A stretch of DNA of 43,362 nt from NCBI GenBank assembly GCA_021780375.1, contig JAJXYT010000019.1, positions 1-43,362 on the forward strand. The letters run 5' to 3'. The translations under genes and the position numbers were made by a program. The notes below the pieces were generated by a model. The model was not told the origin of the DNA. It saw only the letters and a program-made list of their open reading frames with translations, and made no database searches. The DNA is from a bacterium. Its GTDB lineage: Bacteria; Verrucomicrobiota; Verrucomicrobiia; Limisphaerales; UBA11358. Shown piece by piece: positions 1-43,362 of this stretch (position 1 is its first letter; each line of letters begins with the position of its first letter).

Positions 1-386
1 CGGGTCCACCATAGCGCGCCCAAGAGGAGGGTTTGCAACGCCAGGCTCAAGCCCCAATTTCTCTGGGCCACGTTGACGCCGACCGTTATGAGCAGCAACC
101 AGACCGCCAGCGTCCAGGCGAAGCTGAACCGCCGCAACAAACCGAGGCCGGCCACCACGAGCATCAGGCCCAGAATCGCCTGCGCCGTGCCGCCGAGCGC
201 CGACAGCGAATCGGCCAGCCCGTTGAGCGCACGCACGCGCTGGAACACCGTCAACGGCAACCGCAACCCGTCGAGGATGTTGAGGACGCCGACGAGCGCC
301 AGGACGAGGGCCAGCGGGACTTGCGGCCAGAGCACCGCCAACCGGTTCCGCATTCGCGGCGCGTGTTCGCTGGTATTGGCCTTCAT
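1..386 (-). CDS. N-terminal part of an integral membrane protein, cut by the window edge
   Basis: The reverse strand is open from an ATG at 386 to the left edge, giving 128 residues with no stop. After a short polar start (MKANTSEHAPRMRNR) the frame is strongly hydrophobic. Segments such as VPLALVLALVGVLNILDGL, AQAILGLMLVVAGLGLL and FAWTLAVWLLLITVGVNVA look like three or more membrane helices, which is why I prefer this frame to the Arg/Pro/Gln-rich plus-strand frames over the same bases. An in-frame TGA lies eleven codons upstream, so 386 is the first ATG. No clear Shine-Dalgarno sequence is visible. It lies 125 bp downstream of the PPK2 gene on the same strand. Bacterial N-terminal membrane modules of this shape occur ahead of several soluble domains, and the part that would identify the protein lies outside the window. 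Confidence 0.6.
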   Translation of the reverse strand, partial: MKANTSEHAPRMRNRLAVLWPQVPLALVLALVGVLNILDGLRLPLTVFQRVRALNGLADSLSALGGTAQAILGLMLVVAGLGLLRRFSFAWTLAVWLLLITVGVNVAQRNWGLSLALQTLLLGALWWT

Positions 387-510
387 CCGCTGATCCAGTT
401 TCGTCCAGGAAATTGCTCATGGCGCGCTCCGGGTGTCAAGCCAACGCCGCGCCGTTGCGGCAGAGCACCCGCATCAGGAAGCGCCATTGACCGCCGGTCT
501 GGAGTTCATT

Positions 511-1380
511 TTATTTCCCAAGCAACTTGCGGATGGATTGCAATTCCCGGCGGTGCGCCTGGCTGGGTTCGGGATAGCTCAGCTTCAGCGATTTCAAGGT
601 ATCGAGGGTGATTTGCGAAATAATGAGCCGGGCATTTTCCTTGTCGTCGGCTGGAACAATATACCACGGCGCATGGCGGGTACTGGTGGCGCCGAGGCAA
701 TCTTCGTAAGCCTTCATGTAATCCTTCCAGAATTTTCGTTCGGCGAGGTCGGCCTGACTGAATTTCCAGTTTTTCTCCGGGTCGGCAATACGTTCGAGAA
801 ACCGCCGGCGTTGTTCATCCTTGGACAGATGCAGGAAAAATTTAACGACGCGCGTGCCGTTGCGATACAGATGTCTCTCCAGATCCAGCATGGAGCGATA
901 CCGCTTTTCCCAAATCGTTTTCCCCTTGAGCAATTCCTCCGGAATTGGCCGGGCGCGGAGAATTTCCGGATGCACGCGCACGATCAGCACTTCCTCATAA
1001 TAGGAACGGTTGAAAATGCCGATCCGCCCGCGTTCCGGCAGGCGGCAGGTGGTGCGCCAGAGAAAGTCGTGTTCCAGGTCCTCGGTGCCGGGGTGTTTGA
1101 AGCTGAAAACCTCGCAGCCCTGCGGATTGACGCCGGACATGACGTGCTTGATGGCACCGTCCTTGCCGGCGGCGTCCATCGCCTGAAAAATCAGCAGCAC
1201 CGCGTAGTGGTTGTCGGCGTAAAGCCGGCCTTGCCGCCGGCTCAATTCCTTCGTGTGTTCGGCGAGGATTCTTTGATAATGCTCCTTTGAATGGTAAAAG
1301 GGCTTTACCTTCGTCGGCCATTTTTCAAGTTTGACCTTTTCACCTTCGCAGACCCGGAATGTTTCCGATTTAATTTTCAT
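511..1380 (-). CDS. ppk2: PPK2-family polyphosphate:nucleotide phosphotransferase
   Basis: This 289-residue cytosolic enzyme is expected to transfer phosphate between inorganic polyphosphate and nucleotides. The P-loop MDAAGKDG lies at about residues 68-75, followed by the family pattern [15 protein letters not shown] and the Walker B-like stretch [18 protein letters not shown] near 121-138. A basic lid region ([13 protein letters not shown]) follows. The length and the N-terminal block before the P-loop fit the single-domain PPK2 group annotated as polyP:nucleotide phosphotransferase. The reading frame is open to 1419, but residues before MKIKSETF look unrelated, so I start at the ATG at 1380. 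Whether it makes NTPs or consumes them cannot be read from the sequence. Confidence 0.93.
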
Positions 1381-1618
1381 AGCGCGGCTAAAATGGAGCG
1401 GCCAACAACCACACGGCAAGCGCCATTTTTCAACGCGACAGGGCCCCGCGAGTCTTCGGGTTCTTTATCGCGCTGGCGTCATGAAACCGCCACGCCGATG
1501 ATTGCGGGATTTTTTATTACGGTGCCCGCAACGCGGCACTGACCTTGTGCCGGGACAAGTATCTGGTGACGTTGACGCCAATATCACCGGCGCCAACCGC
1601 CACCGCGATGGTCTGCGC

Positions 1619-2341
1619 CTAATGATGCCAATGACCTCCGCCTCCCCCTCCGCCTTGAGGTCCGGCTTGATAATGATAAGCTCCACCCGGATGGCCGCCG
1701 GGACGTGCTCCCTCTGAAGGCCCGCCTTGACTTTGATAGTGCCAGCCTCCCTGCCAATCCCGGTCGTGGCCATACCATCCCCACCCGCCCCAACCCCAAG
1801 CCGGGTACCAACCCCACCCGTACCAGCCCGGATAATATCCGTACCCGTATCCATACGGATAGTCAGAGTAGCCATCGTAGTAATACCTTCGCTCAACCGG
1901 CCAGAGGTGGATTTGTTTAACGGTCACCACCGGGTAAGTGTATTTGGCGCTCTGCACGGGCTCGCTTTCCAATCCGGCAACGGCGCCGGCCACTGTCACC
2001 AGCCGTCCCGGTTGGTAAACCTCCGGGTCCAGGAATTCCTTGCTGCTGGCGATAAAGCGCCCGGAAGTATTGGCATACTCCAACGGTCTGCCATCACCGC
2101 CCAGAGGCAGTTCCAGGACGTAAAGAGCGGTCCCGTTCGCGTCGTTGGCGGTTTTGATGATTCTGCCGCCCCAGATGACGATGGTTCCCTGGCAGGCGCC
2201 GGGATCCGCCTTCACTTGTGCCAGGGTCAGCGGTTGGGCCTGGTCCTGGAGGTTTCTGGCGATGGGATAAGTCACACAACCCGTTACCAGCACTGGGATC
2301 AATCCCAGCAGCAATATGCATTTTCCCAAACGAATTTTCAT
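1619..2341 (-). CDS. Slp-like outer-membrane lipoprotein with an aromatic/glycine-rich tail
   Basis: This 240-residue protein begins with a lipoprotein signal: a basic start, a hydrophobic core LLLGLIPVLVTGC, and the lipobox cysteine at residue 22. The mature part (about 25-150) has the look of the Slp family of envelope lipoproteins, with LTLAQVKADPGACQGTIVIWGGRII, an ELPLGGDGRP strand and a GRLVTVAGAVAG strand. The last 80 or so residues are low complexity, rich in Tyr, Trp, Gly and His (YGYGYGYYPGWYGWGWYPAWG), and end in Gly-His repeats. The start at 2341 is supported by GGAG 13 to 16 bases upstream and by the position of the signal peptide; 70 further codons upstream are open but unlikely. 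The function of Slp proteins is poorly known. The tail may anchor the protein or bind surface polymers, which is a guess. Confidence 0.82.
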   Translation of the reverse strand: MKIRLGKCILLLGLIPVLVTGCVTYPIARNLQDQAQPLTLAQVKADPGACQGTIVIWGGRIIKTANDANGTALYVLELPLGGDGRPLEYANTSGRFIASSKEFLDPEVYQPGRLVTVAGAVAGLESEPVQSAKYTYPVVTVKQIHLWPVERRYYYDGYSDYPYGYGYGYYPGWYGWGWYPAWGWGGWGWYGHDRDWQGGWHYQSQGGPSEGARPGGHPGGAYHYQAGPQGGGGGGGHWHH

Positions 2342-2771
2342 TTTAAGCCCTTTCTCCGGCGCCGTTTTGTTGTGAACCTTCTGGTGAAGCTGTTTCCTGG
2401 TTGCCGCAACGGCATTGGCAATTTCATCCTCGCATGAAGATTTTGACAAGCGGAAACGCCAACCCGTTGAATCATGGTCCCCGATCAACTGGCGGCCCAT
2501 CGGGTCGAATCTGCCAGAATGACGGCCCTGTCCGTTGGGTGTCAGTCCCAAAAACTGGCCGGGCGGCGCACACCACGCCGCCCGACCGCTCCCAGGAGTC
2601 CCTCGCTGTCCCCACTTTCACCTCCTGGTCGACCACCTCCTTCCCTTCCTCCTTCCACTCCCCCACCGTCTCCCTTTGTTACTCCCCGCTTTTTCGGCGG
2701 GGCCGGCAGGCAACTGCCGCGCTCTCGCGCAACTCGCCGGCGTCCGGCCCCCGCCCAAAATCAAGGATCGA
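2342..2771. other. Intergenic stretch with a pyrimidine-rich tract and one hairpin
   Basis: No convincing gene lies in these 430 bases. The plus strand from about 2590 to 2690 is almost entirely C and T (a purine tract on the coding strand of the neighbours). At 2684-2702 there is a six-pair stem (CCCCGC/GCGGGG) around a seven-base loop. It lies about 70 bases past the stop of the 43-residue gene but has no U tract on that strand, so it is not a standard intrinsic terminator. The end near 2342 should contain the promoter of the Slp-like gene; I see no clear -35/-10 pair. Confidence 0.5.
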
Positions 2772-2903
2772 TCACGCCGCCTTGGGGCTGGCGCCGGGAG
2801 CACCGGCTTGAAACTCCGTACCGGCCACGCCGATGCCCACGCCCATCGTCAGCGCCACCAGTCCGATGACAACGGTTCGCATTCGGTGGTAATTGGCATT
2901 CAT
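2772..2903 (-). CDS. Small single-span protein coupled to a response regulator
   Basis: This ORF encodes 43 residues, MNANYHRMRTVVIGLVALTM followed by GVGIGVAGTEFQ and a Gly/Ala/Pro tail. It has two basic residues ahead of a hydrophobic run of about 17 residues, so it is either a small membrane protein or a short exported peptide whose signal could be cleaved after AGIGVAG-type residues. Two features support it. Its ATG overlaps the TGA of the receiver gene by four bases (ATGA), and a strong GGAGGAA sits 8 to 14 bases upstream. The overlap implies translational coupling to the receiver. I do not recognise a family, and at this length similarity searches may miss homologues. Confidence 0.62.
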   Translation of the reverse strand: MNANYHRMRTVVIGLVALTMGVGIGVAGTEFQAGAPGASPKAA

Positions 2904-3382
2904 AACTTTCTTCCTCCCATGGCATTCTCCTGGTTTGACGCTTCCCGGGAGACGGCACTTCCCGTGTCCGGGCCCGCTCCGGCTGTTCCCGGCCCGGCCA
3001 TCCGCCGGGCAAAAACTTTTTCCACCACGTTCACCAGTTGCGCCGTGTTGAGCGGTTTCTCCAAAAAGGCCGACGCTCCCTGGCGGAGGCACTCCGCTTT
3101 CATCTCCGGGCTGCCCAAGGCCGTCAGCACCACAATGGGCAGGTCGGGAAAGACCTCGTGAATGGCATACACGACCGTCAGGCCCGTCACGAGCGGCATG
3201 CGCAGGTCGGTGATCACGAGATCCATTTGCCGTTGCCGGCCGGTGAGAAGCTCGATGGCGTCGCCGGCCCAGCTCGCGCAAGTGACCCTGGCTCCCGCGC
3301 CGGTCAGCACCTTCTCCAAGGCACGGAGCATCCGGGCGTCGTCATCCACAATCAGAACGGACTTGTTAAGGATACTGTTCAT
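2900..3382 (-). CDS. Stand-alone receiver-domain response regulator
   Basis: This 160-residue protein is a single receiver domain plus a short Gly/Pro tail with no output domain. The acidic pocket is VDDD at 12-15, the phospho-acceptor Asp is at 59 (VITDLRMP), the switch Thr is in VVLTALGS and the conserved Lys is in FLEKPLN. It probably works by protein contact, as CheY- or Spo0F-type proteins do. An AAGGAAGA motif about 12 bases upstream supports the start. It lies 164 bp downstream of the NtrC-type regulator gene on the same strand, so a kinase in this neighbourhood (4907-6028) may also act on it. Its last four bases overlap the start of the 43-residue gene. Confidence 0.88.
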   Translation of the reverse strand: MNSILNKSVLIVDDDARMLRALEKVLTGAGARVTCASWAGDAIELLTGRQRQMDLVITDLRMPLVTGLTVVYAIHEVFPDLPIVVLTALGSPEMKAECLRQGASAFLEKPLNTAQLVNVVEKVFARRMAGPGTAGAGPDTGSAVSREASNQENAMGGRKL

Positions 3383-3546
3383 CGTTTCTCAATCTTCCTT
3401 CGCAGGACCAGTGCCAGGAAACGAAGCCAGTGTGGAATTGTTTTATTTTCAGGAAGTTACAACAAAAGTGGGCCAAATTTCCGGCGCGAGCGAATCACCG
3501 TTTATGCCAGATTGGCAGTCCTGGCGCTGCCAATTTGGCGGATCGC

Positions 3547-4905
<1,359 letters not shown>

Positions 4906-4906
4906 C

Positions 4907-6028
4907 TCAGGATCTTTCCGTCAACGGCAGAAAAACGGTAAAGGTGCTGCCCTGGCCGTCGCCGCTCTCGCATTCGACGTGGCCGCCGTGTTCCGTGACG
5001 ATTTGCTGGACGAGGGCCAGCCCCAGACCCGTGCCCTCTTTCTTGGTGGTGAAAAACGGCGTGAACACACGTTGCTGTTGTTCCTCGGTCATGCCCTTGC
5101 CGTTGTCGCTGACGCGCAGCAACGCCTGCCGGCCGTCACGCCAGGTGCCGATGGTCAGTTCGCCGCCGCCGGGCATCGCCTCGCGGCTGTTGCGGATGAG
5201 GTTCAACAGGGCCTGCCACAATTGTTCGGCGTCGGCGTGGATCGTCGTGAGCGCCGGATCGAAATGAGTGCGCAGCTTCACGTTCGCCTGTTCGAGTTCG
5301 ACACGCAGGAACGCCAGTTTCTGCTCAAGAAACGCGTTCAAGGCCACCGGCTGCCGTTGCAGTTTGGGCAGGCGGGCGAATTGCAGATAATCCTCAATCA
5401 CGCGCTGGATGCGGCGGACCTCCTCGCGCATTTCATTGGCCAGCGTGCGTCCTTCGTTCGGCGAATCCCCGCCGGCCCGGGCCAGCCGGTCAATTTCCCG
5501 GTGGATCAGGTCAAGGTTCAGGGTGATGGAGCCGAGCGGGTTGCGGACCTCGTGGGCGACCTGGGCGGCCATCGTGCCGACCATCGCGAGCCGTTCGGCC
5601 TGAAGTTTGGCGGCTTCGAGCCGTTTGCGTTCCTTGATTTCCGCCTCCAACGCGGCGGTCCGCCGCTGCACCATTTCCTCCAGATGATAGTGCGCCGCTT
5701 GAAAGGCCGAGAGCAGATAGACCACAACTAAAAATAATGCCAGCAGCATCAACCCATTCCAGTAGGGAGTCAATGGATGCCGATAAATGTGGCCCGACAG
5801 GAAATCGGCGATAAACCACGCCACCGTGCTGACTGTGGCCAGAGTGATCCCTGTGTTCAGGCCCACGACCCAAGTGCCCCAGCAAATCGGCATCAAATAA
5901 AACGCCGACACGGCAAAATCACGCCCCGTGATATAATCCAAAACACAGATTAGCAACATCAACGCTGACGCCAGCGCCAACACCAGCGGCTTGGGCAAAG
6001 ATAAGAAGTGCTGTATGGGTTTGCTCAT
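4907..6028 (-). CDS. Membrane sensor histidine kinase, NtrB/ZraS type
   Basis: This 373-residue protein has four likely membrane helices in the first 110 residues (about 13-30, 40-56, 58-78 and 91-109) with only short loops between them, so it has no periplasmic sensor domain of note. A coiled linker (EEMVQRRTAALEAEIKERKRLEAA) leads to the dimerisation/phosphoacceptor domain with His159 in AAQVAHEVRNPLGS. The ATP-binding domain has the N box NLIRNSREAMP, the G1 box DNGKGM and the G2 box GTGLGLAL. It ends one base before the regulator gene at 3547-4905, which is its evident partner. The compact sensor suggests that it reads a membrane or intracellular signal. Confidence 0.94.
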   Translation of the reverse strand: MSKPIQHFLSLPKPLVLALASALMLLICVLDYITGRDFAVSAFYLMPICWGTWVVGLNTGITLATVSTVAWFIADFLSGHIYRHPLTPYWNGLMLLALFLVVVYLLSAFQAAHYHLEEMVQRRTAALEAEIKERKRLEAAKLQAERLAMVGTMAAQVAHEVRNPLGSITLNLDLIHREIDRLARAGGDSPNEGRTLANEMREEVRRIQRVIEDYLQFARLPKLQRQPVALNAFLEQKLAFLRVELEQANVKLRTHFDPALTTIHADAEQLWQALLNLIRNSREAMPGGGELTIGTWRDGRQALLRVSDNGKGMTEEQQQRVFTPFFTTKKEGTGLGLALVQQIVTEHGGHVECESGDGQGSTFTVFLPLTERS

Positions 6029-6284
6029 TACGTACAGATGCGACAGTCAGGGGTGGCTTTTGTTCGAGAAGTGCGGTTGGCGGCGGTTTTCTTTTCTTCG
6101 AACTGAAAACGGATATTGCATACGATGGTGGATAAAGAAGACGACCCCGGATGGACCCGGTCCACAACCGGCAGCAAAGTGCCAGTGTGCTTCCGAAGTT
6201 TGAAACGGCTTTCGGAATTCCCCGGAAAAGTTAAAAGCCACTCTCCGCCAGGCAGTTGCGCTTTCAAACAGCCAAGCGATCCTC

Positions 6285-6578
6285 TCAAGCCACTTGACGC
6301 ATCATATCTTCGCTGCCAAAGGGGTTCGGCGCGCGCAGAATACATTCGGGATCGTCGCGCCACAGACCGTCCACCAGGAAACGATAATGGTGTGTGCCTG
6401 GTGATAATTGCACCGTTGTCCGCCACACACCGTCCGCGCCTCTTTGCAGGTTGACGGGACGTTCCTGCCACCGGGTAAAATCACCCACCAGCTGCACACT
6501 CCGCGCATCGGGCGCGGAGAACGCGAAGGTTTGTGGTCGGCCCGGGCTGCCGCCTTTTGGGTATGTCTTAGGTGCCAT
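6285..6578 (-). CDS. Solo CBM48/AMPK-type glycogen-binding domain protein
   Basis: The protein is 97 residues long and consists of little more than one isoamylase-type early-set (CBM48) domain. Diagnostic pieces are TFAFSAPDARSVQLVGDFTRW, an RGADGVWRTTVQLSPGTHHYRFLVDG stretch and the end WRDDPECILRAPNPFGSEDMM. In glycogen branching enzymes and AMPK beta subunits this domain binds alpha-glucans. Here no catalytic domain is attached and none lies next to it. The ATG at 6578 is preceded by AAAGGAA at about 12 bases. The open frame continues upstream to 6689, with a Val/Glu-rich piece encoded by a nine-base repeat (6647-6670), which I treat as leader rather than protein. The protein may target partners to glycogen. 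Confidence 0.85.
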   Translation of the reverse strand: MAPKTYPKGGSPGRPQTFAFSAPDARSVQLVGDFTRWQERPVNLQRGADGVWRTTVQLSPGTHHYRFLVDGLWRDDPECILRAPNPFGSEDMMRQVA

Positions 6579-6839
6579 AGGATGTGATTCCTTTCTATGC
6601 GCTTCTTGCCGAAGCGTCCTGGATTTTTGCGATGCAGAATTCTTCTCCACTTCAACCACTTCAACCACTTCCCGCTTATACGATGACACGGAGTGAACTC
6701 AACCGTTTTGCGGGTCTTTTACCCACTCCGTGCCGCTGCGGCAGAAAATCCACCGCGGCAAATTTGCCTCTCGCAAAATCGGCTTTCGCCGGACACAGCT
6801 TAAGCCTGCCGCGAGAGCAAAGCAAACCTGAAGGCGAAT

Positions 6840-7400
6840 TTATTCGCCGGCCGCCCAGTGATATGGAACCGGCAACCGCTCGGCAAACGATGGTCGCGGC
6901 ACCGGGGCGGCCACTTGCCTGCGTGGTTGCCAACGATGACTCCAAGGCGCCGGGCGGTCTTTATTCCAGATGTAATGGCCGCCCAAAAAGGTCAGATCAT
7001 GCGCTTCCACCAGCGTTTTGATTTCATTCCAGGATTTTGACTGCGGGTGGCTTCTGCCGGCAGGCAGGGCCAGTACGGCAGCATCTTTGAGGCGCCGGTG
7101 GGCCGCCCAATTTTTAAGCCAGTCCGGCAATTCCGGCGGTGGCGGATGAAGGTGATTCAGGGCCAGCACAATCAAATCCGCGTTCGCAGCCACCGCCACC
7201 GTCAAAGCGGCCAGCGTTGGTTGTTTCAGGACATCGCGCCTCCAGGGCTTGATATCCCACTTGATCGCCTGATCCACGCGCAGCGCCACGCGTTCCAACA
7301 AACCGGCGGCGCGCGTGGCCGAATCGAAATCATCGTAAATAATCACGGCCTTCAAGATCGTGACGGGAAGGTTTTCTTTATGCTTGGCAGCGGTACTCAT
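6840..7400 (-). CDS. Protein of unknown function
   Basis: This 186-residue soluble protein has no signal peptide or membrane span. The start at 7400 is supported by a clear GAGGTG seven to twelve bases upstream; the frame is open to 7454. The first two thirds alternate hydrophobic strands and helices (VTILKAVIIYDDFDSATRAAGLLERV, LTVAVAANADLIVLALNHL, DAAVLALPAG), which suggests a Rossmann-like alpha/beta fold such as a receiver-like or universal-stress-like domain. The phosphoacceptor pattern of a receiver is not evident. The tail is Arg/Pro/Trp-rich. I do not recognise the family. Confidence 0.72.
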   Translation of the reverse strand: MSTAAKHKENLPVTILKAVIIYDDFDSATRAAGLLERVALRVDQAIKWDIKPWRRDVLKQPTLAALTVAVAANADLIVLALNHLHPPPPELPDWLKNWAAHRRLKDAAVLALPAGRSHPQSKSWNEIKTLVEAHDLTFLGGHYIWNKDRPAPWSHRWQPRRQVAAPVPRPSFAERLPVPYHWAAGE

Positions 7401-7592
7401 AAAATTCACCTCTTTTTTATTTCCGACACGCCAATGCGAAATTGGTTCAACCATGTGAATAATTTTCCCGGAAAGTTTTTAAACGCCAGTTTGAAAGGAG
7501 GCGGCTAATCCTGCTCCGCGCCCCCCAAAGGGGCGAAAAACCGGCGATTTTCTCCCTGGCCAGCCTCCGCGTTTTACCCGGCCGTTGGTTTT

Positions 7593-8438
7593 TTAAACCT
7601 CTTTGACCACACCCCAATAAACGTCGAGGTGTTTGCCGAGATAAAGCTTCACGGCCTTGACGAGCACATCGGCTTCAATTTGCTGGCCGCGCGCAATGAT
7701 GTCCTTGAGCGTCATGCCGGGACGGATCTGAAATGAGCCTTGCGCAATAATCGGGCCTTCATCCAACCGCATGGAAACGAAGTGCGCGGTGACCCCGGCG
7801 ATTTTCACCCCGCTTTCGTACGCCTGCCGGTAGGCCTGCGGACCGGGGAAGCTGGGCAGCAGCGACGGATGGATGTTGATGATTTTATTTTTGAACCGCC
7901 ACACGAAGTTTGGTGAAAGGATTTTCATAAACCGCGCGAGCACCACGAAGTCAATTCCCTGCTCTTCGAGCAGGCGCAAGGCCCGGGCTTCGGCGCGGGC
8001 GCGATCAGTCCAGGGGATGCGCGCGAACGGCAGGCTGAACTTTCTGGCGAGCGGTGCGAGGTCGGGTCGGTTGCCGAGAACGAGCACGGGGTCGGCCTTG
8101 ATTTCGCGCCGGTGGTGCGCGGTCAGGAGCGCATCAAAGCAATGCCATTCCTTCGTGACCATGATCGCGAAACGCTGCCGCCGGTTCGGCTCGGTGAACC
8201 GGATTTTGATTTCCATGCCCAGTTGCTGCGCCAACTGGTCCAAACCGGCGCGCAGGGCGGCGGCACGGCAATCGCTGTTTGGCCAGGAGGCCTGGAGCGT
8301 CATGCTGAATTGGCCGCGGGTGACCTGCTCCTCCAACGCCTCGATGTTGGCCATTTGCTGGAACAGAAAGGCGGTGACCCGCGCGATGACGCCGGTTTTG
8401 TCGCGCCCGATGACAGTGATGGTGGCAAATTGCCTCAT
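7593..8438 (-). CDS. purU: Formyltetrahydrofolate deformylase
   Basis: This 281-residue cytosolic enzyme hydrolyses 10-formyl-THF to THF and formate, balancing one-carbon units. An N-terminal ACT domain (residues 1-80, TITVIGRDKTGVIARVTAFLFQQ) is followed by a formyltransferase-like domain. The catalytic triad is visible as Asn188 and His190 in INIHPSLLPSFPG and Asp226 in SMRLDEGPI. The ACT domain and the length separate it from PurN. The frame is open to 8528, but the ACT domain begins at the ATG at 8438, which I use. It is divergent from the pilus ATPase gene with a 95-base gap. No purine or folate genes are adjacent. Confidence 0.95.
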   Translation of the reverse strand: MRQFATITVIGRDKTGVIARVTAFLFQQMANIEALEEQVTRGQFSMTLQASWPNSDCRAAALRAGLDQLAQQLGMEIKIRFTEPNRRQRFAIMVTKEWHCFDALLTAHHRREIKADPVLVLGNRPDLAPLARKFSLPFARIPWTDRARAEARALRLLEEQGIDFVVLARFMKILSPNFVWRFKNKIINIHPSLLPSFPGPQAYRQAYESGVKIAGVTAHFVSMRLDEGPIIAQGSFQIRPGMTLKDIIARGQQIEADVLVKAVKLYLGKHLDVYWGVVKEV

Positions 8439-8533
8439 TTTTGGCCGCGTCCGACTTTGCGGGTTTTTCAGGCCAAAACGCAACTTTTTTTCGCTGCGAT
8501 TGTTGATATAACACAGTAATCTGAACAATTCGC

Positions 8534-10285
8534 ATGGGTTTTAACTCAGTAAAAGATTTGGTCGCGGCGGTTGCCGAAACGACTCCCGGACAGTTTGACG
8601 ACTGGCGGAAGGCGTGGCGCGCGGCGACGGACAACGGCTCGACGGAGTCGTTGTTGTCCTTCGTGGCGCGGGAGCGCGGCCTGGCCGAGGATGTTTTTTT
8701 GCAGCGGCTGGCGAACGCGCTCAGCTGGCCGTTTGTGGACTTGCACAAGCATACCATCCCGCCGGAGGCGCGGAACAAACTGTCCACGAAGGTGGCCTTT
8801 CAATATTTCGTACTCCCCACCGCGGTGGCCGACGACGCGCTGCAAGTCGTGGTCAGCGATCCGTTTGATGCCGCGATGATGAACGCCGTGCGCTTTGATG
8901 CGCACAGCCCGGTGCAATTTGCGCTGGCGCCCAAAACGGAAATCGAAAAGGCGCTCAAAAAATACTACGGCGTCGGCGCCGAAACCCTGGACGAGCTGGG
9001 CGAGAGCGAGCCGATGGAACTCGAAATCGCCACCGACAAGGAGATCACCGAGGACGATCAAGAGGCCAGTGTCATCAAATTCGTCAACCAGATTATTTGG
9101 GAAGCCCACAAAGACCGCGCGACGGACATTCATTTTGAACCGGCGGAGGACGAACTGCGGATTCGCTATCGCATTGACGGCATCCTGCATCAGACGCCGA
9201 TGCCGCCGCAACTCAAACGGTTTCAAGCGGCGCTCATTTCGCGCATCAAAGTGATGAGCGGCATGAACATCTCCGAAAAACGCCTGCCGCAGGACGGCCG
9301 GATCAACGTCCGCATCAAGGGCGAGGAAATCGACATCCGCGTTTCGACGGTGCCGACGGTTTATGGTGAAAGCGTTTCACTCCGCCTGCTCACCCGCGGG
9401 AAAATTTTCCTGAGCCTCGACAAGCTCGGTTTCGCGCCGCAGGACGAGGCGATGATTCGCGAAATCATCGTCAAACCGCACGGAATTTTTCTCGTGACCG
9501 GCCCGACCGGTTCGGGCAAATCCACGTCGCTCTACGCGTTTTTGAGCGCCATTAATTCCGTTCACAAACGCATCATTACCATTGAGGAACCGGTTGAATA
9601 CGAACTCAAGGGCATCAATCAAATCGCCGTGCGGCCGGAGATCGGGCTGACGTTTGCGATGGGCCTGCGCCACATTTTGCGCCAGGATCCCAACGTGATC
9701 ATGGTCGGGGAAGTCCGCGATCTGGAGACGGCGGAAATCGCCATTCGCGCGTCGCTGACCGGCCACCTGGTGTTCAGCACGCTGCACACGAACGACGCGC
9801 CGAGCGCGTTCACGCGGTTGATTGACATGGGGATTGAACCCTTCCTGGTGGCGTCGTCGGTGGAAGCGGTCATGGCGCAACGCCTGGTCCGCACCATCTG
9901 CCCGCATTGCAAGACCGAACAAAAGGTGGAACGCGATTACCTGCAGAAAATCGGATTTCCCGAAAGAGAAATTGACACGGCAAAATTCTGGCGCGGCGCC
10001 GGTTGCGAAGATTGCCGGCAACTCGGCTATCAGGGGCGCAAAGGCATTTATGAACTGCTCATCCTGAACGAGGCCATGCGCCCGTTGATTTTGAATCGCG
10101 CTCCCGCTTCCACCATCGCCGCCCGGGCCATCGAACAGGGCATGCGCACCTTGCGCACCGACGGTTGGAACAAGGTAAAGGCCGGTGAGACGACCATCGA
10201 AGAGGTCCTGCGCGTGACCCAGATTGAAGAGCATATGGACGCGCTCATCGGCGACACCAAAACCGAAATGTGGGTCAAGGCGTGA
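8534..10285 (+). CDS. PilB/GspE-type assembly ATPase
   Basis: This 583-residue hexameric ATPase powers type IV pilus or type II pseudopilus extension at the cytoplasmic side of the inner membrane. An N-terminal MshEN-like module (about 1-150) precedes the ATPase core. The core has Walker A GPTGSGKS at about 323-330, the Asp box ITIEEPVEYE, Walker B NVIMVGEVRD and the His box LTGHLVFSTLHTN. A tetracysteine zinc site follows, with CPHC near 456 and CEDC near 491. These features favour extension ATPases over PilT. It opens a plus-strand block with the PilM/N-like, PilO and secretin genes. No platform protein (PilC/GspF) or prepilin peptidase lies in the block. Confidence 0.93.
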   Translation: MGFNSVKDLVAAVAETTPGQFDDWRKAWRAATDNGSTESLLSFVARERGLAEDVFLQRLANALSWPFVDLHKHTIPPEARNKLSTKVAFQYFVLPTAVADDALQVVVSDPFDAAMMNAVRFDAHSPVQFALAPKTEIEKALKKYYGVGAETLDELGESEPMELEIATDKEITEDDQEASVIKFVNQIIWEAHKDRATDIHFEPAEDELRIRYRIDGILHQTPMPPQLKRFQAALISRIKVMSGMNISEKRLPQDGRINVRIKGEEIDIRVSTVPTVYGESVSLRLLTRGKIFLSLDKLGFAPQDEAMIREIIVKPHGIFLVTGPTGSGKSTSLYAFLSAINSVHKRIITIEEPVEYELKGINQIAVRPEIGLTFAMGLRHILRQDPNVIMVGEVRDLETAEIAIRASLTGHLVFSTLHTNDAPSAFTRLIDMGIEPFLVASSVEAVMAQRLVRTICPHCKTEQKVERDYLQKIGFPEREIDTAKFWRGAGCEDCRQLGYQGRKGIYELLILNEAMRPLILNRAPASTIAARAIEQGMRTLRTDGWNKVKAGETTIEEVLRVTQIEEHMDALIGDTKTEMWVKA

Positions 10286-10343
10286 TGAAATACCAAGGCA
10301 CAAGCCGGAATGAAGAAGGCAGGTTCTTCTGCGGTGTTTTGTT

Positions 10344-10371
10344 TTCCGCCTTCCGCCTTCCGCCTGCCGCC
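10344..10371 (+). repeat. Four-unit heptamer array (TTCCGCC)
   Basis: Three exact copies of TTCCGCC (10344-10364) are followed by one copy with a single change (TGCCGCC, 10365-10371) and a decaying fifth (TTCTG). The array lies in the 100-base gap just before the PilM/N-like gene, where a ribosome-binding site would be expected, and no purine-rich site is seen on the plus strand. Three other four-unit heptamer arrays occur in this window (26790-26817, 29271-29298 and 32514-32541). Confidence 0.85.
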
Positions 10372-10385
10372 TTCTGATTTTGAAT

Positions 10386-11771
10386 ATGGCGCGCTGGCAA
10401 AATTGCAACATCCTCCATGTCGGTGCCGACGCGCACCGCCTCTGGCAATTCGAAGCCAAGGGCGACGGCTTCGCGTTCGCTCGCGAGCATGCCGGTGCGC
10501 CGGGCGAAACTTTGCCCTTTAACCTGGTGGCCAAGTCGTGGCGCTCACTGTGGCAGCCCCGGTTGAATGTCGCGTGGCTGCCGCCGGAAAGCGTTTTTCT
10601 GCGCGTCATCGAATTGCCCAGGAGCAACTTCGAGGAAACACTGGCGATGGTGGAATTGCAGCTGGAGAAGTTATCGCCCCTCCCGGTGGCGCAGATTGTC
10701 TGGATGATCCGGGTGTTGCCGCAAACCGCGGCCGATCTGCAAACGGTCATTGTCGTGATCGCCGCCCGCCACGCGGTCGAGGAGTTTCTCGGCAAAATTG
10801 AGGGTCAGGGCTATCTGGCCGACCGGCTCGAAGCGCCCATGCTGGACGAGTTGGAAGCCACGCCCGCGACGGAAGATGGCGCGTGGATTTATCCCGCGGC
10901 GTTCACCGGACAAAACGTTGCCCTGGTGGCGTGGCGGTGCGGGGGCGCGTTGCGGAATTTAAGTTTCGTGGTTTTGCCGGCAACCGGCGACCACGCGCAA
11001 GGTCTGAAGGACCAGTTGGCGCAACTCACCTGGGCCGGTGAATTGGAAGGCTGGCTGACCGGGCCCCCGACCTGGCACCTGGTCGCCGACGGCCTGGTCG
11101 CCAGCGAATGGGAAAGCATCCTGCGTACGGGCCTGGGCGAGCCGGTGCCGGTGACCAAGCCGTTGCCGTTCGTGGAATTGGCCGCGCGCACGGCCCGGCG
11201 TTCAACCCAAAGCGACGCGCGCAGCACCTTGTTGCCGGAAGAATTTTCCACGCGTTATCACCAGCAATTCGTGGATCAATTATGGCTGCGGGGTTTGGTG
11301 GCGGCGGGAGTTTTATATGTGGTCGGCGTGATGATTTATTTCTGCGCGACAACGGTATTGGGGTATCGGGTGAACCAGGTGGCGCAACAGGTGGCGGCGT
11401 TGAACGGCAGTTACACCAATGCGTTGCAGCTCAAGGCGCGTTACGAAGTGCTCCAGCAACGGCAGGATTTGAAATACGCGGCGCTGGATTGCTGGAAGAT
11501 CGTGGCCGAACAGTTGCCCGCCGGCCTGACGCTGCAACGGATGAGTTTTGCCGATGGCCAGCAGTTGTCCCTCAACGGAACCGTGCCGGCGGACCAAATC
11601 ACCCAAATCACCGATCACTTTTATGATGCGGTGCGCAAGGCGGAGGTGGACGGCCAACCCGTGTTTGATGCTTCGGGCAGCGAGGTCCCTTCTTTTCGCC
11701 AGATGGCCAATAATTCGGTGAGCTGGCAATTCTCGCTTAAGCTCAAACACAGGGCGGAGGAGGCGAAGTGA
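10386..11771 (+). CDS. PilM-PilN fusion (GspL-like) assembly protein
   Basis: This 461-residue protein combines two parts of the pilus inner-membrane platform. The first 290 residues resemble a divergent PilM/GspL cytoplasmic actin-like domain, with NILHVGADAHRLW near the start, LPRSNFEETLAMVELQLEKLSPLP and VVIAARHAVEEFL. A membrane span follows at about 300-325 (LVAAGVLYVVGVMIYFCATTV). A coiled stretch and a PilN/GspL-like periplasmic domain close the protein (PAGLTLQRMSFADGQQLSLNGTVPADQ). The order matches GspL or a fused PilM-PilN. A TTG six bases upstream at 10380 is an alternative start; I take the ATG at 10386. The downstream pilO GTG overlaps its TGA by four bases. Confidence 0.75.
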   Translation: MARWQNCNILHVGADAHRLWQFEAKGDGFAFAREHAGAPGETLPFNLVAKSWRSLWQPRLNVAWLPPESVFLRVIELPRSNFEETLAMVELQLEKLSPLPVAQIVWMIRVLPQTAADLQTVIVVIAARHAVEEFLGKIEGQGYLADRLEAPMLDELEATPATEDGAWIYPAAFTGQNVALVAWRCGGALRNLSFVVLPATGDHAQGLKDQLAQLTWAGELEGWLTGPPTWHLVADGLVASEWESILRTGLGEPVPVTKPLPFVELAARTARRSTQSDARSTLLPEEFSTRYHQQFVDQLWLRGLVAAGVLYVVGVMIYFCATTVLGYRVNQVAQQVAALNGSYTNALQLKARYEVLQQRQDLKYAALDCWKIVAEQLPAGLTLQRMSFADGQQLSLNGTVPADQITQITDHFYDAVRKAEVDGQPVFDASGSEVPSFRQMANNSVSWQFSLKLKHRAEEAK

Positions 11772-12337
11772 AAAAGTATTTTGCCCAATTGCGTCCGCTG
11801 GAGCGCCGGCTGGCGGTGGCGGTGCTGGTGGTTTTGTTTCTGGTGTTGAATTACGTTTTCATCTGGCCGCATTTTTCCGACTGGAGCCGTCTGCGGGACA
11901 GTCTGGCAAATGCCCAGGGCAAGCTGGTGCTTTATCGGACGACCATCGCGCAATCGGCCCAGTACGCGGCGCTGGTCAAAAAAATGGAAGGCCTCGGCGG
12001 GAAGGTGGCGCCGGAGGACCAGGCCATTAATTTCATCCGCGTGATCGATTCACAGTCTGCGCGCAGCGGGGTTGGCATTGTCAACATGTCACGGCAAATG
12101 ACCCGGACGAATGAGTTTTTCGTTGAAGTGGCGCAAAGCATCAATGTCACCGCTGGCGACCAGCAACTGGTGGATTTTCTTTATAAGCTCGGCTCCGACG
12201 CTTCCATGATTCGCGTGCACGACCTGGAGTTGCAGCCCGACCCGGCGCACCAGCGTCTTAACGCCAACATCCGGCTGATTGCCAGCTATCAAAAAGCCGC
12301 GGCCAAAAACGTTTTGAAGAACAAACCGAAACACTGA
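11768..12337 (+). CDS. PilO/GspM-like inner-membrane alignment protein
   Basis: This 189-residue protein has a basic cytoplasmic start, one membrane span at about 15-35 (LAVAVLVVLFLVLNYVFIWP), a coiled-coil region and a periplasmic ferredoxin-like domain (FFVEVAQSINVTAGDQQLVDFLYKLG, IRVHDLELQP). That is the standard PilO layout. It starts at a GTG that overlaps the upstream TGA (GTGA), and the secretin ATG comes one base after its own stop, so the three genes are coupled. PilN and PilO normally dimerise and link the cytoplasmic ring to the secretin. There is no separate PilP gene here. Confidence 0.82.
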   Translation: MKKYFAQLRPLERRLAVAVLVVLFLVLNYVFIWPHFSDWSRLRDSLANAQGKLVLYRTTIAQSAQYAALVKKMEGLGGKVAPEDQAINFIRVIDSQSARSGVGIVNMSRQMTRTNEFFVEVAQSINVTAGDQQLVDFLYKLGSDASMIRVHDLELQPDPAHQRLNANIRLIASYQKAAAKNVLKNKPKH

Positions 12338-12338
12338 A

Positions 12339-14633
12339 ATGACTGTGAAAACGACCACGCTTATCCTGCTCGTGCTGTTAACCGGCCTGGGCCTCCGGGC
12401 GCAAATGCCGCCCGGCTCGCGTCCCCTGCCGCAACGCCCCGGCGTGCCGGCCGGCCGTCCCGCCACCCGCCCGGCGCCCGCGCCCGGATTGCCGTCAACG
12501 CCGGCGGCCAGCCAGCCGGCGGCCTCCCCCGTCCCGGCGGCCGCGTCGGAACAAATGGTTCCGGCCGGTGACATCAATTTTCAGGGCGTGGATGTGGATC
12601 AAGTTCTGGACGTTTACGCCCGTTATGTGGGGCGCACCCTTTTGCGGGCGGGTTTGCCCCAGGCGAAGATTGTTCTCTACACGGAGACGCCGCTGACCAA
12701 AGACGAAGTGGTTCAGGCGTTGCAGGGCGTGCTGGCGCTCAACGGCATCGCGCTCATCAACATCGGCGACAAATTCGTGAAAGCCGTGCCGGTGGCCCAG
12801 GCCAGCCAGGAAGGCGGGGCGTTCAACAGCCAGTCCGCCGCCCAACTGCCGGACATCGGCCAATACGTCACGCACATTGTCCACTTGAAATATATCAAGC
12901 CGAGCGAATTGGCCCCCGTCCTGCAACAATTTGGCAAGATTCCGAACGGGGTTTTCCCGATTGACAGCAATGGAATCCTCATCATCCGCGACTACGCCGA
13001 AAACGTCAAACGGATGCTCGAGTTTATCAGCAAGGTGGACGTGATTATGCCGGAGGAATTTGTGTCCGAGGTAATTCCGATCAAATATGCCATGGTGGAC
13101 GACATTGCCAATGCGCTGAACAGCCTGGGCGGTTCCAGTTCGGCCATCGGCAACGCCACCACTCCCAGTTCCCGGGGCGGGGCCTTCGGTGGTGGTGCTG
13201 GCATGGGCACCATGGGCAATCAGTATCAGTCCGGCGGCATCAATCAGCCCGGCAGCCAAATAACGCGGCCATTTGGATCGCCTGCCGGCGGAGCCCCGGG
13301 AGGCAATACGTTCAGCCAGCGATTGCAGTCCATCATTCAGCGCGCCTCGGGCGGCGGCGGGCAGGGTGAAATTCAACTGATGGGGCCGACGAAAATTATC
13401 GCCGACGAACGAAGCAATTCATTGCTGGTCTATGCCACCAAGGAGGACATGAAGACGATCAAGGACATCGTGTCCAAGCTGGACGTGTTGTTGCCCCAGG
13501 TGCTGATCGAATCGATCATCATGGACGTGAACTTGAATAGCGGCTGGAATTTTGGCGTGTCGGTGGCGCAAAACCCGAAGACTTTCTCTCCCACCCAGCC
13601 CATCCAGGGGGCGGGCGGCTATAACAACGGCCAGTCGTTCTTTGATTTTGTGGGCAAAACCCTGGGAACCAACGCCACCAGTTCGGTCTTTGGCAACGAA
13701 TTGGGGAGCGGCTTCAGCTATTTCGGCAATCTCGGTCCGACCTGGAATGTGGCCCTGGCCGCCGCCGCCGCGGACAGTTCGGTTTCCATCATCCAGCGGC
13801 CGCGGATTCAGACTTCCCAGGCCAAGGAAGCCCAATTCTTTGTCGGCAGCACGGTGCCCTACGTCACCAGCGTTTATTACAACAGCGGTATTGGTGGCGG
13901 CCCCAGTTCCTCCTATTCGCAATTGCAAGTGGGCATCTCGCTGGACGTCACCCCGTTCATCAATCCGTATGGCCTGGTGGTCATGGATATCAGCCAGGAA
14001 ATAGACGACCTCAATGGCAGCACGTTTATTCAAGGGGTGGGCAACGTTCCGAATACGGACAAACGCCAGCTTTCCTCCGAGGTCGCCGTCAACGATCGAG
14101 ACACCATCATCCTCGGCGGCTTCATCCGTACGGAAAAGGACAAGAGCAAAAACGGCGTTCCCCTCCTGCAAGACATACCGATCCTGGGCAGTCTCTTCAG
14201 CAGCCGTAACAGCAACCACCAACGCAGTGAATTACTGGTGTTGATGCGCCCGACGATTCTGAAAACCCCGGATAACGCCGCGGCACAGACTGCGGCGGAA
14301 GAACAACGGATGCCCGGAATTTCGGCGGCGATGGCGAGCGACGAGACGGAACAACGCAAGGCCGTGCGGACGGAGCAACGACGGGAACACTTGCATGCGG
14401 CATCGCCGGACACGTCCTACCAACCCGTGCCCCGGGATGGTTCGGTGGATACCAATGCTGTCTCATTACCCGATGCGGACGCGGCGGCGACAAATGCGGC
14501 GCAACCACCGCAAGGGCAACCCCTGCCGGGCAAAGCAGAACCTTCATCTTCGCCATCCGGAATCGGGTTGTTTCAGCCGGTGTCGCCGGAAGGTTATATC
14601 AACACCAATGCGGTGGCGGTTCCGAACCCATAG
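12339..14633 (+). CDS. Secretin (PilQ/GspD family) with a long C-terminal extension
   Basis: This 764-residue outer-membrane channel protein starts with a signal peptide (residues 1-22, ending GLGLRAQ) and a Pro/Ala-rich linker (25-65). N-type domains follow (INFQGVDVDQVLDVYARYVGRTLL, VTHIVHLKYIKPSELAPVLQQFG, EVIPIKYAMVDDIANALNSLGG), with a Gly/Ser-rich loop inside the third. The secretin core runs from about 385 to 625, including VLIESIIMDVNLNSGWNFGV and the closing motif GVPLLQDIPILGSLFSSR. About 135 further residues follow, hydrophilic and Ala/Pro/Thr-rich, with a repeated motif at about 694 and 746 (QPVPRDGSVDTNAVSLP and QPVSPEGYINTNAVAVP). It is last in the pilus block and converges on the AsmA-like gene with only 11 bases between stops. 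Confidence 0.92.
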   Translation: MTVKTTTLILLVLLTGLGLRAQMPPGSRPLPQRPGVPAGRPATRPAPAPGLPSTPAASQPAASPVPAAASEQMVPAGDINFQGVDVDQVLDVYARYVGRTLLRAGLPQAKIVLYTETPLTKDEVVQALQGVLALNGIALINIGDKFVKAVPVAQASQEGGAFNSQSAAQLPDIGQYVTHIVHLKYIKPSELAPVLQQFGKIPNGVFPIDSNGILIIRDYAENVKRMLEFISKVDVIMPEEFVSEVIPIKYAMVDDIANALNSLGGSSSAIGNATTPSSRGGAFGGGAGMGTMGNQYQSGGINQPGSQITRPFGSPAGGAPGGNTFSQRLQSIIQRASGGGGQGEIQLMGPTKIIADERSNSLLVYATKEDMKTIKDIVSKLDVLLPQVLIESIIMDVNLNSGWNFGVSVAQNPKTFSPTQPIQGAGGYNNGQSFFDFVGKTLGTNATSSVFGNELGSGFSYFGNLGPTWNVALAAAAADSSVSIIQRPRIQTSQAKEAQFFVGSTVPYVTSVYYNSGIGGGPSSSYSQLQVGISLDVTPFINPYGLVVMDISQEIDDLNGSTFIQGVGNVPNTDKRQLSSEVAVNDRDTIILGGFIRTEKDKSKNGVPLLQDIPILGSLFSSRNSNHQRSELLVLMRPTILKTPDNAAAQTAAEEQRMPGISAAMASDETEQRKAVRTEQRREHLHAASPDTSYQPVPRDGSVDTNAVSLPDADAAATNAAQPPQGQPLPGKAEPSSSPSGIGLFQPVSPEGYINTNAVAVPNP

Positions 14634-14644
14634 AACTATCCGGT

Positions 14645-17296
14645 TTACCTGAACGGCAGCGGGTTGGCATTGAGGCCGTTGGAGAGGATCTCCTCCAGGC
14701 TGCGAAACGGGTGTAGCGGCATAAGCAGGGCTTTGGGAATATAAACCGGTTCCGTTTGCGGGTGTTGGAGTGTGCCGGTGATTTTATATTCAAACAGTTT
14801 GCTGACCGGCCACAACGCCGTGCTCAGGAGCGGGCCGACCACCCAGGTGTCCCGCAACAGTTGCGCGTTCACGCGGGCGTTCACGTGGTTTCGCAGATCC
14901 ACCGTGCCGGCGTATTGCAACCGCATCATGGTCGATCGGATTTCCAGGTCGTCGGAGAAGATCACCCCGTTGGTCATGCCGAATTGCGCCCTGGCTTCCG
15001 TCGCCCGGCTGCTGCCCAGACCGGGCATGATCGAGTTCAGCACCGGCGATAAAATGCCAAAAACAGGAACATCCCAGATCAATCCATCGTGCAAGTTGGC
15101 CTGTCCGTAGCCGTTCCAGGAACGCCAATCCTCCGAGTTTGCACTCGTCATCACAAACCGTCCGCTCAACACTCCCTCCAGATGGTTGGTGGGTGACGAT
15201 AAATCGGTTGCCAGCAAATGCAAACTTGCGTTTCGGACCTTGGCGGTAAATTCAAAATCCGCACCCTCTCTGGGACGAAAATCAAAGTGCGCAAAGCCGT
15301 TCGCGTCGCCGCCGTAAACGGCCGCCGTCAGATTGGTCAAAATCAGGCTCTCGCCCAGCCAGTGGATTTTTCCAGTGATGCGCGAGGTTTTGAGTCTCAG
15401 CCATTCGAACGGCGCGCCTTCGGCCTCAAACCATAAATCCGCGTCCGCCATGCCGCGTAACGGCGCGTACCCGTTCACCCGCGCCGGGCAGGGCGCCGCA
15501 AACCGGTAGGGGTCCATCACCTCACCCGCCTTCCGGCCGATGGCGCGCGCCACCGCCCGTGGGTCCGCGGTGCTGAAACCATTGGTGAAATAAATCCGCC
15601 ACGAATTAAAATCCACCGCGATGCCGTCGGCACTCATCCCTTGCGCGCCCGTTTGCAGACGCGGCCGGAAAAATTCAAGGGACCGGTTTGTGTAGCCAAA
15701 GCCGCTTTCGACACTGCTGACGGTCTCGCCGCGGATCGTGAAGTTTGTCAGTGCCAGGCGTCCCCGGGCGCCAATACTGTCATTATCATCCAAACGCCCC
15801 CACACGTCCGCCTCCAGCCACAACGGCTGAGTGAGTGTGAAAAGATCCACGGCCTGCTCGGCCTGGTTTGCCGCCAGCAAGGGCCGGAGGGCATACGGGG
15901 CCAGTGCCCCTTGCAAGTGCCAGTGATAATTTTTGGTGATGTCGTTCTCGACGTCGGCAAGGGCGAGCGTGCCTTCGGGGCGGGTTACGGCGAGATGAGG
16001 CAGCCGCCAGATCTGATTGGAATAGGAAAAATTTCCTCGCGCCGAGTCAATGGCTATCCCGCGAAATGCGGCGGTGGTCGCGGCAAATTCGCCGGCCAGC
16101 CGCACCGTCGGTTGTACTTCCCCGCGCCAGTCGGGTTGCCGATTCGTCCACGCCGGCAAAATCAACGAACCCGCGCCCTGCCATGCCGGTGGTTGAGTCC
16201 ACGAAAATTGCGCCAGCCAGTTGCGGGTTTTTTCCGTCAACCACGCGGCGATCGCGTGTGGATCAAAATGCGATGAATTGGTGAACCGGAGCGCGCGCGT
16301 ATCCACATTCAACCGCGCGCTGGCGTCGAGCCGCCCGCCACCTAATTCGGCGGACAAATTGGTCACGGCCAGTTCCGGCGTGCGCCAGAAGCCACCGCAC
16401 CTGATGGTCCGGGCATTCAGTTGCGGCGATTCCAAATGCTCCGCCTGGGCGGTCCATTCGATGCGATACGGTTGAAGATTGGTCCACCAACCCAAAGCTG
16501 GATTGGAGGCGGTCGGCGCTCCGGCGGCGGCCATCAACCTGGCGGCGAGTTGAAGGGCGGCCGCGCGGCCCCAGGGCGTGTCAACGCCGGCGGCGTTGAC
16601 CGTCAGGTGAATCCGGAAGGAACGGGTGTCACGCGCGTCGCCATTGAGGGTCAGACTGAGTTGGGGCTTGCCGATGAAATGAATTTGGCGAAGCGTATCG
16701 GCGAAGGTCTGGCAGCGAATCCGCCAACCGGTGGCATGGGTCGTTGGGCCCTGGAAAATTTCCCAGTGACGAAAGGCCGAGGCGTGGGCGATATCGCCCG
16801 ACAATCGAAGTTTTGCGCCGGCAAAGTCGGCCTGAAAATTATCAAGTGACCAGAGGTCGTTGGTTTGAAACCGCAAATCGGACTGAATCTGGTCGAGCAC
16901 CAGCGCGTTGGTCGGCGAGAGCGGCCAGGTGAATTTGCCCTGGCGCAGCACAAGCCCGTCAACCTGCAATCGGCGATGCAACAGCGCCGGATAATCCAGC
17001 CGCAATTGAACCTGCTGAAGTGAGAGCGTCGGACTTTCGGTTTTCCTGGCGCGACCAATGTGAACATCATCGGCCACCAGGCCGCGGCGGAGACTCAGGC
17101 GCAAGCGGGTGAATTCCAAGGCAACACCCCGGGCGCGCAGCGTTTCGATCAGCGGCCGTTTCACAAAATCCGGCAGACCGATTTGATTGAGCCAGCCAAT
17201 GGCGCAAACCAAAATCAGAACCAGGAAAATGAACAGGCGGCGTAAATGGCGGAAGAGCGTCCGGCACCACCGCCAGCAGCCAGTTTGATCGCGCAT
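14645..17296 (-). CDS. AsmA-like envelope protein
   Basis: This 883-residue protein has a basic N-terminus, one membrane span at about 21-37 (LFIFLVLILVCAIGWL) and a very long periplasmic part made of repeating beta strands, typical of the AsmA/YhdP superfamily. The C-terminal portion (FGILSPVLNSIMPGLGSSRATEARAQFGMTNGVIFSDDLEIRSTMMRLQYAGTVDL, with INAQLL-type strands) matches the AsmA C-terminal pattern. Such proteins are thought to form lipid-conducting bridges across the periplasm. Its ATG follows the stop of the DUF4340 gene by one base, making it the fifth gene of the ABC export operon. The assignment of superfamily is confident; the cargo is unknown. Confidence 0.78.
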   Translation of the reverse strand: MRDQTGCWRWCRTLFRHLRRLFIFLVLILVCAIGWLNQIGLPDFVKRPLIETLRARGVALEFTRLRLSLRRGLVADDVHIGRARKTESPTLSLQQVQLRLDYPALLHRRLQVDGLVLRQGKFTWPLSPTNALVLDQIQSDLRFQTNDLWSLDNFQADFAGAKLRLSGDIAHASAFRHWEIFQGPTTHATGWRIRCQTFADTLRQIHFIGKPQLSLTLNGDARDTRSFRIHLTVNAAGVDTPWGRAAALQLAARLMAAAGAPTASNPALGWWTNLQPYRIEWTAQAEHLESPQLNARTIRCGGFWRTPELAVTNLSAELGGGRLDASARLNVDTRALRFTNSSHFDPHAIAAWLTEKTRNWLAQFSWTQPPAWQGAGSLILPAWTNRQPDWRGEVQPTVRLAGEFAATTAAFRGIAIDSARGNFSYSNQIWRLPHLAVTRPEGTLALADVENDITKNYHWHLQGALAPYALRPLLAANQAEQAVDLFTLTQPLWLEADVWGRLDDNDSIGARGRLALTNFTIRGETVSSVESGFGYTNRSLEFFRPRLQTGAQGMSADGIAVDFNSWRIYFTNGFSTADPRAVARAIGRKAGEVMDPYRFAAPCPARVNGYAPLRGMADADLWFEAEGAPFEWLRLKTSRITGKIHWLGESLILTNLTAAVYGGDANGFAHFDFRPREGADFEFTAKVRNASLHLLATDLSSPTNHLEGVLSGRFVMTSANSEDWRSWNGYGQANLHDGLIWDVPVFGILSPVLNSIMPGLGSSRATEARAQFGMTNGVIFSDDLEIRSTMMRLQYAGTVDLRNHVNARVNAQLLRDTWVVGPLLSTALWPVSKLFEYKITGTLQHPQTEPVYIPKALLMPLHPFRSLEEILSNGLNANPLPFR

Positions 17297-17297
17297 A

Positions 17298-19088
17298 TCA
17301 GGGATTCCCGCTTTGCGGGGCCGGAATGGACAGGTAACTCAAGACAAACTGATAAAGTATCGGCGGAAACACAAAGGCCCACTGTTCGCCGTCCAGCGTT
17401 ACGGCGGCCACGGCCGTTTGCGAGCCGGAGACGCCAAAATTCACGGTGTGTTTCGTGCCGTTTTTGAGTTCGAGAGTGATGGAAAGATTTTCCGGTTTGA
17501 AGCCAAATTTCCGGCATTCGGCCGCGTCATGGGCGAGCCAGGCGGTGGCAGTGAGTTCGCCAAACTGATGCGCGGTTTCCTCGATGGCCGCGGGGACAAT
17601 GATGCCCTGCGAGCCGGGCGCCAGCGACCATTGGTTGGGTCCATTATGAATTATTTGCCGGGTCTGGCCGCCCTGATGAATGGTGATTTGCGCCACATCG
17701 GCCTCCGAAAAACTCCAAATCCGCTGCTCCCGGAGTTCCCAGCCGGCTTCCGGCAACTGGTTGAAATCCTCCAGGGGAATGGCGTAAACAAAGTCCTCAT
17801 CCGCGCGCCGCACGTAAACTTCATTGGTCTGCGTTGCGCCGAAGAGCAGTTGCGCCATCACCGCGTTGGTCTTGCCCGCCGCTGAAAACAACGTAATTTG
17901 CCATGCCGGCGCCGCCAGTCCATAGACCGGCCAGTCCGGGGTCGTCACGACGTCTTTGACGAATTCCGACACGCGCAGATTGGCGAGAAGTTTGATGAAT
18001 TGTTGCACGCTGCCAGCGTCGGCTGGAAATTTTTCCCCGACCACGCGCCAGCCGTTTGTGCCCTGTCTTTGCAAGGTAAAATTGTTGGTGCCACGCACTG
18101 CGATTTCGGCAACGGGCGCAGACAACTCCAACAGGTACGGATCGCGAAAGTCGTTCACCGCCCCAAACCAGGGTGACAACGATGCTTTGGCAGTGGTGAC
18201 GACGGTGTTCCAGCCGTCGTGTTGGGCATAGACCAACGACGAATTGGTGGCCGGGCTTTTGCCGATGTGGAGGGAGGTGATAAAATTTGTTCCCCGGCTG
18301 AACCACAAATCCAAATTGGCGGGTTGCAAATCATACGAGGACAAATCCGCCTTTGGATTGTCGGTGACAAATTGCGAAACCCGTGCGGTTTGGAGGCGCT
18401 GGAGGGCTTCGGTGATTCGACCGCTATTGGCGCGCGCCACGAGCGGACGGGTCATCTGCCAGAGATGATTGGTGGCATGGCGATGAAGTTCAATGACTTT
18501 CGTGCCATTGGTCAAAACAATCCAGTCGGGCGCCCCGTCGTTAAAATTCACCAGGGCCGTGTCCCGCCAATCGTCGGCCGAGCGCGGGAGGTATTTCAGC
18601 CAATCGGCGTCAGTAACAAACGCCCCGTCGGTCCCGACGACGCGGAGAAAAACCTGGTCGCCCGGCGCGGTTTTATTGCCCACCAGGAGCTGCCAGCGCC
18701 GGTCGCCGGCTTCAACCCCGAGCGAGACACTGGGAGTTTCGAATCCATAATCCGCTTCCGCGCCGCGCTGTTCGCGCAGCTCCCCGGCGCTGATGCGAAT
18801 GGCGGGCGTGAGTTTCTGCAACGCCGCCAGCAAGGTTTCAATGGCGGTGGATTGGGCCGGATAAGTAATGGGCTTGGTCAACAGCCAGGCGCCGTTGGTG
18901 CGGTCGGCCCGGATTTCGAGCGCGTTGGCCGGAAACACCTGGACGCTGGTGACGGTGGCGGGCTGCAGGTCCGGCAGGATGGCGGACCTTTCCGTGCCGT
19001 TCGGCCGCAGGAAATGTTCAAACGCAAAAATGAACGCGAACAACGCCGCGGCGACGACCAGCCAGACCAGGGTGTTTTTCGAGTTCAT
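17298..19088 (-). CDS. DUF4340 domain protein of the Gld-type ABC cluster
   Basis: This 596-residue protein has an N-terminal membrane anchor (residues 5-25, NTLVWLVVAAALFAFIFAFEHFL) followed by repeated beta-rich units that each describe a comparison of a stored value, the DUF4340 pattern (VTSVQVFPANALEIRADRTNGAWLLTKPITYPAQSTAIETLLAAL, then RWQLLVGNKTAPGDQVFLRVVGT). I start it at 19088, where the ATG overlaps the last base of the GldG-like stop (TAATG); an upstream start at 19163 would lie inside the previous gene. In many Bacteroidota and Verrucomicrobiota genomes DUF4340 genes sit beside GldG/ABC genes. The biochemical function is not established. Confidence 0.88.
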   Translation of the reverse strand: MNSKNTLVWLVVAAALFAFIFAFEHFLRPNGTERSAILPDLQPATVTSVQVFPANALEIRADRTNGAWLLTKPITYPAQSTAIETLLAALQKLTPAIRISAGELREQRGAEADYGFETPSVSLGVEAGDRRWQLLVGNKTAPGDQVFLRVVGTDGAFVTDADWLKYLPRSADDWRDTALVNFNDGAPDWIVLTNGTKVIELHRHATNHLWQMTRPLVARANSGRITEALQRLQTARVSQFVTDNPKADLSSYDLQPANLDLWFSRGTNFITSLHIGKSPATNSSLVYAQHDGWNTVVTTAKASLSPWFGAVNDFRDPYLLELSAPVAEIAVRGTNNFTLQRQGTNGWRVVGEKFPADAGSVQQFIKLLANLRVSEFVKDVVTTPDWPVYGLAAPAWQITLFSAAGKTNAVMAQLLFGATQTNEVYVRRADEDFVYAIPLEDFNQLPEAGWELREQRIWSFSEADVAQITIHQGGQTRQIIHNGPNQWSLAPGSQGIIVPAAIEETAHQFGELTATAWLAHDAAECRKFGFKPENLSITLELKNGTKHTVNFGVSGSQTAVAAVTLDGEQWAFVFPPILYQFVLSYLSIPAPQSGNP

Positions 19089-20563
19089 TATTTTCTGCGA
19101 CGCAGCCAGACCAGGCCCCCCAGCGCCAGCACGCCGCCGGGCAACGCCCCCAGCAACAACCAACGGACCCGTTGTTGTTGCTGTCGTGTCATCATCAGCC
19201 GGAATTCAACGACGGGGCGCGGGCCAATGCCCTTCAGCAGGGTGGGACGATCCAGCAACCAATTGACGGCGTAACCGGCGAAATCGCGGTTTGCCCCGCC
19301 GTCAATGACCCGGTTGCTGAGAAACAGCGAATCACCCACCACCACCATCCGGCAGCCGCCATGGGTGGCGGCCAAACCTTTCACCTGGTTTTGTTCCACG
19401 GCGGCCATCAACGGATAAGCGTGGGGCGGCAGGCCGTGTTCGTTCATGAGCCCGGAATCAGGGCCGGAAAAAGCCAGTTCATCCACCGTCGGCGCGTCGG
19501 CCGGCGGGGTCTGCCAGTGGATGCGGCTGACCGGTCGTGGCAGAATCAGTTCCAGCCCCAGTCCAGTCAAGGGATTGACGATCGGATGCTGGCTGAAGTT
19601 ATACACCTCCACATCCGATCCGGAAATCGTGTTCTTGGGGTCCTGGACCACATCGGCGCCGACGTTCACACCCCAGTGCCGGAGAATGTCTTCCAGACCG
19701 GTGGGATGTTGAATGGAAGAGTAATCCAGCAACAAAAACAACCGCCCGCCTTGCGAAAGGTATTGGTCAATTTTTTGAAGTTCAGGGTTTGCAAACTGGG
19801 TCCGGGGCCCGGCGATCACGAGCAGATTGCAGTCGTCCGGTATGGGGTTGTCACCCGACAAGACGAGCGGTTTCAGCTCAATATAATTCTGGGCCAGAAC
19901 CGCGGCGAATTTTAAATAGCCGGTGTCGCCGCTGTCGGTCAGCGACGGCTCGCCGTCGCCTTGAAGAAAACAGGCTTCAAACGGCTTGGCATTTTCGAGC
20001 GTGAGCAAGGTGGACGTGAACATCATTTCGCCCAGGAACGCGACCGGCTTTTTCCGGAATTCGCGCTCCTTTTCGTTTGGAACTTGTTCGAGGGTGTATT
20101 TGGCCAGGGCGTCACCGGGAACGATTTTGGGCAAACGTCCGCCGCCGCAATCAAAAATGATGAGATTCTTATCCGTGGGCGAATTGAGTTTGTATTGCGT
20201 CTTGATTTTTTCGGCTTCACCCGCGTCGCGCACGTAATCCACCGTGCGGATGGAGATATTCGGGTTCACCGCATGATAGGCGTTGAGCAGAGACAGGATG
20301 GTCGGGTAGAGATCATCCTGGGTGTCGTAATACAACGTCACCATGACGTGGTTGGTCATGGATCGAAGCACGTCCACCGTGCGCGGGGAAATTTTGATGC
20401 GCGTCTGCGAACTGAGGTAAAACCGTTCGGTGAAAACGCCGCCCAGATAGTTGATCATGACCACGACGGCCAGCACCAATGCCGTTCGCACCACCACATC
20501 GAAGCCGATTTTCCACCGGCGGCCGGGCGAGAAACTGGGTTGGGGTTTGGGGGTGGCGGTCAT
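19088..20563 (-). CDS. GldG-like ABC-transporter-associated protein
   Basis: This 491-residue protein has a membrane span at about 24-45 and another at 463-485 (WLLLGALPGGVLALGGLVWL), which enclose a large periplasmic region. That region contains the GldG/DUF4350-type pattern: FYLSSQTRIKISPRTVDVLRSM, VMVTLYYDTQDDLYPTILSLLNAYHAVNPN, DCNLLVIAGPRTQFANPELQKIDQYLSQGGRLFLLLD and AYPLMAAVEQNQ. GldG works with GldA (ATPase) and GldF (permease), both encoded directly upstream. It starts one base after the permease stop and overlaps the DUF4340 start by one base. Gliding itself cannot be inferred, because these cassettes also occur in non-gliding bacteria. Confidence 0.9.
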   Translation of the reverse strand: MTATPKPQPSFSPGRRWKIGFDVVVRTALVLAVVVMINYLGGVFTERFYLSSQTRIKISPRTVDVLRSMTNHVMVTLYYDTQDDLYPTILSLLNAYHAVNPNISIRTVDYVRDAGEAEKIKTQYKLNSPTDKNLIIFDCGGGRLPKIVPGDALAKYTLEQVPNEKEREFRKKPVAFLGEMMFTSTLLTLENAKPFEACFLQGDGEPSLTDSGDTGYLKFAAVLAQNYIELKPLVLSGDNPIPDDCNLLVIAGPRTQFANPELQKIDQYLSQGGRLFLLLDYSSIQHPTGLEDILRHWGVNVGADVVQDPKNTISGSDVEVYNFSQHPIVNPLTGLGLELILPRPVSRIHWQTPPADAPTVDELAFSGPDSGLMNEHGLPPHAYPLMAAVEQNQVKGLAATHGGCRMVVVGDSLFLSNRVIDGGANRDFAGYAVNWLLDRPTLLKGIGPRPVVEFRLMMTRQQQQRVRWLLLGALPGGVLALGGLVWLRRRK

Positions 20564-20564
20564 C

Positions 20565-21317
20565 TTACCTCCAACGCCGGCTTTCCACCACGCGCAGGGT
20601 CAAAAACAAAAAAAACAACGTGACGCTGACGTAAAAAATCACCGTGTGCGTGTCCACGACGCCGCACGCGAAATCGTTCATCTGATCGAACAATCCGAAA
20701 TAGGAGAGCAACTGCTCCTTCCACTGCGCCACCGCCGTAATCGCCTGGGCCAGAAACCCGAGGGAAAACAGGCTGACCCCCAGCACGAAGCTGATCATGG
20801 CTGCCGCCATCTGGCTCCGGCTGAGGGCCGAGGCGAAACAGCCCAGCGACAGGAACAGGCAACCCACCAGAAACACTCCCAGATACATTCCGCTGATCAT
20901 GCCCGGATCCAGCGCGCCGGGCTGGTTGGTAAAATGCCGCACCACGAAAAGGCAAGGCAGCAGGGGCAGCCACATGATGGTGTAAAAAATGACCGCCGCG
21001 GCGAATTTTGCCGCGACCACCTGCAAATCGGTCACCGGCGCCGTCATCAGGGTTTCGAACGTGCCGGAAAATTTTTCCAGGGCGAACAATCGCATCGTGA
21101 TAATGGGGGTGGCCAGCAGCACAATGAGCCAGAAGAAATAGGTCCGGTAGAACAGTTGCGTCACCGGCATGGGCGAAGGGTCGCTGCCGAGATTGGTCAT
21201 CAGCACCACGAAACTCCAGCCGATCAGCAGCGTCACCGCCGCGATGATGACATAACCCGAAACGGAAACGAAAAACGCCGCCAGTTCCCGCCGTGTGAGC
21301 GTCAAAAAAATTCGCAT
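20565..21317 (-). CDS. ABC-2 type permease (GldF-like)
   Basis: This 250-residue inner-membrane permease has six predicted helices, among them YVIIAAVTLLIGWSFVVLM, YFFWLIVLLATPIITMRLFA, IFYTIMWLPLLPCLFVV and MAAAMISFVLGVSLFSLGF. The motif LEKFSGTFETLMTAPVTDLQVVAAKF after the second helix is typical of ABC-2 permeases. The ATG at 21317 overlaps the ATPase TGA by one base (TGATG), which fixes the start; the frame upstream to 21482 runs through the ATPase gene and is not used. It pairs with that ATPase to form the transporter. Confidence 0.92.
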   Translation of the reverse strand: MRIFLTLTRRELAAFFVSVSGYVIIAAVTLLIGWSFVVLMTNLGSDPSPMPVTQLFYRTYFFWLIVLLATPIITMRLFALEKFSGTFETLMTAPVTDLQVVAAKFAAAVIFYTIMWLPLLPCLFVVRHFTNQPGALDPGMISGMYLGVFLVGCLFLSLGCFASALSRSQMAAAMISFVLGVSLFSLGFLAQAITAVAQWKEQLLSYFGLFDQMNDFACGVVDTHTVIFYVSVTLFFLFLTLRVVESRRWR

Positions 21318-22291
21318 CAGCTTTCTTCCTCTTCCTCCTGGCCCGGCTGCGTTACCTGAACGTAAATATCCTCCAACGAATGGCGATTGCGCGTCAGCTC
21401 CCGCAACACCCAGCCGTTTTGCAGCGCCAGGGCGAAAATCACCGGCCGCAAATCCAATCCGTCCCGCGGTGTGAGCGCGCAACGCTGGAAATCACCCTCG
21501 CTGGCCGAAATGTCAAAATATTCAATTTCAGGCATTTTTGACCAACATTCGCGCAGCGCGGCAGCGGGCGCGGCGAGTTCGACGATAATCTGGCTGTTCC
21601 CGGCCACGAGCCGTTGCAGATTTTCCGGTGTGTCCGCCGCGAGGATTTTGCCGTCGTACATGATGAGCATCCGGTTGCACGTCATTTCCGCCTCGGGCAG
21701 GATGTGCGTCGAGATGAGCACCGTGTGGGCCCGCGCGAGGCTTTTGATCAACTGCCGGACGGCGCGAATCTGATGCGGGTCGAGGCCGATGGTCGGTTCA
21801 TCCAGGATGATCAGTTCCGGATCGTGCACCAGGGCATCGGCCATGCCGACCCGTTGCCGGTAACCTTTCGAGAGTTGGCCGATGATGCGGCGGCTCACGT
21901 CCGTCAATCCGCATTGCTCCATCACCGTGCTGACGCGTTCGCGGGAACGCCGCCAACCGAGCCCTTTCAGCCGCGCCCGGAATTTCAGGTATTCGCGCAC
22001 GCGCATTTCGGTGTAGAGGGGATTGTTTTCCGGCATGTAGCCAATCCGGCGGCGCACTTCGTTGGACTGATGAAACACGTCAAAGCCGCCCACCCGCACC
22101 GTGCCGGCGGTGGCCGGCAGGTAACACGCCAGTATCCGCATGGTCGTGCTTTTCCCCGCGCCATTCGGGCCGAGCAGCCCGACAATTTCACCTCGCGCGA
22201 CGGTGAACGAGATGCCGGCCACGGCGGTGCGGCCGGCATAGCGCTTCGTCAAGTTTTTCACTTCAATCATCGCCGTCTCGTTCATCGCCAT
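21317..22291 (-). CDS. ABC transporter ATP-binding protein (GldA-like)
   Basis: This 324-residue ATPase has Walker A GPNGAGKST at 41-49, the Q loop in GYMPENNPLYTEMRV, the signature QLSKGYRQRVGMADAL, Walker B LIILDEPTIGLDP and the switch His in VLISTHIL. The C-terminal 100 residues form an accessory domain common in ABC-2 exporters (NSQIIVELAAPAAALRECW). The end is acidic (GQEEEEES). Three ATGs are available, at 22291, 22285 and 22270. The last (MIEVKNLTKRY) is closest to the family norm, and none has a strong ribosome-binding site. It is first in the five-gene operon that runs to 14645. Confidence 0.93.
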   Translation of the reverse strand: MAMNETAMIEVKNLTKRYAGRTAVAGISFTVARGEIVGLLGPNGAGKSTTMRILACYLPATAGTVRVGGFDVFHQSNEVRRRIGYMPENNPLYTEMRVREYLKFRARLKGLGWRRSRERVSTVMEQCGLTDVSRRIIGQLSKGYRQRVGMADALVHDPELIILDEPTIGLDPHQIRAVRQLIKSLARAHTVLISTHILPEAEMTCNRMLIMYDGKILAADTPENLQRLVAGNSQIIVELAAPAAALRECWSKMPEIEYFDISASEGDFQRCALTPRDGLDLRPVIFALALQNGWVLRELTRNRHSLEDIYVQVTQPGQEEEEES

Positions 22292-22452
22292 CTCGCGAAG
22301 TTTAGCTGGAAAAGCATGGTTTCGGCCAACAAAAACACATTCTGAAGCAATTGCCCGTTCCTATAAACAGGCAAAACTGACAAAAGGTGCGTTCGATTTT
22401 TCTACGCGTCGGCTTGACTTTGCGCCATCCTCGGCGCAAAAGCAATTTTAAG

Positions 22453-23895
22453 ATGTCTCCCGCTGGCGACAGCTTCTATGTTTTCTGGCGCGCGCGCGCA
22501 GGTGCGGTGAACGTTCTGCGCGATGAGCATGACCTGCCCACCGAACGTCTGCTCCAGGCCGTCTGGCTCCATCAACGCCTGCGCCGGGACCGGCTCAAAA
22601 CCGCTGACGGAAAAACGGTTCGGATTTTTCACCCCGGTTTCGTCAATCCCGAAGGCGGACCGGATTTTTCGGGCGCGGTGATTCAAATCGGCGATGAGGC
22701 GCCGCGCTCCGGCGATGTGGAAATAGATTTGCGCGCCGGCAACTGGCGGGCGCACGGGCACGCGGGCAATCCGAATTTCCGAAACGTCCTGCTCCACGTG
22801 GTCTGGGAAGAGACGCGCCCGGCGGCCGGCGCGCCGCCGATGTTGTCGTTGGACCAGTCGCTCGATGCGCCGTTGAGCGAACTTTGCTTGTGGCTCGAGG
22901 GCGAACCGCTGCGCCAATTCCCCGAAAATTTGCGCGGCCAATGTTGCCCGTCCTTGGGCCAATGGGATGAACCGCAATTAGCCGGCCTCCTGCGCGAGGC
23001 CGCCCACGCGCGTTTTCAATCCAAGGCCGCCTGGTTCCACGCGCGCGCGCAGCATGTCGGCTGGGAACAATGCCTTTGGGAAGGATTGTTCCGTGCGCTG
23101 GGTTACAAACACAATGCGTGGCCCATGCAAAATCTGGCCGAATCCCGCGAACGTTGGGTGCGTGGCGCCGGCTCGGCGGTTGGTCTGCAGGCGCGGTTGT
23201 TCGGCATCAGCGGTTTGTTGCCGCTCGAAGGGGCCCGCGGACGAACCGGTGACGATGGCTATTGGCGGCGCATTTGGGACCGCTGGTGGCGCGAACGCGA
23301 TGAATTCAGCGATTGTCTTCTGCCGCGCACGGCGTGGAAATTCCGCGGCTTGCGCCCGGCCAATCATCCGCAGCGCCGGCTGGCACTCGCCGCGCACTGG
23401 CTCGCGGCCGGCGACCTGGTTCAAAAACTGGAACGGTGGTGCGCGACGGAGGCGCCCGACCCGATGTTGCCCGCCTCCTTGCGTGAAATCCTGGAAGTGG
23501 AGCGTGACGAATTTTGGCGCTGGCACTGGACGTTTCACTCGGCGCGTTTGCCGAAACCCCGGCCGCTGCTGGGTGACGCGCGCGTAACCGATTTGGCGGT
23601 GAACGTGATTTTACCCTGGCTTTGGACGCGGGCGGCGGAGGGTAAAAACGGGAAGCTGCAACGCATCCTGGAACAGCGTTATTTCACGTGGCCCCCCGCC
23701 CAGGACAACTCCATTTTGCGGCTGGCGCGGCAGCGTTTGCTGGGACCGGGGCGGGGCCGTTTAGGCCGCAGTGCCGCGGCGCAACAGGGTTTGATGCAAA
23801 TCGCGCGCGACTTCTGCGGGCATTCCAATGCCGTATGCGAGGGTTGCCGTTTTCCGGAACTGGTCGGCGGCTGGCGGAGGCAAACCGCTACTTGA
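22453..23895 (+). CDS. DUF2851 family protein
   Basis: This 480-residue cytoplasmic protein matches the DUF2851 family, with LLQAVWLHQRLRRDRLKTADGKTVRIFHPGFVNPEGGPDFSGAVIQIG, then SGDVEIDLRAGNWRAHGHAGNPNFRNVLLHVVWE. The GDVEIH-like motif and the invariant GPDF resemble nuclease-like or metal-dependent cores, but no activity is established for the family. The end has a small Cys cluster (FCGHSNAVCEGCRFPEL) that could bind a metal. The frame is open from 22387; I start at the ATG at 22453, where the conserved region begins. It is divergent from the ABC operon, and its last eight bases overlap the end of infC on the opposite strand. Confidence 0.85.
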   Translation: MSPAGDSFYVFWRARAGAVNVLRDEHDLPTERLLQAVWLHQRLRRDRLKTADGKTVRIFHPGFVNPEGGPDFSGAVIQIGDEAPRSGDVEIDLRAGNWRAHGHAGNPNFRNVLLHVVWEETRPAAGAPPMLSLDQSLDAPLSELCLWLEGEPLRQFPENLRGQCCPSLGQWDEPQLAGLLREAAHARFQSKAAWFHARAQHVGWEQCLWEGLFRALGYKHNAWPMQNLAESRERWVRGAGSAVGLQARLFGISGLLPLEGARGRTGDDGYWRRIWDRWWRERDEFSDCLLPRTAWKFRGLRPANHPQRRLALAAHWLAAGDLVQKLERWCATEAPDPMLPASLREILEVERDEFWRWHWTFHSARLPKPRPLLGDARVTDLAVNVILPWLWTRAAEGKNGKLQRILEQRYFTWPPAQDNSILRLARQRLLGPGRGRLGRSAAAQQGLMQIARDFCGHSNAVCEGCRFPELVGGWRRQTAT

Positions 23896-24577
23896 TCTCC
23901 ACCCTGGCGAACGGATTGTTTGCGAAACCGCCTGGTTTTGGTTCGGACGATGTTGGCGGCACGGGGTCGTGATTGTTCACCGGTGCCGGCGCGCGGCCGC
24001 TTTCGCCCGCGTGCGGATTTTTTGCGCGTTTATTGCGGGGCAGCGGGCTGACCATCACATTAATGCCGCGCCCGATCAGTTTCGGGTCAAAGTCAGGGTG
24101 CCCATAAGGCGCCAGTTCGGCGAGAAATTTGCGGATGACCTGGAATCCAAATTCCGTGTGCGCCATTTCGCGTCCACGGAATTTCAGCGCGATTTTCACC
24201 TTCATGTCCTCGCACAGAAAATCAATCGCATGGATGACTTTGATGCTCAGGTCGTGCGGATCAATGCGCGGGCTGAGTTGGACTTCCTTGACGGTGGAGG
24301 CGTGCTGATGTTTTTTCGATTCCTTGTCTTTTTTTGCCTGCTCGTAACGGAACTTGCCGAAGTCCACGATCCGGCACACGGGCGGTGTCGCGTTCGGGGA
24401 AATTTCCACCAGGTCCATCCCCTGTTGCCGGGCCTGCGCAAGGGCTTCGTTGAGCGAGATGACGCCGAGGTTTTTGTCGTGCGCGTCAATGACCCGCACC
24501 TCGCGGGCGCGGATTTTGCCGTTGACCCGGACGAACGAGGCAGGGGAGAAACTGCGTGGAGCAAAAGGGCGGCTCAA
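23888..24577 (-). CDS. infC: Translation initiation factor IF-3 with a TTG start
   Basis: The protein is 229 residues long. The N-domain has VNGKIRAREVRVIDAHDKNLGVISLNEALAQARQQGMDLVEISPNATPPVCRIVDFGKFRYEQAKKDKE. The C-domain follows, with VKEVQLSPRIDPHDLSIKVIHAIDFLCEDMKVKIALKFRGREMAH. Both bind the 30S subunit and police the start codon. The start is TTG, with GAGGG about eight bases upstream and no in-frame ATG before the N-domain. Use of a non-AUG start is in keeping with the known autoregulation of infC (AUU in E. coli). About 45 extra residues at the end are Pro/Asn-rich and look disordered. The usual downstream partners rpmI and rplT are absent; the next gene is convergent and overlaps by eight bases. 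Confidence 0.95.
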   Translation of the reverse strand: MSRPFAPRSFSPASFVRVNGKIRAREVRVIDAHDKNLGVISLNEALAQARQQGMDLVEISPNATPPVCRIVDFGKFRYEQAKKDKESKKHQHASTVKEVQLSPRIDPHDLSIKVIHAIDFLCEDMKVKIALKFRGREMAHTEFGFQVIRKFLAELAPYGHPDFDPKLIGRGINVMVSPLPRNKRAKNPHAGESGRAPAPVNNHDPVPPTSSEPKPGGFANNPFARVEIK

Positions 24578-24701
24578 GACACCCTCGTCGGTTGTGACTT
24601 TACTGGATAGTTCTGCATCAAAAAAACCGGCAACTGTCGTAACGGATTACACTCCATAATTAAGCAATTCATGGACCTTTACGCAAGGAAAATAAACAGG
24701 A

Positions 24702-25979
24702 TTATCTTTCCGCCAAAATGGCCCGGTTTGCCGCGGCATAGACTTGTTTTAGCGGCACTTTTGCCCGTGCCGCCAGCTTTTTGCAGGACTCAAATTCCGG
24801 TGAAATCTGAACAACTTTTTCGTTAAACTTGCCCAATTTCACTATGATTTTGCCAAACGGCGTCTCGACTTCGGACAATTCGCGCCGCAACTTGCGCCGT
24901 TCCGCCAGGGTGCGCCGGACGCCAAAGGCGCTGGTTTCGCGCAGAATCATTTCACTGAAATCATCCGCTCGGGATTCTGCGCATAAAACGGTTAACAGCA
25001 CGCCGGGCCGGTTCTTCTTCATCTGAACCGGCAGGTAAAAAACGTCCAACGCCCCCGCGGCCAACGCCTTTTCGGCAAAATGGCCGAGAATTTCGGCGTT
25101 GATGTCATCCAGGTTCGTTTCCAGGATCGCAATGCGATCGGTCTCCCAATCCCGCGTATTCGCGGCTTTGAACTCTGGCCCCGGAGCCCGGGTTGCCTTG
25201 CCCAGCACGGCGCGTAAAACGTTTGGTCGCGTTTTGTTTTCGCGCGCGCCAAGACCGTAACCGATTTTTTCAGCGACCAAATTTCCCATCGGCCCAAAGC
25301 CTTCAACCAATTCAGCCAGCAACGCCGCGCCCGTCGGCGTGACCAGTTCGTGCGGTTCGTCGCATTGCGTAATGCCAATGCCACGCGTGCCGAGAATGGC
25401 CAGCGTCGCCGGCGCGGGAACCGGAAATCGTCCATGCGCGCAATCAATCCAGCCGGTGCCTTCGCTGACCGGCGACGCGAGCACGCGCGGCTTGCCCAAC
25501 AACTCCAGCGCAACGCACGCGCCCACCAGGTCTGCGATGGAATCCACGGCGCCGACTTCGTGGAAATGCACGCGGGCCGGCGGCAGGCCGTGGATTTTGC
25601 CCTCCGCTTCGGCGATGCGTTTGAACGCGGCCACAGATTTTTTCTTCACCCAATTTGAAAGCCGGCTGCGCGAGATGAGCCGTTTGATTCCGGCGAAATC
25701 GCGGCTGTCCTCCTGAGGGTGAGGGTGGTGCGCCGGGTGTGAAGGCTCACGCCCCCGGCGCCCGGCCCTGGTTGCCCGGCCTTCGTCCACCTGCACATCG
25801 AATTTAGTCCCCGCGATACCGGATTTTTGTCCGCGAACAACGTGAAGGCGCCAGCCGTCGAGCCTGAGCTTTTTCAATTCACGCTCCAGCTGGCGCGGAT
25901 CCACACCCAGATCAATCAGCGCGCCGACGAACATGTCGCCGCTGATGCCGCTGAAAAGATCGAGGTAAAGCGTTTTCAT
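24702..25979 (-). CDS. larC: Nickel insertion protein LarC
   Basis: This 425-residue protein inserts nickel into the pincer nucleotide cofactor of LarA-type racemases and epimerases. The start [21 protein letters not shown], the middle [23 protein letters not shown] and [15 protein letters not shown], and the C-terminal [40 protein letters not shown] are family hallmarks. A His-rich loop at residues 80-88 (SHPAHHPHP) could hold nickel before insertion. Here LarC is a single reading frame, unlike the programmed-frameshift LarC of Lactiplantibacillus. Its ATG overlaps the larB stop by four bases (ATGA). LarE and LarA are not in the window. Confidence 0.94.
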
Positions 25980-26731
25980 TTTTCCACCAGCGCATTGATC
26001 TGGCTCGCGGCGTAACCGGCGCCGAAGCCGTTGTCAATATTCACCACGGTCACACCACTGGCGCAACTGTTCAACATCGCCAGCAAGGCCGCCACGCCAC
26101 CAAAACTCGCGCCGTACCCGATGCTGGTCGGCACGGCAATCACCGGGCGGGAAACCAGGCCGGCCACGACGCTGGGCAGCGCGCCTTCCATGCCGGCAAC
26201 GACAATCAACACCCGGGCGCGCTGGAGAACTTCGAGGCGCGGCAGCAGCCGATGCAGACCCGCCACGCCGGCGTCGTGGACGCGCTCGACCCGGTTGCCC
26301 ATGATTTCCGCCGTGACCGCGGCTTCCTCAGCGATCGGCAAGTCGCTCGTGCCGGCGCAAACCACGGCGATGCCGCCGGGCCGCTTCGGCAGGGGCTTTT
26401 TCTCAAGGGTCACGCAACGCGCCAAGAGGTGGTGGACCGCCATTTTAAATTTTCGTTGCAGCGCCCGGGCCTGTTCCTCGCTGACGCGGGTCACGAGCGC
26501 GCGTGGTTCGCGTTCCAGAAGTTTGGCGGCGATTTTGACGACCTGCTCCGGTGTCTTGCCGGCGCCAAAGATGACTTCGGGAAAACCCTTCCGCAGCGCG
26601 CGGTGGGTGTCCACCTGCGCAAAGCCGAGATCGGCCACCGGCGCGGATTGAAAGGCGCGCAACACCTGGTCGCAGCTCGCGCCGCCAGCCTGGAATTTTT
26701 CCAGCAGTTGAATGGCTTCGGTCGTTGTCAC
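25976..26731 (-). CDS. larB: Nicotinate-dinucleotide carboxylase/hydrolase LarB
   Basis: This 251-residue protein carboxylates and hydrolyses nicotinic acid adenine dinucleotide in the first step of nickel-pincer cofactor synthesis. The C-terminal half resembles AIR carboxylase (PurE), with [68 protein letters not shown] and [24 protein letters not shown]. Cys223 in that last motif corresponds to the reactive LarB cysteine. The start is a GTG at 26731 with only a weak AAG ahead of it. It is followed by larC with a four-base overlap, so the two are co-translated. Confidence 0.94.
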
Positions 26732-26789
26732 CTTGATTTAGAATGTGTGATTGGCGTTTTACTGGAATCCCCATCGATCGCTGGATGCA

Positions 26790-26817
26790 AAATCATAAAT
26801 CATAAATCGTAAATCGC
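26790..26817 (+). repeat. Four-unit heptamer array (AAATCRT)
   Basis: Four consecutive seven-base units read AAATCAT, AAATCAT, AAATCGT and AAATCGC, followed by AAATTTA. The array fills part of the 90-base gap between larB and the DUF2127 gene and ends a few bases from the DUF2127 stop codon. The same heptamer, on the same strand, forms the array before leuB at 32514-32541. Confidence 0.85.
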
Positions 26818-26821
26818 AAAT

Positions 26822-27322
26822 TTAATGGTGGTGCCGGAAGAGCCGTTCCCGGTTTTTGAACAGATACCAGACGATGGCCACATTGAGGATCAGCACGATC
26901 AAAAGGCCGATGGAATAATGGTGTGGTGCGTTGGGACGGGGGATTAATTCAAAAATTTCGATCGGAATGAAAAATGCCGATTCACCAATGGCCAGCCAGA
27001 TGGCCCATTTGGCGCGAAACGACAGCCCTATCCCTTCGATGAGCAAGAACAATCCGCCGAGAAACGTACCCGAGGCCACCTCGCGGACGTTGGCGGGGGT
27101 GATAGTGTCGAGCCAGTCGCCAATCCTGGTGAAAAAAGCCCGCTCCGGGTCGAGATGCACCCATCGCAAAAATTGATCAAACGCGTCCGACAGATCCCGG
27201 TTTGCCAGCGTGAAGACGCCCAAGGCCAGCAGGAGCAGCGCCGCCCCTTTAATCAACTTGATCGCGGCGATGAAATACAGCGTCGGCGCGGGTTTTTTTG
27301 AAGGTTTGATTTCAGTGGCCAT
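26822..27322 (-). CDS. DUF2127 family membrane protein
   Basis: This 166-residue inner-membrane protein has four likely helices: about 15-40 (LYFIAAIKLIKGAALLLLALGVFTLA), 83-100 (GTFLGGLFLLIEGIGLSF), 103-122 (KWAIWLAIGESAFFIPIEIFEL) and 133-155 (YSIGLLIVLILNVAIVWYLF). The positions of the charged residues, the GLxLRxKWA-like turn and the YLFKNRERLF end match DUF2127. The function is unknown. It lies 22 bases downstream of the AI-2E family gene on the same strand. Confidence 0.85.
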   Translation of the reverse strand: MATEIKPSKKPAPTLYFIAAIKLIKGAALLLLALGVFTLANRDLSDAFDQFLRWVHLDPERAFFTRIGDWLDTITPANVREVASGTFLGGLFLLIEGIGLSFRAKWAIWLAIGESAFFIPIEIFELIPRPNAPHHYSIGLLIVLILNVAIVWYLFKNRERLFRHHH

Positions 27323-27344
27323 CGAATCTGGTTTCGCATTGATT

Positions 27345-28346
27345 TCAGGATGCCGCGGGCGGCGGGGCGGCTGACGGGGGCGCGGCCTCGACCACCTGGT
27401 TGTGTGACGCCTCCACCTTGAGGTAATGCAGGACCACCGGCGCGAGGATCATGCCGGGAATGCCCATCAGTTTTTCGCCCAGCACCAGGCCGATGAGGGT
27501 CAGCCACATCGGGTTTTTGATCCGGTCACCGATGATTTTGCTGTTGAGGAAATATTCCAGCTTGTGGATGGCGATGAGAAAAATGAGTGCGGCGAGCGCC
27601 ATGTTCGGCGAAAGGGTGAAACTGACGCCCACGATGAGGGTGTTACTGATGATATTGCCGATGATGGGCAATAAGCCGCACAGAAACGCGAACACCACCA
27701 GGACCGTCTTGTAAGGATAACCGTTCCAGATCAGAAAGACCGCGGTCAGCGCGGTATTGAACAGGGAAATGACGATTTGAGCGCCGATCACCCTGGAAAA
27801 GCTGCGGTAAAAGGTCCGGGCACGAACATCCAGTTCGCGCACCACCGTGGCGTACAGACTGTCCCGCGAAGTGTTGGGGTCGTTCTCCGTGCCCCAGGTC
27901 GCGTTGAGGAAAAGTCCCATCGCCACCACCAGGCCGATCAGCAACAAAACGATTTGAAACGCGGCGGCGCGCACATGCCGGCCGACATTGGCGACATCTT
28001 CCTTGACCTCATTGATCGCGACCGTTTTCAGGCTCGCGTAATCGGTGAACGGCAGTTCCACCCCCTGCTTTTCCGCGTATTCGACCACGGCGGGAATCGT
28101 GGTTTCGGCAATCTTCGGCGCGGCGATGTAAGCCTGGCGTGAAAAATAAAACAACCCGCAGCCGATGGCGACGACTGCGATAAGATATAGTGTCACGCCC
28201 AAAAATTTGCTGCGGCCGAAACTGAATTGCTGCAATGCGAAGTAACCGAACAGCACGGTCAGGATCAGGGTTCCCAAATGCAGCCAGCCGATCAGCAGCA
28301 GCAACCCCGCCATGATCACGTAGGAGATGCGCGCAGACTGGCTCAT
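27345..28346 (-). CDS. AI-2E family transporter
   Basis: This 333-residue protein has about eight membrane helices and the family's conserved core, with YFALQQF early, then FLIWNGYPYKTVLVVFAFLCGLLPIIGNIISNTLIVGVSF and KLEYFLNSKIIGDRIKNPMWLTLIGLVLGEKLMGIPGMILAPVVLHYLK near the end. Members export diverse small molecules or work as sodium/proton antiporters; the name reflects E. coli TqsA. The tail is Ala/Pro-rich. I start at the ATG at 28346, 17 bases after the glycyl-tRNA synthetase stop; the longer frame would overlap that gene. Confidence 0.92.
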   Translation of the reverse strand: MSQSARISYVIMAGLLLLIGWLHLGTLILTVLFGYFALQQFSFGRSKFLGVTLYLIAVVAIGCGLFYFSRQAYIAAPKIAETTIPAVVEYAEKQGVELPFTDYASLKTVAINEVKEDVANVGRHVRAAAFQIVLLLIGLVVAMGLFLNATWGTENDPNTSRDSLYATVVRELDVRARTFYRSFSRVIGAQIVISLFNTALTAVFLIWNGYPYKTVLVVFAFLCGLLPIIGNIISNTLIVGVSFTLSPNMALAALIFLIAIHKLEYFLNSKIIGDRIKNPMWLTLIGLVLGEKLMGIPGMILAPVVLHYLKVEASHNQVVEAAPPSAAPPPAAS

Positions 28347-28363
28347 GGCTGACTCATACACCC

Positions 28364-29962
28364 TCAGCGGATTTTCGGCAGCAACCAATTCAGCAATTCG
28401 CCAATCGCCAACCGCTCCTGCTTGCCGTCATCGCGGTAACGCACCGTTACCGTGTCCTTCCACTGCGGCTGCTCGCCCAACGTGTCGAAATCAATGGTCA
28501 CGCAGAACGGCGTCCCCGCTTCGTCCTGCCGGCGATAGCGGCGGCCAATCGCGCCCGCGTCGTCGTAGAAAACATTCATGTGCGGACGCAGCCGGTCGCG
28601 CACGTCCCGCGCCTTGTTGACGAGCTCAGGTTTGTTCTTGAGCAGCGGCAGCACCGCCACCTTGATGGGCGCGACCCGCGGATGAAATTGCAGCACCACC
28701 CGCGTTTCCAGCTTGCCCTTTTCATCGGGCATCGTGTCTTCGTGGTAGGCATTGCAAATCAACGCCAGGATGAGCCGGTCCACGCCCGCGGACGGTTCGA
28801 TGACGTGCGGGAGGTACTGGCCCTTCGCCAGACCATTCGCGTCTTCGGTCGCATCTTTTGACGCCTGCCCCTCGGCGACCCCGGTTTTCACCAGATATTT
28901 TTTCCGGTTCTCGTAATAACGCCGCCAGAGTTCGTCCTGTTTCTCTTTTGGCAATTTGCCCCAGGCGGCGCGGAGCTCCTCGTCGAATACGCCCATCGAT
29001 TTGCGCGAAAAACGCTCGTGCTGGCTCAAATCGAAATCGCCGCGGGCGGCAATGCCTTCCAGTTCCTCGCCCGTCAATTCACCCTGTTCGTCGCGTTTGC
29101 TGAACGGGAATTTGTAAAGAATGTCCACCGTGGCGCGGGCGTAATGCGCCAGTTCCTCCGGCTTTTGCCAGTACTCGACCAGCGTGTTTCGCGGCAGGCC
29201 GATGCCTTCGTAAAACGCCAGGCGTTCCGCGACCCAGTATTTATGCCACGCTTCCCAGCCCCACGAAGAAGTGTCGAGTGTCGGGTGTCGAGTGTCGAGT
29301 TCAGCGCCGGGCGTCACGCGGCCTTTGATCGCCTCCACCACTTCGTCCGGTTTGATGAAGAATTCCAGTTCCATTTGCTCGAACTCGCGCGAGCGGAAGG
29401 TGTAATTGCGCGGGGTGACTTCGTTGCGGAACGCCTTGCCAACCTGCGCGATGCCGAACGGCACCTTCTGACGCGACGTTTCCAGCACGTTTTTGAACTG
29501 CGCGAAAATCGCCTGCGCGGTTTCGGGCCGGAGATAGGCCACGGCGGAGGCATCCTGCACGGGGCCGACATAGGTCTGGAACATCAGATTGAAGGCCCGG
29601 GGCGCGGTTTTCTCGCCATGGCATTCGGAAACCGTCTTGCTCGGTTTTTGCGGACAGGGAATTTCGCCGGTTTGATCAGCCCGAAAGCGGCCCTGGCACG
29701 TCTTACAGTCAATCATCGGATCGCTGAACGTGTCCACGTGGCCGCTGGCTTTCCAGATTTGCGGCGACATGATGATGGTGGCTTCCAGGCCGACCACGTC
29801 GTCGCGCTGGCGGGTCATGGTCTGCCACCAGAGCTCCTTGACGTTGCGCTTGAGTTCGGCGCCCAGCGGGCCGTAATCCCAAAAACCGTTGATGCCACCG
29901 TAAATTTCCGAGGATGGGTAAATAAATCCGCGCCGCTTGCACAGCGACACGATTTTTTCCAT
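28364..29962 (-). CDS. glyS: Glycyl-tRNA synthetase, homodimeric class II type
   Basis: This 532-residue enzyme charges tRNA-Gly in the cytosol. It starts with KIVSLCKRRGFIYPSSEIYGGINGFWDYGPLGAELKRNVKELWW, the alpha2 GlyRS signature. Motif 2 includes GIAQVGKAFRNEVTPRNYTFRSREFEQMELEFF, and motif 3 has EPSAGVDRLILALICNAY. The C-terminal anticodon-binding domain carries VAPIKVAVLPLLKN. Residues about 219-232 are encoded by a four-unit GTGTCGA-type array at 29271-29298, in the variable stretch just before SSWGWEAWHKYW. The frame is open upstream to 30163; I use the ATG at 29962 because conserved sequence begins there, but an earlier start is possible. Confidence 0.94.
   Translation of the reverse strand: MEKIVSLCKRRGFIYPSSEIYGGINGFWDYGPLGAELKRNVKELWWQTMTRQRDDVVGLEATIIMSPQIWKASGHVDTFSDPMIDCKTCQGRFRADQTGEIPCPQKPSKTVSECHGEKTAPRAFNLMFQTYVGPVQDASAVAYLRPETAQAIFAQFKNVLETSRQKVPFGIAQVGKAFRNEVTPRNYTFRSREFEQMELEFFIKPDEVVEAIKGRVTPGAELDTRHPTLDTSSWGWEAWHKYWVAERLAFYEGIGLPRNTLVEYWQKPEELAHYARATVDILYKFPFSKRDEQGELTGEELEGIAARGDFDLSQHERFSRKSMGVFDEELRAAWGKLPKEKQDELWRRYYENRKKYLVKTGVAEGQASKDATEDANGLAKGQYLPHVIEPSAGVDRLILALICNAYHEDTMPDEKGKLETRVVLQFHPRVAPIKVAVLPLLKNKPELVNKARDVRDRLRPHMNVFYDDAGAIGRRYRRQDEAGTPFCVTIDFDTLGEQPQWKDTVTVRYRDDGKQERLAIGELLNWLLPKIR
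29271..29298 (+). repeat. Four-unit heptamer array inside glyS (GTGTCGA)
   Basis: Four seven-base units read GTGTCGA, GTGTCGG, GTGTCGA and GTGTCGA on the plus strand. On the coding strand this contributes the residues LDTRHPTLDTS, themselves a visible two-fold peptide repeat (LDTRHP/LDTSSW). The array length of 28 bases is not a multiple of three, so the flanking bases must restore the frame. It lies in a variable loop of the enzyme and evidently leaves the frame intact. Confidence 0.88.
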
Positions 29963-30268
29963 GAACGCATTTTCTTTCGGGTCAGCCACAGGCGGGGCAG
30001 TGTTTGCGATGGGCGCGTGGCTGTAAATGAGATTTTGAGCGGCGTGGCGAGGTGCGGATGCGTGAGTTTCACGCGCGATGCGTGAAAATTTTACGCACCA
30101 CGGCATTTCTGCCTCCGCGGAAATCCAATTTCCGGCGGTTTTGCCCGAAATACCGTATGGCACCGGTACTGCTAAGAAAATTTACAGAATAAGCATTGAC
30201 AGGCGGTGCGATTGGATTAGACTCCGCCAACTATCACCGAGAGCTAAAATTAAAAACCAAGTGAACGT
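29963..30268. other. Intergenic stretch between glyS and the prepilin-like gene
   Basis: Up to about 30163 this stretch may encode an N-terminal extension of glycyl-tRNA synthetase if an earlier start is used. Beyond that I see no gene. It should hold divergent promoters for glyS and the prepilin-like gene; a promoter-like pair for the latter is listed separately. Confidence 0.5.
30196..30223 (+). promoter_or_regulatory. Sigma-70-like promoter for the prepilin-like gene
   Basis: A perfect TTGACA at 30196-30201 is followed after 16 bases by TAGACT at 30218-30223, which matches TATAAT at four of six positions. It lies 45 bases ahead of the ATG at 30269, and the surrounding leader is AT-rich. 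The call rests on motif match and position only. Confidence 0.45.
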
Positions 30269-31135
30269 ATGAAAAGAATTCTAAAACAAAAAAAGGCCTT
30301 CACGCTGATTGAACTGCTGGTGGTGATCGCCATCATCGCCATTCTGGCGGCCATGCTGCTGCCGGCGCTCGCCGCCGCCAAGCGCAAGGCGCAACGCATC
30401 AATTGCATCAGCAATCTCAAACAAATTGGCATCTCCTTCCGGATGTGGGGAGACGACAACAACGGTCAGTATCCGATGACGGTTACTTGTGCCAATGGCG
30501 GCGCCGAAGAAAATGTTAATAGTGCGCAAAATCCAAACCTTTCAATGACTCCGCCGACACCTTGGACGGCGGGACTTCATCCGGCGCAGTGCTTTACCGT
30601 GATGTCGAATACGTTGGATAATCCGGCATTGCTGGATTGTCCCTCGGATTCCACCGCGCCTCACAGCAGTGCGGCCACGAATTGGTTTGAACTCTATGCT
30701 AATCCTAACGCCGCCCCCTCTGGCCAGACTGCGTTCAACGCCAGTTATTTAAGCTATTTTGTTTGTGGTGATTCCATTGATACCCAACCCCAGTCCATCC
30801 TGGCGGGTGACCGCAATATCGGCAGCGACCAGGCTCTTGGTGCGGGACAAAACGCCCCAGGGATGTATAATCCCAATCCCGCTAACCCTCCCCCTTCCGC
30901 TTCCAGTAACGGCCCAAACGGCTTGGGAATAGCTGGTAGTGGCACCGGAGCTACTTCGCTGAAGGGTTTAAATTGGGGGTATTGGGCGTGGTCGGCCAAC
31001 GATATTCACCTGGGGGCCGGCAACCTGCTGCTGGGTGACGGCAGCGCCCAACAGGCAACCATCTCCGATTTGCAGAACGACTTGGTAAACGCCACGAATG
31101 GGGCGACCCTATATCCGTTTTATAATTTCCCGTAA
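30269..31135 (+). CDS. Prepilin-type N-terminal cleavage/methylation domain protein
   Basis: This 288-residue protein is a type II pseudopilin-like protein of the large Planctomycetes/Verrucomicrobia/Lentisphaerae expansion. The leader [17 protein letters not shown] is cut before a Phe-Thr-Leu-Ile-Glu core, with the methylated Phe and Glu at +5. A hydrophobic helix ends with [18 protein letters not shown], followed by [24 protein letters not shown]. The C-terminal part contains the H-X9-DG motif (His, nine residues, Asp-Gly, in [14 protein letters not shown]). The protein would be inserted in the inner membrane and assembled by a PilB/GspE-type machine such as the one at 8534-14633. It stands alone between its own promoter and terminator. 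Confidence 0.93.
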
Positions 31136-31162
31136 CCTGCCGGGGTGTTAATTGACTATGAA

Positions 31163-31193
31163 CGAGGCGTCCGAAAGGACGCCTCGTTTTTTT
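31163..31193 (+). terminator. Intrinsic terminator of the prepilin-like gene
   Basis: A perfect ten-pair stem (CGAGGCGTCC at 31163-31172 with GGACGCCTCG at 31177-31186) closes on a GAAA tetraloop and is followed by seven T residues at 31187-31193. It starts 28 bases after the stop codon. This is the clearest intrinsic terminator in the window. Confidence 0.95.
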
Positions 31194-31268
31194 GCGGCGA
31201 CGCGCTGAAGTCCACCCTGGTTATGCGGTAAATCCCTTAACAGCGCGTCTGAAGATCCCATATTCGTC

Positions 31269-31356
31269 GTAGCAGCCGACGTGAGTCGGCTCAAATTCCC
31301 TTGTGATACGCCGCTGCGGTCCTGTAGTCAGAGCCAGCTCACGCTGGCTGCTGCTA
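31269..31356. repeat. REPIN-like inverted pair 1
   Basis: The left half (31269-31293) starts GTAGCA and then forms a hairpin GCCGAC-GTGA-GTCGGC. The right half (31331-31356) is the inverse type, a GCCAGC-TCAC-GCTGGC hairpin followed by TGCTGCTA. Each half has a six-pair stem and a four-base loop, and the two loops are complementary (GTGA/TCAC). A GTAG head followed by a hairpin, present as an inverted pair, is the known layout of REP sequences served by RAYT (TnpA-REP) transposases. This copy sits between the prepilin terminator and the end of tadA. Confidence 0.8.
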
Positions 31357-31371
31357 TTTCTCAGACACGCT

Positions 31372-31896
31372 TTAACAATTATCAGGAATCTGGCCGTCGG
31401 TCTTTCGCTTCGGCTTCCCGGAAAGCCGCTGTTCGGTAAAAAAATCCTGCAACAAGGAGCGGCATTCCTTCTCGCGCACACCCCGGGTGATCTCACAACA
31501 ATGGTTCAGCGAGGGAAACTGCAATAAATTCATCGCGCTTCCCGCTGCCCCGGCCTTCAGGTCGCTGGCGCCGAACACCACGCGCGCCAGCCGCGTGTGC
31601 ACCATGGCGCCGGCACACATCGGGCACGGCTCCTTGGTCACATAAAGGATGCAATCGGTCAACCGCCAGCCGCCCACCACCGCCTCCGCCTGCGTGAGCG
31701 CCAACATCTCCGCGTGGGCGGTCGCGTCCTTCAGCAATTCGACCTGATTAAATGCCCGGGCGATGACATGTCCTTCGCGCACAATCACCGCGCCGACCGG
31801 GACTTCGCCTGCTTCATACGCCTTGGCGGCCTGGCGCAGCGCCTCGCACATGAAAAAGTCGTCGCTGTGCAGGTCAATGACGGGTTCATCCTGCAT
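31372..31896 (-). CDS. tadA: tRNA-specific adenosine deaminase
   Basis: This 174-residue enzyme converts the wobble adenosine of tRNA-Arg(ACG) to inosine. The zinc site and catalytic residues are complete: His61 and Glu63 in ATAHAEMLAL, and Cys91 and Cys94 in KEPCPMCAGAM. The FGASDLKAGAAGSAMNLL stretch and the NH(C)CEI segment are typical of TadA. A TTG two codons upstream (31902) is also in frame; I use the ATG at 31896, with GGAA just ahead. REPIN-like elements lie on both sides of the gene (31269-31356 and 31908-31976). Confidence 0.94.
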   Translation of the reverse strand: MQDEPVIDLHSDDFFMCEALRQAAKAYEAGEVPVGAVIVREGHVIARAFNQVELLKDATAHAEMLALTQAEAVVGGWRLTDCILYVTKEPCPMCAGAMVHTRLARVVFGASDLKAGAAGSAMNLLQFPSLNHCCEITRGVREKECRSLLQDFFTEQRLSGKPKRKTDGQIPDNC

Positions 31897-31907
31897 TTCC
31901 AAATATC

Positions 31908-31976
31908 GTAGCAGCCGACGTGAGCCGGCTCATTCTTTTTTTGAGAAAATCAGAGCGAACTCACGTTCACTGCTAC
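31908..31976. repeat. REPIN-like inverted pair 2
   Basis: The left half (31908-31932) is the same sequence as in pair 1 apart from one base, GTAGCA plus the hairpin GCCGAC-GTGA-GCCGGC. The right half (31953-31976) is inverted and ends in TGCTAC, an exact complement of the GTAGCA head. Read on the minus strand the right half is GTAGCA, then GTGAAC-GTGA-GTTCGC. A T-rich spacer with TTCTTTTTTTGAGAA separates the halves. The right half overlaps the 3' end of the NUDIX gene. Confidence 0.85.
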
Positions 31977-32462
31977 AAATTCCTCCAGCGTCCATTCATT
32001 CCGGCCATCCGGGTGGCAATGGCAATGGGCCGCAAAAAAACCGCCCCGGTGTTGCCAGAACCAGGGCCAGATTTGCTCGCGATCGGTCCGGGGGATTCTC
32101 AATGAAGTCAGCGCCTCCCGCGGGAAGAATTGAAACCGGCCTTCGGCATGGGGCGGCGGCAGCAGCTGCAACTTCGCCTTCAATTCGAACAGAAACATCA
32201 GCCAATGCGTTTGGCCTTGATAACCGTGTTCGCTGACCAGGCCGGCCAGATGCAAATCGGCGGTTCGCACCTTGATGCCCAATTCCTCTTGCGCCTCGCG
32301 GCCGGCGCAGGCGTAGGGCGACTCGCCGATGTCCATTTTTAACTTTCCGCCGCACGGGCTCCAGAAACCACGGTTCGGCTCCTGTGCGCGCTCCAGCAGC
32401 AGGACGTCGTCGCGTTCATTGAAGCAGTACAGCAGGGTGGCGATTTTGTAGGGCAGCGGCAT
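31950..32462 (-). CDS. NUDIX hydrolase whose last codons lie in a REP element
   Basis: This 170-residue protein has a NUDIX fold and a motif close to the consensus: GGKLKMDIGESPYACAGREAQEELGI, where the REAQEELGI helix is canonical and the spacing from the first Gly to the Glu is two residues longer than usual. The start LPYKIATLLYCFNERDDVLLLERA is typical of MutT-like enzymes, which hydrolyse nucleoside diphosphate derivatives. The substrate cannot be told. The final residues VAVNVSSL and the TGA are spelled by the right half of REPIN-like pair 2, so the original 3' end was probably replaced. I use the ATG at 32462 over the TTG two codons upstream. Confidence 0.88.
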   Translation of the reverse strand: MPLPYKIATLLYCFNERDDVLLLERAQEPNRGFWSPCGGKLKMDIGESPYACAGREAQEELGIKVRTADLHLAGLVSEHGYQGQTHWLMFLFELKAKLQLLPPPHAEGRFQFFPREALTSLRIPRTDREQIWPWFWQHRGGFFAAHCHCHPDGRNEWTLEEFVAVNVSSL

Positions 32463-32513
32463 TGACAATTTCGGATTTTCGATTTATGTGCGACGCGATT
32501 TTAGAAAATGGCT

Positions 32514-32541
32514 CGTAAATCGTAAATCGTATATCGTAAAT
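32514..32541 (+). repeat. Four-unit heptamer array before leuB (CGTAAAT)
   Basis: Four seven-base units read CGTAAAT, CGTAAAT, CGTATAT and CGTAAAT. The unit is a rotation of AAATCGT, the heptamer of the array at 26790-26817, on the same strand. The array ends eight bases before the leuB ATG and occupies the place of a ribosome-binding site. Confidence 0.88.
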
Positions 32542-32549
32542 TTGTTCGG

Positions 32550-33653
32550 ATGAAAACATTCAAAATTGCGGCGCTGGCCGGCGACGGCATCGGGCCGGAA
32601 GTGATGCGCGAAGCCATCAAGGTGTTGCGCCTCACGGAAACGAAATTTGGTTTCCGGCTCGACCTCGCCGAGGCCCCCGTGGGCTGGGCGGGGATTGACG
32701 CCGCGGGCAAGGCGTTGCCGGACGCCACCCTCGCCCTCTGTAAAAGCTCGGACGCCATCCTGTTCGGTTCGGTGGGCTTGCCGGACCGCGATCCGACGAT
32801 TCCCAAGGCGGAACGCCCCGAACGCGCCGCTCTGCTGCGCATCCGCAAGGAATTCGGCCTCTTCGCCAATTTGCGGCCGGTGCAACTGCCCAAAGCCCTC
32901 GCCCACGCGTGTCCGTTGTCAAAAGAACGGCAGGGCGGCGGCATTGATATTCTGGTGGTGCGTGAGTTGACGGGCGGCCTGTATTTCGGCCAACCCAAGA
33001 AGACTGAAGACATTGCCGGCGGCCAGCGGGCAATTGACACGATGGTCTATACGACGCCGGAAATCGAGCGCATCGCCCATGTCGCATTCAAAGCCGCGCG
33101 ATTGCGGCGCAAAAAAGTCACGAGCATTGACAAAGCCAATGTGCTGGAAAACGGCGTGCTTTGGCGCGAGGTCGTCACGCGGACCGGTCAACAATATCCC
33201 GACGTAACGCTGGAACATATGTTTGTGGACAACGGCGCCATGCAGCTCGTGTTGCGGCCGACGCAGTTTGACGTGATGCTTTGCGAAAACATGTTCGGCG
33301 ATATCTTGAGCGATGAAGCGGCGGCGCTGGCCGGTTCGCTCGGCATGTTGCCCAGTGCCAGCCTCGGCGTGACGAGCGGTGAAAAAACATTTGGCTTCTA
33401 TGAACCGGCCGGCGGCACGGCGCCGGATATCGCCGGGAAAAATCTGGCGAATCCCCTTGCCCAGATCTTGTCGGCGGCGCTCATGTTGCGCCATAGCTTT
33501 GGTTTGAACGAAGCGGCGGCGGCAATTGAGGCCGCGGTGAAAAACGCTATCACCGCCGGCCATCGCACCGGCGATATCTTCAGCCCCGGCGAACCCAACG
33601 CCCGCAAGATCGGCACGCGCGAAATGGGTGATGCCGTTGCGGCGGCCATTTGA
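32550..33653 (+). CDS. leuB: 3-isopropylmalate dehydrogenase
   Basis: This 367-residue enzyme oxidatively decarboxylates 3-isopropylmalate in leucine synthesis, using NAD and a divalent metal. Evidence includes IAALAGDGIGPEVM at the start, the substrate loop ERPERAALLRIRKEFGLFANLRPV, VVRELTGGLYFGQPK, the catalytic Lys in TSIDKANVLENGVLW, the metal Asp residues in DVMLCENMFGDILSDEAAALAGSLGMLPSASLG, and the NAD motif YEPAGGTAPDIAGKNLANPLAQILSAALMLRHS. The fit to LeuB is full length. No other leu genes are adjacent. A heptamer array stands directly in front of the ATG, and no Shine-Dalgarno sequence is visible. Confidence 0.96.
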   Translation: MKTFKIAALAGDGIGPEVMREAIKVLRLTETKFGFRLDLAEAPVGWAGIDAAGKALPDATLALCKSSDAILFGSVGLPDRDPTIPKAERPERAALLRIRKEFGLFANLRPVQLPKALAHACPLSKERQGGGIDILVVRELTGGLYFGQPKKTEDIAGGQRAIDTMVYTTPEIERIAHVAFKAARLRRKKVTSIDKANVLENGVLWREVVTRTGQQYPDVTLEHMFVDNGAMQLVLRPTQFDVMLCENMFGDILSDEAAALAGSLGMLPSASLGVTSGEKTFGFYEPAGGTAPDIAGKNLANPLAQILSAALMLRHSFGLNEAAAAIEAAVKNAITAGHRTGDIFSPGEPNARKIGTREMGDAVAAAI

Positions 33654-33655
33654 GA

Positions 33656-33799
33656 ATGAAAAGTCTGACCGAACATCTTTGGTTTGAAACGCCTCACCGG
33701 CGCGATTATCTCAACGTCACCGTGGCCGTCGAACAGCTTGTCCGCAAAAGCGGCGTGCAGGAAGGACTTTGCCTCGTCAATGCCATGCATGGCGACTGA
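33656..33799 (+). pseudogene. yjbQ: Truncated YjbQ-family gene (N-terminal stub)
   Basis: The ATG follows the leuB stop by two bases. The 47-residue frame starts MKSLTEHLWFETPHRRDYLN and continues TVAVEQLVRKSGVQEGLCLVNAMH, then ends GD and a stop. That is the start of the YjbQ (UPF0047, secondary thiamine-phosphate synthase) family. The full family is about 130-140 residues, and after NAMH members continue with ITASVFINDDE-type sequence holding the active site. Here the homology stops exactly at NAMH, so the gene is cut. The bases after it are less GC-rich and unrelated. The rest of the gene is not seen in the window. Confidence 0.82.
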
Positions 33800-33855
33800 A
33801 CGAATGAATCAGACAAAACTAACCCAATAAAGCTTCGTGGAGATAAAAACACCCG

Positions 33856-34032
33856 TTATTTTATTTCCTCAACCCTGCCTGAACCCAATAACCGATATGG
33901 GCCAATATATTTTAATTTCAGCTCCTGATCTTTCGTTATAACAACATCCTTGTTATGTGGCTCGCCGAAAGTGACCTTATCACTTTCGGCCGGATCGGAT
34001 GAGGTGGCATAAAACTTCAAAGAGTGCTGCAT
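33856..34032 (-). CDS. Possible small ORF of 58 residues in the low-GC scar
   Basis: An ATG at 34032 opens a 58-codon frame on the minus strand, MQHSLKFYATSSDPAESDKV continuing through TFGEPHNKDVVITKDQELKL to RVEEIK. The composition is protein-like (alternating strands, balanced charge), and the codons differ from the GC-rich neighbours. There is no good ribosome-binding site, and an in-frame TGA is directly upstream. It may be the end of a truncated gene rather than a functional peptide. It contains the 11-pair palindrome at 33964-33990. I do not recognise it. Confidence 0.35.
   Translation of the reverse strand: MQHSLKFYATSSDPAESDKVTFGEPHNKDVVITKDQELKLKYIGPYRLLGSGRVEEIK
33964..33990. repeat. 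Perfect 11-bp palindrome
   Basis: GCCGAAAGTGA at 33964-33974 and its exact complement TCACTTTCGGC at 33980-33990 flank a five-base loop (CCTTA). No T-run follows on either strand, so it is not a standard terminator. It lies inside the 58-codon frame and could be an operator or a mobile-element end. Confidence 0.8.
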
Positions 34033-34054
34033 TCAGCTTTATTGTGACTTCACT

Positions 34055-34240
34055 TTGCCTGGATATCTCACAGAAGCCGAATTGCAACGGCGCGAACCTG
34101 AAAATCTTTTAGCTATATTGGAGAAAACCCGCTGGAAAATCAAAGGTGTCGGCGGTGCGGCAGAACTCTTGGGGGTGAAGCCAACCACCTTGATGACGCG
34201 GATGAAGAAAATGGGACTCAATCGTCCTGCTGCAGCCTGA
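34055..34240 (+). pseudogene. C-terminal remnant of a sigma-54 activator (Fis-type HTH)
   Basis: The frame is open from 34013 after an in-frame TAA, with a TTG at 34055, and ends at 34240. Residues AELQRREPENLLAILEKTRW followed by KIKGVGGAAELLGVKPTTLMTRMKKMGL match the Fis-type DNA-binding tail of FhlA/NorR-like activators. The receiver or GAF domain and the AAA+ domain that normally precede it are missing. It therefore looks like the 3' stub of a gene whose rest was deleted. It lies between the yjbQ stub and the LuxR-type regulator. Confidence 0.7.
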
Positions 34241-34463
34241 ATTTGTTGAGCAGCCCCGCAGATACGGCTGACGATGAACAGGTCGCGCGCCGCTGCTTCT
34301 TGCGGGTGCGGGACCAGGTTCTGCAAAGTTCCGATTGCGGGAGCTTTGATTTTTCCGCGAATGTTTTGCGGGAACAAACCTTCCACGAGGGCACGCACAA
34401 CGTCGGTCAACACGAAACGCTCCGCAACGCGGCGTTCCAGGATTCCAATTGATTGCCATGCCT
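34241..34463. other. Unassigned stretch after the activator stub
   Basis: Both strands have open frames through these bases (plus 34243-34452, minus 34039-34467), but neither matches a family I recognise. The minus frame has the more protein-like composition (ERFVLTDVVRALVEGLFPQN), yet it also runs antisense through the activator stub. I list no gene here. Confidence 0.4.
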
Positions 34464-35093
34464 TCAATAGTCCGACCGGTGCTTGGCTACGGCTTCAAGC
34501 CGGCTGCGAACGTGCATTTTGTAGCAGATATTTTTGACGTAAGTGCGCACCGTCTCTATTCCTATGTTCAGTTTATCACCGATTTCTTTGTAAACGAAAC
34601 CTTGAGATAGAAGTTCCAGCACTTCGCGTTCTCGATTTGACAGGTTCTCCTTTTCAGAAGGGGAGATGCCAATCAGGTTAAAATGCCTCACCACCTTGCG
34701 GGCGATGTGACTGGATAAAGGCGCGCCTCCTTTGTAAACGTCGCGAATGGATTCCAGCAATTGTTCAGGCGGGCTGGACTTGACCAGATAACCGCTGGCC
34801 CCGGCTTTGAGGGCACGGAAAATCCGTTCACTGTCCTCATAGACTGTGACCATGATGATCTGGATGGCGGGAGCGGTTTTTTTAACCTCAGCCACACACT
34901 GAATCCCGGACACGCCAGGCAATTTGATATCCATGAGCACAACGTCCGGCTGCTTTTTCAAAATCATCGGCAGGGCTTCTTCGGCGGATGCAAACGCTCC
35001 CAAGCACGTTATGTCCGTTGCTGTTTCGAGAATTTGCACCAATCTTTCCCGCAATCCTCGATCGTCCTCAACCACCATCACAGATTTTTTCAT
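34464..35093 (-). CDS. LuxR/NarL-type response regulator
   Basis: This 209-residue regulator has a receiver with VVEDD near the start, phospho-acceptor Asp55 (VVLMDIKLPG), the switch Thr in IIMVTVYED and Lys in GYLVKSSPPE. It ends in a GerE-type helix-turn-helix (LSNREREVLELLSQGFVYKEIGDKLNIGIETVRTYVKNICYKM). I start at the ATG at 35093, where the receiver begins. It lies 53 bases downstream of the sensor kinase gene on the same strand, its evident partner. The target genes may include the GH3 gene upstream of the kinase, by position only. Confidence 0.93.
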   Translation of the reverse strand: MKKSVMVVEDDRGLRERLVQILETATDITCLGAFASAEEALPMILKKQPDVVLMDIKLPGVSGIQCVAEVKKTAPAIQIIMVTVYEDSERIFRALKAGASGYLVKSSPPEQLLESIRDVYKGGAPLSSHIARKVVRHFNLIGISPSEKENLSNREREVLELLSQGFVYKEIGDKLNIGIETVRTYVKNICYKMHVRSRLEAVAKHRSDY

Positions 35094-35146
35094 GGCAAAG
35101 CGCTTGCCAAGCATATTTGAGCCATGAGCTAATGGCTAGCCTGCTT

Positions 35147-36847
35147 TCAGGCGATTTTCGGCGGTGGTTTGACCACCAGACTGAAATGAACCATGGTTCC
35201 ATGTCCGGATTTGCTCTCGATGACGCAACTGCCGCCTGCGCCCTCCATCCGCCGTCTCATATTGGTCAGCCCGTGGCCGGCAATGTTGTCCGCCGGTTGA
35301 AAACCGCAGCCATTGTCCTGAACCGAAATAGTGAGCAAGTTTTCGTTAAACGTCAAATGGATGCAGATTTCGGACGCTTTGGCGTGTTTGATGGCGTTGT
35401 GAACGGCTTCTTTGACGGCCATAGTGATGTTATGGCGTGTATGGCTGGAAACCGGAATCTCGCGCGGCAGCTCGGCCACCTCAAACCGGCACCGGATCTT
35501 CAGCCGATCGCACATTTGGTTGACCATCTGGCACAGATAATTGCCCAACGCGTCCAGATTGTCGTTTTCGGGATTGACCGCCCAAACGGTCTGGTACAGG
35601 GCGGACACCAATTCGCGGGACATCTGCGAAATTCGATCGAATTCGCCCCGGGCCTTTTCAGGGAAGGCCGGATTATTTTGAGACATCGCACTCAACAAGG
35701 AGATTTCAGTTACCCGCGCGCCCAAATCATCGTGAATGTCATGGGCGATACGGAGCCGTTCCTGTTCGAGTGCCTGCTGATTTTTGAGACGCACCATTTC
35801 TCGACGCATTCGATGCCAGACTACATAGCGACTGGCTCCAACCATTGTGGTAACGCCAAGGATGAAGACCATACCCCAGAACCACGGCATTTTCCAAAGC
35901 GGTTGCGGTACTAATACCGTCAGGGCGGCTTCCGCACCCGTCGGCCTTCCCATGATGTCCGTTCCTTCGATGCGAAATATATATTGCCCGGATTTCAGTT
36001 TTTCATAATTCGCTACGTTAATGCTTCCTGCACCGATGCTGTACATTTCGTTCCACTCGACCACTAGATGCTCGCCGGGGGCGACTTGGGGTGCGGAATC
36101 CAAGGTGTTGTGCCACTCGGCGTGACCGATGGGGTCGTCATCCAGAACAGCAAAGGCACCGACTGCGGGCGACTGGCCGATTTGGACGATTTTGGCCATG
36201 CTCGGATGAATGCCATCGCGCATCCAATTGTTCGGAGGTTGATTTGAATCGCCGTGATAGGGTGTTTGGTCGAAGGGGGATTGAAGCAGAATCACGGGTG
36301 GAAGGTCATCAGAAGATTTTGAGACCACCAAATTAGCCACCAGATAAGCGCCCACCGCGTCTGGAGGGCCAGCGGAGGAGATAACGACCATCAATTTTGA
36401 TGCGCGCGGCGGAACAACCAACGTTTCCCGGCGATGAATCAGCGTGGAGGTCGTCAGCGATCCGTTCCAACCCGCACTCTGGTTGCTCACTCCAAAAGTC
36501 TTCTCACCAATTATATCTCCCGCGTTGTCGTAAAAACGGATAACCAAATCCATCTCACTGCCCTCGTCATGCCAGTTGTCATCATATCCTTCCAGCCGGT
36601 AACGGATCCGCAGTGGCGCCTGTTTGGAATTCGTGCCCGGTCCGAAGGCAAACACGATGTTCTTGGGCGACGAGCCCAAATCCACACTCCCGTTCCGCCG
36701 GATTTGCGTCGGGTTGCCATCCACGGTGACCGACCGGATTTCAAGCGCATCCCCGGTCTGCCCCTCCGGCGAACAATGAGCCGCAGGTGAAGAGCATATC
36801 CAAACTGACAGCATGAGCCATTTCAGGCTCTTAGTCCATGTCATCAT
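35147..36847 (-). CDS. Sensor histidine kinase of the HisKA_3 type
   Basis: This 566-residue protein starts with a signal peptide (LKWLMLSVWICSSPAAHCS). A periplasmic beta-rich sensor region of about 300 residues follows. Early it has a Y_Y_Y-like stretch (LRIRYRLEGYDDNWHDEG), and before the membrane span it has a second (YEKLKSGQYIFRIEGTDIMGRP). A membrane span lies at about 320-340 (WFWGMVFILGVTTMVGASRYVVW). The dimerisation domain has the phospho-acceptor His near 365 in RIAHDIHDDLGARVTEIS. The HATPase domain has an N box (AVKEAVHNAIKHAKA) and a G box (DNGCGF). Unlike many relatives it has no beta-propeller. It belongs with the LuxR-type regulator that follows. Confidence 0.92.
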   Translation of the reverse strand: MMTWTKSLKWLMLSVWICSSPAAHCSPEGQTGDALEIRSVTVDGNPTQIRRNGSVDLGSSPKNIVFAFGPGTNSKQAPLRIRYRLEGYDDNWHDEGSEMDLVIRFYDNAGDIIGEKTFGVSNQSAGWNGSLTTSTLIHRRETLVVPPRASKLMVVISSAGPPDAVGAYLVANLVVSKSSDDLPPVILLQSPFDQTPYHGDSNQPPNNWMRDGIHPSMAKIVQIGQSPAVGAFAVLDDDPIGHAEWHNTLDSAPQVAPGEHLVVEWNEMYSIGAGSINVANYEKLKSGQYIFRIEGTDIMGRPTGAEAALTVLVPQPLWKMPWFWGMVFILGVTTMVGASRYVVWHRMRREMVRLKNQQALEQERLRIAHDIHDDLGARVTEISLLSAMSQNNPAFPEKARGEFDRISQMSRELVSALYQTVWAVNPENDNLDALGNYLCQMVNQMCDRLKIRCRFEVAELPREIPVSSHTRHNITMAVKEAVHNAIKHAKASEICIHLTFNENLLTISVQDNGCGFQPADNIAGHGLTNMRRRMEGAGGSCVIESKSGHGTMVHFSLVVKPPPKIA

Positions 36848-36873
36848 GTGATGGCCTAAGTGAATCGATGCAC

Positions 36874-36960
36874 GCGCGGCCTTCGGCGTGAAGGCGCGCT
36901 CAATTCAACATTTTGGCGCGCCGGGCACAAGCGCGCGTTCAACGCAGGCTCGATCGCTAC
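36874..36960. repeat. Two adjacent GC-rich hairpins between the GH3 and kinase genes
   Basis: In the 117-base gap, GCGC-G-GCCTTC at 36874-36884 pairs with GAAGGC-GCGC at 36890-36899 around a five-base loop, with a single bulged G. A second stem of six pairs (GCGCGC at 36916-36921 with GCGCGC at 36931-36936) follows. On the minus strand the element opens with GTAGCGATCGAGCC at its GH3 side. The GTAG head and paired hairpins recall the REP pairs near tadA, but the sequence is otherwise different. Confidence 0.5.
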
Positions 36961-36964
36961 AAGT

Positions 36965-39655
36965 CTAAACCACACGGGATTCCACCGCCACACTGTTCAG
37001 CGTGTCAGGTTCTGCCTGCGTTTGGTCCCGAGCTTTCAACGTCAATTCCGCAGCCGGCAACAGGTTGGCTGAGGAATTGCCGATGAAAATTTTGGCGACG
37101 CCCGGTTGAAGGACAAACCGCCTGGCCTCCTCGTTCCAATACCAAAACGCCTGCTCGTTGAAGGGCAGATCAAAGACCACGCTTTTCTGTTCACCGGGTT
37201 GCAACTCAACACGCTGAAACCCCACCAACTGTTTATTGGGCCGTTTCACTGGTGAGGGCGGAGGAGTGACGTAAAGCTGGACCACTTCCGCTCCGGCACT
37301 ACGGCCAGTATTGGTAATCTCCACCGAAACTTTGGTTTTTTCATCCGGACCTAGTGCCCTGGCTTCTACTTGGAGATGATCCAGGCGGAACATGGTGTAA
37401 CTCAAACCGTGTCCGAAGGGATAGAGGGGATCGCTTTCAAAATACAGATACGTGCGCCCTTTGCGAATATCATAATCGTGAATGGGAGGCAGTTGATCGA
37501 GCGAGCGATACCAGGTGCACGGCAGTTTGCCGCCCGGGTTGTAATCTCCAAAAAGAACCTCCGCGATTGCGGTCCCCTGTGCCTGGCCGGCGCACATCGC
37601 ACAGATGATAGCCGGCAGATGCTCCTGTTCCCAATTGATCGCAACGGAATTGTTGGTCGAAAGAACCAGAACCGTTTTAGGATTTGCCGCGTAGATGGCC
37701 TGAATCAATTCCGGTTGCGCGCCGGTCAATTCGATGGTTTGACGATCATGGCCTTCCCGGTCCACTTCCTCGTTGACGCCGCAAACGAGGACAACGACAT
37801 CTGCATCTTTCGCTGCAGCCACCGCTTCCTGCAACATTTTTTCGTCCTTCTGGCCCATGACAGTGCATCCCGGTTTGAAAACCACCTCCGGAAGGCCGGG
37901 CTGCACGGGCGGAGGCGAAACCGGATTGAGTTGCAGCCGTTCCACATTTAAAAGATAGCCATTCCCTCCAAGGAATTTCAGAAACATGGAATGTTCGCCG
38001 TTGATCCCAGTCAAAGGCGCAGAGACATTGACCCACTTTTGCCAATCGCCAGTGCCGGGTACTGACAATGTGCAAGCCTTTGGGCCGTCCAACTGATCTA
38101 AATGCACCTCGATGCGGCCTCCATTTCCAGCGCTGGACACTCGCGCTTGAAATTCTGTTTTCCCGCTGAAATCGGTTTTGGGAAATTCAGCCCAGGATTC
38201 ATTGGAAATAAAAGCCAGATTTGTTTCTCCTTCCGAAGATGCCTGCAAGCGAATGCCGCCACCACTGGCCGCCATTTCCGCCGCCGTGATATAAGGACGA
38301 TAGATTGCCACTCCGAGACTTTCGGCGATGCCTTGATACGGAGAAATCCGCACCAATGGCGTGCCGCTGTAACCGCCGAGATGACACTGGCCAGCCAAGG
38401 GGCCGATCACCGCCACTTTTTTAAGCGCGGTCTTGTTCAATGGCAGGAATTGTGAATCATTCTTCAAGAGCACCAACGATTGCCGTGCCGCTTCCAAGGC
38501 CAGTGCCCGGTGCGCTGGAGAATCTACCACCCCAAACGGAATCTGCGTGTAGGGTGCCTTTTCCGGCAGATCAAAGAGACCCAACAAATGACGCACAGTG
38601 AACAACCGGGTGACCGCCAGCGCAATATCTTCCTCGCCGATCAACTCCTGATCCACTGCCGCCCTAAGGTTGGCTTGCAGCGTCCCGCCACAGTTTAAAT
38701 CGCATCCTGCCAACACTGCCATGGCAGAACCAATGGCTTCGTTGGCTGCGTAATGGTGCGGATCATAAATGTTGTCAATGGCGTCGCAGTCCGAGGTCAC
38801 ATAACCGCGGAATCCCCAACGGTGGCGTAACAGGTCGGTCAGCAGAAAATGATTGGCGCAACAGGGGATGCCATTCAGCGCACTGTAAGCGCCCATCACG
38901 GTAAAGACGTCGCCTTCGAGAATCGTGGCCCGATAAGCGCGTGTGTAGTATTCCCAAAAATTGCGCGGGTCCACCGTCGCAGACACCCAAGTGCGGTCGT
39001 CGTCGGTGTTATTACAGATGAAGTGTTTTGAACAGGCAGTGGTTTTCAGGTAGTCCGAATTTTTTCCCTGCATGCCGCGAACCATCTGTACACCCACGGT
39101 GGCGGCGAGGCAAGGATCCTCTCCCGGTGCCTCTTCACAGCGGCCCCAACGTGGGTCGCGATGCAGGTTGAGCGTAGGCGGGGAATAATAGCTGAGGCCG
39201 ATTTTGTCTCGATTGTCATAAGCGCGAGCCTCGTCGGAGACCGCCGTATATACGCGCAGGAAGAGTTCAGGGTTCCAAGTGGCGGCCAACGCCAGCGGCA
39301 CCGGGAACGAAGTCACCGGCGGGCTGTGGAGCAAACCGTGCAACGCCTCGCCGGTATAATAGTTGTAAGCAGGCACACTCAACCGTTTGATCGCTGGGGC
39401 TTGCGCTCCGAGTTGGCTGATCTTTTCGTCCAAGGTCATCTGCTCTACCAAGGCTTGCGCTCGCTTCTGTGCGCGACGATAAGCCGCGTCTGAAATCCCT
39501 ACGTGGCGGCCATCGTCGAGTTTTCGCCGCAGATCGATTTCGGCGGCGGATATGCCGGCGCCCAGGCCCAGCGCCAGAACACCGGTCGCCATGGTCAGAG
39601 TTGAAAGAAATTCCCGCCGATTCAGTTCATTGCTCAAGGTATTTTGCGATTTCAT
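36965..39655 (-). CDS. GH3 family glycosidase with a CBM6-like insert
   Basis: This 896-residue exported enzyme has a Tat-type signal (NRREFLSTLTMATGVLALGL). The GH3 barrel follows, with DPRWGRCEEAPGEDPCLAATVG, KHFICNNTDDDR and the nucleophile Asp near residue 290 in GYVTSDCDAIDNIYDPHH. The second domain carries LVLLKNDSQFLPL and the acid/base region VCGVNEEVDREGHDRQTIEL. Residues about 465-590 form an insert with EFPKTDFSGKTEFQARVSSAG and GTGDWQKWVNVSAPLTG, like a CBM6 sugar-binding module. A fibronectin-like domain ends the protein. The closest roles are beta-xylosidase or beta-glucosidase. The frame extends to a GTG at 39679; I use the ATG at 39655. It lies upstream of a sensor kinase/regulator pair. 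Confidence 0.93.
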   Translation of the reverse strand: MKSQNTLSNELNRREFLSTLTMATGVLALGLGAGISAAEIDLRRKLDDGRHVGISDAAYRRAQKRAQALVEQMTLDEKISQLGAQAPAIKRLSVPAYNYYTGEALHGLLHSPPVTSFPVPLALAATWNPELFLRVYTAVSDEARAYDNRDKIGLSYYSPPTLNLHRDPRWGRCEEAPGEDPCLAATVGVQMVRGMQGKNSDYLKTTACSKHFICNNTDDDRTWVSATVDPRNFWEYYTRAYRATILEGDVFTVMGAYSALNGIPCCANHFLLTDLLRHRWGFRGYVTSDCDAIDNIYDPHHYAANEAIGSAMAVLAGCDLNCGGTLQANLRAAVDQELIGEEDIALAVTRLFTVRHLLGLFDLPEKAPYTQIPFGVVDSPAHRALALEAARQSLVLLKNDSQFLPLNKTALKKVAVIGPLAGQCHLGGYSGTPLVRISPYQGIAESLGVAIYRPYITAAEMAASGGGIRLQASSEGETNLAFISNESWAEFPKTDFSGKTEFQARVSSAGNGGRIEVHLDQLDGPKACTLSVPGTGDWQKWVNVSAPLTGINGEHSMFLKFLGGNGYLLNVERLQLNPVSPPPVQPGLPEVVFKPGCTVMGQKDEKMLQEAVAAAKDADVVVLVCGVNEEVDREGHDRQTIELTGAQPELIQAIYAANPKTVLVLSTNNSVAINWEQEHLPAIICAMCAGQAQGTAIAEVLFGDYNPGGKLPCTWYRSLDQLPPIHDYDIRKGRTYLYFESDPLYPFGHGLSYTMFRLDHLQVEARALGPDEKTKVSVEITNTGRSAGAEVVQLYVTPPPSPVKRPNKQLVGFQRVELQPGEQKSVVFDLPFNEQAFWYWNEEARRFVLQPGVAKIFIGNSSANLLPAAELTLKARDQTQAEPDTLNSVAVESRVV

Positions 39656-40151
39656 TTTTTTTGCTTTTTGAACAGGCACAAGCTCTGCCTGAAGTTAATC
39701 TCTTTTACCCGAATATTGAGATTGCTGTTCAGACGGATTACACGACATTTGCGTTTGCGAAATCGTGACGCCGACAACTTAACCAAAACAGCTGTTTATG
39801 CCATCCCCGAAAACGGGGATAGCGCATCGAAGACAACTGTTGCTGCAGTCAGGCTGAATCTGCCCACTGTCTGACTGCAAAAATCGTAATTTAACTTGAA
39901 AACCTGACCATCAAAGTTGTTTCAGAACTGGGACGAAGCCCTTGGCCCTGTCAACCGGCGAACTTCGATCGCTTCCTCCGTCACGTGAAAACGGCTGCGC
40001 TCATCTTCCCAATCCAAGGTGGTGCATCGGCGGCTCCAGTTCGCTCCGCCGTCGGAACGGAGGCGACTTCGCTGGTTGACTGGATTGAACTGATTCAGGA
40101 AGTTCATGCCCGTGGCGTGGACGGGAGCCGATCTCATTTGAGCTCCATGTT
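39656..40151. other. Intergenic stretch before the rearranged surface-protein genes
   Basis: No convincing gene is present. The stretch holds the first copy of the 20-base hairpin (39803-39822). A 71-codon minus frame (39922-40137) is low in hydrophobic residues and has no recognised relatives; I do not call it. The part next to 39656 is AT-rich and should contain the GH3 promoter, but I see no clear promoter pair. Confidence 0.5.
39803..39822. repeat. Hairpin repeat, copy 1
   Basis: ATCCCCG (39803-39809) and CGGGGAT (39814-39820) form a seven-pair perfect stem around AAAA, followed by AG. The 20-base sequence is identical to that at 41085-41104. The flanking bases differ, apart from a GC that can add two more pairs beyond a mismatch here. 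Confidence 0.9.
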
Positions 40152-41104
40152 ATGAACACCAACCAATTCACCATGATTATGGCGGTTTTGATGGCTCTTG
40201 AGACATTCGGAACCGTCGCTGGCGCGAATGCTCAAACCACTGTCGCCAGCCCCAGTGTGGCGGCACCGACGCCGTGGACTGTAGTTTCGCGGAGTGCCAA
40301 TCCAATGCCTTTGCGGGAGTGGACGCGGATTTGGAATACACCTGCACCAAAGCCGGCCTGGAGCAGGATGTCATCTTGCGCCAACAGCCGCCTGCGCCGG
40401 GAGCGTTCAGCTTGAATTCACAGAATACAAAATTGCAAATGCTCACCGAATTTTTCAATCCGCCGCAGCCGACGATTACGGCCACGTCTTCGGGCGATGA
40501 GGAACTGAATTTTGGGGCGATGGAGATGGTGCGCGGGCGGGCGTTTCTGACGGGAACCAACGGACAAGGCGGCGAGGCGCCAGTGAACAAATCGTGGCAG
40601 ACCGTGCAAGGGCGTCAGATTTTGGTGGAACAAGTGCCGCTGCAGGCATTGGCCAAGGATTTATCCGCGTTGCCGCAGACATCCGGGAATCAGAGCTTCA
40701 AGCCCAATGGCCCGCTGTATGCGGTTAGCAGTCAACGGCTGTTGCCGACGCAACATTTGGGCAAAACCGGAAATGGGGCGATGATTCTGGCGAAAGCCAC
40801 TCCCCAAGACAAAGGCTTGGTAATGGATTATCAAACTGTCGGCGGGAGAATCGCCAGCTACACCTTTCAGGGAGGCACCACCTATGAAATCAGTGGTCCT
40901 GCATACCCGAGTCCGAGTGCAACCATCACCATTGAGGGTGGGGCAGTGCTGAAATTCCCTCTTGCCGGTGTCGTGTATATTGATAATGGCTTCAACTGGC
41001 AGTTCTTGAGTTCGTCACATCAACTACCCTTATCTGCACTTCGTTATCAAGAACTGATAACTGAGATGCGCACTCCTGTGCTCTATCCCCGAAAACGGGG
41101 ATAG
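40152..41104 (+). pseudogene. Rearranged surface-protein gene: signal peptide, internal deletion, frameshift, truncated end
   Basis: The ATG at 40152 starts a plausible signal peptide (MNTNQFTMIMAVLMALETFG, then TVAGANAQ) and continues PTPWTVVSRSAN. After about 40290 the protein-like sequence moves to another frame (open 40274-41104), with SNAFAGVDADLEYTCTKAGLEQDVILRQQPPAP and LQMLTEFFNPP. In large Verrucomicrobia surface proteins I recognise these two blocks as separated by roughly a hundred residues, so there is both a deletion and a frameshift. The end (TYEISGPAYPSPSATITIEGGAVLKF) is part of a beta-helix-like motif that breaks off into unrelated residues, and the stop codon is the TAG of hairpin copy 2. 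The family memory is moderate; the frame change is directly visible. Confidence 0.6.
41083..41104. repeat. Hairpin repeat, copy 2
   Basis: CTATCCCCG (41083-41091) and CGGGGATAG (41096-41104) form a perfect nine-pair stem around AAAA. Bases 41085-41104 repeat 39803-39822 exactly. The TAG at the end is the stop codon of the preceding broken ORF. Confidence 0.92.
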
Positions 41105-41143
41105 GCGCAGGGAGGGGAATGGTTTATAAGTAAGCATTCATGA

Positions 41144-43362
41144 AATGCGGTCGTTCCACGAGGTTTCTCGCCCAATCCGTTTGCGGCGGGGCAACCCTTC
41201 AATCAAACGCTGGATTTTTATCACGGAGAAATTGACATCACCGCCGGGCAAACCGGTTCGCAAATTTCCGTGCGGATTTATGCGGACGCCAACCAGCCGG
41301 TGATCCGGATTCTGGCCAGCGGCCAGCAAGATTTTACCATGTCCTGCTCCAATGAAATCTGGCGCAACTCCACCCTGCAGATGAACGGCAGCACTCAGGA
41401 CAGTTTTCGCGGCGTGACGGGCGCCACGCCAGCGCCTTCGGAAAGCGCCGACCAAACCCTGAGTTTGTCGGACCGGTTGGTTTGGTATCATCGCGACGCC
41501 AGTTCGTATTTTGGCACACTCTTCGCCGCTGAGAACTTGAGCGGGTACGCCGCGAACTATAGCGATCCCTGGCTCAATCGCACTTTCGGCGCGACCATCC
41601 TGGCTACCAACTATAGCGTGGTCAACCCCCAGGAACTGCAATCAGGTTCGGGCACCAATTTTATGGTGTCCATTTATCCTTACACGGCGCAAACCGCGAC
41701 GGCGGCGAATTGGCAGAGCCAGATGAGCAATCTGATGGCGCAAGTGAACGCGACGTCTGAAGCGACGGCACGAACCAATCATTACAATTGGTGGGATGGC
41801 TTTTGGAACCGGAGCTGGATTTTTGTCGGCGGCGACACCAACGCCACCAATGTCACGCGCGGTTGTTTGGAACAACGGTATGTCGAGGCGTGTCAAGGTC
41901 GCGGGCAATACCCGATCAAATTCAACGGCGGCACGTTCACCTTCGATTACAACGGACAGAACGGAGATTATCGGGCGTGGGGACCGGGCTATTGGAATCA
42001 GAACGAGCGGCTGTTGTATTGGCCGAGGCTGGCTTCGGGCGATTTCGACATGATGCTGCCGTTTTTTAACATTTCCACCAACATGCTGCCCTTGCAGATG
42101 GCCGCGACGCAAAAATACTACGGAAACAGCGGCGCGTTTTTCCCGGAGACATTCAACATTTTTGGGCTTTACTACGGAGACGATTGGGGCTGGAACAACA
42201 GCGGCGGGACAACTTGTGGAAACACTTATATCAATTATTATTACGTGGTTTCAGCTTTTAATCTTTGGGGCGAAAGCACCAATTCAACGGAGGTGTCCGT
42301 CGCGCCCAGCGCCAATCTGGCGGTTCATTTTGAAGGCGACCTGATTGCCAATCTTCAATCGCAGGATTTGATTTCCAGCGCCAAAGTCTGGACGAATCGG
42401 ACGAGCAACGCGCAAAGCGTGGGTAATTTTTCAACGATTGGCGGAGGCAATTTGAACCTGGTCAATTTGGCGTGGAACGGCCAGACCGTCAAAACACTCT
42501 TTGTCAACTCAACGGGTGGCAATTCGGTTCAATCGGCACTGGCCAGCCCGGTTGAAGTCAACTCGAACAATCCGGTTTCAGTCGAAGCCTGGATTTATCC
42601 CGTGAACGTCAGCCCAACCAGTTGCTACCTGAATTACGGATATCAGGGCGGCAGCAGTTCGCCGATGAATGAGCGGGAATTCGATTATGACAACAGCGGG
42701 CACGGTGTCATTTCGGGCAATTTTGGCAGCCTGGACACGGGATGGTCAACCACACCGACGGTCGGCACATGGCATTACGTGGCGGTGACGTATGACGGCA
42801 CTGCTGTATCGGCTTACCTGGACGGTAGTTTGGACGTGACCCACGTTATCGGAACGCCCATCGCCACTGTTCAAACGTTGATGCAGGCGGGGTCGGCCAT
42901 AGCGGGTACAGGCGTTCATGGCGGCAATGACCCATTCCACGGTTACATTGCCTGCGCCCGCGCGGAAAGCGGCATCCTGACGGCGAATGACGTTGCCGCG
43001 AATTATGCATTGGGGCCATTGTCCACCGCCGCCGCCACGATGCCCGCGGGTTTGACTGCCGTCGCCGGTGATGGTGAAGTGACTTTGAACTGGGATTCGT
43101 CTCAAAACGCCCCCAACTACATTGTGAAACGTTCCAACTCTTCCAACGGAACTTATGCGGTCATCGCCACCAATCTGACCGCGCTGACTTTCACCAACAC
43201 GGGTTTGACCAATGGGACGACCTACTACTTTGTTGTATCTGCAGTCAACCAGGTGGGCCAGAGCGCCGATTCCACCCCGGCCGGCGCGCAGCCGGTATCG
43301 CTGGCTTCGCTTCGACTTAACTTTGGAATTAGTGGTGACCAGATGCAATTTTCGTGGCCGCA
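41144..43362 (+). pseudogene. Start-less DUF5703/LamG/Fn3 surface protein, running off the window
   Basis: After an in-frame TGA at 41141-41143 the frame is open for 739 codons to the right edge, with no ATG before 41339. The first block (SPNPFAAGQPFNQTLDFYHGEIDITAG, WWDGFWNRSWIF, GRGQYPIKFNGGTFTFDYNGQNGDYRAWGPGYWNQNERLLYWPRLASGDFDMMLPFF) is the DUF5703 sugar-hydrolase-like domain. It lacks the family's N-terminal 80-100 residues. At about 42230 the domain stops in CGNTYINYY and continues directly as the end of a fibronectin type III domain (YVVSAFNLWGESTNSTEV), so the second half of the barrel is missing in frame. A LamG-like domain (about 42300-43000) and a complete Fn3 domain (about 43040-43280) follow. 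It may be expressed from a non-ATG start, but I expect a pseudogene. Confidence 0.62.

Follow-up and report, generated by a model that had tools for sequence, protein, structure and literature searches.

Known REP/RAYT systems and the elements beside tadA

The REPINs of Pseudomonas are inverted REP doublets, and the doublet is reportedly the amplified unit, as Bertels and Rainey are said to have described in 2011, in a host phylum and with hairpin sequences that differ from those treated here. The likeness to the elements described below lies in the doublet as the unit, with the 38-nt spacer of one of our elements being common to two other doublets. For the GTAG super-family of REPs, the portions of PMC3733652 (Di Nocera et al. 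2013) that were available describe a GTAG foot and a short loop and, for most families, stems of 6-9 bp and dimers in which the GTAG-outward type is the most frequent; the family of the window shares these traits. It differs in that most of its halves have a GTNA loop and in that fully paired forms occur together with tandem G-A forms. GTAG REPs of Verrucomicrobia are named in the same portions for Opitutus terrae (GTAG-17, -19 and -20), and the likeness of our family to these is one of description. The E. coli REP, which is the target of TnpAREP, has an AA-GC mismatch bulge according to the accessible parts of PMC8266576; one form of the present REPs has a tandem G-A instead, and the same verrucomicrobial clade of transposases also includes RAYTs with fully paired REPs, unlike the bulged REP of E. 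coli.

We conclude that the two elements flanking tadA very probably are GTAG-type REPINs, i.e. mobile elements that are non-autonomous and consist of an inverted pair of REP hairpins with GTAG heads, which belong to a family spread across one Verrucomicrobiota genus, would most likely have been copied by a RAYT of a clade found in sister species, and landed beside tadA. This conclusion is drawn from the copy number, the head-outward pairing, the covariation, the occurrence of empty and filled junctions in relatives, and the association with RAYTs in relatives. Two REPINs are ordinary as such, and their importance is that they reveal a REP/RAYT system with many members in Verrucomicrobiota of a group that has been little studied. 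A search for three REP sequence tags in the open-access literature gave no match, and among the matches listed by a search of papers outside subscription, none dealt with REPINs or RAYTs of Limisphaerales or Pedosphaera.

Structure of the two elements

The window, i.e. the whole stretch of 43,362 bases that was analyzed, is contig C2 of its own genome (G000), whose draft assembly totals 4.01 Mb, consists of 210 contigs and is 84.7% complete. The features around tadA are as follows.

31161..31188, no strand assigned: terminator-like inverted repeat of 12 bp without mismatches and with a T-run behind it, downstream of a pilin-like gene
31269..31354, no strand assigned: REPIN 1, a head-outward hairpin pair with 38-nt spacer, flanked by tadA and the convergent pilin-like gene
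31269..31292, + strand: left half of REPIN 1, GTAGCA + GCCGAC-GTGA-GTCGGC + TC
31331..31354, - strand: right half of REPIN 1, GCAGCA + GCCAGC-GTGA-GCTGGC + TC
31372..31902, - strand: tadA, tRNA adenosine(34) deaminase (NF008113, 180.7 bits, cut-off 150)
31908..31976, no strand assigned: REPIN 2, a head-outward pair with 21-nt spacer, flanked by tadA and the nudix gene
31908..31931, + strand: left half of REPIN 2, with one A-C mismatch in the stem (GCCGAC/GCCGGC)
31950..32468, - strand: NUDIX-domain protein (PF00293, E 2.2e-16), overlapping REPIN 2 at its 3' end
31953..31976, - strand: right half of REPIN 2, with one T-G wobble, also coding for the final 8 residues of the nudix ORF

Both elements lie where the preliminary description had placed them, as head-outward hairpin pairs on either side of tadA. 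Four 24-nt halves, and none further, were found in the window with a 24-nt pattern at up to 3 mismatches, for which shuffled versions of the window gave a mean of 0.14 matches. Two other REP types of the same genome, those of contigs C35 and C142, were absent from the window when up to 3 mismatches were allowed. The left halves of the two REPINs, which had been reported to differ at one base over 25, are indeed nearly identical (1 of 27 bases different, 96% identity over 27 nt), and the left-half sequence of REPIN 1 is the commonest among the A-type halves examined in the genome (27/97). Heads of GTAGCA had been given for all halves, which applies generally, but the right half of REPIN 1 is headed GCAG; the six-pair stems with compensating changes are likewise broadly present, but REPIN 2 deviates by its mismatch on the left and its wobble on the right. 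A seventh stem pair, A6-T23, is present in 92 of the 97 A-type halves of the family.

When folded singly as ssDNA, three of the four halves give a 7-bp stem with a 4-nt loop, and the left half of REPIN 2 forms five pairs. Compared with dinucleotide shuffles, folding is better for both whole doublets (z -3.0 and -3.9) and for the left half of REPIN 1 alone (z -4.0), and the single halves of REPIN 2 are unremarkable, with 25/200 and 15/200 shuffles folding equally well.

A repeat family with inverted pairing and stem covariation

The exact core GTAGCAGNNNNNGTGAG occurs 75 times in G000, and its reversed-pattern control does not occur at all; over 49 genomes of the genus, the reversed control of this short core gave 14 scattered matches in all, none of them in G000. 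Three sub-classes were counted by exact full-length match in the same 49 genomes, with a reversed control of 0 in every genome. Class A, to which the elements of the window belong, is fully paired (GTAGCAGCSGACGTNAGTCSGCTC), and in classes B1 (GTAGGAGNCGASGTNASGAGNCTC) and B2 (GTAGCAGCCGASGTNASGAGGCTC) the outer stem is separated from the loop-closing pair by a GA that faces another GA. Exact full-length copies in G000 number 67 for A, 9 for B1 and 21 for B2. That the hairpins arose by chance is a reading of practically no probability, as four matches were reached in 0 of 100 shuffles of the window, the reversed control in the genome was 0, and the copy number refutes it.

Pairing was scored in ~222 kb around exact core matches and some RAYT-like genes, where 135 of 144 candidate halves were kept; since these stretches were picked by the exact core, the sampled halves are biased towards intact copies. 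Of adjacent pairs within 120 nt, 56/61 are head-outward, and the two other orientations account for 3 and 2 (5 in total). Thus 112 of the 135 halves stand in 56 head-outward pairs, and 23 are single. The spacers of the head-outward pairs in G000 are 9-38 nt long, 22 being the commonest length. The preliminary description had interpreted the elements as REP doublets of the type associated with RAYTs, and the copy number, the inverted pairing and the RAYT-like genes described below bear this out.

Selection on the hairpin structure, which had been proposed from compensating changes within the window, agrees with the covariation in 97 A-type halves. At pair 9-20, C-G (47) and G-C (43) are almost equally common; pair 10-19 is G-C in 86 and A-T in 11, and pair 11-18 is A-T in 88 and G-C in 9. 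Partners within a doublet differ at pair 9-20 in 35/46 cases (shuffle mean 22.8, p 0.0002), and heterodimers with partners that differ in the stem are also described as frequent in GTAG families in the available portions of PMC3733652.

Two other doublets with a 38-nt spacer (C156:53980 and C167:3943) are 86% and 88% identical to REPIN 1 over ~130 bases, and this shared spacer together with the identity of the three doublets points to a spread of the doublet as a whole. Stretches that are 76-80% identical to the REPIN 1 region are found at other genomic places in two relatives (G022:C83:14393-14526 and G032:C41:1567-1698), which suggests that the sub-family with the 38-nt spacer is older than the species of the window.

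The idea that REPINs favor one reading frame in order to supply stop codons was rejected: among 129 halves tested, the 50 with a dominant long open frame were split 20/18/12, i.e. there is no preference.

Insertion history of the tadA region

tadA and the nudix gene are adjacent in all 13 of 13 relatives read, which allows a comparison of the junction that contains REPIN 2 in the window. This junction has no insert in 5/13 relatives; between fixed points in both genes, the empty junction measures 61-63 nt in G004, G034, G024 and G039 and is similarly short in G008. The same junction is filled by an A-class REPIN in G020, as it is in G000, and by a B1-class REPIN in G044, and it contains other sequence in G009, G022, G021, G047, G016 and G045. 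Empty, A-filled and B1-filled junctions in relatives indicate that the site was probably hit by insertion more than once. Between the pilin-like gene and tadA, no REPIN 1 was seen in the five relatives read (G016, G009, G022, G044 and G004). As five of 13 relatives are empty at the REPIN 2 site and REPIN 1 is unseen in the five relatives read at its own site, the flanking of tadA by REPINs looks incidental.

These junctions also bear on the possibility that the elements are fixed and immobile, and are selected as hairpins at gene ends to act on the RNA level as mRNA stabilizers, attenuators or terminators. Both elements are indeed at gene ends, the doublets fold well, the stems covary, and REPs are said to act on RNA as well (PMC3733652, in the portions available). 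Nevertheless, we regard this as improbable: the presence or absence of REPs and the different REP classes at the same junction in sister species do not fit it, and the empty junctions in relatives thus weaken it; the family also flanks RAYT genes, and a search of 31000-32300 against Rfam gave no family at gathering score.

If the elements are mobile REPINs, as we prefer to read them, the insertion of REPIN 2 may have had local consequences. The last eight codons of the nudix gene are, by translation, encoded by REPIN 2, directly followed by the TGA stop at 31950-31952. In the compact arrangements of G004 (L142), G039 (L157) and G034 (L146), the nudix stop overlaps with the tadA start (ATGA), and a GGAGG lies inside the nudix end. 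In the window (31885-31995), REPIN 2 sits between the GGAGG motif and the tadA start, and by this separation the insertion may have changed the translation of tadA. The junctions L152 (G047) and L154 (G016) contain other inverted-repeat-like inserts; these are of AACATTCAAC... and GTCC-rich types and seem to belong to additional repeat families. On the other side of tadA, a hairpin with T-run similar to the terminator-like repeat of the window is present at the pilin-like gene in five relatives read.

RAYT genes in the genome and in relatives

The search for a RAYT-like gene in G000 had a divided outcome, as there are six NF047646 matches, two of them above the curated cut-off, but none lies beside the REPs of this family: no family REP was found within ~1500 nt of any of the six genes. 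Their flanks contain other GTAG repeats (C35, C142), other repeats (C48), or TIRs (C70, C191, C206). The two RAYT genes on C35 and C142 (L077:4430-4600 and L088:1200-2400) have their own GTAG repeats, GTAGCGGCGGGCATCC... and GTAGGGACGGCGCG..., and going by these repeats G000 seems to hold several REPtrons. The Y1 transposase genes on C191, C70 and C206 (L031, L032 and L033), of which the one on C206 has a shortened open frame, are flanked by TIRs starting with GGGTCRGT and resemble the TIRtrons of PMC3733652, as far as its available portions describe them. It could be argued that the elements of the window are MITEs of these three genes, given that G000 has these Y1 genes and that they are flanked by terminal inverted repeats. 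This is, however, very improbable, even more so than a role as fixed RNA elements, as the TIRs are unrelated to the REPs when compared by eye and the GTAGCAG element is absent within 1500 nt of the Y1 genes, the nearest on C70 being ~2.2 kb away.

A distinct clade of ~200-aa RAYTs is present in 22/49 genomes of the genus, and G000 is not among them. In G000, which is 84.7% complete, no RAYT of this cognate clade was found with PF01797, NF047646, the protein of a relative, or alignment, and only distant RAYTs were obtained (best E 5e-5); since the assembly is in 210 contigs and incomplete, this absence is weak evidence. An IS200-like gene on C203 that came up in the transposase search was rejected as cognate RAYT. 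Among at least 72 NF047646 matches in 11 genomes, 30 were taken as loci, and related REPs adjoin the RAYT in two of them (L096, L097); L087 has two REP halves, but these are more than 1 kb from its NF047646 match. The clade itself was examined at 29 loci (30 fetched minus one second fragment), 20 of which have an A, B1 or B2 REP within 700 nt of the RAYT, and 9 of which do not. Within 700 nt of a RAYT of G044 (L120, on C228), fourteen A-type REP halves stand in near-regular arrays, and twelve of these halves are GTGG-footed.

The clade has the characteristics of the known enzymes. The PDHxH motif and the catalytic-tyrosine region are conserved, with H67, H69, Y126 and N130 invariant in 17 aligned members. 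The only match of the clade profile in the PDB at E <= 0.1 is 4er8, the E. coli TnpAREP (E 1.2e-5), and an AlphaFold2 model of a clade RAYT (mean pLDDT 86.4) has its best fold match in the same structure (E 6.4e-7). The A-class RAYT L121 scores 42.5 bits against NF047646, below the cut-off of 80. A larger tree groups the RAYTs next to A-type REPs in a single clade (10 rows, support 98/89) and likewise those next to B2-like REPs (11 rows, support 99/99); in a smaller tree of the genus, B1 is clear, and A and B2 are not separated.

By analogy with the known family, a RAYT of the sister-species clade, as an HUH/Y1 single-strand endonuclease, would recognize each REP half as a folded ssDNA hairpin with its GTAG foot, and would then cut and rejoin, thereby copying the doublet to new sites. 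The lineage of the window would have had a past or present cognate RAYT, and the doublets that landed on either side of tadA would have been kept since these sites are intergenic or tolerate insertion.

Whether that RAYT is past or present leads to the possibility that the REPINs of G000 are relics, whose cognate RAYT has been lost and whose copies are immobile and decaying. We consider this quite possible, if a little short of probable. No cognate RAYT was found in the assembly of G000, there are REP-rich sister genomes that lack this RAYT clade, such as G040, G016 and G032, and RAYT loss that leaves REPs behind is frequent in Pseudomonas and Stenotrophomonas according to the available part of PMC3686654. 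Among the REP-rich sisters, G040 is 93% complete and contains the exact core 41 times, and a search of it with NF047646 found nothing at E <= 0.001. On the other hand, 27/97 A halves are identical and 15/97 share the second commonest sequence, which suggests little decay, in a sample that favors intact copies. The absence of the gene is moreover weak in an assembly of this completeness and fragmentation, and REP-flanked genes may assemble poorly, though the enrichment of REPs at contig ends is slight (3/101 halves are at most 150 nt from an end, as compared to an expected 1.38).

REP copy number and RAYT class

If the REPINs are multiplied by RAYTs of this clade, copy number and RAYT class can be compared across the genus. 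The median number of REPs is higher in genomes with a RAYT of the same class than in those without, i.e. 9 vs 0 for A, 45 vs 2 for B2 and 20.5 vs 5 for B1, with one-sided p values of 0.005, 0.004 and 0.001, respectively, that ignore kinship. When the REPs beside the RAYT itself are left out, the values are 0.044 for A, 0.004 for B2 and 0.003 for B1, again ignoring kinship. The link of copy number to the RAYT is weak for class A once RAYT-adjacent REPs are omitted; in G014, all five exact A copies are at the RAYT locus. In cross-class comparisons, one of six reaches 0.05 (B1 RAYT vs B2 REP, p 0.021). Two genomes whose RAYTs have GTAGGAAAC repeats (G038 and G043; L205, L207) were counted as being without B1, and if they are counted in, p is 0.0017.

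High copy numbers also occur in genomes that lack the RAYT of the class, which speaks against a tight link. At least 15 exact A copies are present in 6/44 genomes without an A-class RAYT (G000 67, G001 34, G007 26, G040 24, G006 18 and G016 17), and 67 B1 copies are present in G020, which lacks a B1-class RAYT.

Fully paired and tandem G-A REPs and the RAYT helix

For a wider set, a scan of genome contigs gave 108 relatives, and the best 80 of 108 loci were kept. According to the labels of the deposited MAGs, nearly all of the 80 are from Verrucomicrobia (Limisphaerales, Pedosphaera, subdivision 3, Verrucomicrobiales and Opitutae), and the other labels are four 'bacterium', one Lentisphaerae, one Bryobacteraceae and three Akkermansia. 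In the 350-nt flanks of these best 80 RAYT loci, G-A REPs only were found at 45, fully paired REPs only at 25, both at 6 and neither at 4; reversed flanks gave 0 G-A and 4 paired matches. Of the two tests, that for paired hairpins is less strict. Once the hairpins had been inspected, L227, L228, L233 and L247 were relabelled by hand from both to G-A, and L225 and L226 from paired to other; L247 was then dropped due to stops, resulting in a tree of 79 rows, 71 of them labelled. With these hand-assigned labels, the REP class needs 5 changes on the RAYT tree. The G-A REPs as a group need 8 changes, as compared to 24.9 when shuffled, with 0/500 shuffles as low, in a set in which near-copies assist the clustering. 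In these sequence comparisons, the REP stem class thus follows the RAYT tree.

When all alignment columns were ranked, column 90, which had been spotted by eye ahead of the ranking, had T in 45/48 G-A RAYTs and in 1/23 paired ones; column 93 had E in 38/48 vs 0/23, and column 86 had A in 37/48 vs 1/23. The exceptions at column 90 are one RAYT of the paired group with T (L242) and three of the G-A group without it (L227, L230 and L238). All three columns are within the helix predicted at 81-96 in the AlphaFold2 model, and column 90 aligns with K82 of 4er8, gap-free from the HUH motif onward. In E. coli, as the accessible parts of PMC8266576 describe, K82 touches the bulged C27 of the REP, the correction of the REP mismatches abolishes or severely affects activity, with the unpaired state seemingly weighing more than the letters. 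For two REPs of group 3, according to the same source, mismatches impair cleavage, and it is speculated there that this helix is also used in group 3.

We tentatively propose that the REP within one verrucomicrobial RAYT clade has switched several times between a fully paired stem and one whose tandem G-A mismatch is conserved, and that a small patch formed by residues 86, 90 and 93 of a DNA-binding helix would set the form that is read, as a simple recognition code, which is a conceivable scenario with the balance tipping somewhat against it. Both stem types occur in one clade, and the residues that track them best belong to the helix whose E. coli counterpart contacts the mismatch; if the proposal is true, the choice of a REP by a RAYT would come down to a test of few residues between close relatives. 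There are 5 independent contrasts in all, 3 of them on well-supported branches, a number at which a sign test is unable to reach 0.05. Within these 3, residues 90 and 93 are concordant in 2.4 and 2.5 contrasts and never opposite, and residue 86, which is concordant in 0.8 and opposite in 0.3, does not hold up. As the contrasts are few and residue 86 fails in them, the association of the helix residues with the stem class is a lead.

Two further RAYTs, L232 and L236, are flanked by both a paired and a G-A REP and have E and R at column 90, and it is possible that they are intermediates between the two classes.
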